The translations under genes were made by a program, and so were the position numbers. Of a DNA stretch of 64,000 nucleotides, positions 1 through 64,000 are shown in pieces (positions within the stretch are counted from its first letter, which is position 1; each line of letters begins with the position of its first letter). Source of the stretch: Candidatus Gastranaerophilales bacterium (GTDB lineage Bacteria; Cyanobacteriota; Vampirovibrionia; Gastranaerophilales; Gastranaerophilaceae); contig CALVBO010000002.1 of the NCBI GenBank assembly GCA_944325835.1, positions 124,001-188,000 of the forward strand, in the 5' to 3' direction. A model generated the notes under the pieces. It searched no databases, was not told the origin of the DNA, and saw only the letters and a program-made list of their open reading frames with translations.

Positions 1-94
1 TAACAATTATAAGCAGGATTTCAAGCGGGAACAGCACTCTTTCAATCCTGCCCCAGCCGCTTAACTCGGATTTGATAAATTCCGCGATACCCAT
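1..94 (-). CDS. pnuC: PnuC-like nicotinamide riboside transporter, N-terminal fragment
   Basis: The reading frame starts at ATG (94) and runs off the left edge, so only about 31 residues are visible. They begin MGIAEFIKSELSGWGRIERV and continue into a hydrophobic stretch. The ELSGW sequence just before the first membrane helix is typical of PnuC-family vitamin B3/B1 transporters, which is the basis of the call. There is no Shine-Dalgarno sequence. Instead TATAAT lies exactly 6 nt before the ATG, suggesting a leaderless mRNA. With so little sequence the identity is probable, not certain. Confidence 0.5.
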   Translation of the reverse strand, partial: MGIAEFIKSELSGWGRIERVLFPLEILLIIV

Positions 95-100
95 AAACCT

Positions 101-130
101 ATTATAACGGCAAAACCTGCTCTCAGGCAA
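101..130 (-). promoter_or_regulatory. Promoter of pnuC-like gene (leaderless)
   Basis: On the minus strand TTGCCT is followed after 18 bp by a consensus TATAAT (101-106). Exactly 6 nt separate it from the ATG at 94, so transcription would start at or next to the start codon. Confidence 0.55.
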
Positions 131-190
131 CAATGAAAACCAGCTTTACATTTAGCTGTGTTTGTTGTCTGCTATATGTAGGGAAAAGTA

Positions 191-1180
191 ATGCAAGTAA
201 ACAGTCTTAGTCCGAATAACCCGAATTTTACGGGAGCCTTAAACAATAAATTTCTCCTGAAAGGTCTGGAGAAGATATCCGAACACGGAATGACAGTAGG
301 TGCCGGAACATCACTTATAATGTCGCTTGGCGTAAGACCGCTTGCAATCCAAGCAACTCCTGACGTTGAAAAAGAAAATAAGCAATACGCCATTGCAAAC
401 TCTGTGTGTTCAGGGATTATAAAATTCGGTATGGTAGAAGCACTGGCGCTTCCGATAGAAAATGCGGTCAAGAAAATAGACCAAAATCCGCGCAAATATC
501 TAAAAAATTCCCCGAAAACCTTTGTGAAGTCACGCAGTTACGAGCTTGGAACCCAAATTATGAAACTCGGCACCGGACTTGTTACCGCAATTCCGAAATC
601 AATGCTTACAATCGCGCTTATCCCTGTCATTATGGATAAAATTTTCAACATCCGCCCGACTGACAAAAAAACGGAAATGCCTGCAGAGGCGCCTGCCGAT
701 AAAAACCTTTCTTTCAAGGGAAAATCCGCTATTGCCTCAGGCATAGGCAAAGTTCTGGATAACAAAAGCGTGCGCAAGCTTCTTAAAAAATACGAAAATC
801 AGGATAAAGATATTGCCAAACACCTCTCCGCCGGAACGGATATTCTTTTAACATCTTCCTTTGCGTGGCAGACAAGTAAAAGCGACAAAATCAAAGAAAA
901 CCGTAAAAAAGCACTGATTTACAACAACGTAATCGCAACCGGCATAACCCTTGCCGGCGGCTACGGGGTTGACAGCCTTGTTAAAGAAAAAAGTGCCAAA
1001 TTCGTCGAACGATTTGCAAAAGCGAACAAAGGTGATCCGAAACTTCACAAATATATTGAAGGAATAAACATCGTCCGCCCTGCGTTGATATTTGCGGCAA
1101 TTTATTATGGAATCCTTCCGATTTTCTCAACGTACATGGCAGAAAAAATCGACAAATTTATAGAAAATAAGGAGAGCTAA
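191..1180 (+). CDS. Unknown membrane-associated protein with N-terminal NFTG motif
   Basis: I do not recognise this 329-residue protein. It starts MQVNSLSPNNPNFTG, one of several unrelated proteins in the window that carry a short NF-T/G type motif in the first 30 residues. It has no classical signal peptide. Hydrophobic stretches near residues 45-60, 80-100, 120-145, 240-260 and 295-320 suggest membrane insertion, separated by Lys-rich soluble parts. An AGGGAAA stretch precedes the ATG. Its stop overlaps the start of the SGNH hydrolase gene (TAATG), so the two are translationally coupled. Function unknown. Confidence 0.8.
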   Translation: MQVNSLSPNNPNFTGALNNKFLLKGLEKISEHGMTVGAGTSLIMSLGVRPLAIQATPDVEKENKQYAIANSVCSGIIKFGMVEALALPIENAVKKIDQNPRKYLKNSPKTFVKSRSYELGTQIMKLGTGLVTAIPKSMLTIALIPVIMDKIFNIRPTDKKTEMPAEAPADKNLSFKGKSAIASGIGKVLDNKSVRKLLKKYENQDKDIAKHLSAGTDILLTSSFAWQTSKSDKIKENRKKALIYNNVIATGITLAGGYGVDSLVKEKSAKFVERFAKANKGDPKLHKYIEGINIVRPALIFAAIYYGILPIFSTYMAEKIDKFIENKES

Positions 1181-1791
1181 TGAAAAAAGTTTTATGTTTC
1201 GGGGACAGTAACACCTTCGGATTTATTCCGGGAAGCGGGAAACGCTATGATAAAAATACCCGCTGGAGCGGAATTTTAACGCAACTCGCCGCAGAAAAAT
1301 TTGAAATAATTGAAGCCGGTTGTAATAACCGCACCGCCTTCTCCGACAATCCCGCAGGATTTGAGCAAACCGGATACAAAGTTCTGCCGACACTTCTAAA
1401 TAAGGATTTAGACTGCGTCATACTTGCAATCGGTGTGAACGACCTGCAATTTTTCTACAATCCGTCATTAGAGGAAATCGAAAACGGCATGCGCCGATTA
1501 GTTGATATTGTCCGCGAGCAATGTCCGAAAGCTGAAATCATTCTGGTTTCACCGGCAAGACTGACCGATAATATTTTCAACGGCTACTTTCGCGCAATGT
1601 TCGACAAAATGTCCATTGAAAAATCCCTGTACCTGAGTGAAATCTATGAAAGCATTGCTAAAGAAAAAAACTGCCGTTTTACAGACTGGGACAAAATAGT
1701 AACGGTTTCGCCAAAAGACGGTCTGCACCTTGAGCCTGAAGCACACAAAAAAATCGCAGAGGCAATGTTTGAGTGCTTATTGTCATTATAA
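1180..1791 (+). CDS. SGNH/GDSL-family hydrolase (arylesterase-like)
   Basis: The 203-residue protein has the ordered SGNH blocks: GDSN near residues 8-11 (nucleophile Ser), a central GCNNRT turn (Asn), AIGVND near residue 85, and DGLHL near 185 supplying the catalytic Asp-His pair. It is cytoplasmic by sequence, with no signal peptide, and matches small TesA/arylesterase-type hydrolases acting on esters or acyl groups. The substrate cannot be told. It overlaps the upstream gene by one base-pair step (TAATG). A 19-bp fragment of the repeat element's 3' end lies just after the stop. Confidence 0.85.
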   Translation: MKKVLCFGDSNTFGFIPGSGKRYDKNTRWSGILTQLAAEKFEIIEAGCNNRTAFSDNPAGFEQTGYKVLPTLLNKDLDCVILAIGVNDLQFFYNPSLEEIENGMRRLVDIVREQCPKAEIILVSPARLTDNIFNGYFRAMFDKMSIEKSLYLSEIYESIAKEKNCRFTDWDKIVTVSPKDGLHLEPEAHKKIAEAMFECLLSL

Positions 1792-1792
1792 T

Positions 1793-1811
1793 GCGAGCCT
1801 TTCTCGGACAA
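1793..1811 (+). repeat. Remnant of repeat-element 3' terminus
   Basis: GCGAGCCTTTCTCGGACAA matches the last 19 bp of the long repeat elements with one change (T to C). It lies 2 bp after the stop of the SGNH hydrolase gene; no other part of an element is visible. Confidence 0.6.
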
Positions 1812-1849
1812 ATAATTTTCATGATACAATTTAGTCATGAGGAGTTAGT

Positions 1850-4800
1850 ATGGCAGTAAAAACTATTTGCCCAAACGCAGGGCAGCAGGAATGTATTAAG
1901 ACTTTAAACGGCCCCGTCATGGTGCTTGCAGGCCCGGGAACAGGGAAAACCTTTACCATAATTCAGCGTATAAAATTCATGATTGAAAGCGGCATAGCAC
2001 CGGATTCCATACTTTGCCTTACATACTCCGAAGCCGCCGCGAATGAAATGAAAGCGCGGCTTGTAAAAGAAATCGGAACCGTCGCTTCCTCCGTCACCAT
2101 CCACACCTACCACGCGTTCTGCAACGAAATTATCCGCCAGAACCCTATGGAATTTGAACTGCTTGACGGCGTCGGACTGGTTGACGACATTACAAAACGC
2201 ACGCTTATGAGCGAAACTATTGACGAAGTCAAACCGAAATTTTACAAAACCAAATGGGGCGACAGCAAATATTTTATCCCCGAGCTTCTCGGAGCCGTCG
2301 ATGAGATAAAGAAAAATCAGGTCACAAAAGAAGATTACTTCAACACACTTCAAAACCACCCGCAATGGGGCGGCAAAATGAAAGAACTTGAAGAAGAATA
2401 CAAAACCCGCGAAGAAAAAGGCAAACTCGTCAAAACTTTCCTCAACTCCTACGAAAATCATAAGAAAAAACTCGGCAAAGCCCGCGAAGCATGGGAAATT
2501 TTTGAAAAATATGACATCAAACTCAAACAAAACAACTTCATTGACTTCAACGACATGATTAACCTTGTTCTTGAAACCTTTGACACAAATGAAGATTTTC
2601 TCAAACACGTGAGCGCAAAATACCGATACTTCCTTGTTGACGAATATCAGGACACAAACTATGCACAGAACAAAATCGTTTTCAAACTGGCGCAGGGCGC
2701 GGGCTGTGATAATATTTTCGTTGTCGGGGATGATGATCAGATAATCTATGAATTTCAGGGCGCCAAAACCGACACACTCGCGAAATTCCTTTCACTCTAT
2801 CCGGCAACAAAAGTTATATGCCTGAATGAAAATAACCGTTCAACCCAGAATATTCTGGATTTCAGCTACGGAGTAATCGCGCAGGACGAAACACGCCTTG
2901 AATTTAACCCTCAATTTGCCTCCTACGGAATTAATAAAAAACTCATTGCAAAAAACGAAAGCATCAACGCTAAAAATAAACTAATTCAACTGCACAGCTT
3001 TGCAGACATCAAACAGGAAAACAATTTTATCGCAGACGAAATCGAAAAGCTGTCAAAAGCCATGCCGGATAATCTTTCGCAAATCGCTATTCTAACACGC
3101 GAAAACGGCGAATTGATGAACTTTGCAGAACTTCTGGCCGCCAAAAATATTCCGTTCCAGATTAAATCAAGCAAAAGTATCTTCGGACTAAAACCTTCAA
3201 TCCTCATATATTTTTACCTGAAAGCGCTGGAAAATCACGAGCTTTACGCAGACAAACTCTTCGGGCTTTTGATTTCCAAACCGTTTGATTTTGAACTTGC
3301 CGATTACAACTTTTTGCTGGAGCAAAACAGACTTAACCACCTTGATTTTATTGCGAATTTGCGGCTAAACCGTGAACACGAATGGGTTAACAGGGAAAAA
3401 GTTGAAAACTTCCTGACAACTTTTGAATCCCTCAAAGATTATAAATCCGCCGAAACCCTCAAAAATCTTATCGTTGCGGTTATCAACAGAACCGGACTTT
3501 TAAAATATTTTGTAGAAAACGAAGTCAACCGCGTTGAGAATGTTTTTGCAATAAAACGTATCGTTGATGAAGCGCAGGCGTTTATGAATCTGCACGAAAG
3601 CGCATCGCTTACAGACTTCATAGCTCACCTTGATATGGCTTTTGAAAGCGGAATACCTATTACAATCGACAAAGACGAATACACCCAGAACGCAATCCAG
3701 CTTGTGACTCTTCACAGCGCAAAAGGCCGTGAATTTGAATACGTTTTTATGCCAAACCTCATTGCAAAAAAATGGGAAGGCAAACGGGTTATAAATTCAA
3801 CTTCTCTGCCAATTTCACACGAAGAAATTGATGAGGACGCCCGCCGGAAATCCGAACAGCTGCGCCTTCTTTTTGTCGGAATTACAAGGGCAAAACATTC
3901 ACTTACTCTGTCGTTTTCAAACACAATAGACGGCAAGCCGCAGGAATTGACCTCTTACCTTTCACGCGTAATCCAAAATTCCGCACCGGTGGAAGAGTTT
4001 AACCACGAACTTACACGCGAAGATTACACCTTTGAAATAATCAAAAGTCTTACGCAAAACAACTTTGATTATAAAAGCGCATTCAGGGATGAACTTTTCG
4101 CCCGTATTAAAGACTTTATTCTAAGCCCGAGCGCGCTAAACACCTATCAGGCATGCCCGCGCAATTTTCTCTATACATATATCCTGCAAATTCCAATCTA
4201 CAGCGGGGAATGGGACAGCGCAAATTATGGAAAAGCGGTGCACAAGACACTTGAAATTTCAATGCAGATTGCAAAAGAAACCGGCTCTTATCCAAATCAA
4301 GAGGAAGTTTGCGAACTTTTCAAAAAAAATCTTTCTACACAAAAATTTTCCGATGCGCAGAAACGGAGTCAGTTCAGTGAGCGCGGGGAGAAAAAACTTT
4401 CCGAATTTTACCCGAAATTTACGGAAATTCCGCCGGAAAGAGTTTTCGCAACCGAATATTTCCTGAATTTCGTTCCTGTGGAAAACTATTTTATAAAAGG
4501 TTTTATCGACAGAATTGAGCAGAATTCTGACGGAACATATTCACTCTACGACTATAAAACGGGCTCAGCCAAGCGAAAAACCCAAATAGTTGACGGCGGT
4601 GATTACGAAAACTACCTGAACCAGCTGCGCTTTTACAAATTTGCGTTTGAAATTCAAAATAAAGGCGCAAAAGTAACTGACGCCGGCTTGATTTTTGTAG
4701 AGGAACCGGCTGAAAACTTCTACACAAAGCTAACCGAAGCTGATAACGAAATCATCAAAGAAAAAATACTGGACACCTACAAAAACATCCACGAGCTTAA

Positions 4801-4876
4801 CTTTGACCCGCAGGAAGGAAACGAAAAGGTTTGCGCAAACTGTGAATATCGTCAATTATGCAAATTGGTCTTGTAA
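1850..4876 (+). CDS. UvrD/REP-family helicase fused to RecB-like nuclease
   Basis: This 1008-residue protein is a superfamily 1A DNA helicase with a C-terminal PD-(D/E)XK nuclease. Visible motifs in order are Walker A AGPGTGKT (27-34), the DExx box DEYQDTN (about 264), VGDDDQIIYEFQGA (motif III), LVTLHSAKGREFEYVF (motif V) and RLLFVGITRAKHSL (motif VI). The nuclease part has GFIDRI and DYKTGS (about 885-905), with one Cys in YQACPRNF (about 768) and CANC plus LC at the C-terminus. That Cys pattern is the AddB/RecB-type Fe-S staple. It probably acts in double-strand-break processing. GAGGAG lies 5 nt before the ATG, and TACAAT about 20 nt upstream may be its -10 box. No AddA/AddB partner is adjacent. 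Confidence 0.9.
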   Translation: MAVKTICPNAGQQECIKTLNGPVMVLAGPGTGKTFTIIQRIKFMIESGIAPDSILCLTYSEAAANEMKARLVKEIGTVASSVTIHTYHAFCNEIIRQNPMEFELLDGVGLVDDITKRTLMSETIDEVKPKFYKTKWGDSKYFIPELLGAVDEIKKNQVTKEDYFNTLQNHPQWGGKMKELEEEYKTREEKGKLVKTFLNSYENHKKKLGKAREAWEIFEKYDIKLKQNNFIDFNDMINLVLETFDTNEDFLKHVSAKYRYFLVDEYQDTNYAQNKIVFKLAQGAGCDNIFVVGDDDQIIYEFQGAKTDTLAKFLSLYPATKVICLNENNRSTQNILDFSYGVIAQDETRLEFNPQFASYGINKKLIAKNESINAKNKLIQLHSFADIKQENNFIADEIEKLSKAMPDNLSQIAILTRENGELMNFAELLAAKNIPFQIKSSKSIFGLKPSILIYFYLKALENHELYADKLFGLLISKPFDFELADYNFLLEQNRLNHLDFIANLRLNREHEWVNREKVENFLTTFESLKDYKSAETLKNLIVAVINRTGLLKYFVENEVNRVENVFAIKRIVDEAQAFMNLHESASLTDFIAHLDMAFESGIPITIDKDEYTQNAIQLVTLHSAKGREFEYVFMPNLIAKKWEGKRVINSTSLPISHEEIDEDARRKSEQLRLLFVGITRAKHSLTLSFSNTIDGKPQELTSYLSRVIQNSAPVEEFNHELTREDYTFEIIKSLTQNNFDYKSAFRDELFARIKDFILSPSALNTYQACPRNFLYTYILQIPIYSGEWDSANYGKAVHKTLEISMQIAKETGSYPNQEEVCELFKKNLSTQKFSDAQKRSQFSERGEKKLSEFYPKFTEIPPERVFATEYFLNFVPVENYFIKGFIDRIEQNSDGTYSLYDYKTGSAKRKTQIVDGGDYENYLNQLRFYKFAFEIQNKGAKVTDAGLIFVEEPAENFYTKLTEADNEIIKEKILDTYKNIHELNFDPQEGNEKVCANCEYRQLCKLVL

Positions 4877-4899
4877 ATATTTTTTCAGCATAGTAGAAT
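4871..4899 (+). promoter_or_regulatory. Ancestral promoter of tRNA-Leu array
   Basis: TTGTAA, 17 bp, TAGAAT, followed 6 nt later by the first partial copy of the tRNA-Leu 5' end (4906). The same 6-nt gap separates TATAAA from the intact tRNA start at 5185. Confidence 0.5.
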
Positions 4900-4905
4900 A
4901 TGTAT

Positions 4906-5184
4906 GTCTGGGTGGCAAAATAATCGTTGAAAATTTAATATAAATATTATGTCTGGGTGGCACTCTGCCGAGAAAAACGATTAAGTATCGTTTTTCGAGA
5001 GGGTGCGAAAGCACTTCCGCCACCGTGGATGCTAAAACAATCGTTGAAAACTTAATATAAACATTATGTCTGGGTGGCACTCTGCCGAGAAAAACGATTA
5101 AGTATCGTTTTTCGAGAGGGTGCGAAAGCACTTCCGCCACCGTGGATGCTAAAACAATCGTTGAAAACTTAATATAAACATTAT
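4906..5184 (+). repeat. tRNA-Leu 5'-end duplications carrying a hairpin module
   Basis: The first 11 nt of tRNA-Leu (GTCTGGGTGGC) occur at 4906, 4951 and 5068 before the intact gene at 5185. The 117-bp units 4951-5067 and 5068-5184 are identical. Each holds the tRNA 5' end, then the module ACTCTGCCGA-hairpin-CGAGAGG, a GTGC-GAAA-GCAC hairpin, TTCCGCCACC (reverse complement of tRNA nt 7-16) and an AT-rich promoter-like stretch ending TATAAA plus 6 nt. GGTGGC and GCCACC would close a three-way junction in RNA or extruded DNA. Confidence 0.9.
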
Positions 5185-5266
5185 GTCTGGGTGGCGGAAT
5201 TGGTAGACGCGCACGATTCAGGTTCGTGTGGAGAGATCCTTGAGGGTTCAAACCCCTTCCCGGACA
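5185..5266 (+). tRNA. tRNA-Leu (CAG)
   Basis: The 82-nt gene folds with a 7-bp acceptor stem (GTCTGGG with CCCGGAC, discriminator A), a D arm, and an anticodon arm CACGA-TTCAGGT-TCGTG giving anticodon CAG. It also has a variable arm and a T arm with TTCAAAC. CCA is not encoded. It is the only complete copy after three partial 5' copies. Its proximal promoter is TATAAA ending 6 nt before the first base. Confidence 0.93.
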
Positions 5267-5274
5267 TTTTTTAT

Positions 5275-5620
5275 GCCCGAGAAAGACTCGGCTGAGCCGT
5301 AGTCATATTTGCAACAAACGCTAACATAAGCATATAAACACAATGGAGAAACCACTCAATGCCGAGTCTTTTGAGTGGCACTCTGCCGAGCAAAACAATC
5401 CAGTGAATTGTTTTGCGAGAGGTAGACAGCACTCTGCCGAACAAACGATTGAGTATCGTTTGTGAGAGGTAAGCAGGTTGACCTGCGTTACCCCGCCTGA
5501 CAAATCAAAGATTAGAAACGGCGGTGATATTATGCTCGCCTGCTCCCCTCGTTCCCACGAGGTGACACTGCGAGCATCGGCTTACGCTTTGAGCAGGGCA
5601 AGCAGGCGACGAAGAACTGC
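5275..5620 (-). mobile_element. Long composite repeat element (class II)
   Basis: Reading the minus strand, the 346-bp element starts GCAGTTCTTCG (5620) and ends CTTTCTCGGGC (5275). It contains a CGCCTGCT/AGCAGGCG hairpin, a CCGCC/GGCGG hairpin, and two tandem ACTCTGCCGA modules at about 5380 and 5430. The 7-mer TTTTTAT occurs on both flanks (5268-5274 and 5621-5627), as expected of a target duplication. It sits between tRNA-Leu and the 3' end of the gamma-CA gene. No protein gene of its own is visible. Confidence 0.8.
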
Positions 5621-5629
5621 TTTTTATAT

Positions 5630-6289
5630 TTATACATTCATAAGGTAATAGTTTGGCGGGTAGGCCATTACAGGTGAATTATAACCGTTTGCAAGTTCAT
5701 TATTAACCTCAACGACTTCTTTATTCAGGTTTTTGTTTGCGTAATCTTTAGTAATTTCAGGGAGAGCGTCAGCCTGCTGCTGGGTTTTGATTACCTCTCC
5801 GGCCGGAACGTATCTGTTAGATGCGACTTTAACGCCGATAACTTTAGCAGCCGGCTCAATTACAACATTATCGCCGACTTCTGATTTATAAACAAAAGAC
5901 TGCATCCCGACAAAAACATTATCACCGACTTTTGCAGGCCCGTGGATTTGTGCCTGATGCGCAACGCTTGTATTTTTACCTACGTACACGGAAAATTTTG
6001 CGCCGTTATGTTCTTTAAACTTATCCTTAAGCCCGTGGAGGACAACGCCGTCTTGAATATTGGAATTTTCACCGACATAAATAGGTGAGCCTTCATCCGC
6101 TCTAATAACGGCTGTCGGCGCAACATTTACATTTTTTTCAATAATAGCGTTTCCGATAACAGAGGCCTGCGGGTCGACATACGCCCCCGGCATAATCCGC
6201 GGAACTACCCGCTGCGGTGTAAAAGTTGTAAGCGGATTTGGCTTAATATTTAAATTTCTGTCCGGCTGCATAAGCGTTACTGGCTGCAT
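5630..6289 (-). CDS. Gamma-carbonic anhydrase, CcmM N-domain-like
   Basis: The 219-residue protein is a left-handed beta-helix of the gamma-carbonic anhydrase family. The order IRADEG, NIQDGVVLHG, VAHQAQIHGPAKVGDNVFVG and RYVPAGEVIKTQQQADALP follows the N-terminal domain of cyanobacterial CcmM. His in VLHG and the two His in AHQAQIHG are the expected zinc ligands. The Rubisco-small-subunit-like repeats of full CcmM are absent. I chose the ATG at 6289, preceded by GGAG, over an upstream ATG 39 nt earlier without a ribosome site. It probably hydrates CO2 or acts as a relic scaffold protein. A repeat element begins 10 bp after its stop. Confidence 0.82.
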   Translation of the reverse strand: MQPVTLMQPDRNLNIKPNPLTTFTPQRVVPRIMPGAYVDPQASVIGNAIIEKNVNVAPTAVIRADEGSPIYVGENSNIQDGVVLHGLKDKFKEHNGAKFSVYVGKNTSVAHQAQIHGPAKVGDNVFVGMQSFVYKSEVGDNVVIEPAAKVIGVKVASNRYVPAGEVIKTQQQADALPEITKDYANKNLNKEVVEVNNELANGYNSPVMAYPPNYYLMNV

Positions 6290-6434
6290 AAAATACTCCT
6301 TATTTTTATTAATTCTTATTACATTCATAATAAAACTAAAGGAAAAAATTTTTCAACACCGCAGGAGAAAAATTTTAAATAAGCTTAACATAAAAAGTAT
6401 TTTATTATATAATTCAGATGAAAAGGAGTTAACT

Positions 6435-7319
6435 ATGGGTTTAGAATTTGCTATTGATAAGGAAAAATGTGTTCACTGCGGCAAGTGCGTAAAGGATTGT
6501 CTTGTCGGGATAATTGAATTTGACGGGGATAAAACTCCGCGTTTAACGCCTGATGCAGAGGAAAGATGTATCAACTGCCAGCACTGCCTTGCAATATGTC
6601 CGACAGGCGCGCTTTCTATCCGCGGGCGAAAACCGGAGAATTCCGAACCTGTTGACCGCCAGCAAAATCCTGAAAAACTCCTTAATCTAATCAAAAACAG
6701 AAGAAGTTTCAGGCACTATAAGCCGGAAAACCTTCCTGCCGAAACTCTGGAGAAGCTCAAAAATATGTTAAACTGGGTTCCGACCGGCTGTAACAACCAC
6801 GGTCTGCATTTTTCGTTCATTGATGATGTTGAAGTTATGAACGAATTTCGCGGCTATGTTAACTCAGAACTTTTAAAGCAGTTAAGCAAAACACCTGTCA
6901 GAGGTATTATGAACAAGTTTTCACGCTACAAAGATGCATTTCTTAAAGGTGAGGACGTAATTTTTCGCGGCGCACCGCACATGGTTGTCGCAAGCGCTCC
7001 GATTGATGCACCTTGCGCTAATGTAGACCCGATTATCGCATTAAGTTACTTTGAGCTTTACGCCCAAAGCCTCGGGGTTGCAACTCTCTGGTGCGGATTT
7101 GCCGAAGCGTGCCTGCTCTTTTTCCCTGAACTGTGCGACAAACTTGAAATCCCTGAAAACTACAAAGCCTCATACGTAATGCTTTTCGGCCCTGCGGATG
7201 TAAAATACGCACGCTCAACACAACCGGATCCCGTTGGCATATCAATAGTAAAGAAAGGTGCTGTACAAAAAATCGGATTAAAACAAAAAATTAAACGGCT
7301 TTTCTGGAATTTAAGATAA
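6435..7319 (+). CDS. Ferredoxin-nitroreductase fusion
   Basis: The 294-residue protein begins with a two-cluster ferredoxin domain: CVHCGKCVKDC near residues 12-22 and CINCQHCLAICP near 44-55. A nitroreductase-like flavin domain follows (NRRSFRHYKPENLP at about 90, then VPTGCNNHGL and a C-terminal AYxMLFGPADVKY stretch). Such fusions are FMN oxidoreductases that take electrons through the built-in Fe-S clusters, common in anaerobes. AGGAG precedes the ATG. It converges with the phosphatase gene and overlaps its 3' end by 9 bp. The physiological substrate is unknown. Confidence 0.88.
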   Translation: MGLEFAIDKEKCVHCGKCVKDCLVGIIEFDGDKTPRLTPDAEERCINCQHCLAICPTGALSIRGRKPENSEPVDRQQNPEKLLNLIKNRRSFRHYKPENLPAETLEKLKNMLNWVPTGCNNHGLHFSFIDDVEVMNEFRGYVNSELLKQLSKTPVRGIMNKFSRYKDAFLKGEDVIFRGAPHMVVASAPIDAPCANVDPIIALSYFELYAQSLGVATLWCGFAEACLLFFPELCDKLEIPENYKASYVMLFGPADVKYARSTQPDPVGISIVKKGAVQKIGLKQKIKRLFWNLR

Positions 7320-7952
7320 ACGGTACGACTGAACAAACTTTTCCTCCGGCAAAACAATCGCCGTAAGCGGCGCGTCCGGAAATTTCCCGCAGCCTGTATC
7401 AATACAGATTTTATCAGGCTGCACAAGCGGCTCCTTGAATTCTGTATGTCCGAAGATGATTTTCTGCGGCAAGTTATGTTTGTTGTTGATAAATTGCTGC
7501 CTGATATAATAAAAATCGTGTTCGTCCTGCACCTCAAACGGAACTCCCGGCCTTATCCCCGCATGGATAAATAAATATTTTTCCGTCATATAGTAAGGTT
7601 TCAGGCTGTCTAAAAATTCTCCGTGAACTTTATAAATGTTTTCGAAACTTCCGTAACTTTGCGCTGTCTGAACTCCCCCGTAAGTCCAGAAAAGATAATC
7701 ATAATATTCATCGCCCTTACGCGCTTCAAGATACGCATATTCGTGCGAGCCTTTTAGATAAATACAATTACAAACATCAGACATTGATATAATTTTATCA
7801 ATAACGCCCTTAGAATCCGGCCCGCGGTCGATATAATCACCCATAAAAACAATTGTATCTTGGGGCTTCACATCTAATTTTGCTATTAAATCATTCAACT
7901 TGCCGCTTTCGCCGTGTATATCCGTAATCGCTATTATTCTGCTACTGTTCAT
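7311..7952 (-). CDS. PPP-family metallophosphatase
   Basis: The 213-residue protein has calcineurin-type phosphoesterase motifs: TDIHGE (residues 9-14), FMGDYIDRGPDSKG, KGSHEY, FIHAGIRPG and FGHTEF. Together they hold a two-metal centre, as in bacterial Ser/Thr phosphatases and ApaH-like enzymes. The usual GNHE motif reads GSHE here, replacing the metal-ligand Asn by Ser. I place the start at ATG 7952: no Shine-Dalgarno sequence exists, but TATAAT is 6 nt upstream and TTGATG 17 bp further. A TTG 18 nt earlier lies inside the promoter and is unlikely. Confidence 0.83.
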   Translation of the reverse strand: MNSSRIIAITDIHGESGKLNDLIAKLDVKPQDTIVFMGDYIDRGPDSKGVIDKIISMSDVCNCIYLKGSHEYAYLEARKGDEYYDYLFWTYGGVQTAQSYGSFENIYKVHGEFLDSLKPYYMTEKYLFIHAGIRPGVPFEVQDEHDFYYIRQQFINNKHNLPQKIIFGHTEFKEPLVQPDKICIDTGCGKFPDAPLTAIVLPEEKFVQSYRLS

Positions 7953-7958
7953 AAAGAC

Positions 7959-7987
7959 ATTATAACGCAAAAAGAAAAAATCATCAA
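7959..7987 (-). promoter_or_regulatory. Promoter of phosphatase gene (leaderless)
   Basis: Minus strand TTGATG, 17 bp, TATAAT (7959-7964), 6 nt, ATG. Confidence 0.65.
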
Positions 7988-7994
7988 AAGGATA

Positions 7995-8067
7995 AGCCGT
8001 TGACGGGACTCGAACCCGTGACCTGCTGATTACGAATCAGCTGCTCTACCACCTGAGCCACAACGGC
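7995..8067 (-). tRNA. tRNA-Thr (CGT)
   Basis: Minus strand, 73 nt: acceptor GCCGTTG with CAACGGC, D arm GGCTCAGGTGGTAGAGC, anticodon arm GCTGA-TTCGTAA-TCAGC (anticodon CGT), T arm with TTCGAGTC. No CCA is encoded. It lies between the phosphatase gene and the divergent DegT-like gene. Confidence 0.94.
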
Positions 8068-8114
8068 ATGTACAGAGTTATTCTACCACACAAAACTTAC
8101 AACTGCAATATTGT

Positions 8115-8143
8115 TTGTCGGATAGCTTTATTTTATGTACAAT
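8115..8143 (+). promoter_or_regulatory. Promoter of DegT-like gene (leaderless)
   Basis: TTGTCG, 17 bp, TACAAT (8138-8143), then 6 nt to the ATG at 8150. Confidence 0.6.
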
Positions 8144-8149
8144 CCAAAT

Positions 8150-8956
8150 ATGGAATATTTACTGAATAATGCCAGAAACTGCCTGAGAATTTTCCTGCGG
8201 GAAGCAGATGTTAAAGAGCTGTGGGTTCCGTATGAACTTTGCAGCGTGGTTTTTAAAGCCGCACGCAGGGAAGCTGTACTGCTTAAATTTTATCATATAG
8301 ATGATAATTTCATGCCCGCGCAGGATTTTTCACCGTCGGATTACATTCTTTATCCAAATTATTTCGGGATTTGCGACAATATTGCGAACTTTCTTGCCAC
8401 AAAATACCCGAATTTAATTTATGACGCAACACAGAGCTTTTTTGCAGAACCGCTCGGCATTGCAACCATTTATTCGGCACGAAAATTCTTCCCCGTCACT
8501 GACGGCGGAATACTGTTCACGGAAATGAATTTGGAGATGAATTTTCCGAAAGAAAGTGAAGTCGAGAATTTTTCAACAGACCCTTTTAATTTTGACTATG
8601 AAAACTTTCTTAAAAACGAATTAAGGTTTAACCGCTCGGACGAAATCAAACTAATTTCCGATAAATCGCGGCTCCGGCTTTCTAAAATTAACGAGAAAGA
8701 GGAAAAAGAAAGACGCAAAGAAAATTTCGCGAAACTTCATAAATTCTTTAAAGGAATTAATCAATTAAACATCCCGACTGAAACAAACGTGCCAATGGTT
8801 TACCCGCTAAAAACTTCCCTGCCTGTCGCGGAAAAACTTGTTGAAGCAGGTGTTTTCTTAATCAAATATGATTATATGAAAGAAATCATACCAATTCCGT
8901 TAGAAATGGCGGGTAAATTACCCGCCATAACAAAATTATTTGCAAATATAATTTAA
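8150..8956 (+). CDS. Short DegT/DnrJ-like PLP-dependent aminotransferase homologue
   Basis: The 268-residue protein resembles the central part of sugar aminotransferases. YPNYFG, then YDATQSFF, then SARKFFPVTDGG corresponds to the PLP-binding Asp-x-x-Gln block and the SxxK region (Lys of SARK as Schiff base). It is shorter than the usual 370-400 residues, and the C-terminal part is poorly conserved. The role could be in cell-surface sugar or amino-sugar metabolism; that is inference. The start at 8150 is chosen because TACAAT sits 6 nt before it, and the upstream ATG (8135) overlaps the -10 box. Its 3' end overlaps pepA by 21 bp. Confidence 0.7.
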   Translation: MEYLLNNARNCLRIFLREADVKELWVPYELCSVVFKAARREAVLLKFYHIDDNFMPAQDFSPSDYILYPNYFGICDNIANFLATKYPNLIYDATQSFFAEPLGIATIYSARKFFPVTDGGILFTEMNLEMNFPKESEVENFSTDPFNFDYENFLKNELRFNRSDEIKLISDKSRLRLSKINEKEEKERRKENFAKLHKFFKGINQLNIPTETNVPMVYPLKTSLPVAEKLVEAGVFLIKYDYMKEIIPIPLEMAGKLPAITKLFANII

Positions 8957-10333
8957 CAAAGCCCTGACGCCTGCGCCGGTTGAGCCTTTGCCAAACTCGT
9001 TCAACGGGGAATCAAGGAACGCAACGCCCGCAATATCAATATGCGCCCATTTTACGTTGCTTACGAATTCTTTCAGGAATAAACCTGCAGAGGAAGCACC
9101 GCCCGAACGGCCGCCGGTATTGCGCATATCAGCGACTTCTGATTTCAGACCGTTTGCGTATTCTTCGTAGGTCGGGAGTTCCCAGTATTTTTCACCGAGT
9201 TCAAACGCAGCGTCTTTGACGTTTTTGACGAGTTCATCATTGTTGCCTAAAATTCCGGCGCATACTGCACCGAAAGCAACAGAGCAGGCACCTGTGAGTG
9301 TTGCAATGTCAATAACCTCATCAACGCCGAGTTCAGAGACGTAACAAAGAGCATCGGCAAGAGTTAAGCGACCTTCGGCATCTGTATTATCGACTTCAAT
9401 TGTCTTACCGTTTTTCGCGGTCAAAATATCACCCGGTTTATAAGCCTTTCCGCCCGGCATATTTTCACACGCCGCAATAATACCGTGGACTTCCACCTGA
9501 GGATGAATACGGCTTAAAACGCTCATAATACTTAAAACACAGGCCGCACCGGACATATCATCTTTCATTGTAAGCATAGATGCAGGCGGTTTAATATCAA
9601 GCCCCCCGCTGTCAAAACAGATACCTTTACCGATAATTGCAATACGTTTTTTAGGGTTTTCAACAGAATATTTCATGTGAATGAATTTCGGCGGATTAAT
9701 ACTTCCCTGCGCAACCGCGAGGTAAGCCCCCATCTTCATTTCGCGGATTTGAGCTTCATCATAAACCCTTGTTTCAACACCTTCAAGCCCCTGTGCTATA
9801 TCTGCGAGTTTTTGCGGTGTTGCATACGCTGCAGGTTCATTTGAAAGATCTCTTGCAAAATCCATTGCCTGTGCAATCAATTCGCCTTCTTCTATTTCTG
9901 ACGGACGAACTTTCGTAAAATACACTTCATCAACACGTTCAGATTTTTTATTTTTATACTTGTCAAAAGAGTAATTGCCGATATATGCGCCTATTGTACC
10001 GGATTTACCATAGTCAAAGCCAAAATCAACGTCAAATGCTATACGTCTTAATTTCAAGGCCGCAAGTGTTTTTACGGCTTTTGCGATAAGAATTCTTGCC
10101 TTGTTCTGGTTAAATTCAGCTCTTTTACCGCAGCCGAGAACCAGAATTTTCGGTGCCGGAAACTGTCCCAGAGTCGGGAGTAAATATGTTGTATTATATT
10201 GTCCTTCAAAATCTTTTGTTTCTACAACATGTATTTTTACGAAATCAATATGTGAGGATTCTCCTTCAAAAAGGCTGACAACAAGAGCATCAGGATTGAC
10301 CCCCGTGAAATTATCAATTGATTGAACTAACAT
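8936..10333 (-). CDS. pepA: Leucyl (cytosol) aminopeptidase, M17 family
   Basis: The 465-residue protein carries the M17 catalytic core. GKGICFDSGGLDIKP and MKDDMSGAA provide the metal-binding Lys and Asp residues, and NTDAEGRL holds the signature Asp, Glu and Arg. The length is typical. It is a cytosolic hexameric two-zinc or manganese exopeptidase that releases N-terminal amino acids. AGAGGTG lies 4 nt before the ATG. The first residues contain NFTG by chance; unlike the motif group described elsewhere, this is a housekeeping enzyme. Confidence 0.95.
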   Translation of the reverse strand: MLVQSIDNFTGVNPDALVVSLFEGESSHIDFVKIHVVETKDFEGQYNTTYLLPTLGQFPAPKILVLGCGKRAEFNQNKARILIAKAVKTLAALKLRRIAFDVDFGFDYGKSGTIGAYIGNYSFDKYKNKKSERVDEVYFTKVRPSEIEEGELIAQAMDFARDLSNEPAAYATPQKLADIAQGLEGVETRVYDEAQIREMKMGAYLAVAQGSINPPKFIHMKYSVENPKKRIAIIGKGICFDSGGLDIKPPASMLTMKDDMSGAACVLSIMSVLSRIHPQVEVHGIIAACENMPGGKAYKPGDILTAKNGKTIEVDNTDAEGRLTLADALCYVSELGVDEVIDIATLTGACSVAFGAVCAGILGNNDELVKNVKDAAFELGEKYWELPTYEEYANGLKSEVADMRNTGGRSGGASSAGLFLKEFVSNVKWAHIDIAGVAFLDSPLNEFGKGSTGAGVRALLNYICK

Positions 10334-10366
10334 ATTACACCTCTTCTTTTTTAAAGAATTTTAATA

Positions 10367-11326
10367 TTAACGATTGACGCAACGAAGATCCATCTCGGTA
10401 GTTCTATCGAGCGGTTCTCTAAGTATCAAACCTGTAGTTCCCCATAAATACCATGCGTAATCCGCTGAATAGAGGGAAGATGACCAGTAATAGCCTTCAT
10501 GCAGCCCGAGCAGTCTTGTATTAACAAACATTGCCGCAAGTTCATAATCAGTAGGCGCCCGCAGTTTTCCGCTTTGCAGCGAACATGCTTTACCTGCCGC
10601 CTCAGACTGGGTTTTTGACGGAATATCTTCATAATACGGATTCGGCCCGACAACAATACTGTCAACAGGTTTGAAAACCGTAATAAAACCAATATCTTTA
10701 CCAACAGTATTCGGAGCCTTAATTCCGTTTAAATCGTAAATCATATTTATACATACTGATGACGCCGAAAAATAATTCGGGAAGTCTTTCTGTTCAAACA
10801 CTGAACAAACAGGGTTGAAGAAAAGATTTATGCTTTCACCGTTATCGGTAAAAAATGCTACACTATCAAAATCGTCCTGATGGTATGAATAAACACTTCC
10901 GGTTTCGGCATCCTCATAAAACATATCAACAAGTTTAGGGTTTAATTCACCCCATGATTTAGGCATTCTGAAGATAGTACCGTCAGTAGCGGTAATCGTT
11001 TGCGGCAAACCACACCCGAAGAATTTATCACCGGCACAAACCATATGAACTTTTACAAGATCACGATACTGATCCAGAAAATCTTCTGCCGAATGAAAAT
11101 CCCGCAGTGTATCCAAAAGCGGCAACGCTTGCGAAACACGGGTTAACAGGACTTTTTTTCTGACCTTGAAAATAAGATCTTCAACGTTTGCCTGCAAAGT
11201 CGGCAGCGTTAACACTGTAACGACACCAATTATAGTAAGCGCTATTACAACCTCTACCAGAGTAAACGCTCTTAATTTTCTATTCAATAAATTTTTTATG
11301 TAACCAACAAAATTATTATTTATCAT
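10367..11326 (-). CDS. Prepilin-like protein with C-terminal DUF1566-like domain
   Basis: The 319-residue protein has a basic N-terminus and a type IV pilin/pseudopilin helix (FTLVEVVIALTIIGVV, residues 21-36). The Glu at position 5 of the mature form is present, but the residue before Phe is Ala, not Gly. The C-terminal part contains KAPNTVGKDIGFI and ends YYWSSSLYSADYAWYLWG...LRCVNR, like DUF1566/Lcl-type lectin-fold domains. Two shorter relatives lie at 54.9 and 60.6 kb. Unlike them it has no poly-G leader. It is probably exported through a type II/IV pilus-like system and displayed at the surface. Confidence 0.8.
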   Translation of the reverse strand: MINNNFVGYIKNLLNRKLRAFTLVEVVIALTIIGVVTVLTLPTLQANVEDLIFKVRKKVLLTRVSQALPLLDTLRDFHSAEDFLDQYRDLVKVHMVCAGDKFFGCGLPQTITATDGTIFRMPKSWGELNPKLVDMFYEDAETGSVYSYHQDDFDSVAFFTDNGESINLFFNPVCSVFEQKDFPNYFSASSVCINMIYDLNGIKAPNTVGKDIGFITVFKPVDSIVVGPNPYYEDIPSKTQSEAAGKACSLQSGKLRAPTDYELAAMFVNTRLLGLHEGYYWSSSLYSADYAWYLWGTTGLILREPLDRTTEMDLRCVNR

Positions 11327-11404
11327 TCAATCTTTTTCTTTTTAATTAACACGTACAATAACCAATGCTAGTATAAAATATTTTGAAAATTTTGTAAAGA
11401 TAAA

Positions 11405-12493
11405 TTACTCAAGAAATTCTGACAAAATAGTATTACTAACCAAAATCCCCGATTGCGTAAGACTATAGACACTATTTTTACATTCAATATGTCCGGTTAA
11501 CATATATTTACTTAAAACTTCTTTATATTTTTTCGCGAAGTCAATATTAAACTTTGCATTTATAAAATCAACATTAATGCCTGATTTTAAACGCAGCCCC
11601 AGAAAAATTTCTTCCTCTAACTTTTCCTGTTCATCAAGTTGCCGACTGAAATCTTTACGCAGAGGATTTTCCAGATAATCATCAAGGTTAATAGGGTTAG
11701 AATACCGCACACCGTTTACATATCCGTGCGCAGCAAGCCCGAAGCCGTAATATTCCTGATTTTTCCAGTAATTGTTATTGTGACGCGAAAATTTGCCACC
11801 ATGTGCAAAATTACTTATCTCGTAGTGTTCAAAACCACGCTCTTTCAGAGCGTCAATTGCACTCAGATACATTTGCGCCTGCATCTCTTCATCCGCAATA
11901 TTTTGGGGCATTTGAGAGTAGAAGAAACAACCTTCCTCTATTTTTAACCCGTAAAGCGAAATATGTTCAACACCGAGTGACGCTGCACACTTTAAATCGG
12001 AAATAAAACTTTCCTCCGTCTGATTTGGAAGCCCGTAAATAAAATCCAGACTTATATTATTAAATCCTGCACAGCGCGCCTCTTCTACAACCCTGAATAC
12101 ATCGGAACTTTTATGTCTGCGCCCGATACACCTTAAAATTTCATCATCAAAACTCTGCACCCCGATACTCAAACGGTTTACAGGAGTTCTAGCAAGGGAT
12201 TGGAAGTATTCCGCTCCAACAGTTTCAGGGTTCAATTCCAGCGTCACTTCCAGCCCGTCCTTAATAGTAAATAATTTCAAAATTCCCTCAAGCTCTTTAA
12301 CAGACAAAAGCGAAGGGGTTCCACCGCCAAAATAAAGTGTTTCCAAGGCTTCCCCGCCATATTCCGATTTAATCTGATTTTTCAAAGCATTAATATAAGC
12401 TCCTTTTCGCTCCAATACCGGAAACGAAACAAACGAACAATAATGACACTTACTTTTACAAAAAGGAATATGAATATAAGCGCTTTTTACCAT
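11405..12493 (-). CDS. hemW: Radical SAM coproporphyrinogen III oxidase-like protein (HemW family)
   Basis: The 362-residue protein starts MVKSAYIHIPFCKSKCHYCSF, with the CX3CX2C radical-SAM cluster motif, then YFGGGTPSLL, NPETV and RLSIGVQSFDDEIL, all typical of HemW/HemN-like enzymes. The C-terminus has the HemN_C-like winged region. HemW proteins bind heme and deliver it; true HemN carries out anaerobic coproporphyrinogen decarboxylation. From sequence alone HemW is more likely. The mRNA looks leaderless: TATGAT is 6 nt before the ATG and no Shine-Dalgarno site is present. Confidence 0.88.
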   Translation of the reverse strand: MVKSAYIHIPFCKSKCHYCSFVSFPVLERKGAYINALKNQIKSEYGGEALETLYFGGGTPSLLSVKELEGILKLFTIKDGLEVTLELNPETVGAEYFQSLARTPVNRLSIGVQSFDDEILRCIGRRHKSSDVFRVVEEARCAGFNNISLDFIYGLPNQTEESFISDLKCAASLGVEHISLYGLKIEEGCFFYSQMPQNIADEEMQAQMYLSAIDALKERGFEHYEISNFAHGGKFSRHNNNYWKNQEYYGFGLAAHGYVNGVRYSNPINLDDYLENPLRKDFSRQLDEQEKLEEEIFLGLRLKSGINVDFINAKFNIDFAKKYKEVLSKYMLTGHIECKNSVYSLTQSGILVSNTILSEFLE

Positions 12494-12592
12494 GACAAAA
12501 TCATATCACAAAATGTTTTCGTCAGATGACAGTATTTACATTATGCCTTGTCTTTTTTATAATTGCTGTATAAAAATCAAAAGGTGAGAAAG

Positions 12593-14581
12593 ATGAGTAA
12601 ATATTTATTAGAAATCGGTACCGAAGAGTTACCATATAAATTTATACCGAGCGCAATCGAACAATTGCAAAAAAGTTTTGAAACACTTTTAACAACAAAC
12701 AAAATTGACTATACAGACATAAAAGTTTACGCAACACCGCGCCGTCTGGCCGTAATATTAGACGGACTTTCAAAAGAAGGTAAAGACGAAGTTAAAATCG
12801 TAAAAGGCCCTATCAAAAACGTTGCCTATGACGAAAACGGCAATATTACAAAAGCGGGCGAAGGTTTTTGCAAGAAAAACGGACTTGACCCGAAAGATTT
12901 ATACGTAGAGGACAACTATGTTCACGCAAAGATTACAATCAAGGGTAAATCCGCCGTAGAAGTTTTGCAAACCGAGGTTCCGTCGCTAATCCTGAAGCTT
13001 CAGGGTTCTCACTTTATGCGCTGGGGCGCAAATGACGAAAAATTCTCCCGTCCTATCCGCTGGATTGTTTCAATCCTCGACAGCGAAGAAGTTAAAATCA
13101 AAATTATCGACAAAGAATCTTCAAACATCTCACGCGGTCACAGATTTGCACCGGAAAAATCATTTAAAATAACTCACCCTGACGAATACCTCGACCTTAT
13201 GAGAAAACACTATGTTATTGCAGATCAAAACGAACGCCGTGCCCGTATTATCGAACTGGCGAAAAAAGAAGCGGAAAAACTCGGCGCGACACCGCACTAC
13301 ACAGACGACCTGCTTGACGAAGTAACATTTATTACTGAATATCCTGTTCCGGCAGTGTGCGACTTTGACCCGAAATACTTAGAAATTCCGGAAGAAGTTA
13401 CCGTTACGGTTATGGCGGTTCACCAGCGATATTTCGCTCTTTACAAAGACGGAAAACTTATTAACAAATTCATCACTATGACAAACTACCTCGGCGATGA
13501 GTTTGAAAATATTGCAGCCGGAAACGTACGCGTAATTAAAGCAAGACTTGATGATGCCGTATTCTTCTTCAACGAAGATACAGCAAGACCGCTTGGCAGC
13601 TACGTAGAAGATCTTAAGGGCATTACCTTCCAAAAAGGTATGGGCACAATGTACGACAAAGCCCAAAGAATGGTTGCCCTAAGTAAACACTTAATGGCAG
13701 AACTCGGCGAAACTTCACCGACAATCGAGCGTACCGCACTTCTTGCAAAAGCGGATTTAACAACAAAATTAGTATTTGAATTCACAGAACTACAGGGATT
13801 TATCGGTGCGGATTATGCAAGAGTTTCCGGCGAAGATGCTCGGGTTTGTGAAGGTATCAAAGAACACTACTTCCCGCTCAACGCCGAAAGCGAAACCGCT
13901 AAAACAATCGAAGGTCAAATAGCAGGTATCGCAGATAAAATCGACAATATTTGCGCCGTATTCGTTGACGGCAAAAAGCCAACCGGCTCATCTGACCCCC
14001 TCGGCGTAAGACGTGCGGCGTTAGGTATTATCAGAACAGTTCTTGAATACGGACTAAAAATCAACATCAACGCGTTAATTGACAAAACTCTTGAACTTCT
14101 GCCAATCAAACGCGACTGCGCAGACGAAATCAGAGAATTTATCATTCAAAGATTAATAATCTTCCTGAACGACAGCTACGGCAAAACAGTTCTTGAGGCA
14201 TGTGCTGCTAATGCACTATCAAACCTTAACGATTATATTGAACGCGTCAAAGTTGTATCAACTCTTGATAACGCAGAACTTCTTGAAAGCGCCAACAGAG
14301 TCTTGAGAATTACCAGAGATGTTTCAGGCGGCGCCGTCAATCCGGCACTGTTCAAAGAAGGGGCTGAAAAAGCTCTCTGGCAGGAAATCCAAAAAATTGA
14401 CAGCAAAGTCAGCTACTCAACATATCTGGCGGAACTTATCGCAATCAATCCGTACGTTGTAAAATTCTTTGAAGATGTTCTTGTAATGGACAAAGACGAA
14501 AATGTTAAGAACAACAGACTTGCACTTCTGGCCAACCTCAAAGACAAGTACAACCACCTGACAGACTTCTCAAAACTGTAA
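12593..14581 (+). CDS. glyS: Glycyl-tRNA synthetase beta subunit
   Basis: The 662-residue protein begins MSKYLLEIGTEELPYKFIP, the standard start of GlyS. It continues with VYATPRRLAV, SRPIRWIVSIL, RGHRF and the HD-like and anticodon-binding region toward the end. The length fits the family. It needs the alpha subunit GlyQ, which is not in this window, so the two genes are unlinked. I chose the ATG at 12593 because AGGTGAG precedes it by 5 nt; an upstream TTG at 12563 lacks one. Confidence 0.97.
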   Translation: MSKYLLEIGTEELPYKFIPSAIEQLQKSFETLLTTNKIDYTDIKVYATPRRLAVILDGLSKEGKDEVKIVKGPIKNVAYDENGNITKAGEGFCKKNGLDPKDLYVEDNYVHAKITIKGKSAVEVLQTEVPSLILKLQGSHFMRWGANDEKFSRPIRWIVSILDSEEVKIKIIDKESSNISRGHRFAPEKSFKITHPDEYLDLMRKHYVIADQNERRARIIELAKKEAEKLGATPHYTDDLLDEVTFITEYPVPAVCDFDPKYLEIPEEVTVTVMAVHQRYFALYKDGKLINKFITMTNYLGDEFENIAAGNVRVIKARLDDAVFFFNEDTARPLGSYVEDLKGITFQKGMGTMYDKAQRMVALSKHLMAELGETSPTIERTALLAKADLTTKLVFEFTELQGFIGADYARVSGEDARVCEGIKEHYFPLNAESETAKTIEGQIAGIADKIDNICAVFVDGKKPTGSSDPLGVRRAALGIIRTVLEYGLKININALIDKTLELLPIKRDCADEIREFIIQRLIIFLNDSYGKTVLEACAANALSNLNDYIERVKVVSTLDNAELLESANRVLRITRDVSGGAVNPALFKEGAEKALWQEIQKIDSKVSYSTYLAELIAINPYVVKFFEDVLVMDKDENVKNNRLALLANLKDKYNHLTDFSKL

Positions 14582-14705
14582 TTCAGCCGAACGGCAGGGC
14601 GTCAAGTGTAACATTTTCTTAACAAAGTGCTTAAAAAAGGAAATATTTATATTCAGGATGCTTTACAATAGTGTGAAGAAGGTTAGAAAAACTAGGAGCA
14701 TAAAA

Positions 14706-14969
14706 ATGCTTGAGAAATCAAATAAAACGGACAAAAAAGAAATTAAGAAACAGACCGCGAAATCACCATATATGAGTGAGGTAAGCGGTATTGAGCGAAT
14801 GAGTTTCCACGATCTGGAAGCGAAACTTGAAAATCAAGTAATTGCACAGCTCAAAGAAGAATTTCCGGGCATAGAACACTCCAAATCCTTCGGACTGCTG
14901 GTAGACGCGGTAGTCAATAACATTAAAAACAAAGATTTAGCGATAAGCGAAAAACGAGAAATAAATTAA
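14706..14969 (+). CDS. Small charged protein of unknown function
   Basis: An 87-residue Lys/Glu-rich soluble protein (MLEKSNKTDKKEIKKQTAKS...), predicted mostly helical. I recognise no family. The start at 14706 has AGGAG 7 nt upstream. A TACAAT box lies about 40 nt upstream. It has its own terminator right after the stop, so it is a monocistronic unit. Confidence 0.7.
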   Translation: MLEKSNKTDKKEIKKQTAKSPYMSEVSGIERMSFHDLEAKLENQVIAQLKEEFPGIEHSKSFGLLVDAVVNNIKNKDLAISEKREIN

Positions 14970-14978
14970 TAAACAAAG

Positions 14979-14998
14979 CCCCGGCCTTCGGGGTTTTT
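14979..14998 (+). terminator. Intrinsic terminator after 87-aa gene
   Basis: CCCCG, 5-nt loop, CGGGG followed by TTTTT. It overlaps the stop of the opposing 64-aa gene. Confidence 0.85.
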
Positions 14999-15191
14999 AT
15001 TTGTCATAGAAACCTGCATTTATAAATTCTAAATATATTGAATCTGCATTATTTTTAATCGTTTCAAGAACCGGCGCAATGTTTTCAACCTCCCAAATTT
15101 CTGTATGATTTTTACAAAAACAGTTGGCGACAACAGAAATATTATAAACTTTCTGTGCCAGTATCGCAATTTTCTTTAAATCCGGTTCCAT
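14997..15191 (-). CDS. Small protein of unknown function (64 aa)
   Basis: MEPDLKKIAILAQKVYNISV..., 64 residues with two Cys (NCFCKN). GGAG lies 6 nt before the ATG, which supports it as a real gene. It converges on the 87-aa gene and shares its terminator region. No family recognised. Confidence 0.6.
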   Translation of the reverse strand: MEPDLKKIAILAQKVYNISVVANCFCKNHTEIWEVENIAPVLETIKNNADSIYLEFINAGFYDK

Positions 15192-15209
15192 ACTGCTCCT
15201 TTCAATAAA

Positions 15210-15320
15210 GCAGTTCTCCGCCGCACCGCCTCGCTGAACCGCGAGCCGTTAGCGGCTGCGCTGTCTAATACGCCACTCAAAAGACTCGCTCACGTTCCTT
15301 ATCGCGAGTCTTTCTCGGAC
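15210..15320 (+). mobile_element. Short repeat element (class I, 111 bp)
   Basis: Starts GCAGTTCTCCG and ends CTTTCTCGGAC. It carries the AGCCG-TTAG-CGGCT hairpin and the outer GACTCGC/GCGAGTC stem, but lacks the inner GAGTTGC hairpin of the 146-148 bp copies. AATAAA flanks the left and AGTAAA the right side. It lies in the 333-bp gap between the 64-aa gene and the small HTH gene. Confidence 0.8.
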
Positions 15321-15423
15321 AGTAAATTTTGTTAAACTTTTCTCCATTAATACATCATATTTATGAGTATTTATTCATAATATTAACATATATTCAAAGA
15401 TATGTCAATATAATACTGAAATG

Positions 15424-15511
15424 TCATTTCAGCCTCTTGGCCGGAAGCACACAAACGGCATAAGCGGGAATGTCATGCTGGACAGATCCTGAAACAAGTT
15501 CAGGATGACAA
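15424..15511 (+). repeat. Dispersed palindromic repeat
   Basis: Contains TCCTGAA-acaag-TTCAGGA flanked by direct ATGTCAT copies and a TGTCATGCTGGACAG block. A related repeat occurs at 55853-55939. It lies just upstream of the small HTH gene and may form its 5' UTR. The rest of 15321-15424 is AT-rich with nothing recognisable. Confidence 0.6.
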
Positions 15512-15524
15512 AATAGGAGAAAAC

Positions 15525-15734
15525 ATGGGCGTACGAGAAGATATAAAAGTTTTACTCTCAAGAGAAAATTGGACAATGACGGAATTAGCAAAAGAACTTA
15601 GCAAAAAGCTTAATAAAGACTACTCCCAATCTAATCTCTCGCATAAACTTGGGCAGAAAACACTGCGCTACGAAGAAGCAAAACTTATCGGAGATATTTT
15701 AGGCTACGACCTGACTTTTGTTAAACGAAATTAG
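15525..15734 (+). CDS. Small HTH DNA-binding protein
   Basis: 69 residues with an HTH of the Cro/phage-repressor type (WTMTELAKELSKKL, then SQSNLSHKLGQKTLRYEEAK). ATAGGAG lies 7 nt before the ATG. It resembles small LLM-type regulators that act alone. Its 3' end overlaps the convergent 211-aa gene by 4 bp. Targets are unknown. Confidence 0.75.
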   Translation: MGVREDIKVLLSRENWTMTELAKELSKKLNKDYSQSNLSHKLGQKTLRYEEAKLIGDILGYDLTFVKRN

Positions 15735-16366
15735 CAGACAAGCAGCGGTTTTTGAACACCCGTGCAGCTTTTCACATCAATAACTCTTTGCCCTCTAAAG
15801 GTGAAGAGTTGTTTGATGTTGTCAGGATTTTTGGTGTTTTCCATTGCAAGGATTGCGCCAACTATCGCTTCCAGCTGCGACATCGGCATCATATTCACAG
15901 GCAAATCAATTCCCCACTCGTTTGTCAAAACCTGCTGCAAAAATTTGCAATCAGCAGGAGTTCTTTCGCGATAGCAGGAATTCAAATGCAGGCTCTGGCG
16001 AGTCAGGTAGAGTTCAAAACGGTTTACCTCAATTCCTTCTTCAATCAGGCTGTTGAAGAAATCACAACCACGGGTTGAATATCTTTGCGTCCAGTTATCA
16101 ATATTCAGCATATGCTCATTTGTCGCAACAAGTTGGTAAGGTTTAGATAAAATCCGCCACTTGCCATTCAAAAGCGTTCTGTCCCACGGCAGGGAAACAC
16201 AAATTTTTGACTGTTTCAGAGATGAAAAATTCTCAAAAAAGAATACAACATCACTCATTTTGTACAGTTTATCAACCATAATAAGGTTGTAATCTTCATC
16301 AAGTATCGCAAGCCCCGAATCAAGCGTTGAACCCGCTGTCAGAGATAAACCTACGTAATAATTCAT
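15731..16366 (-). CDS. Conserved protein, possibly RNase H-like fold (211 aa)
   Basis: Starts MNYYVGLSLTAGSTLDSGLAI and has a later VNMMPMSQLEAIVGAIL segment. The first strand plus small-residue turn resembles RNase H-like folds such as DUF429, but no full set of acidic residues is obvious. The assignment is only a suggestion. GGGAG precedes the ATG. It is last in the apparent ebfC-recR-map transcription unit, so it may be co-expressed with DNA-repair and translation genes. Confidence 0.65.
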   Translation of the reverse strand: MNYYVGLSLTAGSTLDSGLAILDEDYNLIMVDKLYKMSDVVFFFENFSSLKQSKICVSLPWDRTLLNGKWRILSKPYQLVATNEHMLNIDNWTQRYSTRGCDFFNSLIEEGIEVNRFELYLTRQSLHLNSCYRERTPADCKFLQQVLTNEWGIDLPVNMMPMSQLEAIVGAILAMENTKNPDNIKQLFTFRGQRVIDVKSCTGVQKPLLVC

Positions 16367-16392
16367 AAAACTCCCTTTAAATTTGTGCCGTT

Positions 16393-17145
16393 CTACACGA
16401 GAAGTTTCGTTGTAATAATCGGCTCATTATCCGTTACCACAACGGTATGTTCAAAGTGTGCGGAAGGCTTTTTATCAATTGTGCTGACAGTCCATTCATC
16501 GTCAGCAACTTCGACTTCGTCTACTCCGAGATTAAACATCGGTTCAATCGCAATAGCCATACCGGTTTTGAGTAAAGTTTTGTCCCCTACGGAATAATTA
16601 AACAGGAAAGGCTCTTCGTGCATATTGCGTCCTACCCCGTGACCGCCGTATTGACGAACAATTCCAAGTTTTTCACGGTTAGCAACTGCCTCAATTGCCG
16701 AGGAAACATCATCCAGAACGTTGCCTTCGTGCATTTTGGAAATTCCTGCAAAAAGTCCTTCCTCTGTTGCTTTTAAAAGTCTTGCGACCTCATCGCTGAT
16801 TTTGCCGACAGGATAAGTCCAGGCGCTGTCACCGACAAAGCCGTGATACGTTGCGCCGACATCAATGCTTATAATATCGCCTTCTTTAAGGATTACATCG
16901 TCATGCGGGATTCCGTGGACAACCTGCTCGTTAACAGACGCGCAAATACTCCCCGGAAAGCCATGGTAGCCCAGAAACGTCGGGATTGCACGATTTTCTT
17001 TTATAATATTATATGCAATATTATCAAGTTCTTTGGTAGAAATCCCCGGTTCAATCACTCTTTTCATTTCCTGATGCACAAGTGCCACAATGTGCCCTGC
17101 GTGACGCATTAATTTGATATCTTCTCTTGATTTTCTGTTAATCAT
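16393..17145 (-). CDS. map: Methionine aminopeptidase, type I
   Basis: The 250-residue protein has the five metal ligands of the pita-bread fold: Asp in IDVGA, Asp in VGDSAW, His in GGHGVG, Glu in IEPMF and Glu in FEHTVVV. The substrate-site His of YHGFPGS is also present. It removes the initiator Met from nascent proteins. Length is standard for a class without N-terminal extension. It lies 17 bp downstream of recR in the same direction. Confidence 0.97.
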   Translation of the reverse strand: MINRKSREDIKLMRHAGHIVALVHQEMKRVIEPGISTKELDNIAYNIIKENRAIPTFLGYHGFPGSICASVNEQVVHGIPHDDVILKEGDIISIDVGATYHGFVGDSAWTYPVGKISDEVARLLKATEEGLFAGISKMHEGNVLDDVSSAIEAVANREKLGIVRQYGGHGVGRNMHEEPFLFNYSVGDKTLLKTGMAIAIEPMFNLGVDEVEVADDEWTVSTIDKKPSAHFEHTVVVTDNEPIITTKLLV

Positions 17146-17162
17146 ACTTCTTTTGTCCTATA

Positions 17163-17759
17163 TTATATTTCCCGCCGTCCTTCGATTGCTCTTGCAAGCG
17201 TAATCTCATCCGCGTACTCCAAATCCGAACCTATCGGAAGCCCGAAGGCAATGCGCGATACTTTTATATTGAACGGTTTTATCAATTTTGTCAAATATAA
17301 GCTTGTAGCCTCGCCCTCAACAGACGGACTAAGTGCAAGAATAACCTCTTTTACGTCCTCATTAACAAGCCTGTTCAAAAGTTCTTTTATTCTGATATCG
17401 TCCGCGCCGATGCTGTCCATAGGCGAAATAAGCCCCTGCAAAACATGATAAAGCCCTTTATACTCATTGGTTTTTTCAATTGCGATTAAGTCTTTGGTTT
17501 CTGCAACAACGCAGATTGTCGAACGGTCGCGCGTCGGTGAAGAACAGATTTCACAAGGCGTTGTGGTTGAAATATTAAAACAGATTTCGCAGTTTTTAAT
17601 ATTAGTCTTAGCGTCCAGCATCGCCTGTGAAAACTTTTCTACCTCGGTAATCGGCATTCTGAGCAGATAAAACGCCATTCTCTGCGCGGATTTAGGCCCG
17701 ATTGACGGAAACTTTTGAAAATACTCTATTAAAGTTGCAATGGACTTAGGGTATATCAT
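17163..17759 (-). CDS. recR: Recombination mediator protein RecR
   Basis: The 198-residue protein has the N-terminal HhH region (FPSIGPKSAQRMAFYLL), the four-Cys zinc motif (CEICFN...CEIC, residues about 57-72), and a Toprim domain starting ICVVAETKDL. It acts with RecF/RecO to load RecA on gapped DNA. Its start codon overlaps the stop of ebfC (ATGA at 17756-17759), so translation is coupled. Confidence 0.97.
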   Translation of the reverse strand: MIYPKSIATLIEYFQKFPSIGPKSAQRMAFYLLRMPITEVEKFSQAMLDAKTNIKNCEICFNISTTTPCEICSSPTRDRSTICVVAETKDLIAIEKTNEYKGLYHVLQGLISPMDSIGADDIRIKELLNRLVNEDVKEVILALSPSVEGEATSLYLTKLIKPFNIKVSRIAFGLPIGSDLEYADEITLARAIEGRREI

Positions 17760-18094
17760 GAAAATAAGCCTTGTAACCCCGGAATATTTAAACCGCCTGT
17801 AACAGCAGTCATTCTTGTTTCCATTTCCTTGTTAGCCTTGTCGCCAGCCTGCTTAATAGCCGCTGAAACCACATCTTCCAACATTTCTAAAGTATCTTTA
17901 TCAACTGCTGACGGGTTTTCCGGATTAACAGCTTCGGCTGAAATCTTTATTGATTTGAATTTGCCCTGACCGTCACAAACAACTTTAACGCCGCCTGCTT
18001 CGCCGACAACTTCAAGGTTCGCAAGTTCAGCCTGTGTATCTTTTAATCTTTTTTGCAAGCCCTGAGCTTGTTTCATCATCTGCATAATATTCAT
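17756..18094 (-). CDS. ebfC: YbaB/EbfC nucleoid-associated protein
   Basis: The 112-residue protein starts MNIMQMMKQAQGLQKRLK, a typical YbaB start, and has the conserved VCDGQGKFKSIKI and Pro/Asp core. YbaB dimers bind DNA like tweezers. In many bacteria the gene sits between dnaX and recR; here dnaX is absent and the operon begins with ebfC. AGGAGG precedes the ATG. Confidence 0.93.
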   Translation of the reverse strand: MNIMQMMKQAQGLQKRLKDTQAELANLEVVGEAGGVKVVCDGQGKFKSIKISAEAVNPENPSAVDKDTLEMLEDVVSAAIKQAGDKANKEMETRMTAVTGGLNIPGLQGLFS

Positions 18095-18151
18095 TTATAC
18101 ATATCCTCCTAATGTCTTCCCTAATACCTAATCTTATTATATAATAAAAAT

Positions 18152-18949
18152 ATGGAAAATGGAACAACATATCTTTCTGAATCTTTAAAAAGCGGCCGGC
18201 TAATGCGCTGGACATTTATGCCGTTGAAGGTTTATATTGCTCCGATGAAATTTTATTCCAAACAGGGGGAAGATTACAAGTACCGCGCAATGGTAAAACA
18301 GGCGCTTGAAACATGGCAAAAAGCCTCGGACGGACGGATTTCGTTTAAAATTGTATCAACGCTGCTTGAATCCAACGTAAATATTGAGTGGAAACGCGTT
18401 GACAGACAGGCTCTCGGGTACTGTGCGTTTCAGTATGATTCGCGCAACAGACTTTATAGTGCCGAGGTTCAAATCGGGCTGACAGAAGGACTTGTTCACG
18501 CTCAATATATGGATGAAGATGAGGTTTACCACACAATTTTGCACGAAATCGGTCACGCACTGGGCTTAGGTCACAGCCCTTATAAAACCGATATTATGTA
18601 CACCCCGCACCAAAAAGGGGTGAAAACACTTTCCAAAAATGATAAACTTACACTAAAATGGCTTTATATCCTGCCGCAGGGTGCAACACCGGCCGAAATC
18701 GCAAGCAAATACGGTGCAAGCGGCTCGGATATTGATGAAGTTGTGAGAAAAATTATAAACAAGCAAAACAAATCCGGATTTGAAGAAGTGAAACAAAGTA
18801 TTAAACAAAAACCCGAACGGGATTTAGAGGAAGAGCAGGAAAGAATAGCGCTCATGCGCAAACACCACATGGCGCTTCAACACGTAACGATATCACAGGA
18901 TGTAAAAAACTACCTGCTCAACCACAAAAACCGGCCTAAAGAGTTTTAA
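18152..18949 (+). CDS. Matrixin-like zinc metalloprotease (M10)
   Basis: The 265-residue protein carries HEIGHALGLGH (residues 130-140), the HExxHxxGxxH zinc motif, followed by DIMYTP with the Met-turn. Upstream is a matrixin-like beta-sheet domain. No signal peptide is visible, which is unusual for a secreted protease. The C-terminal 90 residues are charged and may be a separate helix. The mRNA appears leaderless: TATAAT ends 6 nt before the ATG. It is divergent from ebfC. Substrate unknown. Confidence 0.85.
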   Translation: MENGTTYLSESLKSGRLMRWTFMPLKVYIAPMKFYSKQGEDYKYRAMVKQALETWQKASDGRISFKIVSTLLESNVNIEWKRVDRQALGYCAFQYDSRNRLYSAEVQIGLTEGLVHAQYMDEDEVYHTILHEIGHALGLGHSPYKTDIMYTPHQKGVKTLSKNDKLTLKWLYILPQGATPAEIASKYGASGSDIDEVVRKIINKQNKSGFEEVKQSIKQKPERDLEEEQERIALMRKHHMALQHVTISQDVKNYLLNHKNRPKEF

Positions 18950-18957
18950 AGGAGCGC

Positions 18958-19030
18958 GGCAATAAGACTCTTTTTTTCCATTTGGTCATAACGACTCATT
19001 GCCTTATTCTCTTATTGTCTTATTGACTTC
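18958..19030 (+). repeat. Copy of the GGCAATAAG repeat
   Basis: GGCAATAAGACT, a T-rich stretch, TTGGTCATAACGACT, CATTGCCTTATTCTC. Related copies lie at 56071-56140 and 61779-61830, upstream of the two poly-G prepilin-like genes. Here it fills the gap between two convergent genes. Confidence 0.65.
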
Positions 19031-19039
19031 TACATTTCT

Positions 19040-19882
19040 TTACACTTTGTAATTCCTTATACATTCGGGGTTTGTGAGGTACATTTGCCCTGAATCTTCT
19101 GCATAGCGCCCGTCAATTTTTACAGGACAAAAAATTTTTTGCTTTTCTAAAACAGCCTTTGCCTCAGTTTCGGATAACCCCTCATCAAGCAAATTTTTTA
19201 GTCTTAAATAATAACGTTTTTCCATAAAAGTTAAATCAGTTATTCTGGAAGGTGAAAGAGAAAATCCCATTTTGTGATAGAACATTCCAGGCTCAAATTT
19301 TGTACCGCCAAGCCGTCCGGCATATAATGATATTCTGTCATCGCAGCCGGAATCATTCGCAATTTTTAAAAGTTCTTTCATTGCCATTGTACCGAATTTC
19401 TTATCACGCGGAATTAGCTGCTTCTTACCCAGCCTGTCATTCATACTAAATTCATTAATCCGCATAAAGGATTTCAACAGACCCATTTCATAAAATGAAG
19501 GCCCCGGGTTATCCCAAAACCAGTTTGAAGGATAGTTAGCACCAACGCCATCCCTATCACTAACTATATCATAATGAACGTATCCCACTTTTTTAGAGCC
19601 GTGAAAGATATCATAACCGCTTTCATTAAGCCCCATAAATTTAGAGTGCTTGAAAGTCACAAAATTATCATTACAAACTTCCTCCGGCTGCTTTTTAAAT
19701 AACTTATTCCATAAATTCCGGAAGAAATTACCCACACATTGCATACCCACAGGTTGAGTTCGTACAGCCTCAAACCCGTTTTTCACTGGCGGCACATATC
19801 TTAACGTCATCTCCGGTCGATAAGCAATATGCGGACGTAAAAAGGTTCCTACAGAATATCGGGTTGTATTAAATTTTATCAT
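19040..19882 (-). CDS. GNAT-like protein, paralogue 1
   Basis: The 280-residue protein has a C-terminal GNAT-like core: INEFSMNDRLGK, then KKFGTMAMKELLKIA (acetyl-CoA loop region), then GMFYHKMGFSLSP, the usual FYxKxGF strand. The first 75 residues are unlike GNATs and start MIKFNTTRYSVG. The neighbour at 19938-20645 is clearly a paralogue. An acyltransferase role is inference; the donor-loop Q/RxxGxG/A is only approximately present (RDKKFGTM). No strong Shine-Dalgarno site is seen. Confidence 0.72.
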   Translation of the reverse strand: MIKFNTTRYSVGTFLRPHIAYRPEMTLRYVPPVKNGFEAVRTQPVGMQCVGNFFRNLWNKLFKKQPEEVCNDNFVTFKHSKFMGLNESGYDIFHGSKKVGYVHYDIVSDRDGVGANYPSNWFWDNPGPSFYEMGLLKSFMRINEFSMNDRLGKKQLIPRDKKFGTMAMKELLKIANDSGCDDRISLYAGRLGGTKFEPGMFYHKMGFSLSPSRITDLTFMEKRYYLRLKNLLDEGLSETEAKAVLEKQKIFCPVKIDGRYAEDSGQMYLTNPECIRNYKV

Positions 19883-19937
19883 TAAATTTTCCTTTTGTAC
19901 CCAACATAAGTAACAGAAAAAATATATTTTGCTAGTG

Positions 19938-20645
19938 CTATACTAAATAATCAATAATACATTCAGGATTAGTAAGATTAAACCTGCCGGTTTCTGCAAC
20001 AAAACGCCCGCCGATTTTTTCGGGCTTGAATATCCCGTTAAAACCCAGAAGCTCTTCTATTTCCTCCTCGCTAAGCCCCTTAATTTTTAATTCTTCAAAC
20101 ATATCAAGATATCTATCCTCAGCTTTTTGCATTGAATATTGTTCTGCCGGAGTGAGTGAAAACCCCATTTTATTATAAAATCTTCCGGGTTTAAAACCGG
20201 TATCCGGCAACACATCAGCCAAAAGCGCAATGCGACTGTCACAACCCTCTTTCTGTGCAATTTTTAACAATTCCTTCATTGTCATTGCGCCGTATTTTTT
20301 GTCGCGTTTTACCAAATATGGTTTGCCGAATCTATCGTTCATACGCAATTCATTTATCCACATAAACGGCTTTAAAAGATGATTTCCACCCTTATCCCGC
20401 GGCGCCTCTTTCACAAACCAGTCGGTCGGAAAATCTGCTTCCGTTGCATAATGTTTTGTTTTAATCTCATAGTTAACAAACCCGACCTTTTTAGAACCGT
20501 ATTTTATATTATTTGCATACTTAATCCCCAGAAAACGTTTGGGCGTCAGACGAACAGAATGTTCCAGCGGCTCAGAAGATTTTAAATGAAATCTCTGTAA
20601 TAAGTTTCCGCTATAATCCGTCAGTGATCTGATAAATTTTCCCAT
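19938..20645 (-). CDS. GNAT-like protein, paralogue 2
   Basis: The 235-residue protein shares with the 19040-19882 gene the segments GSKKVGFVNYEI, INELRMNDRFGK, KKYGAMTMKELLKIAQ and GRFYNKMGFSLTP, plus a C-terminal LTNPECI. It lacks the long N-terminal part of its paralogue. AGGA lies 7 nt before the ATG. The pair probably arose by tandem duplication and is transcribed after aroA. Likely an acyltransferase; target unknown. Confidence 0.74.
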   Translation of the reverse strand: MGKFIRSLTDYSGNLLQRFHLKSSEPLEHSVRLTPKRFLGIKYANNIKYGSKKVGFVNYEIKTKHYATEADFPTDWFVKEAPRDKGGNHLLKPFMWINELRMNDRFGKPYLVKRDKKYGAMTMKELLKIAQKEGCDSRIALLADVLPDTGFKPGRFYNKMGFSLTPAEQYSMQKAEDRYLDMFEELKIKGLSEEEIEELLGFNGIFKPEKIGGRFVAETGRFNLTNPECIIDYLV

Positions 20646-20693
20646 ACAACAATCCTGTTACGGATAATTAAAGTACACACAAGATTAAAATTG

Positions 20694-21977
20694 CTAACGC
20701 CCTGTCAAAATATTAAATAAGTTTAAAAACTCGGGGAACGAAATATCCACCCACTGAAAATCTTTTATCAAAATTTCTTTTCGTGCAACAAGACCTGCAA
20801 CATAAAGACTCATTGCAAGGCGGTGATCATGATAAGTTTCAACTTCTGCGCCGCCTTCAAGCAAAGTTTTACCGTTAATAATAAACCCGTCCGGAGTTTC
20901 CTCTATTTGCGCGCCGATTTTCTTCAATTCGCGGACAATCGCTGCAATCCGGTCAGACTCTTTGTTGCGCAAATCTCCGGCATCTTTAACAATGGTCTGC
21001 CCCTGCGCCTGCGTTGCAAGAACCGCAATAACAGGAAGTTCATCAATAAGCCGCGGAATAATTTCGCCGCTGATTTCACACGCCTTGAGAACTGAATATC
21101 TAATGCGCAAATCACCTGAGATTTCTCCTGCGGCTTCGCGTTTATCAAGGATTTCAATATTTCCGCCCATATCGCGCACAACATCCAAAATTCCGGTACG
21201 CGTCGGGTTTAAACCGACATTCTTAAGAATTATATCTGACTCAGGAACAATCAACCCCGCAACAATAAAAAACGCCGCAGACGAAATATCCCCGCAAATA
21301 TCTATTTCTTTCGCTTCGAGCTTTGACCCGCGCACAGAAACCTTTTTCCCCTCAACGGTTAAATCTGCCCCGAGGTATTTAAGCATCAATTCCGTATGAT
21401 TTCTTGAAATATAAGGTTCTGTAACACTTGTAATCCCGTCAGCGAAAAGTCCCGCAAGCAAAACGCAGGATTTAACCTGCGCAGATGCTATTTTGGAAAC
21501 ATAATCAATTCCATGAAGCGGGCGGCCGACGATTTTTAACGGTGCATGCCCGTCAACAGATTGAATTTCACCGCCCATTAAGCTAATCGGCTCTATAACC
21601 CTGCGCATAGGACGCTTCGAAAGGCTTTCATCCCCGATAAGAACACTGTCAAAATTTTGTCCGGCAAGAATTCCGCTCATCAAACGCATCGTAGTACCTG
21701 AATTGCCGCAATCAAGCTCGCCCGACGGCGCCTTTAATGCTCCGTCAGAAACAATCTCAAGAGTTTTTTCATCAATAAAATTATGTTTAATTCCGAGTTT
21801 CGAAAAAACATCAAGCGTCGAATGCGGATCCGCTCCGGAGGAAAAATTTTTAATCAGCGAGCGCCCTTTGGCAAGAGATGAAAACATCATAGCCCTGTGT
21901 GAAATAGATTTATCCGCCGGAATTTCAACCGTTCCGCGCAAACCTTCTAAAATTTTTGAAATCCGTATATCTGTCAT
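20694..21977 (-). CDS. aroA: 3-phosphoshikimate 1-carboxyvinyltransferase (EPSP synthase)
   Basis: The 427-residue protein has all hallmark motifs: DKSISHRA (residues 21-28), NSGTTMRLMSGIL, PTRTGILDVV, DLRNKESDRIAAI and YHDHRLAMSLYVAG. It adds enolpyruvate from PEP to shikimate 3-phosphate in chorismate synthesis. The length is standard. No other shikimate gene is adjacent. AAGG lies 9 nt before the ATG. Confidence 0.97.
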   Translation of the reverse strand: MTDIRISKILEGLRGTVEIPADKSISHRAMMFSSLAKGRSLIKNFSSGADPHSTLDVFSKLGIKHNFIDEKTLEIVSDGALKAPSGELDCGNSGTTMRLMSGILAGQNFDSVLIGDESLSKRPMRRVIEPISLMGGEIQSVDGHAPLKIVGRPLHGIDYVSKIASAQVKSCVLLAGLFADGITSVTEPYISRNHTELMLKYLGADLTVEGKKVSVRGSKLEAKEIDICGDISSAAFFIVAGLIVPESDIILKNVGLNPTRTGILDVVRDMGGNIEILDKREAAGEISGDLRIRYSVLKACEISGEIIPRLIDELPVIAVLATQAQGQTIVKDAGDLRNKESDRIAAIVRELKKIGAQIEETPDGFIINGKTLLEGGAEVETYHDHRLAMSLYVAGLVARKEILIKDFQWVDISFPEFLNLFNILTGR

Positions 21978-22160
21978 ATAATAACCTTATCAAAAAATTT
22001 GCAGAATAGCAAAATTTATTTTCAGGAGTTTGTATTACGCGCGGAAGGTTTAACGTAAGACAGGAACTTGCCAGAAACCCAGAACAGCTTATATAAAGAA
22101 CGCAGCCGAACAGATTGACTCTAAAAAATTTTTAGGCTAGAATAAAGAAAAATTAAATAA

Positions 22161-22247
22161 AGAGAGGTGTCCGAGCGGTTTAAGGTGCAATCTTGGAAAG
22201 GTTGTGTGGGAGCAATTCCACCGTGGGTTCGAATCCCATCCTCTCTG
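22161..22247 (+). tRNA. tRNA-Ser (GGA)
   Basis: 87 nt with acceptor AGAGAGG/CCTCTCT, discriminator G, anticodon arm CAATC-TTGGAAA-GGTTG (anticodon GGA), a long variable arm TGTGGGAGC.AATTCCACC and T loop TTCGAAT. No CCA is encoded. Confidence 0.94.
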
Positions 22248-22308
22248 AATAAAAGACAGTTCGGCGTCTGACTGAACTGTCTTTTAAATAAGGGGAAGTT
22301 ACAACTAT

Positions 22309-22473
22309 ATGCTTGCGGGCAGCCAAGATTTTAATATTGAAGGCTTCACATTTTATGTGATAAATGATAGGGATAATGAAAATCCTCCCGAACATCATTT
22401 CCCATATCATTACGGAATAGGGGTTAGCCCCGACTTCACCCAAATTATATATTATTATGATTGTCCGGATTAA
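22309..22473 (+). CDS. Possible small protein (54 aa)
   Basis: An ORF just after tRNA-Ser encodes 54 residues (MLAGSQDFNIEGFTFYVIND..., ending IIYYYDCPD), rich in aromatic residues and His. A GGGGA stretch lies 13 nt before the ATG, which is far for a ribosome site. It could be a fragment of a larger protein or a spurious ORF. The rest of 22474-22583 is AT-rich without other features. Confidence 0.35.
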   Translation: MLAGSQDFNIEGFTFYVINDRDNENPPEHHFPYHYGIGVSPDFTQIIYYYDCPD

Positions 22474-22583
22474 TTGTTTATATATTAATGAACGGTCTTT
22501 TTTTATTGTTTATTTCTATTTTAGTAGCAAAAAATTTTTTTCATAGTTGTTAACTACATACACCAAAAATGGAGGTTAACAAT

Positions 22584-23111
22584 ATGATATCAATTACGCC
22601 TTATAACATTAATCAAAACTCATCACTATCACTCAATTTTAATGGCAGAAGGAAAAAAATTGTGGAGGAAGTCGCTGTTAATATAACAAATGTTGACTCT
22701 CCTGATATTTATTTAAAAACAAAAAAATTAATAAACAACGCGACTGATTTAATCAATGAAACCTGGAACAAAATCAAAAAAAACAAATCTCACAAAAGTT
22801 TTCCGGAATTTATAAAAAAAGATTCTAACGGTTCCACTATAACCCTAAAGCCGGTCTACAATAATGAAAACCTGCTGTTATTTGAAGTGGATAAAGGAAA
22901 AGTTATAGACAGAATTTTTGTTAACCAGACAAATCCGACATATTTTAAGTATGAACAAGCCGTAAAAACTGATTTCGGAACCGCTACAACAAAAACTTAC
23001 AACAGCAAAATACAAAAAAATAATCCGCTACTGGTAGAACGCGTTAATGAAACTTTGCAAACCTACCTTCCGAAATTTTTAAATGATAAGAAAAAAGTAT
23101 CCGGAATTTAA
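22584..23111 (+). CDS. Unknown protein with N-terminal LNFNG motif (175 aa)
   Basis: Starts MISITPYNINQNSSLSLNFNG, then a Lys/Asn-rich soluble region. I chose the ATG at 22584 because GGAGG lies 8 nt upstream; an ATG at 22569 overlaps that site. It belongs to the group of proteins here that begin with a short polar leader and an NF-G type motif without a signal peptide. Its 3' end nearly meets the convergent kinase-like gene. Function unknown. Confidence 0.72.
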   Translation: MISITPYNINQNSSLSLNFNGRRKKIVEEVAVNITNVDSPDIYLKTKKLINNATDLINETWNKIKKNKSHKSFPEFIKKDSNGSTITLKPVYNNENLLLFEVDKGKVIDRIFVNQTNPTYFKYEQAVKTDFGTATTKTYNSKIQKNNPLLVERVNETLQTYLPKFLNDKKKVSGI

Positions 23112-23117
23112 CATATC

Positions 23118-24824
23118 TTATATCTTATATATAAATTTCCGCATATTATTGTAACCTTTTACGATAATATTTCTTGCATTGTCTGATTGAAGCCCTGTAA
23201 AGATTGATCGGAAAAGTTCCTCTGAAAAGTTCACAGAATCCTCCAGTAAGGAACTTAATGTTCTATTCGCAATGTATGACGAGAAATTATGTTTAACATA
23301 TCCTCTAAATTCTCTAATCTTCAACACTGCGACTTCCGAGGCATTAAGTGTGTCTAAAAGTTTTTCATCATTCGCGGTTGTTCTTAACTTTTTGAATAAG
23401 CCTTTTAATTTTTCAATATGATGAAGAGATTTTGAATCTGCCAGTGAGGAATCCAAATTCCGGATAGAATCAGTGTACATATTTGAAACTTTAGCACCCA
23501 TTAAATACGGAGCGTCCAAGCCGGAAGCATATACCGGCCTGTAACCCTCTCCCATACCCTCTAACAATTCAAGATTAGGGGTAAATATTCTTGGATTTCT
23601 GTCATTTATATAAAATTTATGCTGGGTTTCGCCTCTATTTTTACGTTTGCTGGTCATTCTCATTATGTAATCATAAGTATCTTCAGTATATGAGGTTAAA
23701 TTGTTATACCAGTAGTCCCCGTAACCTGCCATTGATTTTAAATAATCTGTTTTTGCCTTAGTTCCGGCAGAGCGTAACTGCAGGGCAATCTCCTTTCTAT
23801 AGTCCTGAACAGAACTTATTGAACAGAGATACGAAGAAGGTGAAGCTATAATATTTCTGTCAGGAAGATTTGGATCCACATGTGAATAGGCATCACGGTA
23901 GTCTGATAGAAACTGAATTTTCTTCATTTCTATTCGTAAAACATCTCTATCCGGATTTTTGTAAACTTCTGCCTTGGCCTTTTCTGCATTTAAAGCTTCG
24001 GCTATCTGTTTTCGTTCGGATGGATACGGCCAGTTTTTCGTAATTTTTTTGATATATTCATAACGTTTTTCGTGATAGTTTGATTTAACCTTAAGATATG
24101 ATTTCAAGAATGTTTCTTTTTCCGCTGGAGTGTCAAAGCTATCCATATACCACGGCATTGATGCCATTTCAAACATCTGGGCATTTTCCGGGAATTCTGA
24201 AAGCGGCATTAAAATCTTTTTACTTTTTTGATTATCAAAAAAGTTTATCTCCGGTATTTGTTCCGTCCATTGATAGTCTATGAAATTTACCGTGCCATTA
24301 GGACTGAGCAGAATATTTTTACCGTTCAAATCCCCGTGATAAATTCCGATTTTATCAAGCTCAAACATTTTATTAAACAGGTTTTTCAAATGTTCTTCCG
24401 TATAACGGTTATCTCTTGAAACGGTTTTCCCGGGAACCAGTGTTGAAAGAAGGTAATATTCGCCTCTATCATACGCTCTGGCTACAGCTTCCTGACCACC
24501 GATAAGATTAGTCGGGATTGAGGCCAGATTTTTATATTCTTTCTCATAATCCTCACTATAACCGGCTTTATTTTTCTTTATAACGATATGAGCCAGTTTC
24601 GGATGATTAAATTTGAAGGTTTCACCGCCAATTCCTTCTCCCAGCTTTGTAACGTTGCTGCCGGTTGAAATAAATTCATCCGTTTCCCGTTTTAATAGTG
24701 ATTTCAACGGGTTGAATTTGTGATTAAAATCTTCAAAATATGACTTAAAACTTATTTGTGAGGCCTGACTGTTTTTAAGCGGCCGGTTTTGTATTTGTTG
24801 AGTTAATATTGGTGCGACTTCCAT
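23118..24824 (-). CDS. Protein-kinase-like protein with N-terminal ISFKS motif
   Basis: The 568-residue protein has a kinase fold near residues 55-190. GEGIGGETFKF is the glycine loop, VIKKNK supplies the ATP-anchoring Lys, HGDLNGKNILL is the catalytic loop with Asp and Asn, and NFIDYQW replaces the DFG motif. The 370 C-terminal residues match nothing I know. Its ATG (24824) lies inside the 3' end of the HAD gene, with AGGA upstream, so the two form an operon. The N-terminus has ISFKSYFE and no signal peptide. A role as an effector or modifying kinase is inference. Confidence 0.78.
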   Translation of the reverse strand: MEVAPILTQQIQNRPLKNSQASQISFKSYFEDFNHKFNPLKSLLKRETDEFISTGSNVTKLGEGIGGETFKFNHPKLAHIVIKKNKAGYSEDYEKEYKNLASIPTNLIGGQEAVARAYDRGEYYLLSTLVPGKTVSRDNRYTEEHLKNLFNKMFELDKIGIYHGDLNGKNILLSPNGTVNFIDYQWTEQIPEINFFDNQKSKKILMPLSEFPENAQMFEMASMPWYMDSFDTPAEKETFLKSYLKVKSNYHEKRYEYIKKITKNWPYPSERKQIAEALNAEKAKAEVYKNPDRDVLRIEMKKIQFLSDYRDAYSHVDPNLPDRNIIASPSSYLCSISSVQDYRKEIALQLRSAGTKAKTDYLKSMAGYGDYWYNNLTSYTEDTYDYIMRMTSKRKNRGETQHKFYINDRNPRIFTPNLELLEGMGEGYRPVYASGLDAPYLMGAKVSNMYTDSIRNLDSSLADSKSLHHIEKLKGLFKKLRTTANDEKLLDTLNASEVAVLKIREFRGYVKHNFSSYIANRTLSSLLEDSVNFSEELFRSIFTGLQSDNARNIIVKGYNNMRKFIYKI

Positions 24825-26310
24825 TTTTTCTGTCCTTTATATATTTATATCCTGCATATCCCAGTAATCCGGCAAATAGAATTCCTGCGGCAATTTTTAT
24901 CCCTATTTTAGGCGAGCTTTTTTTAGAGTTCTTTTGTTGTTCAGCAGATTTTTTTTTTGCCCCTGATATAAGGGACTGAAAACCTGATGACATTGCATCT
25001 CTGAACATTTTATTTTTTTCAGAGTAATTCTTTATTGCTTTTTTAATGCCATCATCAATCCGGCCGGTTTCCACTTCTATAACTTTACCGATTCGACCAA
25101 ATGTATCAATCAGCGGTTGTAATTTTGAGTGTTCTTTTTTAATAACAATACTATATAACGGCAGTTCTTCCAGTTTGCGAAGGAAGCCGTTTTGCGTCAA
25201 CTCCTGCCGCAAAGCTTTTATATAGCTGCTGTTATCGCCGTTATAAATTTTTTGCAAATCCTCCAATTTGCCCTGCATATCTTTTTGATAGAAGGTCTTA
25301 TTTTTAGAATTTTTCTCACATTCTGTGAGAAAGTCTTTATCCAGATATCTTAGAGGGTTAAGCATATCAAAATCATTGGAACCGTCGCCCGCGGTTATAA
25401 CGACATCATCATTTTTCAACGCTTTTTTTACGGCTTCTTTTGTATCATAGAGTTTTGTTAAAGGGCCGTTTTCAAATTGCGGAGTAATTGAGCAGCTTAT
25501 GCGAAATTTATTATATTGCTCCGGCCCTTCCCACTCCATATTATAATGAATGTTTTTGGAACTCATATAAGCCCTTAAGTCATCCATAAAATTATCATAT
25601 ATCCAGTTTCTTTCAGGGCAATAGCCGTAATCCGGCGGGAATACCAGATAAAATTTCAAGTTTCCGTCGTTTCTTGAGCCTAATACATATTCAGCGACCG
25701 GCGTTTGGTGTTCTAAGATATGTCCGTCCCGTGAAGGCAGGTTTCTCCAATCTTCGGGGTTAAGTTTTCCTTCACTGAATAGAGATCTGTCACCGTAATC
25801 AAAAACAGAATTTTGAGAATCTGCTTCTACCAGCCGGATTTTATATTTATCAACAAGGCGTTTTAATTCATCATGAATACCCGCCCCGTCCCAGTTTGTC
25901 ATTGATTTTATATGCTCTTCTTTTTCTTTCAAGGTTCTGCCATACGAGAACGGGAAAACACCGCGCTCATAAAAGTCGCTATCACTGCCGTTTCTTATTA
26001 ATCTGTCGCTTCCGTCTTTGGTAATCAGGGTTTCCGGAAACGGCAGCCTGAAATTTCTCATCCTTAAAAGCCACGAAATACATTCGTATTCACCGTAGGT
26101 TCGGCCTGTTGTAATATTAAAATGCAAATCGCCTTCTGTGGATTTAAGAAATTTGTCAATCCTGTCACAATATTCCGGCATAAATCCGTCCGAATTGACA
26201 TCGTGCAAGGATGAATGTCTTGCAGGACAATACGTTCCGTCAAAGTCAGAAAATACCTCAACCTTGCCGGCAGTAAAATTAATTTTATCTTTCACCCCTG
26301 TTATACGCAC
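24775..26310 (-). CDS. HAD-superfamily phosphatase with C-terminal membrane helix
   Basis: The 511-residue protein has FSDFDGT (nucleophile Asp, residues 20-26), NITTGR (motif II) and ITAGDGSNDFDML (motif IV), as in Cof/sucrose-phosphatase-type HAD enzymes. A long helical C-terminal part ends in one membrane helix (GIKIAAGILFAGLLGYAGY) and a basic, Asn-rich tail. The N-terminus MRITGVKDKINFTAGK carries the NFT motif. It starts at GTG with GAGG 7 nt upstream. It overlaps the kinase-like gene by 50 bp. The substrate is unknown. Confidence 0.8.
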   Translation of the reverse strand: MRITGVKDKINFTAGKVEVFSDFDGTYCPARHSSLHDVNSDGFMPEYCDRIDKFLKSTEGDLHFNITTGRTYGEYECISWLLRMRNFRLPFPETLITKDGSDRLIRNGSDSDFYERGVFPFSYGRTLKEKEEHIKSMTNWDGAGIHDELKRLVDKYKIRLVEADSQNSVFDYGDRSLFSEGKLNPEDWRNLPSRDGHILEHQTPVAEYVLGSRNDGNLKFYLVFPPDYGYCPERNWIYDNFMDDLRAYMSSKNIHYNMEWEGPEQYNKFRISCSITPQFENGPLTKLYDTKEAVKKALKNDDVVITAGDGSNDFDMLNPLRYLDKDFLTECEKNSKNKTFYQKDMQGKLEDLQKIYNGDNSSYIKALRQELTQNGFLRKLEELPLYSIVIKKEHSKLQPLIDTFGRIGKVIEVETGRIDDGIKKAIKNYSEKNKMFRDAMSSGFQSLISGAKKKSAEQQKNSKKSSPKIGIKIAAGILFAGLLGYAGYKYIKDRKNGSRTNINSTNTKPAA

Positions 26311-26336
26311 ATTAAGACCTCGAAAACTTTAATAAA

Positions 26337-26484
26337 GCAGTTCTCCGCCACTTCCGCCCCGCTGAACCGCGGGTCGCGCGTGGCTACGCTGTCTAATACG
26401 CCACTCAAAAGTTTCGCTTGCGTGAGCGGGAGTTGCTACGCAACTCATTCACGCCACGTTCCTTATCGCGAAACTTTCTCGGAC
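26337..26484 (+). mobile_element. Repeat element (class I, 148 bp) with compensatory stem changes
   Basis: Starts GCAGTTCTCCG and ends CTTTCTCGGAC. The outer stem reads GTTTCGC/GCGAAAC where other copies read GACTCGC/GCGAGTC, so both arms changed together. The inner arms GCGTGA/TCACGC and GAGTTGC/GCAACTC are intact. Flanks are AATAAA and AATTAAA. It lies just upstream of the GTG start of the HAD gene, on the opposite strand. Confidence 0.82.
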
Positions 26485-26563
26485 AATTAAAACAATATAA
26501 AATCAAACAAACACCATTGTCAATTAAATTTTTACGATTAGTGTAACATTTTATTAACACCTC

Positions 26564-26594
26564 TTGACTGAGAGTAACTCTCATCATTTATCAT
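26564..26594 (+). promoter_or_regulatory. MerR-type promoter/operator of flavodoxin gene
   Basis: TTGACT and TATCAT are separated by 19 bp, and the spacer contains the perfect dyad GAGAGT-A-ACTCTC. A long spacer with a dyad inside it is the signature of promoters activated by MerR-family regulators such as NmlR/AdhR. No merR gene is in the window. Confidence 0.7.
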
Positions 26595-26613
26595 GAAACT
26601 GGAGGAAGCTTGA

Positions 26614-27192
26614 ATGGCAAAAAAATTATTGTTACTTATACCGTTATTGCTGGTTATTGCAGGGATTGCCTTTGCAGTGCCGGCGAATATAACAAAAGTA
26701 AATAATGGAGGTCTTATGGATAAAAAAGTTTTAGTTGCATATTTTTCGTGGAGCGGTAATACTAAATCCATTGCAGAAAAAATTCATAAAAGAGTTGGCG
26801 GAGATATTTTTTCGATAGAGCCGGTAACGCCTTATGAGGGTGATTATAATGAAGTTACTTATGGTATTGCAAGAGAACAGGTAACAAAGGGAATTCATCC
26901 GGGAATAACTAATACTGATATAAGTTCTTACGACGTGATTTTTGTCGGAACGCCTGTCTGGTGGTACAAAATGACACCGCCTGTGGCAACGTTTTTAGCT
27001 GAAAACAATTTTGAAGGTAAAATAGTTGTTCCGTTTGTAACCCATGGCGGCGGGGGCGGCTACAGCATTGATAAAGATATGGCACAGCTTGCAAAAGGTG
27101 CCAATGTTCTTTCATCGTTTGTTGTTTACGGGAAAGGAAATTTCTCGACAGATAAAGAGCTTGCAGAGTGGCTTAACGGATTGGAATTTTAA
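26614..27192 (+). CDS. Flavodoxin-like protein with N-terminal membrane/signal segment
   Basis: The 192-residue protein starts with a hydrophobic export or anchor segment (MAKKLLLLIPLLLVIAGIAF). The flavodoxin domain then begins at Met35 with VLVAYFSWSGNTKSIAEKI, the FMN phosphate loop. TPVWWYKMTPPV and a Gly-rich THGGGGG loop complete the FMN site. Both Met1 (GGAGG 8 nt upstream) and Met35 at 26716 (GGAGG 4 nt upstream) have good ribosome sites, so exported and cytosolic forms may both be made. It precedes the Tat-type oxidoreductase gene and is likely part of its redox unit. Confidence 0.85.
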   Translation: MAKKLLLLIPLLLVIAGIAFAVPANITKVNNGGLMDKKVLVAYFSWSGNTKSIAEKIHKRVGGDIFSIEPVTPYEGDYNEVTYGIAREQVTKGIHPGITNTDISSYDVIFVGTPVWWYKMTPPVATFLAENNFEGKIVVPFVTHGGGGGYSIDKDMAQLAKGANVLSSFVVYGKGNFSTDKELAEWLNGLEF

Positions 27193-27241
27193 AATTTTGT
27201 CTTGCACAGAATAACTATAATGATGTATTATAGGAGGAATA

Positions 27242-28587
27242 ATGAAACGACGCGAATTTATTATAAACTCTGCGCTTGCAATAGGCGGTACCGCCCTATT
27301 AACCGGCTGCGGGGAGAAAAAAATTATTTTATCCGAAAAACCAGATTGCAAAACGCAAATATAAAGATATAGAAGTTCCGTTGCTGGGGCTTGGCTGTAT
27401 GCGGCTTCCGATGAAAGGTGATGAAGTCGATATGCAGGAACTCGAAAGAATGGTCGAATACTGCATGCAGCACGGTGCAAACTACTTTGATACCGCATAT
27501 ATGTACGTTGACGGGAAATCCGAAACCGCTGTCGGCAAAGTGTTAAAAAATTATAACAGAAAAGACCTTATCATTGCGGATAAAAGCCCTGCGATGTATA
27601 TAAAATCAAAAGATGATGTCAGAAGAATTTTTGAAGAGCAGCTGAATAAAGCAGTTCTCCGCCGCACCGCCTCGCTGAACCGCGAGCCGTTAGCGGCTGC
27701 GCTGTCTAATACGCCACTCAAAAGACTCGCTTGCGTGAGCGGGAGTTGCTTCGCAACTCATTCACGCCACGTTCCTTATCGCGAGTCTTTCTCGGACAAA
27801 AAAATGCCAGACAGATTATTTTGACTTCTATATGGTTCATAATATTAATAAAAATACAATAGATAACTATCGTAATTATGATATGTTTAATCAGTTAATG
27901 GAGTTTAAAAAAGAAGGCCGCGTCAAATATGTAGGATTTTCGTTCCACGGAACACCTGATATGCTTAAAGAAGTTGCCCCTGAACACCCGTGGGATTTTG
28001 CCCAGCTCCAGATTAACTATCTTGACTGGGATGTTGTTAAGGCAAAAGAACAGTATGATATCGTTCAATCACACAATATTCCTGTAACGGTTATGGAACC
28101 GCTGCGCGGCGGCGGGCTGGTTAATTTGAGTGAAAAAGCGCTCGCGAAATTAAAAGAATACTATCCTGACACCACCCCTGCGGCTTTCGGCTTAAGGTGG
28201 GCTGCCAGCAGGAAAAATGTTATCACAGTATTAAGCGGAATGAGCAATCTGCAGCAGGTTAAAGAAAACATCCAGACTTTTATCAACTATAAAGATATGG
28301 ATGAAAAAGAAAATCTTGCAGCAAAAGAAGTTGCAAAAGTTATCCAATCACAGGGTGAAATCAATTGTACAGCATGCAAATACTGTATGGAAGTTTGTCC
28401 GAGAGGTATAAATATTCCGGCGATATTTTCCTTGTATAATCAATATAAGACCACAGGGAATAAAATGCTTTTCTCCATTTACTACAACACGCTGGATGAA
28501 AGAGAAAGAGCTGATAAGTGTATAGCCTGCAATTTGTGTAATACGAACTGCCCGCAGGCGCTGCGGCATTCTGGGCATTTAAAAAAA
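27242..28587 (+). pseudogene. Tat-exported aldo/keto reductase with Fe-S domain, disrupted
   Basis: The gene starts MKRREFIINSALAIGG (twin-arginine signal, then LTGC lipobox) behind AGGAGG. It then shifts frame near an A7 tract (27317-27323); removing one A restores KRKYKDIEVPLLGLGCMRLP. The reductase continues to EEQLNK, where a 147-bp repeat element is inserted at 27651. It resumes as CQTDYFDFYMVHNINKN and ends with two Cys clusters (CTACKYCMEVCP and CIACNLCNTNCP). A second element follows directly at 28588. With both lesions no full-length enzyme can be made. The parent family are periplasmic NAD(P)H-type oxidoreductases with ferredoxin tails. Confidence 0.85.
27651..27797 (+). mobile_element. 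Repeat element (class I, 147 bp) inserted in aldo/keto reductase gene
   Basis: GCAGTTCTCCG...CTTTCTCGGAC, with all stems seen in the 26337 and 59247 copies. The interrupted codons are recognisable on both sides: AATAAA before, and AAAAAAA-TGCCAGACAGAT after. The reading frame stays open through the element for 49 codons, then is shifted by one on exit. Confidence 0.9.
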
Positions 28588-28913
28588 GCAGTTCTCCGTC
28601 GCCTGCTTGCCCTGCTCAAAGCGTAAGCCGATGCTCGCAGTGTCACCTCGTGGGAACGAGGGGAGCAGGCGAGCATAATATCACCGCCGTTTCTAATCTT
28701 TGATTTGTCAGGCGGGGTAACGCAGGTCAACCTGCTTACCTCTCACAAACGATACTCAATCGTTTGTTCGGCAGAGTGCTGTCTACCTCTCGCAAAACAA
28801 TTCACTGGATTGTTTTGCTCGGCAGAGTGCCACTCAAAAGACTCGCTTGCGTAAGCGGGAGTTGCTCCGTAACTCATTCACGACACGTTCCTTATTGCGA
28901 GTCTTTCTCGTAC
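28588..28913 (+). mobile_element. Composite repeat element (class II, 326 bp) between two broken genes
   Basis: Starts GCAGTTCTCCG, has the CGCCTGCT/AGCAGGCG and CCGCC/GGCGG hairpins, and two inverted modules (TCGGCAGAGT at about 28768 and 28820). It then carries the GAGTTGC-type 3' half and ends CTTTCTCGTAC. Runs of 7 and 6 A flank it. The left half is like the 5275 and 43247 copies and the right half like the class I copies. Confidence 0.85.
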
Positions 28914-29741
28914 AAAAAAGCGAAAAAAGATTTTAACAAAGAAAGTATTTTACCGACAATCGCGTTGACTTCATTTGTCTTTGCGCTGCAGATGATTAAT
29001 TTTTCCGTTCCAACAACCGCCTCAAGCGGCCATATCGTCGGCGGGCTTTTACTTGCGGCACTGCTCGGACCTTATGCCGGCTTACTTGCAATCTGTTCAA
29101 TCTTGCTGGTTCAGGCCGTATTCTTCGCAGACGGCGGCTTAATGGCTCTGGGATGCAACATTTTTAATATGGGCTTCCTTGCCTGCTTTGTTGCGTATCC
29201 TTTAGTCTATAAACCCCTTGCTGAAAACAGACGCAGCGCATTCGGTGCGATATTAGCATCAATTGTTGCGCTCCAGCTCGGCTCAATTGCCGTTGTAGCA
29301 GAATCCGCACTGTCAGGTTCTACAAGTGCTAATATCGGATTATTCGCAAGTTTAATGCAAAGTATTCACCTTGCAATCGGTATTGTTGAAGGTGTATTCA
29401 CTGCCGCAGTTATCCTGATTGCGCAAAGAACACAGCTTTCAAAAGAGTTCTCTTATACAATTTCTGCGTTGTCATTGATTCTTGCAGGAGTAATCTCACA
29501 GTTTGCATCTCCAAAACCGGACGGGCTGGAATGGTCACTGATTAATATGTCCGACTCCTTTGTTGCGCAAACTCAAGGTTACATATATTCGATATCCGAA
29601 TTAATTCAATCCAAAGCCGCAATCCTGACACAAATTCCGTCAGTTTTGGCGAACATAGGCGGACTGGTACTTCTCGCAGTACTCATGTTTGCTCTTTGTA
29701 AACTTTTAACGGCAAAAAAAGTACCTGCTTATGAAAAATAA
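28914..29741 (+). pseudogene. CbiMN/LarMN-type metal ECF permease, N-terminus lost
   Basis: From KKAKKDFNKESILPT the protein follows CbiM (MINFSVPTTASSGHIVGGLL, FFADGGLMALGCNIFNMGF). It ends with a CbiN/PDGLE part (PKPDGLEWSL), so it is a fused nickel or cobalt energy-coupling-factor permease. The usual start with MHIPDG-type residues that bind the metal is missing; the repeat element stands in its place. An ORF from TTG 28764 reads through the element into the gene, but no ribosome site supports it. It overlaps larE by 11 bp, which suggests nickel supply for LarE's cofactor. Confidence 0.8.
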
Positions 29742-30516
29742 TAAATTCGAAAAACTTAATAAATACCTGCATACACTGGGAAAGCAAGGCATCTGCCTTG
29801 CTTTTTCCGGCGGAATAGACAGTGCCCTGCTGCTTGTATTATGCAAAGACCTGAACATAACCGCTGTGACTTTCTCCTCGCCGCTTCAAACAGAGGATGA
29901 AATTAATTTTACGGCCGAATTCTGTAAAAAATACAATGTCAACCAGAAAATAATTACCCTGAACCCTCTTGAAGATGAAAAAATCGTCCTCAATCCCAAA
30001 GAAAGATGCTATTATTGCAAAAGCTTATTTTTCCAAAAAATTAAAGAATTTGCGCAAGAAAAACACCTTGCAAATATCATTGACGGAACAAATTTTGATG
30101 ATTTAAAGGCATACAGACCGGGGTTGAAAGCTTTGAAAGAACTCGGTATCCTCTCCCCATTTGCTCTCTTTAAAATTACAAAAGAAGAAATAAGAACTTA
30201 TGCTAAAAACTTAGAACTTGAAATATACAACAAACCCTCAACCCCTTGCCTTGCAACGCGTTTCCCATACAATACCCGTCTGGATATTGTGGCAATTGAG
30301 CGCGTCAAAAACGGTGAAAAGTATTTAAAATCGCTCGGTTTTACAGAAAACAGAGTCAGAAATCACGCAAATACGGCACGCATTGAAATTCCGCAGGGAA
30401 ATTTTACAAAATTTATACACAACGCTAAAGAAATCGCAACAGAATTTAAACGGCTCGGATTTTCCTATGTTACGCTCGATATGGAAGGCTTGCGCAGCGG
30501 CAGCATGGACTTATGA
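29731..30516 (+). CDS. larE: ATP-dependent sacrificial sulfur transferase LarE
   Basis: The 261-residue protein has a PP-loop ATPase motif SGGIDSALL (residues 26-34), IDGTNFDDL and KPSTPCLATRFP. The Cys of this last motif corresponds to the sulfur-donating residue in LarE of Lactobacillus. RCYYCK adds two Cys that could help bind a [4Fe-4S] cluster, as in cluster-type LarE. LarE makes the nickel-pincer nucleotide cofactor together with LarB and LarC, which are not in the window. It overlaps the broken LarMN-like permease gene. Confidence 0.92.
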   Translation: MKNNKFEKLNKYLHTLGKQGICLAFSGGIDSALLLVLCKDLNITAVTFSSPLQTEDEINFTAEFCKKYNVNQKIITLNPLEDEKIVLNPKERCYYCKSLFFQKIKEFAQEKHLANIIDGTNFDDLKAYRPGLKALKELGILSPFALFKITKEEIRTYAKNLELEIYNKPSTPCLATRFPYNTRLDIVAIERVKNGEKYLKSLGFTENRVRNHANTARIEIPQGNFTKFIHNAKEIATEFKRLGFSYVTLDMEGLRSGSMDL

Positions 30517-30595
30517 TTATTTTAGCCACCTTTACTATATAAAACTGCATAACCGGTTAATATAAATTTTGCTTTGAGATTCTAATATTAATTGT

Positions 30596-33205
30596 ATGTT
30601 AAAAAATACAATAATATTGATTAGCATTATATCTTTCCTTTACGGCTGCGCGGTTAGTGCACAAAATATTAATGTAGATAATTTTGATGAACTTATAACA
30701 TCAACTCCGGCAAGCGGCGATACTATAACTTTTACCAGAAACCTTGATGCCGATTCCACAATTGGCAACCTCTTTGCTAATTTAGACATTAACTTTGAGG
30801 GAAATAACTATTCCATATTAGGCAATGACCAATTTGGCGGCTTTGTGCTAAATCAGGATACCAATTTCCACCAGGTCGGCATACGAAACTGTCAGGGACA
30901 ATCTTACGGGAGTTCAAAATTTGCCGGTGCGATTTACAACAACGGCGGCCAAACGGATATTCAGGATTCCATTTTCAGCGAAAATTTTACGGATGCAGGC
31001 GGATTTAATTTTAGTGTAGGCGGGGCTATTTACAATCTAAATGACGGTTCTATTGATATAAATAACAGCCAATTTATCAATAATTATACCTATGGCGGTT
31101 CTTCCTACGGCGGCGCGATTGCAAACGGCTACAATTCCGGTACCGAAACCATTATGCACATAAATAATTCTGTATTCAACGATAATCATTCCTATGGCAG
31201 CGTCACACCTTATGGCGGCGCAATCTATAACAATAGTCAAATATTTATAAGTAACAGCTCTTTAGAAGGTAATTATGCAGAAGGTGAGGACGGTATTTTT
31301 GGCTATGGTGGGGCACTTTATAATCTTGATTATATGAATATTTCAAATTCAACAATAAAAGATAATTACGCAAAAGGTGGTGAAAACGCTCTGACCTTTG
31401 GCGGCGCAATATTTAATGACAAAACCCTTATCATAGATAATTCCCAAATAAGCGGCAACCATACTGATACACCGTTTTTTGCAGCCGGCGGCGCTATATT
31501 TAATTCCGCAAATGCGACCGCTGAAATAAAAAATTCCACGATTGAAAACAACTATATTTCAACTTCTGCGCAGAACGGAAACGGAGGTGCAATCTATAAT
31601 GCAGGCGTTTTAACCGTTGAAAATACAACTTTCAAAAATAATACCGACCACACCGGCGAATTAAACGATATTTATAACGATACAACCGGAACAATAAATT
31701 TTGACGGAAACGGTACAACCACTATTTTAAGCGGTATTGCAGGCCGCGGGAATATCACTAAAGACGGAAACGGAAGTTTAAATCTCGGCGGGAAAAACGA
31801 AAATTTTACCGGTAACTTTACACTCGCTAAGGGGAACTTAAACCTGCTTGCCGGTGGAAGCTACTTTAACGCACAAAATACAAGATTCGATAACGGCGTA
31901 AATTTTAACATGCAAAACGGTGAAATTAACAGTGTTAATTTTGGCAATATGACATTATCGGGGAGAAGTAATATTCTTGCAGATGTTGATTTGAACAACA
32001 ATACAATGGATAGAATTAATGCTAACTCTGTTTCCGGCTCAGGCGAACTCCACGTAAGCAGCCTGCGATTTCATGGTGAAGAGTTGAATGGCAATAATGT
32101 TTCTATACCGTTTGCGGATTCTGTGTTGAAAAATTATGTCAGCTATACTCCGCAAGAAGTTGAAACACCAATCTTCAATTACAGTTCAAGCTACGATTCC
32201 GGCAACGGACATTTTAATTTTACACGTGGCGGCTTAAATTCCTCAACCTTTGTTCCGGGCGTTGCAGCGCAGCTTGCCGGATATCTTACACAAATCGACA
32301 CATATAAAAATGTATTCGCAAACCTTGATATGGTAATGATTACCCCGCCGGATTATGCCAAAAGTTATCATAATAACAACAGAATTGCAAACGCGTCATC
32401 CCAATTTTCTTTTTCACCGCTGACGATGCCGGAAAACCGAAACGGTATCTGGCTCAAACCTTATTCAACTTTTGAACGTGTCGGGCTAAAAAACGGGCCA
32501 AGTGTATCAAATGTATCTTACGGAAGTATGTTTGGCGGAGAAAGCGGAATCACACCGCTTAAACACGGCTGGTCAACGATTTATGGGGCATATCTTTCTT
32601 ATAACGGTTCACACCAAGCCTTTCAGGGAAACAGTATTTATAACAACGGCGGACTTGTAGGCGCAGATGCGGTTTTTTATAAAGGGAATTTCTTTACAGC
32701 CTGGACAGCGAATGTTGGTGCTAATTCGGCAGAAGCATCGACAAGATTCGGACGCGATAATTTTGCAATGTTAAATACCGGTATCGCAGAGAAAACAGGA
32801 TACAATTTTGAACTTCTTGAAAGAAAATTAATTGTACAGCCAAGCCTTTTAATGTCTTACAGCTTTATAAATACCTTCAACTACACGACCCAATCCGGAG
32901 TGCACATGGACGCGGATCCGCTGCATGCTATTCATATTGAACCGGAAATAAAATTAATCGGGAATTTTAAAAACTATTTTCAGCCGTATATAAGTGTTTC
33001 AATGGTCTGGAACATTATGGATCAAACGCATTTCAAAGCAAATGACGTTTATTTGCCGGATTTATCGGTTAAACCGTTTGTGCAGTATGGTGCGGGTATT
33101 CAAAAGCGCTGGGGCGAAAGAGTAACCGGATTTTTAGAAGGAATGATACGTAATGGCGGCAGAAACGGTATTGCTTTAATGTTCGGATTGCGAATAAGTC
33201 TTTAA
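30596..33205 (+). CDS. Autotransporter adhesin-like outer-membrane protein
   Basis: The 869-residue protein begins with a signal peptide (hydrophobic to about residue 22, ending VSAQ). It then has a parallel beta-helix passenger made of GGAIYN / GGAIFN repeats (residues about 100-340). The C-terminal region from about residue 590 is an autotransporter beta-barrel, closing with a hydrophobic end (ALMFGLRISL). It would secrete its passenger by the type Va route and implies an outer membrane. TAATAT is 7 nt before the ATG with no Shine-Dalgarno site. Confidence 0.9.
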   Translation: MLKNTIILISIISFLYGCAVSAQNINVDNFDELITSTPASGDTITFTRNLDADSTIGNLFANLDINFEGNNYSILGNDQFGGFVLNQDTNFHQVGIRNCQGQSYGSSKFAGAIYNNGGQTDIQDSIFSENFTDAGGFNFSVGGAIYNLNDGSIDINNSQFINNYTYGGSSYGGAIANGYNSGTETIMHINNSVFNDNHSYGSVTPYGGAIYNNSQIFISNSSLEGNYAEGEDGIFGYGGALYNLDYMNISNSTIKDNYAKGGENALTFGGAIFNDKTLIIDNSQISGNHTDTPFFAAGGAIFNSANATAEIKNSTIENNYISTSAQNGNGGAIYNAGVLTVENTTFKNNTDHTGELNDIYNDTTGTINFDGNGTTTILSGIAGRGNITKDGNGSLNLGGKNENFTGNFTLAKGNLNLLAGGSYFNAQNTRFDNGVNFNMQNGEINSVNFGNMTLSGRSNILADVDLNNNTMDRINANSVSGSGELHVSSLRFHGEELNGNNVSIPFADSVLKNYVSYTPQEVETPIFNYSSSYDSGNGHFNFTRGGLNSSTFVPGVAAQLAGYLTQIDTYKNVFANLDMVMITPPDYAKSYHNNNRIANASSQFSFSPLTMPENRNGIWLKPYSTFERVGLKNGPSVSNVSYGSMFGGESGITPLKHGWSTIYGAYLSYNGSHQAFQGNSIYNNGGLVGADAVFYKGNFFTAWTANVGANSAEASTRFGRDNFAMLNTGIAEKTGYNFELLERKLIVQPSLLMSYSFINTFNYTTQSGVHMDADPLHAIHIEPEIKLIGNFKNYFQPYISVSMVWNIMDQTHFKANDVYLPDLSVKPFVQYGAGIQKRWGERVTGFLEGMIRNGGRNGIALMFGLRISL

Positions 33206-33264
33206 AATACCTATTGATTTTTTTTAGATTTTTGATGTAGAATAGAAGTATAAATAAAATTTAT

Positions 33265-33378
33265 CGGAATGTAGCACTCTGCCGACGAGAACGATTAAGT
33301 ATCGTTCGAGGAGAGGTGGGAGCGCTCTGCGAAGCAGGCGCTACCAAGCTGCAAATAACAATTGAATATAAAATTTAT
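33265..33378 (+). repeat. tRNA-Pro 5'-end duplication carrying the hairpin module
   Basis: The first 11 nt of tRNA-Pro (CGGAATGTAGC, 33265-33275) run straight into ACTCTGCCGA, the hairpin GAACGAT/ATCGTTC and GAGAGG. A second hairpin CTGC-GAA-GCAG follows, then GCGCTACCAAGCTGC, the reverse complement of nt 11-25 of the same tRNA. A promoter-like TATAAA plus 6 nt then leads into the intact tRNA. GTAGC and GCTAC would close the structure. Confidence 0.88.
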
Positions 33379-33452
33379 CGGAATGTAGCGCAGCTTGGTA
33401 GCGCACCGTGTTCGGGTCGCGGGGGTCGCAGGTTCGAATCCTGTCATTCCGA
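33379..33452 (+). tRNA. tRNA-Pro (CGG)
   Basis: 74 nt: acceptor CGGAATG/CATTCCG, discriminator A, D arm GCGCAGCTTGGTAGCGC, anticodon arm CCGTG-TTCGGGT-CGCGG (anticodon CGG), T arm CAGG-TTCGAAT-CCTG. No CCA is encoded. TATAAA (33367-33372) ends 6 nt before the first base. Confidence 0.94.
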
Positions 33453-33458
33453 TTTTTT

Positions 33459-33468
33459 GTCCGAGAAA
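33459..33468 (-). repeat. Remnant of repeat-element 3' terminus
   Basis: Minus strand TTTCTCGGAC lies directly after the stop of the histidine kinase gene, the same placement as the remnant at 1793. Confidence 0.4.
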
Positions 33469-33469
33469 T

Positions 33470-34840
33470 TTACCCGACAGGAAGGATTATCGAAAACGTT
33501 GTACCCTTATTTATTTCACTTTTAACCTCAACGGTTCCGTTGTGCAGGATTGCAATATTTTTAACAATAGCCAGCCCGAGTCCGGTTCCGCCGGTCGCGC
33601 GGCTTCTGGCTTTATCAACACGGTAGAAACGCTCAAAAATTCTATCAAGATGTTCCGGTGCTATCCCGATTCCGTAGTCAGTAACGTCAATACGGATATT
33701 GTTATCCGTTTTCGTCAATTTCACATCAATGACATCGCTATGTGAATATTTAATCGCATTAACAATTAAATTCGTGACGGCCTGTTCTATCAACTGCTCG
33801 TTACCGTAAAAGTTAATCTCTTCTTCAGAAATAAAATTTACTCTGGCCGCTTCAATATTTAAATGATGAATTGCATTGCTGATTAATTCATTCAGATTGA
33901 ATTTACAGAAATGTTTTTCGTCGTTTGTCTGCCTGTCCTCGATTTGTGCAAGAGCCAAAATATCATTAATAAGATTGTTCAAACGTTTTGCCTGAAAGGC
34001 CAGGATATTAAGACAGTCAACATCCTGTTTTTCAGCATAATCATTTTTGGTTTCTAAAAGTTCGACGGCAGAGGTTATAGCTGTCAGAGGGGTTTTAACT
34101 TCGTGTGAAACATTTGCAATAAAGTCTTTTCTGAATTCTTCAAGCTGACGGAGCCTTATTATTTGATTTTTCAACTTATGCGCCATAACGCTCACCGCTC
34201 CGGCAAGTTCGTGTAAAATACGGCTTTCCGGAAGTTCAATTTCCGTATCCAGTTCACCTTTGGCAATTTTTACGACCTGTCTTTGCAAAGTATTAAAAGG
34301 TATCTGGATTTTCAAGATAATAAATATTGTACAAAGCAGCAGAAATATAAAGCAGGATATGAAAAATATAATAATATTCCACTGCGCTTCAACGAGAATT
34401 TTAACAACCGGTGCTTCAGAGAGTATCAATTCAATATAATACTTTGTATTATCCGCAATGACATAACCGGAATACGTCATATTATTTTCTTTAGGAAGCA
34501 GCGAATGAAAATGTGATGAAGCATCTTCCGGAAGTTTCTCTGCGGGTTTGGAATCCGCTATGAGAAACTTCTTCTCACCATCTAAAACCCTGACACGAAA
34601 ATCCGGATCATTCTCAAAATCTTTACAATAACTCCTGACCATTTCAAAATTTTTATTGGCAAGATATGGCTTTAGCGCCCATTCCACCTGTTTATAGAAA
34701 ATTCTTAACTCCGAATGCTCTTCTTTCATATAAGAGCTATTGAAATCAATCAAATGGTTCAATGCCATTAATACAGAGATTAAAACAAACACAGCACCGT
34801 ATAACGGTAAGGAGATTAAGAATTTATCGCGTTTTTTCAT
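33470..34840 (-). CDS. Membrane sensor histidine kinase
   Basis: The 456-residue protein has two membrane helices (residues about 10-30 and 150-172) around a periplasmic sensor loop, and a HAMP linker. A HisKA helix follows with NVSHEVKTPL (phospho-accepting His, about residue 244), then the HATPase boxes NLIVNAIKYS, DYGIGIAPEHLDRIFERF and GGTGLGLAIV. This is PhoR-type domain order. It is transcribed 6 bp after its response regulator. The signal sensed is unknown. Confidence 0.93.
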   Translation of the reverse strand: MKKRDKFLISLPLYGAVFVLISVLMALNHLIDFNSSYMKEEHSELRIFYKQVEWALKPYLANKNFEMVRSYCKDFENDPDFRVRVLDGEKKFLIADSKPAEKLPEDASSHFHSLLPKENNMTYSGYVIADNTKYYIELILSEAPVVKILVEAQWNIIIFFISCFIFLLLCTIFIILKIQIPFNTLQRQVVKIAKGELDTEIELPESRILHELAGAVSVMAHKLKNQIIRLRQLEEFRKDFIANVSHEVKTPLTAITSAVELLETKNDYAEKQDVDCLNILAFQAKRLNNLINDILALAQIEDRQTNDEKHFCKFNLNELISNAIHHLNIEAARVNFISEEEINFYGNEQLIEQAVTNLIVNAIKYSHSDVIDVKLTKTDNNIRIDVTDYGIGIAPEHLDRIFERFYRVDKARSRATGGTGLGLAIVKNIAILHNGTVEVKSEINKGTTFSIILPVG

Positions 34841-34846
34841 TCAACA

Positions 34847-35542
34847 TTAACTTTCTTCTTTTAATTTATACCCCACACCGCGTACTGTCAAAATATTTGC
34901 GCCAAAATCCCCCAATTTTTTACGAAGGTTAACAATCTGAACATCAATTGCTCTTTCTGCAATGTCAAAACCGTCATCCCCGCGCAAAACATTCAACAAT
35001 TGGGAACGCGAATACACCCTGCCGGGGTTTTGGACAAAAAGCTTCATTATTTCAAATTCGCTGTATGTAAGATTTATTTCCCTGTCGTTAAGTTTTGCGA
35101 CCTGAGTGTCGGAATTTATCGAAAATTCTTTATAAAACATTGTGTTATTAAGGTTTTCAGACAACCCGTTCGAAAGCTGTGCGCGGATTCTGGCAAGCAA
35201 AACCTTGTTGCTGAAAGGTTTTGTAATATAATCAATTGCGCCGTTCTCAAAACCCTGTAAAACATCTTCCTCAAGACGTCTTGCCGTCAACATAATAACC
35301 TTAACAGAATTAAATCTCGGATTGTTCTTAATATGTTTGCACAGGGTCAACCCGTCCATTCCGGGAAGCATAACGTCCAAAAGCACAATATCCGGCAGCC
35401 ACTGCTCTACCATATTAAAAGCATTTACGCCGTCACTTGCAAATTTAACATTATTAAAGCCACCGGAACTTAATACCATACCAATTAACTGGCTGATACT
35501 TTCTTCATCTTCCACTACTAAAATTTTACTATTCTCTATCAT
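34847..35542 (-). CDS. OmpR/PhoB-family response regulator
   Basis: The 231-residue protein has a receiver domain with VVEDEES (acidic pocket), VLLDVMLPG (phospho-acceptor Asp) and KPFSN (Lys switch). A winged-helix DNA-binding domain follows, with YSRSQLLNVLRG and RAIDVQIVNLRKKLG. It is the partner of the adjacent histidine kinase. The promoter region faces the ferritin gene; target genes cannot be predicted from the window. Confidence 0.93.
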   Translation of the reverse strand: MIENSKILVVEDEESISQLIGMVLSSGGFNNVKFASDGVNAFNMVEQWLPDIVLLDVMLPGMDGLTLCKHIKNNPRFNSVKVIMLTARRLEEDVLQGFENGAIDYITKPFSNKVLLARIRAQLSNGLSENLNNTMFYKEFSINSDTQVAKLNDREINLTYSEFEIMKLFVQNPGRVYSRSQLLNVLRGDDGFDIAERAIDVQIVNLRKKLGDFGANILTVRGVGYKLKEES

Positions 35543-35664
35543 AATATTAATAATATATTACAATATTATTAGCATTTTGTTAATAGCCGAAAGAATTCGC
35601 CCTGCGGTGAATAATAAAAAAACGTATTTCCGCCAAAATATCTGCAAAAGAAAGGCGGTAAAAA

Positions 35665-36174
35665 ATGATTAGTCAACGACTTGAAAAAGCTTTAAACGAA
35701 CAGCTTAACTACGAACTCTATTCGGCATATCTTTATTTTTCAATGAAAGCATATTTTTCAAAAAGTGCCTGGTGCGGCTTCCGTCAATGGATGTGTGTTC
35801 AGGCTCATGAAGAAATGGAACATGCAATGGGCATTTTCCATTACTTAATCGAACGCTGCGGAACGGTGGAACTTGAACCGATTGCAAAGCCCGAACACGA
35901 ATGGCCAGACGCACTTGCGGTTTTTGAAGCAGCTTACAACCACGAAAAAACGGTTACGGCAAAGATTAACGAACTGTTTGACATTATGGAAGAAGAAAAA
36001 GACCGTGCGGCTCTATCATTCCTCGATTGGTATTTAAAAGAACAGGTTGAAGAAGAACGCAATGCAAGAGTAATTTTAGAAAAATTAAAATTCATCGGTG
36101 AGGACAAAACCGCACTCATGATGCTTAATGAAGATTTGATGAAAAGAGAAATTCACCAGCACGATATTAAATAA
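35665..36174 (+). CDS. ftnA: Ferritin
   Basis: The 169-residue protein is a non-heme bacterial ferritin. NYELYSAYLYFSM with the first Glu, and QAHEEMEHAM carrying Glu-x-x-His, form the ferroxidase centre. LKEQVEEERNAR gives the second half. It oxidises Fe(II) and stores ferric iron. GAAAGGCGG precedes the ATG. It is monocistronic and ends in a strong terminator. Confidence 0.94.
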   Translation: MISQRLEKALNEQLNYELYSAYLYFSMKAYFSKSAWCGFRQWMCVQAHEEMEHAMGIFHYLIERCGTVELEPIAKPEHEWPDALAVFEAAYNHEKTVTAKINELFDIMEEEKDRAALSFLDWYLKEQVEEERNARVILEKLKFIGEDKTALMMLNEDLMKREIHQHDIK

Positions 36175-36196
36175 GGTGCTGAAGCCTTATAATAAG

Positions 36197-36218
36197 GGCG
36201 GAGCCAATAGGCTCCGCC
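36197..36218. terminator. Bidirectional hairpin between ftnA and fabG
   Basis: GGCGGAGCC-aata-GGCTCCGCC, a perfect 9-bp stem in the gap between convergent genes. The plus side is followed by a T-rich stretch. Confidence 0.75.
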
Positions 36219-36250
36219 ATCTCTTTCTTATATTTTTATCAATTTGGTTA

Positions 36251-36976
36251 TTATATTATAAGCCCGCCGTCGACTTCCAGAACCTGACCGGTCACATATT
36301 GAGCGTCTACCGCAAGGAACTTAACCGCTTTTGCAATATCTTCCGGCTCGCCGAGTCTTTTGAGCGGAATAAAGTCGGTGAATTTAGATGTATCCAAATC
36401 CTTTGTCATATCCGTGTTGATAAATCCGGGAGCCACAGCATTAACTCTAATACCGCGGGAACCAAGTTCTTTTGCAAGTGTTTTGGTTAAACCGATAAGC
36501 CCTGCTTTTGCCGCTGAATAGTTCGCCTGACCTGCGTTTCCGGAAACACCGACTACACTTGCCATATTAACAATAGCACCGCTTCTTTGTTTCATCATAA
36601 CCTTAACTACAGGCTGTGAAACATAAAACGCACTTGATAAATTTGTGTTAATAACAGCGTTCCAGTTTTCTTCGCTCATCCGCATGAATAATCCGTCGCG
36701 TGTAATTCCGGCATTGTTGACAAGGATATCAATTCTTCCGTATTTTTCAATAATTTCTGCGATACTTACGTTCACTTCTTCCGGATTAGAAACATCAAAT
36801 TTATAAGCAGCTGAATCAACACCGAGAGCCTTAATTTCTTCTACCGTTTTGTTTGCAGCGTCAACGTTACCGGCATAGTTAATGATAACATCATATCCTG
36901 CTTTTGCAAGTTCAATAGCACAAGCCTTACCAATTCCGCGGGAAGCACCTGTAACTAATGCTAATTTTTCAGACAT
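36251..36976 (-). CDS. fabG: 3-oxoacyl-ACP reductase
   Basis: The 241-residue short-chain dehydrogenase has the NADPH loop TGASRGIGKA, NNAG, the catalytic Ser...Tyr-x-x-x-Lys in YSAAKAG, and a C-terminal VTGQVLEVDGG. It reduces 3-oxoacyl-ACP in fatty-acid elongation. I chose the ATG at 36976, which has GAGG 7 nt upstream, over a TTG/ATG 27 nt earlier. It ends the lipid operon; no acpP follows. Confidence 0.96.
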   Translation of the reverse strand: MSEKLALVTGASRGIGKACAIELAKAGYDVIINYAGNVDAANKTVEEIKALGVDSAAYKFDVSNPEEVNVSIAEIIEKYGRIDILVNNAGITRDGLFMRMSEENWNAVINTNLSSAFYVSQPVVKVMMKQRSGAIVNMASVVGVSGNAGQANYSAAKAGLIGLTKTLAKELGSRGIRVNAVAPGFINTDMTKDLDTSKFTDFIPLKRLGEPEDIAKAVKFLAVDAQYVTGQVLEVDGGLII

Positions 36977-36992
36977 TTTTTCCTCTTTCATT

Positions 36993-37955
36993 TTAAACTT
37001 CACACATTAATTCTGATTTCAAAGCTTCAACAGTCGCTTCCAGTGAAGCCATGTCAGAAACGTTATAAACTTTCGCTTCGGGCGCGATTTTTTTGTTCAA
37101 TCCGGCAAGAACTTTACCAGGGCCGATTTCAACAAAGTATTCAACGCCGTTTTCAACCATTTTTTGAATTGTTTGAGTCCAGTAGACAGATGAGCAAATT
37201 TGCTTTGGCATTTTCGCTCTAAAATCTTCTCTGTTAGTTGTTGCTTGCGCATCAACATTTGTAATTACAGGGATAGACGCATTGTTAAGTTCCAGAGTGG
37301 AAGCAAATTCTGCAAAACCTTCGGATGCTTTTTCCATAAATTTAGAGTGGAAAGCACCTGATACTGCAAGCGGAACAACTCTTCTTACGCCGTTTGCAAG
37401 TAAATATTCACCCGCTTTTGCAACTGCGCTGCTGTCGCCTGTGATAACGACCTGTGCCGGTGAATTATAATTTGCAACATCAATGTAACCGACTTTAGAA
37501 CCTTCTTCCAGTGCCGCTTTCAACTGTTCTTCCGATGCATTTAAAACAGCAGCCATTGCTCCGTTGCCGCCGCTTTGCAGCGCAGATTCATTCATCAAAT
37601 CAGCACGTTTTTGAATAGCTTTGAATGTTGTTTCTAAACTCATAACGCCTGCAGCGTACATTGCGCAATATTCACCAAGAGAGTGACCCGCAACAAAGCT
37701 AGGCTCAACATTCAATTGAGATTTCAACGCTTCAAGCGCCGCAATCGACATCGTTACAATGCAAGGCTGGGTGTTAACTGTTTGTTTAAGATTTTCTTCC
37801 GGCCCTTCAAAGCACAGAGTTGAAACACTTTTACCTAAAGTCTTATCAGCGCAGTCAAAAACATTCTTTGCGCTTTCAAAATTATCATAAAAATCTTTTC
37901 CCATGCCAACAGCCTGAGAGCCTTGTCCCGGGAATAAAAATGCAACTTTTTTCAT
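36993..37955 (-). CDS. fabD: Malonyl-CoA:ACP transacylase
   Basis: The 320-residue protein begins KKVAFLFPGQGSQAVGMGKD and has the nucleophile elbow GHSLGEY (Ser about residue 93), the Arg of QKRADLM and the His of SGAFHS. It loads malonyl groups onto ACP. Its start follows fabH by about 40 bp, and it lies directly upstream of fabG in the same operon. Confidence 0.97.
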   Translation of the reverse strand: MKKVAFLFPGQGSQAVGMGKDFYDNFESAKNVFDCADKTLGKSVSTLCFEGPEENLKQTVNTQPCIVTMSIAALEALKSQLNVEPSFVAGHSLGEYCAMYAAGVMSLETTFKAIQKRADLMNESALQSGGNGAMAAVLNASEEQLKAALEEGSKVGYIDVANYNSPAQVVITGDSSAVAKAGEYLLANGVRRVVPLAVSGAFHSKFMEKASEGFAEFASTLELNNASIPVITNVDAQATTNREDFRAKMPKQICSSVYWTQTIQKMVENGVEYFVEIGPGKVLAGLNKKIAPEAKVYNVSDMASLEATVEALKSELMCEV

Positions 37956-37996
37956 ATAATACTCCTTATTTTAGTGACCAACGGCAGGGTTATTCC

Positions 37997-39007
37997 CTAG
38001 CAAATTCCTTCGCGGAGTCTGACGATTGCAGCGCCCCATGTCATCCCTGCGCCGAAACCGCACAGAATTGCCGTTGTTCCGAGTTTGATATTGCCCTTTT
38101 CAACACCTTCTGCCAGAGCAATAGGAACTGATGCCGCAGAGGTATTGCCGTAATATTTAATATTTGAAATAACTTTTTCATCCGGATATTGAAGTCTTTG
38201 TTGCATTGCTTCAATAATTCTCTGATTTGCCTGGTGAGGAATTAAGTAATCAACATCTTCCGGTGTCATTCCGGCTTCTTCCAGACATTTATCAATATAT
38301 TGCGGCAGAACTTTTACAACAAATTTATAAACTTCTTTACCATTCATTTTAATATGGCAGTCTTTTGGTGTATTAGGTTTAACGAGCGGACAGGTTTTAC
38401 CCGGCATATCCATATAAATATATTCACCGATTGAACCGTCTGCGCGGATATCTAAAGATAAAATATCATCAATGCCGTCCTCTGCTTCTGTCACGACCAT
38501 CGCACCTGCGCCGTCGCCAAAAAGAATAGAAACGCTTCTGTCAGCCCAGTCAACCAGTCTTGAGTTATTATCGGTCGCAACGATTAAAATATTTTTGTAA
38601 AGTCCTGAACCGATAAACCCTCTTGCAATTTGCAAGCCGTAGATTAAGCCGGAGCATGCCGCAGTGATATCAAAAGCCGGTGCATAGTTTGGAATGTTAA
38701 GCGCTGACTGAATATGGCAGGCAATTGCCGGATACAACTGAGGTGGTGCCGAAGATGCCGCGATGACAAGATCAATATCTTCCGCTTTAAATCCCGATTT
38801 TTCCAGAGCATGCTTTGCAGCTGCAATACCAAGATCAATAGCGGTTTCATCTCCTGAAACAAGGCGTCTTTCCTTAATACCTGTTCTGGTGTAAATCCAT
38901 TCGTCAGATGTTTCATACAATTGAGTCAAATCATCGTTAGTTACAACAGACTCAGGTAAAGAGTAACCAACACCCGCAATTCTTAACGGTTTCATTTTTT
39001 CTGTCAT
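37997..39007 (-). CDS. fabH: 3-oxoacyl-ACP synthase III
   Basis: The 336-residue protein has the Cys-His-Asn triad of KAS III: ITAACSGLIYGL (Cys), PHQANQRI (His) and YGNTSAASVP (Asn). It condenses acetyl-CoA (or a branched primer) with malonyl-ACP. The ATG has GAGGAAT upstream and lies 5 bp after the plsX stop, so the two are coupled. Confidence 0.97.
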   Translation of the reverse strand: MTEKMKPLRIAGVGYSLPESVVTNDDLTQLYETSDEWIYTRTGIKERRLVSGDETAIDLGIAAAKHALEKSGFKAEDIDLVIAASSAPPQLYPAIACHIQSALNIPNYAPAFDITAACSGLIYGLQIARGFIGSGLYKNILIVATDNNSRLVDWADRSVSILFGDGAGAMVVTEAEDGIDDILSLDIRADGSIGEYIYMDMPGKTCPLVKPNTPKDCHIKMNGKEVYKFVVKVLPQYIDKCLEEAGMTPEDVDYLIPHQANQRIIEAMQQRLQYPDEKVISNIKYYGNTSAASVPIALAEGVEKGNIKLGTTAILCGFGAGMTWGAAIVRLREGIC

Positions 39008-39012
39008 CTCAG

Positions 39013-40068
39013 TTATTCCTCATAAAATTTAGCTATTTTTTCGTTAATTCCAGTTTCAACGGCTTCTTTTGCCACACGGACAGCATTTTTAATCGCATAA
39101 GCCTTGCTTCTTCCGTGTGAAATAATCGTAATGCCTTTAACGCCTAATAATAAAGCACCGCCGAATTCTTCATAGTTAGTTCTTGCATATATTCTTCTAA
39201 AGAAAGGTTTAGCAAGCCAGCCCAAAATCATACCGATAAAATCACTTTTAAATTCGTGCTTAATCATCTTGAATAGAACAGCTCCTGTACCTTCAGTAAC
39301 TTTCAAGGCAACGTTACCGACAAATCCATCACAAACAACAACATCACAAATATTTGCGAATAATTCTTTACCTTCAACATTACCAACAAAATTAATTCTA
39401 TCTTTGCACTCTTCTAAAAGTTTAAAAGTACTTTTAGCAAGTTCATTCCCTTTTCCGGCTTCTTCACCGATGTTTAAAACTGCAACTCTTGGATTTTCTA
39501 CTCCGATAACGTGTTTGGAAAAAGTTGCGCCCATAACAGCAAACTGATGAAGCATTTCCGGTGTTGAATTGCTGTTTGCGCCTGCATCAATTACAACAAT
39601 CGGTTTACCCATAGTAGGCAAGGTCGCTGCAATAGCAGGTCTGTCAATTCCCGGAAGCCTTCCCAGACCGAACAAACTTGATGCCATAGCAGCCCCCGTA
39701 GAACCTGCCGCAACAACAGCATCAGAACTTCCGGTTGCAACAGCTTCAACCGATTTCACGATAGAAGAATCTTTTTTCTTACGAATAGCCTGACCAACAG
39801 CTTCTCCCATTTCAATGACTTCTGTTGCAGGAGTAATTTTAATATCAAGTTCTTTGTAGTCAATTTTAATGCGATGATTTCGACCGGCTCTGCCTTTATC
39901 AGTTAAAAAGCCTTTATTTTTGACTTCATCCAGAACGTTTTGAATTTCATCAGGTTTGCCGACCAATTCCAGAGCAACTCCATATTCTTTTGCCGCCCAA
40001 ACTGCACCTGCAACAATCTCATAAGGAGCGTGATCCCCGCCCATTGCATCAACTGCTATTCTTGTCAT
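39013..40068 (-). CDS. plsX: Phosphate acyltransferase PlsX
   Basis: The 351-residue protein starts MTRIAVDAMGGDHAPYEIV, the family signature, and has GSTGAAMASSLFGLGRLPGI and DGFVGNVALK. It converts acyl-ACP to acyl-phosphate for phospholipid synthesis. The rpmF-plsX-fabH order is the classical arrangement. A 10-bp stem hairpin (40097-40120) lies between rpmF and this gene and may tune the expression ratio. Confidence 0.97.
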   Translation of the reverse strand: MTRIAVDAMGGDHAPYEIVAGAVWAAKEYGVALELVGKPDEIQNVLDEVKNKGFLTDKGRAGRNHRIKIDYKELDIKITPATEVIEMGEAVGQAIRKKKDSSIVKSVEAVATGSSDAVVAAGSTGAAMASSLFGLGRLPGIDRPAIAATLPTMGKPIVVIDAGANSNSTPEMLHQFAVMGATFSKHVIGVENPRVAVLNIGEEAGKGNELAKSTFKLLEECKDRINFVGNVEGKELFANICDVVVCDGFVGNVALKVTEGTGAVLFKMIKHEFKSDFIGMILGWLAKPFFRRIYARTNYEEFGGALLLGVKGITIISHGRSKAYAIKNAVRVAKEAVETGINEKIAKFYEE

Positions 40069-40129
40069 CTTTCCCTCTCAACAACTTTTAATTTTTCGCA
40101 AAGGGATTTCTCCCTTTGCGACTATACAA

Positions 40130-40408
40130 TTATTCTTCAGTTTTTTCTTCTGATTTTTCTTCAACAGCTTTAACTTCTTCTTTAACTTCAGCTTTAGCTT
40201 CCGGCTTAGTTTCTACAGCTTTTGGAGCTTCAACGCCTTTTTTGCTTACCGGTTTACCTTTGTAAGAGCCGCAGCTTGTGCAAACTGTATGAGTTAAAAC
40301 CGTAGCACCGCAAGTCGGGCAAACTGTTGTAGCAGGTTTAGTTGCTTTCCAGTTTGATCTTCTTTTCCCCTGTGCGGAATGTCCTGTTCTTTTCTTTGGT
40401 ACTGCCAT
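40130..40408 (-). CDS. rpmF: Ribosomal protein bL32 with acidic C-terminal tail
   Basis: The first 60 residues are a normal bL32 (MAVPKKRTGHSAQGKRRSNW) with the four-Cys zinc ribbon CPTC...CTSC. About 32 further residues form a repetitive Glu/Lys/Ala/Val tail (EAKAEVKEEVKAVEEKSEEK) not present in standard bL32. The reading frame and stop are clear, so the tail is real in this sequence. Its role is unknown. Confidence 0.95.
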   Translation of the reverse strand: MAVPKKRTGHSAQGKRRSNWKATKPATTVCPTCGATVLTHTVCTSCGSYKGKPVSKKGVEAPKAVETKPEAKAEVKEEVKAVEEKSEEKTEE

Positions 40409-40437
40409 TTTTCTTTTTCCTTTTTTATTATTACTAC

Positions 40438-40926
40438 TTATTTCGGGTTAATCTTGATGTTTTTAAACACATCTAAACGCGGATCTTCCAATTCATCTTC
40501 AGATTGGAAACTATCCCTATTACAATTTATACCACAAACTTTTTGATTTGGAATATTTAATATTACAGATTGATACAATAAGTCACAAATATCAATCTCA
40601 TCACTGCCGAACAAATCCGTTACAAACTGTCCGTTTTTGAGTTCAATTTCCTCGCCGTAACTGTCAGAGAGCGCGTTTTTGGCGAATGTTTCATCTATAT
40701 CAAAATCGAGTTTGTACTCAAATTCTTTCAGACAAAAGTCGCAAACTAACTTTACAATTCCCTTAACATTTCCGCGGACTTCTATAAATTCCCCCAGAGA
40801 ATTTACTTCCAAATCTGCCTGTAAGGGTTCCACAAGTTCAAGCCCTTCGATATAATCGTTGAACTTTATTCTCATAGATTTGTCTTTTGTATTTTCTAAC
40901 TCTTGTATACTTATAATATTAGACAT
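40438..40926 (-). CDS. yceD: YceD/DUF177 family protein
   Basis: The 162-residue protein has the DUF177 core: VRGNVKGIVKLVCDFCLKEFEY and the acidic DIDETFAKN. It lies directly before rpmF, the standard position for this family, whose members are linked to 23S rRNA or ribosome maturation. The start overlaps the preceding gene by 8 bp. Confidence 0.88.
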   Translation of the reverse strand: MSNIISIQELENTKDKSMRIKFNDYIEGLELVEPLQADLEVNSLGEFIEVRGNVKGIVKLVCDFCLKEFEYKLDFDIDETFAKNALSDSYGEEIELKNGQFVTDLFGSDEIDICDLLYQSVILNIPNQKVCGINCNRDSFQSEDELEDPRLDVFKNIKINPK

Positions 40927-41167
40927 ACTGTTCTTCTTGCAAAGCTAATGCCGCAATCTGGTTTGAATAAAAACAAACTTTTTTCAACGGCCCTGTTGTT
41001 TCTTTTTCCACTAAAACGACCTGATTGGTTCTTAATAATTGATTCAGTTCATCATAAAGCGCCGGTGTATCATCAGAATACAACACCAGCGGAGCGGTTG
41101 AACCTTTTATAAAAACTAATAATGAAAGTCTTTTTTTGATGTTTTGCGGATTAAATTGTTGTGCCAT
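40919..41167 (-). CDS. Small conserved protein in the lipid operon (82 aa)
   Basis: Starts MAQQFNPQNIKKRLSLLVFI. It has a basic start and a compact alpha/beta pattern, without membrane helix or known motif. It overlaps yceD by 8 bp and follows tpiA, so it is cotranscribed. AAGGAAA precedes the ATG. I do not recognise its family. Confidence 0.75.
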   Translation of the reverse strand: MAQQFNPQNIKKRLSLLVFIKGSTAPLVLYSDDTPALYDELNQLLRTNQVVLVEKETTGPLKKVCFYSNQIAALALQEEQYV

Positions 41168-41187
41168 AAAATTTCCTTTTCATAACG

Positions 41188-41210
41188 GGCCGCCAAAATA
41201 TTTGGCGGCC
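41188..41210. other. Hairpin between tpiA and the 82-aa gene
   Basis: GGCCGCCAAA-ata-TTTGGCGGCC, a perfect 10-bp stem in the 59-bp gap. On the minus strand no T-run follows, so it is more likely an attenuator or RNA-processing site than a full terminator. The plus side does run into TTATTTT. Confidence 0.6.
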
Positions 41211-41226
41211 TTATTTTACTAAACTA

Positions 41227-42024
41227 CTACTTAACCATAACGGTCATAGTATTTTCAATAATCTGGTTGAAGCTTTCAGCTTTCAAGCTTGCACCGCCTA
41301 CAAGTGCGCCGTCAATGTCAGATTTAGACATTTGTTCAGCGATTGTAGAAGGTTTTACGGAACCGCCGTAAAGAATTCTTATAGAATCAGCAGCAGAAGC
41401 GCCTGCAACTTCTTTAACAACGTTTCTAATCATTGCGATAACTCTGTTTGCTTCATCAGAATCACATGTTTTACCTGTACCGATAGCCCAGATTGGTTCG
41501 TAAGCAATAACAGATTTAGCAACATCTTCGGAAGAAATTCCTTCCAGAGCAGCTTTTATTTGGCCTGCAATCCAGCTGTCTGTAACGCCGGCTTCTCTTT
41601 GTTCAAGAGTTTCGCCGCAGCAGATAATCGGAATTAAACCTTTTGCAAGGATAGCTTTAGCTTTTTTGTTAATCATTTCATCAGTTTCAGAGAAGTATTG
41701 TCTTCTTTCTGAGTGACCGATGATAACATAAGAACATCCTGCATCAGCAAGCATTTCAACAGAAATTTCACCTGTGAAAGCGCCTGAAGATTCCCAGTGG
41801 CAGTTTTGGCCTGCAACAGAAATTTTTGTACCGCCGCAGCCGCAGTCACATTTAACTGAGTTTACAACTGATAAAGATGTAAAAGTAGGTGCTATAACGA
41901 TAGTCGGTAATACAGTTGCAGATTTGTCGGCGCAGAATGCTTTAATGCCTTCAAATAAAGCTTTAGCGTCTGATTGCAACAAATTCATTTTCCAGTTACC
42001 TGCAATAATAGGTTTTCTTGACAT
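41227..42024 (-). CDS. tpiA: Triosephosphate isomerase
   Basis: The 265-residue TIM barrel has AGNWKMN (Lys), IIGHSERR (His electrophile), AYEPIWAIGTG (catalytic Glu) and the phosphate loop YGGSVKPS. It interconverts DHAP and glyceraldehyde 3-phosphate. A Cys-Gly-rich CDCGCGG insert near residue 60 is slightly unusual. AAGGAG precedes the ATG. It heads the operon with the lipid and ribosomal genes. Confidence 0.97.
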   Translation of the reverse strand: MSRKPIIAGNWKMNLLQSDAKALFEGIKAFCADKSATVLPTIVIAPTFTSLSVVNSVKCDCGCGGTKISVAGQNCHWESSGAFTGEISVEMLADAGCSYVIIGHSERRQYFSETDEMINKKAKAILAKGLIPIICCGETLEQREAGVTDSWIAGQIKAALEGISSEDVAKSVIAYEPIWAIGTGKTCDSDEANRVIAMIRNVVKEVAGASAADSIRILYGGSVKPSTIAEQMSKSDIDGALVGGASLKAESFNQIIENTMTVMVK

Positions 42025-42098
42025 AATATTTTCTCCTTATTTAAGTATACATTCAGATGAGAATATTATATAAAGAAAACGAATTTATTGCAAATTGT

Positions 42099-42248
42099 TT
42101 ATTCAAGCTTGTCACGCAAACAGACAAGCGTCTTAATCTTATCCAAAGAACGCATAATCTGAACCGCTCCATGCATTAAATCTTCTAAATCACACCCGAT
42201 ATTTTCAAATAAATCTTCAATCTTCTTGTTGTAATCTTCTTTGTCCAT
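42099..42248 (-). CDS. Small acidic protein (49 aa) divergent from XRE regulator
   Basis: Encodes MDKEDYNKKIEDLFENIG... to ...VCLRDKLE, 49 residues, predicted helical, with two Cys. AGAG lies 6 nt before the ATG and a TATACT box about 14 nt upstream. It is divergent from the 73-aa XRE regulator across a perfect palindrome, so it is probably under that regulator's control. No family recognised. Confidence 0.6.
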   Translation of the reverse strand: MDKEDYNKKIEDLFENIGCDLEDLMHGAVQIMRSLDKIKTLVCLRDKLE

Positions 42249-42270
42249 AATTTCTCTTTTTAGTATAGAC

Positions 42271-42290
42271 TTCTATATTATAATATAGAA
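42271..42290. promoter_or_regulatory. Perfect 20-bp palindromic operator
   Basis: TTCTATATTATAATATAGAA is identical to its reverse complement. It sits in the 84-bp gap between the 49-aa gene and the divergent XRE gene. It overlaps the -35 area of the former and lies just upstream of the -35 of the latter. It is the likely binding site of the XRE protein. Confidence 0.65.
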
Positions 42291-42297
42291 TAGCATA

Positions 42298-42326
42298 TTG
42301 ATGAATATTTGTCAATACGATATTAT
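42298..42326 (+). promoter_or_regulatory. Promoter of XRE regulator (leaderless)
   Basis: TTGATG, 17 bp, TATTAT (42321-42326), 6 nt, ATG at 42333. Confidence 0.65.
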
Positions 42327-42332
42327 AGAGTA

Positions 42333-42554
42333 ATGGATAAAGATGAACTTTTATTAAAACTCGGACACATTATCAAGTATGCCCGCGACAAAAAGGGACT
42401 TACCCAAGAACAACTTGCTGAAGTATCTGATGTAAGTAAAGCAACAATTGCAACATTGGAGTGCGGAAAAGTCAACCTGACATTTACAAGCCTATACAAA
42501 CTGGCCAAAGCGCTGGACATAGACCTTGGTGCATTAAATAATTTTCAACTATGA
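42333..42554 (+). CDS. XRE-family transcriptional regulator (73 aa)
   Basis: A single Cro/C1-type HTH: IIKYARDKKGLTQEQLAEVSDVSKATIATLECGK. The start at 42333 is chosen because TATTAT ends 6 nt before it; a TTG 24 nt earlier overlaps the promoter. It probably represses itself and the divergent 49-aa gene through the palindrome between them. A bidirectional terminator separates it from higA. Confidence 0.85.
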   Translation: MDKDELLLKLGHIIKYARDKKGLTQEQLAEVSDVSKATIATLECGKVNLTFTSLYKLAKALDIDLGALNNFQL

Positions 42555-42580
42555 AAAAGGCGGTCATCAGACCGCCTTTT
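42554..42580. terminator. Bidirectional terminator between XRE gene and higA
   Basis: AAAAA-GGCGGTC-atca-GACCGCC-TTTT. A-run and T-run flank a perfect 7-bp GC stem, serving both convergent genes. Confidence 0.9.
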
Positions 42581-42884
42581 AAGCTATTTTAAGGGTTAAC
42601 CCCAGCTCTTTCAAAATCTTTGCGAGTGTCGTAATTTTGGGTTCTTTCTTGCCTTTGACAATATTATAAAGTCCCATTTTGCTCAAATCGACCTTCTTTG
42701 CAAAACCCTGCATAGTACCGCGGGCCTTAATGACAAGTTCCAGCGAACGGTAAAATACGTTAAAATTGCCGTCCTCTAAGTATTCCTCAAAGGCGTACGC
42801 CAGATATTCTTTGAGCTTTTCTTCCGTGTCAAATATCTCACAAAAGCCATCTTCAAAAGATATTGAATTTTTATATTCACTCAT
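42579..42884 (-). CDS. higA: HigA-type antitoxin
   Basis: The 101-residue protein has an HTH near residues 57-90 (GTMQGFAKKVDLSKMGLYNIV, KKEPKITTLAKILKEL). The N-terminal EYLAYAFEEYLEDGN is typical of addiction-module antidotes paired with HigB/Gp49 toxins. It follows the toxin gene with an 8-bp overlap, the usual higBA order. It would neutralise the toxin and repress the operon. Confidence 0.85.
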   Translation of the reverse strand: MSEYKNSISFEDGFCEIFDTEEKLKEYLAYAFEEYLEDGNFNVFYRSLELVIKARGTMQGFAKKVDLSKMGLYNIVKGKKEPKITTLAKILKELGLTLKIA

Positions 42885-43200
42885 TATTTTGCCTCCAAAT
42901 TTCTAAGTATTCTCTTGCCTTTTCTATATCTCTGCCTTGCAGTTTTTTATCCCCGGCATTTAGTAATAATACAATAACATCACCGACTTCTGAATAATAA
43001 ATTCTATAACCGCTTCCGAAATTAAAACGTAATTCTGAAATTTTATCATCTAATTTCTTGAAGTCACCGAAATTATCATCCTCGGCAATTCGTGTAAGCC
43101 TGCCATTAATCCTTCTGCTAATAGAAACATCCAGACCTTTTAACCATTCAATTACGGGAGCTTTACCATTTACGTGTTTATAATATTTCAGTTCCTTCAT
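42877..43200 (-). CDS. higB: HigB/RelE-type toxin (Gp49-like)
   Basis: The 107-residue protein has KYYKHVNGKAPVIEWLKGL at the start, then KKLDDKISELRFNFGSGYRIYY and GDKKLQGRDIEKAREYLE at the end. These are the core of phage-derived Gp49-like/HigB RNase toxins. I start it at ATG 43200, since TATCAT is 6 nt upstream with a perfect TTGACA 17 bp further. A longer frame upstream runs through the repeat element and is spurious. The element lies 46 bp upstream. Confidence 0.87.
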   Translation of the reverse strand: MKELKYYKHVNGKAPVIEWLKGLDVSISRRINGRLTRIAEDDNFGDFKKLDDKISELRFNFGSGYRIYYSEVGDVIVLLLNAGDKKLQGRDIEKAREYLEIWRQNNE

Positions 43201-43206
43201 ATCAGC

Positions 43207-43235
43207 ATGATAAACTAAAGTGTACCTTTTGTCAA
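43207..43235 (-). promoter_or_regulatory. Promoter of higBA (leaderless)
   Basis: Minus strand TTGACA (consensus), 17 bp, TATCAT (43207-43212), 6 nt, ATG. The -35 box lies 12 bp from the edge of the repeat element. Confidence 0.8.
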
Positions 43236-43246
43236 GGCGATATAAA

Positions 43247-43564
43247 GCAGTTCTCCGTCGCCTGCTTGCCCTGCTCAAAGCGTAAGCCGATGCTCGCGGT
43301 GTCACCTCGTGGGAACGAGGGGAGCAGGCGAGCATAATATCTCCGCCGTTTCTAATCTTTGATTTGTCAGGCGGGATAACGCAGGTCAACCCGCTTTCCT
43401 CTCACAAAACAGTTCACTGGACTGTTTTTCTCGGCAGAGTGCTGCCTAATACGCCACTCAAAAGACTCGGCCACTGAGTGGCTACCCCATTTGGTTCATA
43501 CGCTTTAGGTAGCGATTGACACAATTATGGCTCCGGCTCAGCCGGGCGCGAGTCTTTCTCGGAC
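43247..43564 (+). mobile_element. Long repeat element (class II, 318 bp) with 7-bp target duplication
   Basis: Starts GCAGTTCTCCG and ends CTTTCTCGGAC, bounded by ATATAAA on both sides (43240-43246 and 43565-43571). It carries the CGCCTGCT/AGCAGGCG hairpin, one inverted module (TCGGCAGAGT) and a middle part unlike other copies (ACTCGGCCACTGAGTGG and CGGCTCAGCCG). It fills most of the gap between higB and sepF. No coding gene inside. Confidence 0.87.
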
Positions 43565-43574
43565 ATATAAAAAT

Positions 43575-43591
43575 GGCGGTCTGTGACCGCC
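43575..43591 (-). terminator. Terminator after sepF
   Basis: Minus strand GGCGGTC-aca-GACCGCC followed by ATTTTTAT. The gap 43592-43676 holds nothing else recognisable. Confidence 0.75.
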
Positions 43592-43676
43592 TTTAAAATT
43601 CCAAAATCTCTCTTCCTTATTAAATGACCCAATATGGAGTCCCGCCAATATCCAAATATGGAACCGGTTCAACCGG

Positions 43677-44183
43677 CTATTGGAGAGGTGCTCGCCACAA
43701 TGAGTCGTTAAATTTTGCATCAATTTGCTGCGCTTCAAACGACAGGGTAACGTTGCTAGGGGTAAATACAAATACCAGATCGCCCACTTTTTGCGGTTTT
43801 CCGCTCAGTGCGTGCGCTGCGCCGCATACGAAATCAATCGTTCTTTGTGATTGTTCTTTATCTAACAGGTGGAGGTTCAGTACAACTGTTTTTCTTTCCA
43901 TTAAATGTTGAACAACCTGTGCTGAATCTTTGAATGAACGTGGTTCCATAATCATTACTTCGTGAGATTTATAACCTGAATGCGGAACTACTTTTAAGTT
44001 TTCATTTCTGTCATTTTTTTCTCTGTAAGAATAATTTGGTTCCAACGCCAAATTGTTTTGAGTCGGGTATTCAACGTAATCATCTACGTCATTGCCCATT
44101 TCTTCAAACACATTTTCTCTTTGGTCAAATCCTCTGACAAGTATGTCAACCATGGATTTGATTTTCTCAGTTACTGCTACCAC
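43677..44183 (-). CDS. sepF: Cell division protein SepF
   Basis: The 168-residue protein has an N-terminal amphipathic helix and a variable linker. The SepF core is EVMIMEPRSFKDSAQVVQHL, KTVVLNLHLLD, RTIDFVCGAAHAL and VFVFTPSNVTL. SepF tethers FtsZ to the membrane in Firmicutes, Actinobacteria and Cyanobacteria. It starts at GTG with GGAGG 7 nt upstream. It follows yggS, as in many cyanobacteria and Gram-positives. Confidence 0.93.
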   Translation of the reverse strand: MVAVTEKIKSMVDILVRGFDQRENVFEEMGNDVDDYVEYPTQNNLALEPNYSYREKNDRNENLKVVPHSGYKSHEVMIMEPRSFKDSAQVVQHLMERKTVVLNLHLLDKEQSQRTIDFVCGAAHALSGKPQKVGDLVFVFTPSNVTLSFEAQQIDAKFNDSLWRAPLQ

Positions 44184-44213
44184 CTTTTTTCCTCCGTTAT
44201 CTTTTATGTAATT

Positions 44214-44876
44214 TTAAGTAAATAATTTTCTGCCTATTCGTAATTTTGTGGCACCGCATTTAACGGCGACTAAATAATCCTGACTCATACCCATTGAAGT
44301 ATCGGGCATTTGCAAACCGTATTGTTTTTCAAGATCTTCCTGAACTCTTTTTACCTCACTGAACAAATTGAACAAAAAGTTTTCCTCCGCGCCGAGCGGC
44401 GACATACTCATTAACCCCTGAATGCTCAGGTTCGGGAGTTTTATAAGCTCTTTAAACTCTCTTTCCAGCCCGTCTTTTGAAAATCCGAATTTCTGCTCTT
44501 CATTTGCGAAGTTGACCTCAAGAAAAATCTTTTGGACTTTGCCTGTTTTCAGAGCTTCCTGAGAAATTTTTTGAGCAAGGTGCAGACTGTCGACCGAATG
44601 AATAAAGTCAAAGTATTTTATAACTTTTGCGACCTTATTTGTTTGAAGATGCCCGATAAAGTGGAAAGTTGAATTTTTCCTGACTTCTTCCGGCAGCGCC
44701 TCGATTTTCGGTATTGCATCGTTAACTCTTGCTTCCGCGAAATCTCTCAATCCGGCTTCATACGCACAGATTATTGCCTTTTCGTCGAAATATTTTGTTA
44801 CAGCAATGATATTTGGTTTACAAGGTGCTATCTCTTCTTGTATTTGTAAAAGGTTTTTTCTGACGATATTTTCCAC
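44214..44876 (-). CDS. yggS: YggS/PLPBP family PLP homeostasis protein
   Basis: The 220-residue protein is an alanine-racemase-fold PLP carrier: IIAVTKYF (Lys binds PLP), FHFIGHLQTNKV, SVDSLHLA, EVNFANEEQKFGF, GLMSMSP and SMGMSQDYLVAVKCGATKLRIG. It maintains vitamin B6 and amino-acid balance. It starts at GTG (44876). It is upstream of sepF in one unit. Confidence 0.95.
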   Translation of the reverse strand: MENIVRKNLLQIQEEIAPCKPNIIAVTKYFDEKAIICAYEAGLRDFAEARVNDAIPKIEALPEEVRKNSTFHFIGHLQTNKVAKVIKYFDFIHSVDSLHLAQKISQEALKTGKVQKIFLEVNFANEEQKFGFSKDGLEREFKELIKLPNLSIQGLMSMSPLGAEENFLFNLFSEVKRVQEDLEKQYGLQMPDTSMGMSQDYLVAVKCGATKLRIGRKLFT

Positions 44877-44992
44877 GATTTATATCTCTTACTCTTACAA
44901 GGCATGAACTACATTAATTAAATTGTAACTTAACAAAATTAAGAGTACAACTTTTAATTTTTACGGCTGTTTTTGCCCTGTTTTGGGTACCC

Positions 44993-45018
44993 GGAAACCA
45001 TGTCATGACATGGTTTCC
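44993..45018. repeat. Perfect 26-bp palindrome
   Basis: GGAAACCATGTCA followed directly by its reverse complement TGACATGGTTTCC. It lies in the 343-bp gap between yggS and the 123-aa gene. GGGTACCC and GGGCATGCCC palindromes lie nearby (about 44984 and 45074). The rest of the gap is AT-rich without genes. It could be an operator or a replication/segregation site. Confidence 0.7.
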
Positions 45019-45219
45019 GCCCGATTTAACATTTCTTAAAAATTTGTTAGATTTTTGTTAAATTTTCTGTCCCGGGCATGCCCGCGTCCGGCAAGAACTT
45101 ACCTACCTTTTTATACTACTCCTTTTTAGTGTCAAATTTATCCTTTAAACGGATGAGATTTTTAAAGGCAATTTTTATTTGAAATAAAACTTTATATATA
45201 AGTAAAGGGTTAATGTACT

Positions 45220-45591
45220 ATGTCACAAAATTGGGTAGCAAATATAGATTTACTGGCGTCAGCCGGTGTAATTGATTACGACGGAGCCGCTTTTTTGAGA
45301 AATACTCCTCCAAGATACATTGGCAGTCCTGAATTCAGGACTAACCCGCAGCCGCTGCCGCCGACAGGTGTTTCAGCTAAAGCTCCGCTGGGAAGCGATA
45401 CATTCAGCACATCTGCAAGCAAACCGCTCATGGATAATCCCGGGTGGAAAAAATTGCTTTTCACATTCCTTGCAGGCGGCCTGCTGATGTATGGCGGAGT
45501 CCGGTTCAAAGGTTCTAAGCCGATGAAGTGGATAGGGCAAAAGTTTTCAAACAGCTTTAACCGGATTAAAAAAACATTTTCTAAAAAATAA
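45220..45591 (+). CDS. Unknown protein with one membrane helix (123 aa)
   Basis: Starts MSQNWVANIDLLASAGVIDY. It has a Pro-rich middle, a single hydrophobic helix (LLFTFLAGGLLMYGGV, about residues 86-102) and a basic C-terminal tail ending TFSKK. No family recognised. It looks like a membrane-anchored protein of the lineage-specific type. Upstream bases show AAAGGG about 11 nt before the ATG. Confidence 0.7.
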   Translation: MSQNWVANIDLLASAGVIDYDGAAFLRNTPPRYIGSPEFRTNPQPLPPTGVSAKAPLGSDTFSTSASKPLMDNPGWKKLLFTFLAGGLLMYGGVRFKGSKPMKWIGQKFSNSFNRIKKTFSKK

Positions 45592-45644
45592 CGACAGACA
45601 ACTTTCTTATGCAAGCACAGGAATTTTTATGCTAATATTTGCTT

Positions 45645-47087
45645 ATGCATACTAAAGAACTCAAATGGACAATATTTTTAATAACCGTTGTCGGGAATTT
45701 TCTCGGAATGTTTGATTCTACAACGGTTAACCTCGCACTTTACGCAATGTCCACGGATTTGGGCGTAAGTTTATCGCAAATCCAGTGGGTCGTAATTGCT
45801 TACATGCTGATTTTGACCGTTTTATTACCGTTTTTCGGGAAACTCGGGGATATTCTGCCGAAAAATAAACTTTATGCAACAGGATTTTCACTCTTTGCCC
45901 TCGGTTCATTTTTGAATTTCACGGCACAGAATTTTTATTTATTGGTTTTCTACAGATGTATTGAAGCGCTGGGCGCGTCAATTATGATTTCAAACGCACC
46001 GGCAATAATTGCTTCAATCTTTAAAAGCGAACGCCGCGGCAAGGCGCTCGGGCTAAACGGCTGCGTTGTTGCAATAGGCGGATTAAGCGGGCCGGCTCTG
46101 AGCGGCATTATTATAAACTTTTTCGGCTGGCACGCAATATTTTTACCAAGTATTCCGATAGCTCTTGCAGGTGCGTATTACGCATATAAACTCCTGCCGT
46201 CACACGTTCAGCACAAAGGGACTTTCAAATTTGACTATCTTGGCTTCGCCTACTTTACAGTCGGAATTTTTGCCTTGCTACTAGCGATTTCGGAAGGTCA
46301 TGTCTGGGGCTGGACATCTTTAAAAATAATATTCTTAGGGTTTATAACGCTGGTTTTCGGGACACTCTTTTATCTTCGCGATCACCATATAAATTATCCT
46401 ATGATAAATTTCAAACTCTTTGAGATAAGAGAATTTACGTTCGGGAACCTTGCGATTATGACGTCTTATATGGCAATGTTCACAAACAGCGTACTGCTGC
46501 CGTTTTATTTGCAGGAAATTTTATTATACAGTCCGATGAAAACCGGCCTTGTTGTTTTATCGTATGCTTTAGTACTTTCAATGACAGCACCGTTCGCAGG
46601 CAGATATGCCGGCAGGCACGGAAGTAAAAATATTACACTTTTCGGGGCCGCTATTTATGTATTGTCGCTTTTAATGTTTATAACATTTAATGAAGAAACC
46701 TCAACCCTGTTAATCGTACTGGTTTCCGGATTTATGGGAATAGGAAACGGCTTATTCCAGTCACCTTCCAACAACGCTATTCTGTCAAACGTACCTAAAC
46801 CCGAACTCGGTGTTGCAAGCGGGATTTTAGCACTTTCCAGAAATGTCGGGAATATTCTTGGCGTTGCGATAACGATAACACTTTTTGCAAGCTTCAAATC
46901 ACACTTTTTACAGGCGAACCTTCTTTACAATGAGGCGTTTCTAAAATCATTCCACTACACAATGGGAGTCGGCGTTTTATTTGCGGCTGCGTGTTTTACT
47001 CTTGCATTCCTCGCGTATAAAAACGAAAAAGTATTGCCACGCAAACAAAAAAGCCAAAACGCAGCGGCGCGGTCTAAAAAGCACTAG
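45645..47087 (+). CDS. MFS drug transporter, DHA2 (14-TM, EmrB/QacA) family
   Basis: The 480-residue protein starts MHTKELKWTIFLITVVGNFLG. It has the D1 motif DSTTVNLALYAMSTDL, GKLGDILPKNKLY (motif A) and a GxxxGPxxGG-like motif C (IGGLSGPALSG). About 14 membrane helices are visible. It exports drugs or other small molecules by proton antiport. TAATAT ends 6 nt before the chosen ATG, which supports a leaderless start. Confidence 0.9.
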   Translation: MHTKELKWTIFLITVVGNFLGMFDSTTVNLALYAMSTDLGVSLSQIQWVVIAYMLILTVLLPFFGKLGDILPKNKLYATGFSLFALGSFLNFTAQNFYLLVFYRCIEALGASIMISNAPAIIASIFKSERRGKALGLNGCVVAIGGLSGPALSGIIINFFGWHAIFLPSIPIALAGAYYAYKLLPSHVQHKGTFKFDYLGFAYFTVGIFALLLAISEGHVWGWTSLKIIFLGFITLVFGTLFYLRDHHINYPMINFKLFEIREFTFGNLAIMTSYMAMFTNSVLLPFYLQEILLYSPMKTGLVVLSYALVLSMTAPFAGRYAGRHGSKNITLFGAAIYVLSLLMFITFNEETSTLLIVLVSGFMGIGNGLFQSPSNNAILSNVPKPELGVASGILALSRNVGNILGVAITITLFASFKSHFLQANLLYNEAFLKSFHYTMGVGVLFAAACFTLAFLAYKNEKVLPRKQKSQNAAARSKKH

Positions 47088-47122
47088 ACATAACCTAATA
47101 TTTGTATTATAAATTTGAGTAT

Positions 47123-48889
47123 ATGAGTAAGAAGAAGATTGATAAAATTAATGATTTAATAGCAGAAGAAAATTTTGAAGAAGCAAAAGCCGAACTTTTA
47201 ACCGTAATTAAAAACGATGAAAAGGATTATGAAAATCTTAAACTTCTCGGGCTTTGCTACGTAAACCTCGGAGAATTTGAAGAAGGCAGAAAAGCTTTTG
47301 AAACCGTCATCAAATATAAACAGGATGACGCTACAAGCTGGTTTTACCTTGCCAACTGCTATGATAATCTGGGCGATTTTATCAGTGCCGAAAATGCGTA
47401 TCTGGAAGTAATAAAACTTCGCGAAAACTACCTTGACGCTTACAAAAATCTTGCAATACTATATATTAAAAATAAAAAAGAAGATAAAGCCGTTGAGTTA
47501 ATGAAAAAAGCACTTGCGTTTGAAGAAAATGACTATTCAATCTACTATATACTCGGAACTTCCTGCATGTCGCTAAAACGGTATGAAGAAAGTATAAAAT
47601 ATTTTGAGAAAGCAATTGAACTAAACCCTGAACACTCACAGCTTTACAACAATGTCGGAACCTGTTACACCGCATTAAATGACTTTGAACACGCACTTGA
47701 ATATTTTGAAAAAGCGGTCGAAATTGATCCGGACGAGTCAATTTCCTACTTTAACCTTGCCTCACTTCTTCAAAGCGAAAACCGCCACGAAGAAGCCGCA
47801 AAATTTCTGGAAAAAGCTTACGCAATTGAGCCGAAAGATAATTATCTCGTTGCGCTGGCACTTTCAATGGTAAAATTAGAGGATTGGGAAAAAGCAATAA
47901 AATACTATAAAATTCTTATTACTCACAATCCGGCAGTTACGACCTATCAATATAATATTGCCTGCTGTTTTGAAAAAGTCAGAATGTATGACCATGCGAT
48001 TTCAATCCTTGCACACCTCGCAGTTTTAAATCCAAAATCGGTCAATATTTTGCAAAAACTTGCACAAATGTATGCAAAAATTTGCCAGTTCGGAAACGCT
48101 AAGCTGGTTTATGAAAAATTGATTTTACAGGGTAATATTTCAGCCGACATCTATTTTGAATACGCACAGGTTTGCGCAAATGTTAACGACCTTGATAACG
48201 CCGAAAAATATTTGAGAAAAGTCGTCACAATTGATCCTGAATACGCTGCAGCCTACAAAGATTTAGGCATAATCTATATGTCACGCAAACAGTTTGACTA
48301 CGCGGAAATTGAGTTTAAAAATGCATTGAAATACAAACCGGATGACCTTTCAATTGTCTTTGAATATGCAAACTTTTTACACGCGACAACACACTTTGAA
48401 GAAGCTGATGAAATGTATGAAAAAGCGCTTTCTCTGAACCCTGAGGATCACCAGGCGCTCGCATTCTCAGCTCTAAATAAAATTTTACTGAAAGATTTTG
48501 ATACTGCATCACAACGTATTACAAAAGCAATCGAGAAACAGCCGAATTCCGCGTTTTATCTCTACATTGCCGCAAAAATAAAATACAATGCAAAAGATTA
48601 TGAAGAAGCAAAAAGATACCTTGTAAGCGCCTACGAAAAAAATCCTACGCTTGAAATCGAAAACCTGCTTGCTCTCACCTACTTTGAACTCGGCAACTGG
48701 GAAATCGCGGCAAACCTTTTCAATAAAATCATTAACGAAAACGGCGACAATTTAAACCTGCTTTTATATCTTGCCCAATGCTACGAAAAACTCGGAGAAA
48801 TCGACAAAGCACTTGAAAAATTATATGTTATAACAGATCTCTTCCCTGACTGCGAATCTGCTCAGGAAATGATTAGACGAATTTCATAA
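47123..48889 (+). CDS. TPR-repeat protein
   Basis: The 588-residue protein is almost entirely tetratricopeptide repeats (for example YKNLAILYIKNKKEDKAVELMKKAL; AYNNVGT-type; YKDLGIIYMSRKQFDYAEIEFKNAL), about 15 units. No enzymatic domain or signal peptide is seen. It is a scaffold for protein interactions. The start at 47123 has only a weak GAG upstream; TATTAT is 12 nt before it. Confidence 0.87.
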   Translation: MSKKKIDKINDLIAEENFEEAKAELLTVIKNDEKDYENLKLLGLCYVNLGEFEEGRKAFETVIKYKQDDATSWFYLANCYDNLGDFISAENAYLEVIKLRENYLDAYKNLAILYIKNKKEDKAVELMKKALAFEENDYSIYYILGTSCMSLKRYEESIKYFEKAIELNPEHSQLYNNVGTCYTALNDFEHALEYFEKAVEIDPDESISYFNLASLLQSENRHEEAAKFLEKAYAIEPKDNYLVALALSMVKLEDWEKAIKYYKILITHNPAVTTYQYNIACCFEKVRMYDHAISILAHLAVLNPKSVNILQKLAQMYAKICQFGNAKLVYEKLILQGNISADIYFEYAQVCANVNDLDNAEKYLRKVVTIDPEYAAAYKDLGIIYMSRKQFDYAEIEFKNALKYKPDDLSIVFEYANFLHATTHFEEADEMYEKALSLNPEDHQALAFSALNKILLKDFDTASQRITKAIEKQPNSAFYLYIAAKIKYNAKDYEEAKRYLVSAYEKNPTLEIENLLALTYFELGNWEIAANLFNKIINENGDNLNLLLYLAQCYEKLGEIDKALEKLYVITDLFPDCESAQEMIRRIS

Positions 48890-48987
48890 TATTTACCCGC
48901 TGCAACATTGCCCGCATGGCTAATTGACTTGGATTTCAGATTGTTAAATTTTGTAAACATGCAAAAGCGTTCTAGCAAAATTTTTAC

Positions 48988-49016
48988 TTGACATACTTTT
49001 AGTTTTTCACTAGAAT
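48988..49016 (+). promoter_or_regulatory. Strong promoter for the 49.1-kb gene pair
   Basis: TTGACA, 17 bp, TAGAAT, giving a 5' UTR of about 85 nt before the first gene. Confidence 0.75.
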
Positions 49017-49108
49017 AGACAACAATCTATTTAAATCAATCCCAAATTATTAAAGATTAGCTCGGAAAATTAAAGATATTCAAAGACAAGTTATATAGGA
49101 GACCATCC

Positions 49109-49528
49109 ATGATTTCAGCCATTACCCCGGTAATGAATACTAACACATATTCAGTACAACAAAACCACAAACACAACAATCAACAACAAAACTTCGGTGC
49201 ACTTCAGGCTCAATTCAATCCAGGCGGCAAAATATCAAGAAGTGCAGATATTTTATTAGATAAATTCTTATATCATTTTGAGAATGTCGCAAAGAAAATA
49301 GGACTTGATACTCAAAAATTAGAACAAAAAGGATACAATTTATGCCTTGATTCCACGAAAAAAGAGGATATGGATCTTGGAATCTTAAACGGCGTATTAA
49401 AAAATAAAAACGGGGAAACCGTTAAAGGAAACGGGAAGTATATAGATTGTACGATCTTCGATTGCGCAGAGGACAAAGCTGCCAAATCATTTGCAAATAC
49501 ATTAAGCAAATTAAATTTAACTGCATAA
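49109..49528 (+). CDS. Unknown small protein with QNFGA motif, paralogue 1
   Basis: 139 residues starting MISAITPVMNTNTYSVQQNH, then a His/Asn/Gln-rich stretch ending QQQNFGALQ. The helical part contains DKFLYHFENVAKKIGLDTQKLEQKGYNL, which is matched by [28 protein letters not shown] in the next gene, so they are paralogues. Soluble, no signal peptide. ATAGGAG precedes the ATG. A consensus promoter suggests high expression. Function unknown. Confidence 0.8.
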   Translation: MISAITPVMNTNTYSVQQNHKHNNQQQNFGALQAQFNPGGKISRSADILLDKFLYHFENVAKKIGLDTQKLEQKGYNLCLDSTKKEDMDLGILNGVLKNKNGETVKGNGKYIDCTIFDCAEDKAAKSFANTLSKLNLTA

Positions 49529-49545
49529 ATATAGGAGATAAAAAC

Positions 49546-49968
49546 ATGGATCTAAGCATTACCCCGATTAGTTTTAAAAACACCACCAACTGCAAAAGAA
49601 ACAACAATCAAGCACAAAATTTTGAAGCATTACCAATAAGAGTATTCCGCCATCCGGAAGTAGGTGCAGATGTACTCAATGCTGCGGTAAAAAGAGATAA
49701 AGTTGTCGACAAATTCATGGGCAAAGTTGAAGAACTGGCTAAAAAAGTTGGCATCAATACAGACAAATTTGCAGAAGAAGGATATTCCGTTGAATTTATT
49801 CCGAAATTCCCGTTCAGTTCTAAAATGTCTGCTGCATTAAAAGATAAAGGACGCAACATTGTTAAAGTTGATGAGCAGCCTTTAATGGTAAATATCAGAA
49901 GAGGCAATGAATTTGAAGAAGCCGAAAACTTCACAAATATGCTCCAACGCTTTAACCGTGAAGGCTAA
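49546..49968 (+). CDS. Unknown small protein with ISFKN/QNFEA motifs, paralogue 2
   Basis: 140 residues starting [20 protein letters not shown] and then QAQNFEAL. The C-terminal domain matches the preceding gene: both have a conserved helix, a Gly-Tyr turn and a final NFTNML / SFANTL segment. GGAG lies 7 nt before the ATG. It lies 17 bp after its paralogue and overlaps the convergent rmlA by 4 bp. Confidence 0.8.
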
Positions 49969-50852
49969 CTGTAAGCGTACTGCGCATTATGCGAAATCAC
50001 TGAACGAATATAATTATAATATTCATTATTCTTATATTTTTCAATGCGTGCCAGCAAATCTCCTGCCGAAATAAAACCTTTTAAATACGCAATTTCCTCA
50101 AGACAGGCAATTTTTACACCCTTATTTAATTCCATAGATTGTACAAAATTACTTGCTTGCAGCATGGATTCATGTGTGCCTGTATCCAACCAGGCAAAAC
50201 CGCGGCCAAGGATTTCAACATCCAGAAGCCCTTTTTCAAGATATAACTTGTTCAAATCAGTAATCTCAAGCTCGCCTCTGGCAGACGGCTTGAGATTTTT
50301 TGCGAATTCACAAACTCTGTTATCATAAAAATATAAACCTGTTACAGCATAATTGGATTTAGGATTAGCCGGTTTTTCCTCCAGCGACAGAACCCTTTTG
50401 TTTTCGTCAAATTCAACGACCCCGAAGCGCTCCGGATCTTTAACCGTATAACCAAACACCGTTGCGCCGCGGTTGTTCTTGAGCGCGTGTTCCATAATTG
50501 TCGAAAATCCGTGCCCGTGGAAAATATTATCACCCAAAATCAGCGCGACATCATCACCGGCAACAAAATCCTCGCCGATAATAAACGCATCCGCAATCCC
50601 GCGCTGAACATACTGGATTTTATATTCTAAATTTATCCCGAACTGAGAGCCGTCGCCAAGAACTCTTCTAAAGTTGTCATAATCAGATTCATTTGTAATA
50701 ATCAAAATATCGCGAATCCCCGCAAGCATAAGAGTTGAGAGCGGATAATAAATCATAGGTTTATCAAAAATCGGCAGTAAAATTTTTGAAATCGGAAGCG
50801 ATGCCGGATATAAACGTGTTCCTGCACCACCAGCTAAAACAATACCTTTCAT
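49965..50852 (-). CDS. rmlA: Glucose-1-phosphate thymidylyltransferase
   Basis: The 295-residue protein has the nucleotidyltransferase loop [31 protein letters not shown] and [15 protein letters not shown]. It makes dTDP-glucose for dTDP-rhamnose and other surface sugars. AGGAG precedes the ATG. The other rml genes are not adjacent, so the pathway is dispersed. Confidence 0.95.
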
Positions 50853-50952
50853 TCTAAACTCCTAATTTCCTGACAACTCCCAATATATTATCATGCACAA
50901 GTCTTTTTGTAAAGAAAATGCCCGCGTTGAAAGAAAATGTTATTATAAAAGA

Positions 50953-51750
50953 ATGGAAGATTTAATAGAAAAATTGAAAGATATCGGTCTGAGCGGCAAC
51001 GAAGCCAAGGTTTATATAACGCTGGTAAAAAAATTTCCCCTGACCGGCTATGAAATAAGCAAAATGGCAAATATTCAACAGGCAAGAGCCTATGACGCTC
51101 TAAAGTCGCTTGAAGCAAAACAAATCGTTCTTCCTTCTAACACCAAACCCGTTTCCTATACCCCGATAAAACCTAAAGAATTAACCAAGCGTTATAAAAG
51201 AAAAATTAATTCGACTATTGACTATCTTGAAAAAAAGCTTCCGACAATAAAAGAGAATTCAATCGAGCCTATCGTGCCGATTTCAGGCAATGCAAACGCG
51301 CATGAAAAAATTATCGAATTAATTCAGTCTGCCCAAAAGGAACTATTTCTTCTCATTAGCTCAAGTGACCATAAGTTTTTTGAACAGCCGCTGCTGGACG
51401 CATACAATCGAGGAGTTGAGATAAAAATCCTTGGTTATGACAACTTCGGCACAGCCCTTGGACGGGTATTCACACAGTCACCGATGTCCGTGCTGGACAA
51501 TAAAAGTAACCTCAAAACTATTTTGCTTGTAATTGACAATACAGAAGGGCTTTACGGTGCACTCAAGCCGAACCCTCTTTCCGGCGACATTGAACTCATC
51601 TGGAGCCAGAACCCCGATATTGTTTATTTAATAAAATCATATATTACACACAGCATGTACCTCACAGATATAGAAGAAAAATTCCCTGAACAGTTAAAAT
51701 ACTTCTACGGCGCAGGTATGAAAAAACTGCGTGAAAAAGTCCTCAATTAG
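50953..51750 (+). CDS. TrmB-family transcriptional regulator
   Basis: The 265-residue protein has a TrmB winged helix (LSGNEAKVYITLVKKFPLTGYEISKMANI, then QARAYDALKSLEAKQIV). A PLD-like C-terminal effector domain (SAQKELFLLISSSDHKFF) follows. Such regulators, common in Archaea and some bacteria, respond to sugars. The start at 50953 has TATTAT 6 nt upstream. An ORF start 60 nt earlier would include that promoter and is unlikely. Confidence 0.85.
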   Translation: MEDLIEKLKDIGLSGNEAKVYITLVKKFPLTGYEISKMANIQQARAYDALKSLEAKQIVLPSNTKPVSYTPIKPKELTKRYKRKINSTIDYLEKKLPTIKENSIEPIVPISGNANAHEKIIELIQSAQKELFLLISSSDHKFFEQPLLDAYNRGVEIKILGYDNFGTALGRVFTQSPMSVLDNKSNLKTILLVIDNTEGLYGALKPNPLSGDIELIWSQNPDIVYLIKSYITHSMYLTDIEEKFPEQLKYFYGAGMKKLREKVLN

Positions 51751-51879
51751 ACATTCCGATTTTTCTTAATATATTGCAACAAATTAGCAAAAAAGTTCTT
51801 GATATTTTTTTAAAGTAATGTATTATTAAAGAAAGCAATTCTCTGCAACATATTGTAGCGCAGTGTAAAAGAGGTTAGA

Positions 51880-53040
51880 ATGGAAAAAGAAAAAAACTTC
51901 ACGTTGAAGAATAATTTAACACAAATTTCTATTGAAAAATTTGTGACCGAACTGCCTGAATTGAAAAATATTACGGAGTCAAAAGCTTCCGCAATCGGCA
52001 AGTGGCTAATCGGCAGAATTGACCATTTAATTGCAGAAAAAAATATTGAACCGGAACAGCTTCTGCCCTCAAAAGCAGAATTTGCATACCGGCTCGGCGT
52101 AAGTATCGGAACTATTCAAAACGCATTAAAATACGTTGAAGACAACGGCTATATTGAAGCAAAACCCTGCATCGGCACGATTATCCGCGACAAAAATAAA
52201 CCCGCTCTTTTCAGCAAAAAATCTACCTCAAAACGCGATATCATAATTTCGCAGATAAAAAATTATATTAAAGAAAATGATTTTCATGCAGGCGATAACA
52301 TATCTTCCTCAAAGCATATTGCACAGGTTCTCAACCACCCTGTAAACACCGTCCGGCTTGCATTAGAAAACCTCAGTACACAGGGGATTTTAAAACATAA
52401 TTTCAAAAATTCAGACGAACAAACCGGCTGGTTCCTAATCCATTCAAATTTTGAGGTTGAAGAGCACAAACCTGAACGCGAAACATTAGTTGAAAAAGTT
52501 ATCAAAGAACTCAAAGCTTATATCAGGCAAAACCACAGACCGGGGGACAGACTAATCTCGCACGCGGAACTCTCGCAAATGCTTAAAGCCAGTATGAGCA
52601 CAATCCATACAGCACTGAAAGCGCTGACAGATGAAGGAATTTTAATGACAAGAAGGGGTCAATACGGTACGATTATTATGAAAATGCCAGATGAAAAAAC
52701 AGATTTGAATATGCCGCGAGAAACATCAATCTTCGCGCCGGCGGCAGAGGCAGCCATTTATTATTACGAAAAAACTCAAAACCATATCAAAAAGATTATT
52801 GCACAAAACTATTCAGTAGGTGACAAACTTCCGCCGATTGCAGAGTTTGCCAGAGAGTTAAACCTCAGTCCGAACACAATAAGAAAAGCATTCACAAACC
52901 TTGCACAGGAAGGTTATCTGACCTCCTCACGCGGACGTTACGGCGGAACTTACGTCATAGATATTCCGGAAGGAGAAACTCCTAATTTCAAATGGCTTGC
53001 TGTCAACCCGAAATACGCCCGGACTTTAAGTGAAAAATAA
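51880..53040 (+). CDS. Regulator with four tandem GntR-type winged helices
   Basis: The 386-residue protein has four repeated GntR-like wHTH units at about residues 40-105, 118-180, 205-275 and 290-365. Each contains the P-S/I-x-x-E/H-A/L-A-x-x-L / T-I/V-x-x-A-L/F pattern, for example LPSKAEFAYRLGVSIGTIQNAL and LPPIAEFARELNLSPNTIRKAF. No effector-binding domain is present. AGAGG lies 4 nt before the ATG. Its 3' end nearly abuts argS. It may bind extended or multiple operator sites as one chain; that is inference. Confidence 0.85.
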   Translation: MEKEKNFTLKNNLTQISIEKFVTELPELKNITESKASAIGKWLIGRIDHLIAEKNIEPEQLLPSKAEFAYRLGVSIGTIQNALKYVEDNGYIEAKPCIGTIIRDKNKPALFSKKSTSKRDIIISQIKNYIKENDFHAGDNISSSKHIAQVLNHPVNTVRLALENLSTQGILKHNFKNSDEQTGWFLIHSNFEVEEHKPERETLVEKVIKELKAYIRQNHRPGDRLISHAELSQMLKASMSTIHTALKALTDEGILMTRRGQYGTIIMKMPDEKTDLNMPRETSIFAPAAEAAIYYYEKTQNHIKKIIAQNYSVGDKLPPIAEFARELNLSPNTIRKAFTNLAQEGYLTSSRGRYGGTYVIDIPEGETPNFKWLAVNPKYARTLSEK

Positions 53041-53098
53041 AGCAGATTATTCATGTTTATTGTATAATTTCTCCATAAGTACATTATGGAGAAATTTT

Positions 53099-54811
53099 AT
53101 GATAAAAGATTTTTTTCTGGATAAAATTGAAAACGCTGTTTTAAGCGCAATTAATAAAAACGACCTCGGTGAGATGAAAGAATACACAAAGGGCACACTC
53201 GTTATTGAACGACCGAAAAACACCGACTTTGGCGACTATGCGGTTAACGTTTCTTCTCTTGCACGTTCCGCCAGAATCGCACCGCCGAAAATTGCGGAAG
53301 CTATCGTTGCAAACCTTGATGACAGCGGCAATGAATACTCTGTTATCGGCGGGTTTATCAATTTTAAAACCGGTAAGAATTTGTTAACAGGACTCGTTGC
53401 AGAAATTTTCGACAAAAAAGAAACCTTCGGCAAACCTGAAAATGTAGAGTGTGAAAAAATTATACTGGAATATGTTTCCGCAAACCCGACCGGCCCTTTC
53501 CACATCGGTCACGGCCGCTGGGCTGCAATGGGAAGCGTTCTGGCAAATCTGCTAAAATTCTACGGTCACGAAGTTTATCAGGAATTTTATATCAATGATG
53601 CCGGCTCTCAAATTCAAAAACTAGGCAACTCTCTTGCGATAAGAATTAAACAGGAACTCGGCGAAAACGTTGATTTCCCGACCGATGAAACAGAAAGAAA
53701 AAATTACTATCCGGGTGAATACTTAATTCCGGTCGCAAAAAAATTCCTGAAAGAGCACGCGCCGACAGATGATGTTAAAGTCCTTTCAGACTATGCAAAA
53801 AAAGAAATGGAAGCGCTTCAAAAAGAACTTCTTGAACATTTTCGCGTCCATTTTGACAACTTTTATTCAGAGCTTGAACTTCATAAATCAGGAAAAGTTG
53901 AAGAATGCGTAAACAAACTTAAAGCCAGCGGAAAAATTTATCAAAAAGACGGTGCAGACTGGTTCAAATCCTCTGACTACGGGGACGATCAAGACCGTGT
54001 TATCAAAAAAGCGGACGGCTCTAACACCTATCTTACGGCAGATATTGCCTACCACATTGATAAATTGGAACGCGGCTTTGACAGAATGATTAACATCTGG
54101 GGCGCAGACCACCACGGTTATGTTGCGCGTGTAAAAGCTTCTATTGAAGCTCTGGGTTATGACCCGAACAAGCTTGAAGTTCTTCTCGGTCAGCTTGTAA
54201 ACCTTGTTATTAACGGCGAAGAAGTTCGTATGGGCAAACGCAAAAACATGGTGACACTTGAAGATTTGATTGACGAAGTCGGCGTTGATGCAACCCGTTT
54301 CTGGATGTCAATGAGAAATATTGATACAACCCTTGATTTTGATATTGAACTTGCAAAAACCAATTCGGACGAAAACCCTGTGTTCTATGTTCAATATGCG
54401 CACGCGCGAGCCTGCTCTATTATGAGAAACCTTGTAGCAGAAAAACTCAACACAGAAACAGGTGAAAAAACGCCTGCGCCATTGACCCAAGAAGAACTCG
54501 ATGAATTGATTAACAACTTTAAGCCGGAAATCGTCGAACCGACAATCGACACAGCAAAACAACTTCTGCTGAAACTGGAAGAATACAAAAATGTAATCAA
54601 AACATCAGCCGAAACCCGTCAGGTTTATACGATTTGCAGATATGTTCAGGAACTGGCAAGTGAATTCCATTCATTCTACAACTCAAACCGTGTAATCTGT
54701 GATGATAAAGAGCTTATGAAATCAAGAATTGCACTTGTCTGGGCTGTAAAAACCGTTCTCAGAAACGCAATGGAAGATATTTTAGGCGTCACTGCGCCGC
54801 AATCAATGTAG
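53099..54811 (+). CDS. argS: Arginyl-tRNA synthetase
   Basis: The 570-residue class I synthetase has ANPTGPFHIGHGRWAAMG (HIGH), WGADHHGYV, and MGKRKNMVTLEDL in the KMSK position. The C-terminal anticodon-binding helical domain is complete. The start at 53099 has GGAG 7 nt upstream and TATAAT further up; a longer frame begins inside the preceding gene's end. It ends with a strong terminator. Confidence 0.97.
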   Translation: MIKDFFLDKIENAVLSAINKNDLGEMKEYTKGTLVIERPKNTDFGDYAVNVSSLARSARIAPPKIAEAIVANLDDSGNEYSVIGGFINFKTGKNLLTGLVAEIFDKKETFGKPENVECEKIILEYVSANPTGPFHIGHGRWAAMGSVLANLLKFYGHEVYQEFYINDAGSQIQKLGNSLAIRIKQELGENVDFPTDETERKNYYPGEYLIPVAKKFLKEHAPTDDVKVLSDYAKKEMEALQKELLEHFRVHFDNFYSELELHKSGKVEECVNKLKASGKIYQKDGADWFKSSDYGDDQDRVIKKADGSNTYLTADIAYHIDKLERGFDRMINIWGADHHGYVARVKASIEALGYDPNKLEVLLGQLVNLVINGEEVRMGKRKNMVTLEDLIDEVGVDATRFWMSMRNIDTTLDFDIELAKTNSDENPVFYVQYAHARACSIMRNLVAEKLNTETGEKTPAPLTQEELDELINNFKPEIVEPTIDTAKQLLLKLEEYKNVIKTSAETRQVYTICRYVQELASEFHSFYNSNRVICDDKELMKSRIALVWAVKTVLRNAMEDILGVTAPQSM

Positions 54812-54837
54812 CCGCAGTAAACTGTACCTCATAGAAT

Positions 54838-54867
54838 TAAAAAAGAGGGGTAAGGCCCCTCTTTTTT
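54838..54867. terminator. Bidirectional terminator between argS and prepilin-like gene
   Basis: AAAGAGGGG-5 nt-CCCCTCTTT followed by TTT, and preceded by an A-run for the opposite strand. Confidence 0.9.
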
Positions 54868-56030
54868 AGCGTTTAACACATTGTGCTGATATATCACCGG
54901 TTTCATCTTTGAACACAGAACCCATTACACCTGCATTACCGTTAAGTTGTATAATTCTGTTTGCACTGCCGGGTGAGGAGCTTGTATAAAACTGCATTGT
55001 AGATATATTGGGAATAAATTTTTTGTTAACCCACAATGAAATTGCTTCCTCCTTATTTGGCAGCCTTGCATCGTCCTGTTCACGGCAAAATTTCACAGCA
55101 TCATCATAATAACCGGTTTTAGTTTGATAAACAGGCATCGGGCTGACAACATTTGAGTCAAAAGAATACAACGCCGTTATAAAACCAACATCTTTACCTA
55201 CAGTATTCGGCCCTTTAGAACCGTTAAGGTCATAGATAAAATTTGCACAAATCAAAGGCGAAACAATATATGCCGTAAGCCTTTCTTCTGCCCCGCGGCA
55301 AGAAGGATTGTAGTAGACGACCAAACTTTCGCCGTTCTGTGTTTCAAACGCAGCCGCTTTGGCATTAATCATAGAATGCGAATCTAATGACAGACCGGCA
55401 TAAGAAGCATTAATCATTTTGGAATTTAATTCTAACCAATCAAGCGGCAGGTCGACCGCAGAACCGGTTGTATTAATGCTGCTTACAATACCGCAATCCT
55501 CAAGGTGGTCACTGTCACAAATATTATTAATCTTAAGCACCTTAGCCAGACCATCTGTGATAAAAGTTTCAGCAGCAGTGTCCACTGCATCACTTGCGCC
55601 GGAGGAACTGTCTTCCGTCAGTGTTCCGTAGCCGTTAAGTGAAGGCATAAGCGCGATTGCCTGTGAAAATCTTGCATAAAGAGCTTTTCTTTGCGTGTTC
55701 CAGGTGCGCTCGTTAATGTTTCCCGTCAGTGACGGAAGCGTTATCGCCGCCACCACGCCGATTATCGTGAGGGATAATAATATTTCTGCCATGGTAAATG
55801 CTATTCGACGTCCGTGAGCCCGTAAACCAATTATGGCTCTCGACTCAGTCGGTGTCATTCCGAACTTGTTTCGGAATCTGTCCGGCGACACCGGTAGTTC
55901 GCAACACTGGTCAGATGCTGAAACGAGTTCAGCATGACATGGGGAACTTACGACCTCAACTCCTAATTGGGCGGATAAAGCCGGCCCCCCCCCCCCCCGT
56001 GCAAATTGTTACATTCCTCTGTTTTTTCAT
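54866..56030 (-). CDS. Prepilin-like protein with poly-G leader (frame OFF as sequenced)
   Basis: The body has a prepilin helix FTMAEILLSLTIIGVV, a conserved LNGSKGPNTVGKDVGFI segment and a C-terminus QCVKR, like the 60.6-kb paralogue. The only start with a ribosome site is ATG 56030 (AAAGGA 7 nt upstream); its leader MKKQRNVTICT enters a G14 tract. G13 would read straight into the prepilin frame. G14 stops after about 14 further codons at TGA. An internal GTG at 55891 opens the body but lacks a Shine-Dalgarno site. The leader also contains a dispersed palindromic repeat (55853-55939). Probably a phase-variable surface or pilus-associated protein. Confidence 0.8.
55853..55939 (-). repeat. Dispersed palindromic repeat inside prepilin leader
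   Basis: Contains CATGCTGAACTCGTTTCAGC and ATTCCGAAACAAGTTCGGAA, both self-complementary, joined by a variable centre. It reads in frame with the prepilin body (CHAELVSASD...DRFRNKFGMT). The 15424-15511 repeat is related. Confidence 0.7.
55985..55998 (-). repeat. G14 homopolymer tract
   Basis: Fourteen consecutive G on the coding strand, 32 nt after the leader ATG. Such runs mutate by slipped-strand mispairing and switch the reading frame. Confidence 0.9.
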
Positions 56031-56070
56031 CTTTCTATCCTTTCTTTATCATAAGGCAATAGGTCAATAG

Positions 56071-56140
56071 GGCAATAAGACTTTTTCCATTCGGTCATTA
56101 CGACTTATTGCCTTATTCTCTTATTGCCTTCTTCATTATG
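56071..56140 (-). repeat. 5' UTR copy of the GGCAATAAG repeat
   Basis: GGCAATAAG and CTTATTGCC form a 9-bp stem; a second CTTATTGCC follows. It lies between the promoter and the leader ATG of the prepilin-like gene and matches 61779-61830 and 18958-19030. Confidence 0.75.
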
Positions 56141-56163
56141 TACTATTTTTTTTATTTAGTCAA
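56135..56163 (-). promoter_or_regulatory. Promoter of poly-G prepilin gene (copy 1)
   Basis: Minus strand TTGACT, 17 bp, CATAAT. The same hexamers and spacing occur at 61821-61849 before the paralogue. Confidence 0.75.
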
Positions 56164-56168
56164 GAGTA

Positions 56169-56195
56169 GGGGGGCGCCCTGCGGGCGCCCCTCTT
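56169..56195 (-). terminator. Terminator after gltX
   Basis: GGGGCGCCC-tgc-GGGCGCCCC, a perfect 9-bp GC stem just after the gltX stop. It isolates gltX from the prepilin promoter. Confidence 0.75.
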
Positions 56196-56199
56196 TCAA

Positions 56200-57663
56200 C
56201 TATTTAATTGCTTTTTCAACTCTTTTAAGAACTTTATCTTTACCCAGAATTGCAAGGGTTGCTGTCATATCTGCACCGCGGGTTCTGCCTGTAACCGCTG
56301 CACGTATTGCCCACATAGTTTGTTTTGGCTTAATACCTTTTTCTTTAAACTCTCCGCGGAAAACTTCCAGTTTTTCGTGAAGGTTTTCTTCTTCAAATTC
56401 CCAATCTTTTGCCTGTTTGGCAAACTCTTTAAGAACTTCTTGCGAAACTTCCGTATCAAGGACATCTCTTTGAACTTCCGGTTCAATTTCAACCGTTTCG
56501 CCGAAGAAATAAGGAACAGCGTCAGTAATATCAGAAAGGATTACGAGCGGTTCGCGGGTAACTTCAACCATTCTTGTATACTGTGCGTCAGTAAGTTCTG
56601 ACAGGTCGTATTTTGTAAGGAACGGTTTTAATTTTTCTTTCAGAGTTTCAATATCAAGCATTTTGATATAATGGCTGTTCATCCAGTTCAATTTGTCATA
56701 TTCAAAGATTGAGTTGGAAGAGGAAACATCACCAATTCTGAAATCTTTAGCAATTTCATCAACAGTTTTAATTTCTTCACCGTCAGAAGGCGACCAGCCT
56801 AAAAGTGCAACAAAGTTAATCAAAGCTTCAGTCAGATAGCCTTTTTCAACGAATTCGCTGACAGCAGTTGCGCCGTGTCTTTTTGACAATTTGCTTCTGT
56901 CTGGCGCCAGAATCATACCAAGGTGCCCGAATTTAGGAACTTCCGCGCCCAGAGCTTCATAGATTAAAATTTGTTTAAAGGTATTGGAAATATGATCTTC
57001 ACCGCGGATGATGTGAGAAATCTTCATCAGCATATCATCAACTACAACCGCAAAGTTATAAGTCGGTGTTCCGTTAGATTTCATAATAACAAAGTCGCCG
57101 AAAAGGTCGGTATTTTGTTTTAATTCACCTTTAACCAAGTCGTTAAAAGAAAGTTCGCTTGTCGGGTGGAAAGCTTTTTGAGCTTTTGAAATATTAAATC
57201 TGATAGCCGGTTTTCTGCCTTCAGCGATTAATTTAGCTTTTTCTTCCGGGGTAAGATGTTCACATTTTTTAGAATAAACATAAGCCTGTTTATTAGCTGT
57301 AGCGACTTCTTTTTCGTGTTCAAGTTCTTCCGGAGTGCAGAAGCATTCGTAAGCGAAGCCGTTATCAAGCAGCATTTGGGCATATTTAGGATAAATATCA
57401 AATCTTTCGGATTGAGTATAAGGCCCGTATTCACCGCCAACATCCGGCCCTTCATCCCAGTTCAAACCCAGCGCTTTCAAGCTGTCGAAAATATTATCAA
57501 TATAAGCCTGAGATGTTCTTTCAGCGTCTGTATCTTCAATTCTTAAAACAAATTTACCATTATTTTTCTTTGCAAATAAGTAGTTAAAAAGTGCTGTTCT
57601 TGCAGTCCCGACGTGTAAATTCCCACTCGGTGACGGTGCTATTCTAACTCTAACTTCTGACAT
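56200..57663 (-). CDS. gltX: Glutamyl-tRNA synthetase
   Basis: The 487-residue class I synthetase has APSPSGNLHVGTARTALFN (HIGH region), GEDHISNTFKQ and the KMSKS-like KLSKRHG. Length is standard. Only one GluRS is visible, so discrimination between Glu and Gln acylation cannot be judged. The ATG at 57663 has GAAGG upstream; a longer frame starts 30 nt earlier without a site. Confidence 0.97.
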   Translation of the reverse strand: MSEVRVRIAPSPSGNLHVGTARTALFNYLFAKKNNGKFVLRIEDTDAERTSQAYIDNIFDSLKALGLNWDEGPDVGGEYGPYTQSERFDIYPKYAQMLLDNGFAYECFCTPEELEHEKEVATANKQAYVYSKKCEHLTPEEKAKLIAEGRKPAIRFNISKAQKAFHPTSELSFNDLVKGELKQNTDLFGDFVIMKSNGTPTYNFAVVVDDMLMKISHIIRGEDHISNTFKQILIYEALGAEVPKFGHLGMILAPDRSKLSKRHGATAVSEFVEKGYLTEALINFVALLGWSPSDGEEIKTVDEIAKDFRIGDVSSSNSIFEYDKLNWMNSHYIKMLDIETLKEKLKPFLTKYDLSELTDAQYTRMVEVTREPLVILSDITDAVPYFFGETVEIEPEVQRDVLDTEVSQEVLKEFAKQAKDWEFEEENLHEKLEVFRGEFKEKGIKPKQTMWAIRAAVTGRTRGADMTATLAILGKDKVLKRVEKAIK

Positions 57664-57710
57664 TTTATAACCTTCTTTCTTAAATTTCGGCAATATTAGC
57701 TCCTGACAAA

Positions 57711-57747
57711 TTCAAAACGGTTGTTATCAACAACCGTAGAATTTGAA
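57711..57747. repeat. Hairpin in gltX upstream region
   Basis: ACGGTTGTT-atc-AACAACCGT within TTCAAA...TTTGAA. The gap 57664-57962 also holds GC-rich repeats at about 57770-57825 (CCCCGCTCACGCGCGG). No gene is seen there. Confidence 0.6.
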
Positions 57748-57962
57748 ACGTCGCTATCGTAGTGTTTCGCCACCTGCTGCCCCCGCTCACGCGCGGTCAC
57801 ACTGTGGCTACACCGGCTGACGCATATAAAATACCATGAGCACAATCTTTTTTCAAGAAAAAACATTACAATTTGTAAAATTTTACCGCTAAGTAGCAAA
57901 AAAATATCTTTATCTGCATTGATATGCTATCATCAAAGTATCTTCACAAGTGGAGGCTGCAA

Positions 57963-58757
57963 GTGGTCGTATCCGGCATCAATAATTATCAAATACAAAC
58001 TTTAAATTTCGGCGCAAAAACCCGCTCTGAACGCGAAGCTGAAAAACAAAAATCATACACGCGTATGGCTACAATTATGCTGCCGGAAGCAGACATACAG
58101 CTTCTTGAAGCTGCCAAAAAGGCTGCACGGGAAAGAGAATTAAAGGAACAAGCGCGCAGGGAAGAAGAAGCGCGTTCACAAACCTCTGAAAAACAATATA
58201 AACAAGACGTTAAAGAGCTTAAAGATACACAAAAAATATTAAATGAAATAACGCAGGCAGACAAAGATAAAAACTTGCTTGCCGGCGGAACATTAAAGAA
58301 AATCGGTACAGCCGCAGATATTTTAATCACAGCAACGTTAAGCGGTATGGCGCTTCACTGGAGTACGGGCAAAGCTTTCATTATGCTGAATAAATTCTTT
58401 AAAAAGCCAAAAGTTGCCAAGGTTATAAATAACGTTAAACGCCCGTTCCAAATTATCGGCTCGTCTATAGCAGAAGGCGCGCAAACAGCATGGCATTCTA
58501 TGACACGCAAAGTTAAAGCAACCGATAGCGGTAAAAAATTCATCAACTCTAAACCGGTACAAAAAATCAATGAAGGACTTGATGAAATCAAAACTTCATA
58601 CAAAAACTTTAAAGCAGATGCAAAAGCCCTTACCACGGATGACATCAAATCCGGAATTTCAACAATATTCGGCGTAAGCGGATTTGGTGCTGCAGCAATA
58701 GAAAAGCTTGACAAAACATCATCTAAAAATACAGCAAAAGAACCAAAGGACGAATAA
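57963..58757 (+). CDS. Unknown protein with LNFGAK motif (264 aa)
   Basis: Starts at GTG (GGAGG 6 nt upstream) as MVVSGINNYQIQTLNFGAK, the NF-G type leader. A long charged helical segment (KAARERELKEQARREEEARS) suggests a coiled coil. A weakly hydrophobic region lies near residue 120 and a basic region follows. No signal peptide or known domain. Its stop overlaps the next gene's start (TAATG), so they are coupled. Confidence 0.77.
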   Translation: MVVSGINNYQIQTLNFGAKTRSEREAEKQKSYTRMATIMLPEADIQLLEAAKKAARERELKEQARREEEARSQTSEKQYKQDVKELKDTQKILNEITQADKDKNLLAGGTLKKIGTAADILITATLSGMALHWSTGKAFIMLNKFFKKPKVAKVINNVKRPFQIIGSSIAEGAQTAWHSMTRKVKATDSGKKFINSKPVQKINEGLDEIKTSYKNFKADAKALTTDDIKSGISTIFGVSGFGAAAIEKLDKTSSKNTAKEPKDE

Positions 58758-59245
58758 TGTATATTACCCCGGTCAATAACGTTATATATTTTCGTGCTAA
58801 AACTACCGATGAGGACAGGGACAAGAAAAAAGTTACACCTCAAGACGCCGCGGTAGCAACCGGTGCTGCCGGCGCAACAGGTTCTGCAATAGCGAGCAAA
58901 GGAACATTTAAATCGTTTTCACAGGCAAACAAAAAACTTAATACGACCGCTAAAAATCTTAAAACCGGACTTGAAACCGCAACAGATGTTTCAAAAAAAG
59001 CTCACGGAATACTCGGTAAATTCAAAGCCAACTGCCTGCATTTTAAAGAAAAATTTATAGATTTCGGCAAAGGCGTTTCAAACTCAAACCTTCTGAAACC
59101 AATTCTTGAAAGTAAGGCCTACAAAGGTGCCGCAACCGTTGCCGGCGGCGCAACAGCAGGCATCGTTGCGATCTCCGGAATAGGCGAAATGTTCAATACT
59201 TTCGCTAAAAAAGCCCAACAGTTTACAACAGACGCTGATGAATAA
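58757..59245 (+). CDS. Unknown protein with IYFRAK motif (162 aa)
   Basis: Starts MYITPVNNVIYFRAKTTDED, again with the short N-terminal motif. It has Ala/Gly/Thr-rich segments (ATGAAGATGSAIASKG; GAATVAGGATAGIVAISG) that may be membrane-active, between Lys-rich regions. It is translationally coupled to the 264-aa gene. A repeat element begins within 2 bp of its stop codon. Function unknown. Confidence 0.77.
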   Translation: MYITPVNNVIYFRAKTTDEDRDKKKVTPQDAAVATGAAGATGSAIASKGTFKSFSQANKKLNTTAKNLKTGLETATDVSKKAHGILGKFKANCLHFKEKFIDFGKGVSNSNLLKPILESKAYKGAATVAGGATAGIVAISGIGEMFNTFAKKAQQFTTDADE

Positions 59246-59246
59246 A

Positions 59247-59392
59247 GCAGTTCTCCGCCGCACCGCCTCGCTGAACCGCGAGCCGTAGCGGCTGCGCTGT
59301 CTAATACGCCGCTCAAAAGACTCGCTTGCGTGAACGGGTGTTGCTACGCAACTTATTCACACAACGTTCCTTATCGCGAGTCTTTCTCGGAC
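59247..59392 (+). mobile_element. Repeat element (class I, 146 bp) after 162-aa gene
   Basis: GCAGTTCTCCG...CTTTCTCGGAC with all class I stems. The inner stem changes (GCGTGA to GCGTGAA, TCACGC to TTCACAC) weaken it compared with other copies. Left flank AATAAA includes the stop codon of the 162-aa gene; right flank AATTAA. Its last bases (CGGACA) lie 17 bp before the TAAAAT box of folP. Confidence 0.85.
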
Positions 59393-59422
59393 AATTAAGA
59401 CTTTTTATGCTAAAATTCTTTT

Positions 59423-60550
59423 ATGAACGATTTTGTTATAAAAGAAATTTTGAATGCAGATTTAATAAATGAAATCCGTGCAATCGGATTTGACAAAAAC
59501 TATGCACCTTTTGTCATTGACAAATACGATTATAAAAACCTGAAAATTTACAACCTGACAGTTCCGCAGGCAAATATTCTAAAACAAACCGCGCTTTCGG
59601 TCGGGGCTGATTGTGCAACGCACAGAGAGGTTATAACAGGAAAAGTTGACCATTCCGACTGTATCTTAGGCGGAAGCGTTTCCGCCTTAAAAAAGATTGC
59701 GGCAAAACTTGAAGGACAGCCTTTTGGATTGAAATTTCTTAAAGACGCAATTTTAAAACAGCTTGAGCCAATGCCGCCGGTTCAAACAAAACTTGTCGGC
59801 ATCATTAACCTTACTCAAAACTCATTTTCTGACGGCGGGCTTTATTGGGATTTTGAAAGCGCAAAAGAAAAATTTTTATCACTAATAGCAGACGGCGCTG
59901 ACATTATTGACATCGGTGCAGAAAGCACAAAACCTTTTTCACAGCCGGTCAGTGCGAAAAGTCAGCTCGAAAAACTTATGCCGATTCTGGACTTTGCAAA
60001 ATCACACGATGTAAAAATCAGCATCGACACCCGCAGCGCAGAAGTTGCAGAAGAAGTTCTACGCAACGGAAACTATATTATCAACGATGTTTCAGGGCTT
60101 GATTATGATGAAAATATGGCAGGGGTAATCGCAAAATACAACGCTCCGGTTATTCTTCAGCATTCAAAAGGAACGCCTGAAACAATGCAGGTTTCACCGC
60201 AATACGAAAACCTTATGGATGAAATTTTCTTTTCTTTGCGAGAAAAGATTATAAAAGCCCGCACATCAGGCATTGAAAACATAATAATCGACCCCGGAAT
60301 AGGTTTTGGTAAAACCGCCGCGCACAACGTTGAAATAATAAAACGCATCGGAGAGCTTAAAAGTCTTGGCTGTCCGATAATGCTCGGAGCTTCACGCAAA
60401 TCATTCTTAGGTGTTGAAGGAAATGACAACGATTTGAAAGATTCGCTGACACTTGCATATAATGCGTTAGCAATACAGGCGGGAGTAGACTATTTAAGAG
60501 TCCACAATGTCCGCCTGCATAAAAAGTTTCTTGAAAGTTTTAACGTTTAA
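59423..60550 (+). CDS. folP: Dihydropteroate synthase with N-terminal extension
   Basis: The C-terminal 270 residues are a full DHPS: INLTQNSFSDGG, DIIDIGAESTKPF, ISIDTRSAEV, INDVSGL, IDPGIGFGK, MLGASRKSFLG and YLRVHNV. It condenses pABA with hydroxymethyl-dihydropterin diphosphate. About 110 N-terminal residues (NADLINEIRAIGFDKNYA...) are an extra domain found in some DHPS proteins. TAAAAT is 6 nt before the ATG, so the mRNA is probably leaderless. Confidence 0.93.
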   Translation: MNDFVIKEILNADLINEIRAIGFDKNYAPFVIDKYDYKNLKIYNLTVPQANILKQTALSVGADCATHREVITGKVDHSDCILGGSVSALKKIAAKLEGQPFGLKFLKDAILKQLEPMPPVQTKLVGIINLTQNSFSDGGLYWDFESAKEKFLSLIADGADIIDIGAESTKPFSQPVSAKSQLEKLMPILDFAKSHDVKISIDTRSAEVAEEVLRNGNYIINDVSGLDYDENMAGVIAKYNAPVILQHSKGTPETMQVSPQYENLMDEIFFSLREKIIKARTSGIENIIIDPGIGFGKTAAHNVEIIKRIGELKSLGCPIMLGASRKSFLGVEGNDNDLKDSLTLAYNALAIQAGVDYLRVHNVRLHKKFLESFNV

Positions 60551-60574
60551 GACCAGCCCCGTACGACAGGTGTG

Positions 60575-61640
60575 TTAACGTTTGACGCACCGCACCGCGA
60601 GGTTGTCAATAGTCATGTGGTTCATAACCCCTACTGAGAACTTGACATACCACGCTTCATCAATGGAAGATGATAAAGAAGATGACCAGTACCTATCCTG
60701 TGTCATATTACCGATTAAATTTTTATTGATGAACAAAGCCCCCAGTTCTTCTTTTGACGGCATCCGGTAGTCGCTATCCTGATTTTTACAAATACCGCTT
60801 ACATCATCCATCGCAACAGCCGTTGATGCATCATTAGGCTGTGGATACGGTGCAACTATCAAACTGTCCGTCGGATAAAATACCGTAATAACACCCATAT
60901 CTTTGCCTATTGTATTTGGGCCCTTGTTGCCATTTAAATCATAAAGGAAATTAGCACACATTTTCTTCTGCACATAGATATAATTCGGCTCGGCTAAAAG
61001 CGTTGTACAGCGCGGATTATAATAAAGTGCAATACTTTCGCCGTTTGCAGTTTCAAATGCGGCGGCTTTGGAATTAATCTGCGAATAAGAATGCATACCA
61101 CCAGAACCGGAAGTCCAAACTACAGATACCGAGGTATTCAAAGGATTTAACGCTTCAAGGTCAATCGGGAAATCCATCTGGCTGCCTGCAAGAGTCGTAA
61201 CTTTTTCCGGCAAACCGCAGTCATCGAGGTGTTCATTATCACAAATATTATTAATTTTTAAAACCTTTGATAATCCGCCGGTCAAGAAAGTTTCCGCGAC
61301 ATTATCCACACCGTCGCCGGCGCCGGGAGATGATTCCTCCTGCAGCGTACCATAACCGTTTAAAGAATCCATTAACGGTATTGCCTGTGACAAGCGGGCA
61401 TAAAGCGCTTTTCTCTGCGTGTTCCAAGTGCGTTCGTTTATGTTGCCGGTAAGTGACGGAAGCGTTATCGCTGCAACCACACCGATTATCGTGAGGGATA
61501 ATAAGATTTCTGCCATTGTGAATGCTAAATTCTTGCTCGGATTCAATTGTGGAAGTCGCTCAGCGGCCGACTCCTCAATTGTGCCTGTTAAGAGAGGCCC
61601 CCCCCCCCCCTGATAAAATCCTTACATTTCGATTTTTCAT
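60575..61640 (-). CDS. Prepilin-like protein with poly-G leader and DUF1566-like end (frame OFF)
   Basis: The body has FTMAEILLSLTIIGVV, then NINERTWNTQRKALYARLSQAI, GPNTIGKDMGVI and a DUF1566-like end RYWSSSLSSSIDEAWYVKF...VRCVKR. The start with a ribosome site is ATG 61640 (AAAGGA 8 nt upstream). Its leader MKNRNVRILS enters G13. G12 would continue as GGGG-PLLTGTIEESAAERLPQ into the prepilin; G13 stops at TGA seven codons after the tract. An internal TTG at 61546 lacks a ribosome site. Close paralogue of the 54.9-kb gene. Confidence 0.8.
61598..61610 (-). repeat. G13 homopolymer tract
   Basis: Thirteen consecutive G on the coding strand, 30 nt after the leader ATG, in the same position as the G14 tract of the paralogue. 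Confidence 0.9.
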
Positions 61641-61778
61641 TCTTTCCATCCTTTCTTTTTTTCTAGTTAATCAGTTAATTAGGATTATGGGAGTTTATCC
61701 GGGTTTATTCTCGTCAATTCGGTCATATTCCTTATTAACTCTTTAACCTATTAACTTATTAACTTTTATCGTCCATTC

Positions 61779-61830
61779 GACAATAATGACTCTTTGCCTT
61801 ATTCTCTTATTGCCTCTTTCATTATGTACC
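61779..61830 (-). repeat. 5' UTR copy of the GGCAATAAG repeat
   Basis: Shares GCCTTATTCTCTTATTGCC and CATTATGTACYAT with 56071-56150, but the hairpin arm is degenerate. It lies between promoter and leader ATG. Confidence 0.65.
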
Positions 61831-61849
61831 ATGTTTTCATTTTAGTCAA
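61821..61849 (-). promoter_or_regulatory. Promoter of poly-G prepilin gene (copy 2)
   Basis: Minus strand TTGACT, 17 bp, CATAAT, identical in hexamers and spacing to 56135-56163. Confidence 0.75.
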
Positions 61850-61996
61850 GAGCCTGAAGAAATTACTCCTTTTGCTAATTTATATTATTCACGCCTTGAT
61901 TTACCATACAAATAATCTATTAGCTTTACAATTACTATATTTTCATCATTCATAAATGCCGGAATAAACGCTAGAATAAGTTGGGAAGGGAATTTT

Positions 61997-62314
61997 ATGA
62001 AAAGTATTAAAGGATTACTGGGGAAAAGAATAAAAGAACTTAGACAGTCTAAACACCTGTCACAACAAGAATTAGCAGAAAAAATAGGGATTGATCAGAG
62101 AAATTTAAGCAATATTGAATGCGGAAACACTTTCCCTTCAAAATCTCTTACGCGCTTAGCCGCAGCTTTAAACATAGATTTACAGGAACTTTTTGACTTT
62201 GACCATTACAAAACCGATGAAAGCAGCATGATTGAATACATTCAGAAAAATTTAGCGAGCCTTTCACCGTCTGATTTGAGAACTGTTTACAGACTTATTA
62301 AATCTATGCATTAG
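61997..62314 (+). CDS. XRE-family transcriptional regulator (105 aa)
   Basis: The N-terminal HTH is LGKRIKELRQSKHLSQQELAEKIGIDQRNLSNIECGN. A short C-terminal helix (SPSDLRTVYRLIKSMH) may dimerise. GGGAAGGG lies before the ATG. Its 3' end overlaps the convergent MFS gene by 11 bp. It is divergent from the poly-G prepilin gene across a 356-bp gap, so it could regulate it; that is only inference. Confidence 0.85.
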   Translation: MKSIKGLLGKRIKELRQSKHLSQQELAEKIGIDQRNLSNIECGNTFPSKSLTRLAAALNIDLQELFDFDHYKTDESSMIEYIQKNLASLSPSDLRTVYRLIKSMH

Positions 62315-63680
62315 TTTTTTCGTTGATAGAATTAGTTATAAGTGCGGCTATCATTAAGCATAGTGCACCGATTAAAAACGCGTCTTCCCAGTGGTAGTTG
62401 ATAAGCCCCTGCGCATACGCAAAACCTGTTTTGGAAATCATCCACGCAACGATTGTACAAACAAAAACCTGCGGGCCGGCTATAAATATGTTAAATATTC
62501 CCATAACAGAGCCTTCAGTACCTTTTTTAATGTATTTAGAAAGCATTGCAAACGGCAGAGCGCATATACTTGCCCAGCCAATTCCGGCTACGCCCATAAA
62601 AAATGCAACTTCTACAACTTTTTTGCAGAAAAACATTCCGATATAGGCAAGAATCATTGTTATTAATGAGAAAATATGCACTTTCTTATTGCCGAATTTT
62701 TCCGACACAATTCCAATAGGAATAGCAACCAGAAAACAGATAAGATTGAATATCGCAAAGCAAATAGAAGAAAAATTCGTTCCGGCAAGGGTTTCAGCCT
62801 GATACATCATTTTTACGCCCGAAGATACTGTCGTTAAATCCGGCACATTATAAATTGTATGCACGCAATACTGGGTAAAAAATATCATCATACACATTGT
62901 ACCAATCCACGTAAAGAACTGCATTGTACAAATTTTACCAACTTCCGGCGACATACAGAAAAACTCTTTTAACGCTGTTAAAAAGGATTTTTCCTCAACT
63001 TTAACTTCTTCTTCAACTGCTTTTGCAATTTTATGTTCTTTAATTTTTATACATGTCCAGCTCATCGCGAGCAAAAACGCAAGGGCAGCCATAACGAACT
63101 GCGCTCTTATTGACATCTGGTAGCCAAACACCATTTTTAAAATCGGCGCTGCGCCGGCAGCCACAACCGATCCCAGACCGATAGCAAGGCTGATATATGA
63201 ATTTGCGATAGAATACTGTTCTTCCGGAACAACATCCGGAACAAGCGCTCTATAAGGGCCTTGCGCAACATTAACGCACGCATCAATAACCCATATCATC
63301 AACGCCGCAATCAAAAGTCCCGTCCAAATAGGAACTTCTACCCCGAATGTCCGTTGTATAAGCATTGCCAATCTGCCGGAATTCGGGAAAACCAAAAGAG
63401 CAACTGCAGCAATAACTGCCCCTGCAAGGAGATACGGCCGCCTTCTGCCAAACGGTGAAACCGTTTTGTCACTCAAAGCTCCGACTAAAGGCTGGACAAC
63501 CATTCCGGTAAACGGGCCGGCAAGCCATATCAGGCCGTAAAGAAATGGAGTAGCTCCAAGGTGTTCGGTTACGGGACCTGATAAAATTATACGCATTTGC
63601 CAGGCAAATTGTAAGCCGAAAAAACCCAGACAGAAGTTTAAAAATTGGACAGTAGAAAACTTCTTTAATTGATTCTCCAT
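62304..63680 (-). CDS. MFS transporter, SLC45/GPH-like sugar permease
   Basis: The 458-residue protein has 12 membrane helices. FGLQFAWQMRIILSGPVTEHLG and LSDKTVSPFGRRRPYLLAGA (motif A) are typical of SLC45/sucrose-type and other glycoside cation symporters. A charged middle loop (HKIAKAVEEEVKVEEKSF) separates the halves. It would import sugars. TCCCCTCT-type GGAGAG lies before the ATG. It is followed upstream by a terminator shared with rpsO. Confidence 0.88.
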   Translation of the reverse strand: MENQLKKFSTVQFLNFCLGFFGLQFAWQMRIILSGPVTEHLGATPFLYGLIWLAGPFTGMVVQPLVGALSDKTVSPFGRRRPYLLAGAVIAAVALLVFPNSGRLAMLIQRTFGVEVPIWTGLLIAALMIWVIDACVNVAQGPYRALVPDVVPEEQYSIANSYISLAIGLGSVVAAGAAPILKMVFGYQMSIRAQFVMAALAFLLAMSWTCIKIKEHKIAKAVEEEVKVEEKSFLTALKEFFCMSPEVGKICTMQFFTWIGTMCMMIFFTQYCVHTIYNVPDLTTVSSGVKMMYQAETLAGTNFSSICFAIFNLICFLVAIPIGIVSEKFGNKKVHIFSLITMILAYIGMFFCKKVVEVAFFMGVAGIGWASICALPFAMLSKYIKKGTEGSVMGIFNIFIAGPQVFVCTIVAWMISKTGFAYAQGLINYHWEDAFLIGALCLMIAALITNSINEKTNA

Positions 63681-63716
63681 TTATAAAATCTCTCCTAAAA
63701 CACATCATCTGTTTAT

Positions 63717-63748
63717 AAAAGAGGACTACCTCGAGGGCAGTCCTCTTT
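63717..63748 (-). terminator. Terminator after rpsO
   Basis: AAAGAGGACT-12 nt-AGTCCTCTTT, followed on the minus strand by TATAAA. It lies between rpsO and the MFS gene. Confidence 0.8.
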
Positions 63749-63768
63749 AAAATTTAAATAATAATGAA

Positions 63769-64000
63769 TTATCCTCTGATACCTAATTTTTTGATTAATT
63801 CGCGGTATCCTTCAAGATTAGTATCTTTCAGGTAAGAAAGCAATCTTTTTCTTTTACCTACCATCATCAAAAGACCTCTTTTTGTAGCGAAATCTTTTTT
63901 ATTGGATTTTAAGTGTTCGGTTAATTCAGTGATTTTTTTGCTCATCAAAGCGATTTGGACTGCGACAGAACCTGTATCTTTTTCGTTTGCACCAAATTCT
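63769..64000 (-). CDS. rpsO: 30S ribosomal protein uS15, 3' part
   Basis: The visible 76 residues are [20 protein letters not shown]...[15 protein letters not shown]...[19 protein letters not shown]...[12 protein letters not shown], the full core and C-terminus of uS15. The N-terminal residues lie beyond the right edge. Normal length and motif order. Confidence 0.96.

What the first reader, a model, noticed from the sequence alone, without database searches (positions are those of the whole stretch)
57963..59245. Unrelated proteins share a short N-terminal NF-G / I-F-K type motif
NFTG (191), LNFNG (22584), ISFKS (24824), INFTAGK (26310), QNFGA (49109), ISFKN and QNFEA (49546), LNFGAK (57963) and IYFRAK (58757) all fall within the first 35 residues, after a short polar leader. 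The rest of the proteins differ (kinase, HAD phosphatase, small helical and membrane-active proteins). None has a classical signal peptide. This may be an unrecognised targeting or secretion signal.
Basis: inference. Interest (0 to 1): 0.72.

Follow-up and report, generated by a model that had tools for sequence, protein, structure and literature searches.

The report
Shared N-terminal leader in gut Gastranaerophilales
Dozens of otherwise unrelated proteins of a non-photosynthetic gut relative of cyanobacteria begin with the same kind of short, floppy, polar leader that ends in an 'I-x-F-x-G/A/S' motif; it behaves like an unrecognised address label, perhaps an export signal for the flagellum-derived secretion machine that these bacteria keep although this species has no flagellin, but the export step is not proven.

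Summary
The window comes from a Candidatus Gastranaerophilales genome (class Vampirovibrionia). The motif is N-terminally enriched, about 2-fold loosely and 3- to 4-fold strictly. The enrichment replicates in other Gastranaerophilales and is absent from photosynthetic and other outgroups and from an F-to-L control. Roughly half of the single N-terminal matches are still chance. Orthologue alignments show more: the leader is bipartite, M-x-[IV]-[STNP]-x-[IV]-x-N, then a variable polar linker, then [ILV]-x-F-x-[GAS(R)]-[KR]. F and the start are conserved while the linker gains and loses residues. The leader sits on kinase, HAD phosphatase, 5'-nucleotidase, GH77 glucanotransferase, amidohydrolase, radical-SAM, PRTase, Ntox44-like toxin and orphan membrane proteins. 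Housekeeping GH77 paralogues in the same genomes lack it. A targeting function is likely (about 0.6). My best mechanism, at 0.42, is export by the order's second, divergent flagellar-type type III apparatus: the own genome has FliF/H/I/N/P/Q/R, FlhA and two short rod proteins but no detectable flagellin. Genomic links exist (a GH77 leader gene directly follows a soluble FlhA-C protein in 6 genomes), but two neighbourhood tests were not significant. No secretion experiment exists.

The parts
57963..58757 (+). 264-aa orphan helical protein; leader MVVSGINNYQIQTLNFGAKTR (start element + LNFGAK); GTG start with GGAGGC site
   Evidence: 5 same-genus orthologues keep MVV[SA][GS]INNY and [ILV][NS]FGA[KQ]TRSERE with indels between
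58757..59245 (+). 162-aa orphan protein, start overlaps the stop of the gene before (TAATG); leader MYITPVNNVIYFRAKTT
   Evidence: Same pair and same leader M[YH]ITP[VI]NNV[IL]YFRAKTT in 5 same-genus genomes
191..1180 (+). 329-aa membrane protein, leader MQVNSLSPNNPNFTGA
   Evidence: weak own-genome relative on C1 also begins with a leader, MIINSINYTNNPY
22584..23111 (+). 175-aa orphan, leader MISITPYNINQNSSLSLNFNGRR
   Evidence: orthologues in L034, L035, L087
23118..24824 (-). 568-aa kinase-like protein, leader MEVAPILTQ..QASQISFKS
   Evidence: 12-sequence alignment: M, P5 and F26 kept, linker 17-58% identity; AF2: residues 1-34 pLDDT about 30, then kinase fold
24775..26310 (-). 511-aa HAD-like protein, leader MRITGVKDKINFTAGK, C-terminal glycine-rich TM segment; overlaps kinase gene
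   Evidence: Orthologues INFTAGK / LNFKAGK / LNFMAGK; HAD-IIB, weak; TM
49109..49528 (+). 139-aa orphan, leader MISAITPVMN...QQNFGA
49546..49968 (+). 140-aa paralogue of the preceding gene, leader [12 protein letters not shown]

Best explanation
The motif is the second half of a short, disordered, bipartite N-terminal leader: start element M-x-[IV]-[STNP]-x-[IV]-x-N(N), a polar linker of 0-45 residues, then [ILV]-x-F-x-[GAS, R in GH77]-[KR]. It has been placed in front of many unrelated domains and acts as an uncleaved targeting signal. Most likely the leader is recognised in the cytosol by the order's divergent flagellar-type type III export apparatus (candidate docking proteins: FlhA and the order's soluble FlhA-C-like protein), and the proteins are exported unfolded. 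In this genome that apparatus has a short rod but no detectable flagellin. Shown: the leader, its enrichment and conservation, and the apparatus genes. Inferred: recognition and export.
For: (1) Positional enrichment replicated outside the own genome and absent in outgroups and in the F-to-L control; an unbiased pattern scan puts [ILV].F.[GAS] or [NS] and polar N-rich runs among the top N-terminal patterns in Gastranaerophilales but not in outgroups. (2) Start element and F motif conserved with a variable-length linker in kinase, 57963 and GH77 families, and without linker in 58757; the two elements co-occur (OR about 8, p 0.004 in the own genome; strict start element 13/489 vs 0/214 in outgroups). 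(3) Leader predicted disordered. (4) In the same genomes the housekeeping GH77 has no leader while another GH77 paralogue has it. (5) 5'-nucleotidase-type proteins in this order carry either a Sec-type N-terminus or a polar non-Sec leader; a further leader protein has an Ntox44-like toxin domain, below Pfam's cut-off. (6) Own genome: FlhA, FliE, FliF, FliH, FliN/SctQ, FliO-P-Q-R and a FliI-like ATPase, no flagellin, only two short Flg_bbr_C hits. FlhA in all 58 order genomes tested and in none of the f8/f29 class outgroups except one sub-threshold hit. (7) A leader-bearing GH77 gene directly follows the soluble FlhA-C gene in 6 genomes; leader proteins flank fliI and precede fliN-R in the own genome. 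(8) Leader composition (N/S/T/P/Q-rich, D/E-poor) broadly resembles type III signals, described as unstructured and S/T/I/P-rich (PMC10333785); a flagellar apparatus can export non-flagellar proteins by N-terminal signals (PMC2764114).
Against: Neighbourhood enrichment was not significant: 7/57 vs 129/1458 near core genes (p 0.25) and 12/77 vs 24/235 near FlhA-C/FliI (p 0.14). Published residue tendencies of type III effectors (I3, N5, S/G8, S9; PMC2668754) were not met one by one, and the composition shift did not replicate in the smaller family/order sample. Some carriers (radical-SAM, PRTase, GH77, kinase) look like cytosolic enzymes. Several non-Sec 5'-nucleotidases have the start element but not the F motif.
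Confidence: 0.42

Rival explanations
1. The leader is a docking motif for an intracellular site (membrane patch, scaffold, condensate or enzyme assembly), and the carriers stay in the cell. The disordered linker exposes the F motif, which binds a groove of an unknown receptor.
For: Cytosolic-looking carriers: radical-SAM, PRTase-CE, kinase, GH77; two carriers have C-terminal glycine-rich TM tails; a fixed aromatic core with variable linker is typical of short linear motifs (inference).
Against: 5'-nucleotidase-type and Ntox44-like carriers suggest an extracytoplasmic role; no receptor candidate; start element at the very N-terminus suits export better.
Confidence: 0.28
2. The leader serves another export route (an ABC exporter, a T2SS/pseudopilin-linked route, or an unknown system), perhaps with cleavage after F-x-G/A.
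For: The motif often lies just before the first strand of the domain (TatD-like, HAD, 5'-nucleotidase), where a cleavage site could sit; pseudopilin-like proteins abound.
Against: Orthologue conservation continues past the motif (FGAKTRSERE), and the motif lies up to 60 residues in; no peptidase or exporter association found.
Confidence: 0.12
3. No single signal: polar, Asn-rich N-terminal extensions are common in AT-rich genomes, and a frequent F-x-G/S string in them was picked out by eye.
For: Polar N-termini are also over-represented in outgroups; the loosest motif form is not significantly enriched (p 0.09); held-out matrix not significant in own and weak in family sets.
Against: F-to-L control, replication in the order, conservation of F and of the start while the linker varies, paralogues with and without leader.
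Confidence: 0.15

Closest known systems
N-terminal signals of type III secretion effectors (virulence injectisomes)
   Same: Within the first tens of residues, unstructured, polar, acid-poor, apparently uncleaved, on unrelated domains; a bias to [IV] at position 3 (33% vs 16%, p 0.045), compatible with the MxIISSxS synthetic signals quoted in PMC2668754
   Different: Known signals have no clear consensus (PMC10333785); here there is a recognisable second element I-x-F-x-[GAS]-[KR] and Asn instead of Ser enrichment; N5, S/G8 and S9 tendencies not seen
Export of non-flagellar proteins by a flagellar type III apparatus (Campylobacter jejuni)
   Same: Flagellar-type core genes present; in that precedent an N-terminal sequence directs export of non-flagellar proteins (PMC2764114)
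   Different: Own genome has no flagellin and a divergent apparatus scoring below flagellar cut-offs for FlhA, FliF, FliP, FliQ, FliR; export untested
Sec signal peptide
   Same: N-terminal; in 5'-nucleotidase-type proteins of the order, one subgroup has Sec-type N-termini and another a polar leader
   Different: No hydrophobic core

Membership tests
Type III secretion signal | N-terminal, unstructured, polar leader without hydrophobic core | tested here: met
   AF2 pLDDT about 30 for kinase residues 1-34; N/S/T/I/P/Q-rich and D/E-poor in F-motif carriers of the own genome
Type III secretion signal | Published position tendencies I3, N5, S/G8, S9 | tested here: not met
   Only [IV]3 weakly enriched; N5, S/G8 and S9 not
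Type III secretion signal | A type III export apparatus in the same cell | tested here: met
   FlhA, FliE-F-H, FliN, FliO-P-Q-R, FliI-like ATPase
Type III secretion signal | Carrier genes cluster with apparatus genes more than by chance | tested here: inconclusive
   7/57 vs 129/1458, p 0.25; 12/77 vs 24/235, p 0.14; but FlhA-C/GH77-leader adjacency in 6 genomes
Type III secretion signal | Necessary and sufficient for export | not testable with these tools
   Needs a secretion assay
Sec signal peptide | Hydrophobic core within the first about 30 residues | tested here: not met
   No hydrophobic N-terminal segment in the window carriers
Flagellum (own-genome apparatus) | Flagellin filament | tested here: not met
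   No Flagellin_N hit
Flagellum (own-genome apparatus) | Hook and hook-associated proteins | tested here: inconclusive
   Only two short Flg_bbr_C hits in ORFs of 152 and 235 aa and three weak rod hits; no hook-length ORF seen, but hook families were not searched on their own

The most novel reading that the evidence does not exclude
An entire bacterial order of animal-gut symbionts uses a flagellum-derived type III secretion machine, kept after loss of the flagellum in some genera, to export a large repertoire (tens of proteins per genome) of enzymes and toxin-like proteins marked by a recognisable bipartite N-terminal consensus, with a soluble FlhA-C-domain protein as a dedicated substrate receptor.
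Probability: 0.25. Interest if true: 0.9.

Novelty: new variant of a known kind. Interest (0 to 1): 0.62.

Why it matters
Type III signals are notorious for having no readable consensus; a lineage with a readable one would let substrates be listed from sequence and the receptor be mapped. It would also give a first view of how uncultured gut Gastranaerophilales act on their host or neighbours. Even if the proteins stay inside the cell, a short order-wide targeting motif on kinases, phosphatases and carbohydrate enzymes would point to an unrecognised cell-biological sorting step in this class. No paper on type III secretion in this group was found in the open library searched.

Tried and rejected
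MEME-like EM on N-termini: swamped by pseudopilin paralogues and hydrophobic N-termini. Loose patterns on unclustered sets: ambiguous, outgroups also enriched. Polar leader alone as the signal: also enriched in outgroups, so not specific. Held-out matrix in own/family sets: not or only weakly significant. Gene-neighbourhood tests: not significant; the first of them lacked the FliI-like gene because of a coordinate slip of mine. Effector residue tendencies: not met. AF2 of the 57963 protein: pLDDT 40, unusable. Signal peptide and pilin-like explanations: rejected, no hydrophobic core. Annotation artefact (wrong starts): rejected for 57963/58757 and the kinase, because start, ribosome-binding site or leader are conserved in orthologues.

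Full report
What the window is. The window is G000:C2:124001-188000 of a 1.95-Mb genome in 44 contigs. Its kinase gene matches records named Candidatus Gastranaerophilales and Candidatus Scatousia, so it is a gut member of class Vampirovibrionia, the non-photosynthetic relatives of cyanobacteria.

The observation. The two genes in the given coordinates, 57963-58757 and 58757-59245, overlap by one base (TAATG). Five same-genus genomes carry the same pair with the same starts and the same GGAGG-type ribosome-binding site before the first. Two of the eight listed genes (49109, 49546) are paralogues.

Is it more than chance? I called genes with my own simple caller on 864 kb (44%) of the genome and on sampled stretches of relatives and outgroups. 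The loosest motif form is barely enriched (70 vs 59 expected, p 0.09). With the hydrophobic residue before it there are 32 vs 15.4, or 24 vs 14.1 without the window. In sets with one protein per family and no hydrophobic N-terminus, the strict form is enriched 4.2-fold in the own genome, and a related form 2.9-fold in independent family/order samples. It is not significantly enriched in outgroups, and exchanging F for L abolishes it. An unbiased scan of some 100,000 three-residue patterns also ranks [ILV].F.[GAS] or [NS] and N-rich polar runs among the top N-terminal patterns of this order only. A matrix trained on own-genome sites and applied to proteins unrelated to them gives OR 2.0-2.7 in the order (p 3e-4 to 1e-3 at thresholds 6-7), but only weak or no excess among the remaining own and family proteins. 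So the enrichment is real but modest; about half of the single matches are background.

What it is. Orthologue alignments show a two-part leader. 57963: MVVSGINNY-linker-[ILV][NS]FGAKTRSERE. 58757: M[YH]ITP[VI]NNVIYFRAKTT. Kinase: M-x-[IV]-x-P-[IV]-linker-[IVL][NS]F[KQG][SAT], with F in 92% of rows while linker columns have 17-58% identity. GH77: M-x-[IV]-x-x-[IVL]-linker-x-F-x-[RE]-[RK], with M1 and F14 invariant. The start element and the F motif co-occur more than by chance, and the strict start element occurs in 13 of 489 own families and 0 of 214 outgroup families. In the kinase model the leader is disordered (pLDDT about 30) and the fold behind it is a protein-kinase-like domain with a helical extension.

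Who carries it. Carriers include a kinase and an overlapping HAD gene, an amidohydrolase, two 5'-nucleotidase-type phosphoesterases, a radical-SAM-like protein, a PRTase-CE protein, GH77 and aldose-epimerase paralogues and an Ntox44-like protein, a weakly amylase-like 1421-aa protein, a nucleotidyltransferase, and many orphans, some with transmembrane segments. In the 5'-nucleotidase family the order has members with a Sec-type N-terminus and members with a polar non-Sec leader; not all of the latter have the F motif. The best-scoring GH77 paralogue of each genome has no leader, while another one does.

A candidate machine. FlhA/SctV is present in all 58 order genomes examined and absent from one class outgroup. 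In a class-wide sample it is missing from families f8 and f29 apart from one sub-threshold hit, and present in most others. The own genome has one full FlhA, with FliE, FliF, a FliG-like protein and FliH beside it, FliN-O-P-Q-R elsewhere, and a third F1-type ATPase that I read as FliI. FlhA, FliF, FliP, FliQ and FliR score below the flagellar equivalog cut-offs. No flagellin is detectable; only short rod-like proteins are. In two relatives of other families in the order the same locus starts with rod genes, so this is a flagellum-derived apparatus. In addition, nearly every order genome has a soluble protein consisting of a short N-terminal domain and the FlhA cytosolic domain. In six genomes this gene is followed within 32-55 bp, on the same strand, by a leader-bearing GH77 gene, and in five of these a leader-bearing membrane protein lies next to that. 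The own-genome orthologue of that membrane protein lies just before the FliI-like gene. These links are suggestive. Formal neighbourhood tests with a leader definition fixed beforehand were not significant (p 0.25; p 0.14), and homologous neighbourhoods are not independent.

Mechanism. I consider a targeting function likely (about 0.6) and export through the flagellar-type apparatus the most likely form of it (0.42). Shown: leader, enrichment, conservation, disorder, presence of the apparatus. Inferred: recognition by FlhA or the soluble FlhA-C protein, export in unfolded form, an uncleaved leader. General precedent: type III signals are N-terminal, unstructured and rich in S/T/I/P without clear consensus (PMC10333785), and a flagellar apparatus can export non-flagellar proteins (PMC2764114). 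Against a simple identification, the published residue tendencies of effectors (PMC2668754) are not met position by position.

Verdict. The interpretation as an unrecognised targeting signal is supported; secretion is plausible but unproven. I rate it a new variant of a known kind, with a quarter chance of the stronger reading.

Noticed in passing
G000:C5:21485-22957 (L021:1485-2957, minus); relatives L210-L217: Soluble protein of about 490 aa: short N-terminal domain plus the FlhA cytosolic domain without the membrane part, one copy in nearly every Gastranaerophilales genome and hardly outside the order. Possible substrate receptor; not known to me.
   Followed up: partly
window 23118-26310: HAD-like and kinase-like genes overlap by about 50 bp and keep this order in many Gastranaerophilales contigs; both carry the leader. 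Could be an antagonistic kinase/phosphatase pair.
   Followed up: no
window 10367-11326, 54866-55891, 60575-61546 and many copies elsewhere: Many pseudopilin-like N-termini, several near-identical (FTMAEILLSLTIIGVVAAITLPSLTGNINERTW), with divergent C-terminal parts.
   Followed up: no
L129:15806-17608 and 17691-19499, L021:9891-11336, L123:5102-6106: Multicopy proteins beginning MG[LM][SA]ASQAR[LF]L.[IL]T.R.NN, two of them next to FlhA; possibly exported structural subunits or a filament.
   Followed up: no
window 26354-26491, 27667-27804, 28783-28920; also 4909-5195: A dispersed 138-nt repeat (68-89% identity) fused into several ORFs, interrupting or extending genes; and a 117-nt tandem repeat of 2-3 copies.
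   Followed up: partly
L005:14675-15313: 212-aa protein with an Ntox44-like toxin domain (below Pfam's cut-off) and leader MDTIKISDVNFGSF, the best held-out hit of the motif matrix.
   Followed up: no

Follow-up and report, generated by a model that had tools for sequence, protein, structure and literature searches.

Poly-G tracts in the leaders of a large prepilin-like gene family point to a probable phase-variable pilin-adhesin repertoire in Gastranaerophilales

What might a run of 13 guanines be doing between a well-formed translation start and a prepilin-like gene that it places out of frame? The question is raised by a gene, here called copy 2, on the minus strand of a 64,000-nucleotide stretch of a Candidatus Gastranaerophilales genome (the window). 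From 61640 down to 61598, preceded by an RBS-like site, copy 2 has an ATG, a 10-codon leader and then exactly 13 G, so that the local order is AAAGGATGGAAAGA, ATG, the leader codons, G13 and CCTCTCTTAACAGGC. The RBS-like AAAGGATGG (61646–61654), which contains AAGGA, lies ahead of a leader (61611–61640; ATG AAA AAT CGA AAT GTA AGG ATT TTA TCA, or MKNRNVRILS) that fits the family motif MKxRxVxxxx, and AAGGAT or AAGGGT is found before poly-G leaders throughout the genus. Beyond the tract itself (61598–61610) come a 75-nt spacer, PLLTGTIEESAAERLPQLNPSKNLA (61523–61597), which is a multiple of three and open in the prepilin frame, and a predicted mature pilin-like protein of 315 aa with its stop codon, FTMAEILLSLTIIGVVAAITLPS...VKR (60575–61522).

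Read from the leader ATG, the 13 Gs give four GGG codons, seven further codons and a TGA. With 12 Gs the same start yields MKNRNVRILS-GGGG-PLLTGTIEESAAERLPQLNPSKNLA-FTMAEILLSL... as far as the stop at 60575, a product of 354 aa, and G9 or G15 likewise opens one ORF to that stop. As assembled, copy 2 is OFF, one G in excess of an ON length (G9, G12 or G15), and it qualifies as a contingency locus in that a homopolymer within the ORF sets the frame. The earlier note had described this leader with G12 as the in-frame length and G13 present, followed by a prepilin-like gene; the minus-strand sequence bears out both points, since G12 opens an intact type IV prepilin-like ORF. Its account of a similar tract in a second gene, copy 1, also stands, with G14 present and G13 an ON length.

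Copy 1, also on the minus strand, has the leader MKKQRNVTIC(T) (55999–56030), a G14 tract that is OFF as assembled (55985–55998; ON at G10, G13 or G16), a 186-nt spacer made of modules common to other family members (55799–55984) and a predicted mature pilin-like protein of 310 aa plus stop codon (54866–55798). A third and divergent member on the same strand (10373–11281, about 37–39% identity) has no G9+ tract upstream. Nine-mer G matches in the window number 11, compared with 0.12 expected from shuffles. Across the whole 1.95-Mb genome there are about 100 matches (102–103) to the copy 2 protein and 95 G9+ tracts, 65 of which are found a short way upstream of a same-strand family member; about half of the remaining 30 sit at contig ends that truncate family members. 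The typical locus consists of an RBS, an ATG, a 10–13-codon leader of the form MKxRxVxxxx, G11–G15, a spacer of 15–700 nt and then FTMAEILLSLTIIGVVAAITLPSL, and the poly-G copies retain the RBS, ATG, leader and open spacer at each locus. The two loci originally noticed are both real, but they are only 2 of about 65 or more. That they could switch independently had been deduced from their different ON lengths, which is a wrong inference: independence comes from their being separate loci.

Our account starts from what we observe, namely the anatomy of these loci, the constraint on frame, the size of the family, the differences in length and frame between sister genomes, purifying selection and the taxonomic spread. 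We consider it highly probable that copy 2 belongs to a set of about 65 or more translational contingency loci that subject a pilin-adhesin repertoire to slipped-strand phase variation, together with reshuffling of ORF cassettes. Transcription and the leader ATG would always be available at each locus, slipped-strand replication would change the number of Gs, and that number would decide the exit frame, leading into the prepilin when ON (G9, G12 or G15 in copy 2) and to a stop within about 10 codons when OFF. An ON allele would produce a prepilin with an unusually long leader composed of short peptide, poly-Gly and spacer; prepilin peptidase would cut at A/FTMAE and the poly-Gly and spacer would be discarded, leaving a mature pilin with an Lcl-type lectin-like domain that is identical whatever the spacer. 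Tens of genes switching independently could then give combinatorial surface variation, with exchange of ORF bodies between loci as a slower layer of change. There are no expression data, and slippage as the cause, ON and OFF states at the protein level, processing, surface display and adhesion are inferred.

Comparison with a sister genome (G001; L061, BRZ_KI__bin23), in which there are 87 tracts, allowed 44 tracts to be paired with tracts of this genome through the upstream flank. Of the six pairs with the same spacer, four have tracts of unequal length (G14/13 in three and G11/12 in one), three of these four change between OFF and ON, and the ON/OFF state differs at 8 of 25 orthologous sites with readable frames. 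It had been proposed that a lack of length variation across strains would refute switching; these orthologues remove that objection for the family, copy 2 itself being 13/13. A change of both tract length and frame between close relatives is thereby met for the family and not for copy 2, which is G13 and OFF in both genomes and whose own switching is inferred from that of its relatives. With differences in tract length and OFF/ON state between sister genomes, the phase-switch reading is supported and passes the tests available, in the absence of read-level data.

The same pairs indicate that more than tract length has changed. Many paired loci have a conserved upstream flank, and often a conserved downstream flank too, around a spacer and an ORF body that are not the same in the two genomes. 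Flanks of 99% and 99% identity and a leader of 100% accompany a middle of 76% and a C-terminal part of 66% in one pair (L176/L225); flanks of 92% and 98% enclose a different paralogue in another (L141/L206); and in a third (L161/L290) the spacer is kept at 100% and the C-terminal part is not. As far as sequence alone can tell, these patterns support exchange of ORF cassettes between loci, and they suggest, from few pairs and without a statistical test, that crossover takes place at the poly-G itself. One could go further and propose a two-layer system of surface diversity in this non-photosynthetic cyanobacterial gut lineage, in which the poly-G is at once the switch of each pilin-lectin gene and a recombination junction among about 100 loci and the discarded leader buffers in-frame mosaic modules, a possibility that we offer only tentatively.

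The swapping of ORF bodies between conserved flanks is also what might be seen if the OFF copies were silent cassettes or decaying pseudogenes and only a small number of recombined or regulator-controlled copies were expressed, in the manner of gonococcal pilE/pilS. In favour of this, most members lacking poly-G have an upstream region of their own with a divergent XRE regulator: the 13 that we examined have short or medium leaders, often with palindromes before the ATG, and an XRE-type regulator is divergently placed beside 12 of them (members without poly-G, nearly all with such a regulator, include L040, L046, L049, L050, L059, L142, L170, L174, L179, L184, L187 and L194). These neighbours were identified by reading the divergent ORFs, as a strict consensus search misses most of them. 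Poly-G members generally have no XRE neighbour, and copy 2, which adjoins a divergent XRE/HTH_3 regulator (61997–62314, plus strand), is the exception found. The XRE regulator and own upstream region would constitute a second, alternative control mode within the same family. As an account of the poly-G copies, however, the silent-cassette explanation seems unlikely to us, because each poly-G locus keeps an RBS, ATG, leader and open spacer, none of which a silent cassette needs, and about 20% of poly-G copies are in frame now. Where the ORFs of a pair could be aligned, which was so in seven pairs, dN/dS is 0.04–0.18; some of these genes are OFF in both assemblies (L028/L222, L150/L211, L178/L286 and L180/L208), so genes that are OFF nevertheless show purifying selection and are not dead. 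The exact ratios are soft because dS was probably raised by recombination between paralogues. Copy 2 differs between the genomes by one synonymous and three non-synonymous changes, too few to judge selection.

The preferred reading, slipped-strand switching, must also accommodate the distribution of tract lengths. Among 97 readable tracts in the two genomes, 68 are one G above ON, 21 are ON and 8 have other offsets, a non-uniformity that simple random slippage does not predict. The modal length follows the leader class (G13 or G14) and the same offset is kept (Fisher 2e-9); tract length follows reading frame, and therefore the frame in which the tract is read is of consequence. One could take this offset as a preference for a poised OFF state; why one direction should be preferred is unexplained. 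Because own-genus alleles thus occupy a preferred state, not a random mix, and the usual state in other genera appears to be one G short, it might be argued that transcriptional slippage or ribosomal frameshifting on the poly-G yields some prepilin from every allele, the tract being a low-level setting and not a heritable switch. We give this idea little credence: two preferred offsets across genera would need two different recoding mechanisms, the DNA lengths of orthologues change and in-frame alleles are among them, and non-family poly-G genes in the same assembly are mostly in frame.

A different concern is that miscalled lengths conceal tracts that are in reality invariant and in frame. 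All lengths reported here are assembly consensus from metagenomes, in which poly-G is error-prone; work on Bifidobacterium carries a warning that Illumina reads misbehave through G-tracts (PMC9187656), and runs of G17–G30 are present at contig ends. Such an artefact nevertheless looks improbable, in that the modal length depends on leader class with the frame kept and the architecture agrees across separate assemblies. A general over-call by one G is unsupported, as six of eight non-family poly-G genes with long ORFs are in frame in the same assembly.

The spacers between tract and prepilin core are, judged by their frames, coding. Spacer length is a multiple of three in 54 of 55 cases. In spacers of at least 60 nt the prepilin frame is open in 48 of 49 and either other frame in 0 of 49, where base shuffling expects 3.7 to be open, and the open frame reaches back to the tract itself, through as much as 696 nt. 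In some members just 5–11 codons separate the tract from the core with no start codon among them, and translation must therefore pass through the Gs. Thus a start inside the spacer that makes the poly-G irrelevant, for which copy 2 offers a TTG-start ORF at 61546, is scarcely credible, given that this TTG has no well-placed RBS, that spacers are open as far as the tract and that the short-spacer members, lacking any start codon downstream of it, rule such a start out. The spacers are also mosaic: a mean of 86% of each is common to other spacers, and modules shared on the same strand are in identical frame in 865 of 1002 matches. In a search within the window only, few matches were found elsewhere, which gives no support for spacers as genome-wide interspersed repeats and makes the modules look mainly family-internal.

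The predicted product combines two recognizable parts. Across 40 paralogues the N-terminus is almost invariant, FTMAE is invariant and cysteines are conserved. Copy 2 fits the prepilin pattern of a hydrophobic helix at the N-terminus, with F at +1 and E at +5 of a prepilin peptidase site; the predicted cleavage is A/F, residue -1 in the family usually being A and not G, and the N_methyl and GFxxxE models match below cut-off. In a structure model built on a seven-sequence alignment (mean pLDDT 72), residues 3–50 form a long helix at the N-terminus. At the other end, Lcl_C (PF07603) matches 32 of 40 paralogues at E<=0.01 and copy 2 at 8.9e-7, below the curated cut-off (60581–60784, minus strand), and the best PDB fold match is the C-terminal domain of Legionella Lcl (8q4e, E 1.9e-3), followed by C-type lectin-like folds, so that a significant profile match and a fold match agree on an Lcl_C/C-type-lectin-like domain. 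These models would make the protein a pilin N-helix joined to an Lcl-type, C-type-lectin-like C-terminal domain, whose filament assembly and surface exposure are inferred. The genome has one PF01478 match over cut-off to a prepilin peptidase. A cut before FTMAE is inferred to remove leader, poly-Gly and spacer, and the spacers may be free to vary because cleavage would discard them.

How far does this arrangement extend? The leader-motif survey that the earlier note had called for detected the pattern of leader plus poly-G in each of the six genomes of the genus that carry poly-G, at 25–54 forward-strand matches per genome, and a reversed-pattern control gave 0. At gltX-linked loci in other genera most G9+ runs lie within the leader of a prepilin-like gene; the gltX relatives of this genome include Ca. 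Gastranaerophilus phascolarctosicola. Order-wide, G9+ tracts occur in 315 of 383 genomes, often at 20–150 per genome in the bacterial family to which this genome belongs and at 0–6 in the six other families. On sequence evidence, then, the leader/poly-G/prepilin architecture is widespread in the bacterial family. One genome of the same genus (G210, 96% completeness) has no G9+ tracts and 18 family members; its congeners have 103–129 members and 87–132 tracts. Several tracts in the G. phascolarctosicola assembly (L062, around 6517–6540 and 11581–11604) and in a further genome (G048) contain NN joins inside the poly-G, as if their length could not be resolved.

The class of mechanism is known from Neisseria, Campylobacter and Bifidobacterium. 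The tract of Neisseria Opa genes consists of CTCTT repeats in the leader, and that of PilC is a poly-G in the signal region; as here, a repeat tract lies within the leader of a surface protein, but the protein families are others and the loci several-fold fewer. Rickettsia palindromic elements are repeat modules kept in frame within ORFs, whereas the modules described here occupy a presumed discarded prepilin leader, are shared in frame among paralogues and have not been shown to be mobile. The Legionella Lcl adhesin (PDB 8q4e) has the same kind of C-terminal C-type-lectin-like domain (PF07603) on a collagen-like stalk instead of a type IV pilin N-terminus. Opa is a multi-locus phase-variable family of about 11 independently switched genes (PMC3745409). 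Antigenic variation at Neisseria pilE/pilS, which involves a guanine quartet (PMC3547852), likewise swaps pilin sequences between loci by recombination, but there one expression site is served by silent copies and here many loci each have an RBS, ATG and tract; variation of that type, from silent copies to one expressed locus, is not met by these loci, though ORF exchange is seen. Campylobacter and Helicobacter have poly-G phasomes (PMC6321876), with 29 tract-associated genes in H. canadensis (PMC2823697), and share with this genome a large number of homopolymer tracts as contingency loci, catalogued there over various genes and found here mostly in one prepilin family. A similar design is that of the sortase-pilus system of the gut commensal Bifidobacterium breve UCC2003, in which a slipped-strand G-tract switch between a secretion-signal ORF and the rest of the pilin gene is established, replication slippage giving ON and OFF at lengths around G11–G12 (PMC9187656). 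Unlike the family described here, the sortase pili are encoded in a few clusters per genome without a large paralogous family, and neither a prepilin peptidase step nor a mosaic spacer is involved.

In a literature search we found no paper joining Gastranaerophilales and phase variation, and a search for Gastranaerophilales and pilin returned general mentions only. Features that appear to be new are the lineage, how many loci a single family contains, the placement of the tract in a prepilin leader that is presumably discarded, the mosaic spacers kept in frame and the co-occurring cassette exchange. If our reading is correct, uncultured gut Gastranaerophilales carry a very large single-family phase-variable repertoire, comprising at least 65 switchable lectin-like pilins within less than 2 Mb of genome, and each cell could display a different mix of surface proteins. 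This would help explain strain-level heterogeneity and assembly breaks in Gastranaerophilales genomes, would indicate that surface structures are under strong pressure of an immune, phage or glycan-binding kind and would offer a natural test of the number of independent switches used simultaneously per cell.

Several smaller observations concern individual loci. A sub-class of members with a CTGAAAACCCTTGTA-type leader (L043, L047, L162, L175 and L189; L212, L267 and L287 in the sister genome) is almost always G12 in both genomes. The poly-G tracts in genes outside the family (L232, L234–L237, L239 and L241; G000 C3, C5, C6, C8 and C12), mostly in frame, belong to three neighbouring AlgX-like acetyltransferase genes, a tail-fibre-like gene (Gp53-like_C), an AAA ATPase, a DUF2963 protein and one unassigned protein. 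The prepilin motif FTQAEVLITQGIIG on the minus strand near 6593 of L100 has Q twice where the relatives seen have L. Lastly, the minus strand of L098 carries at 11717 an in-frame poly-G10 (MNYRNIKLLI-GGG...-CLSLLLCSQSLA) in a sequence that resembles an ordinary Sec signal peptide.
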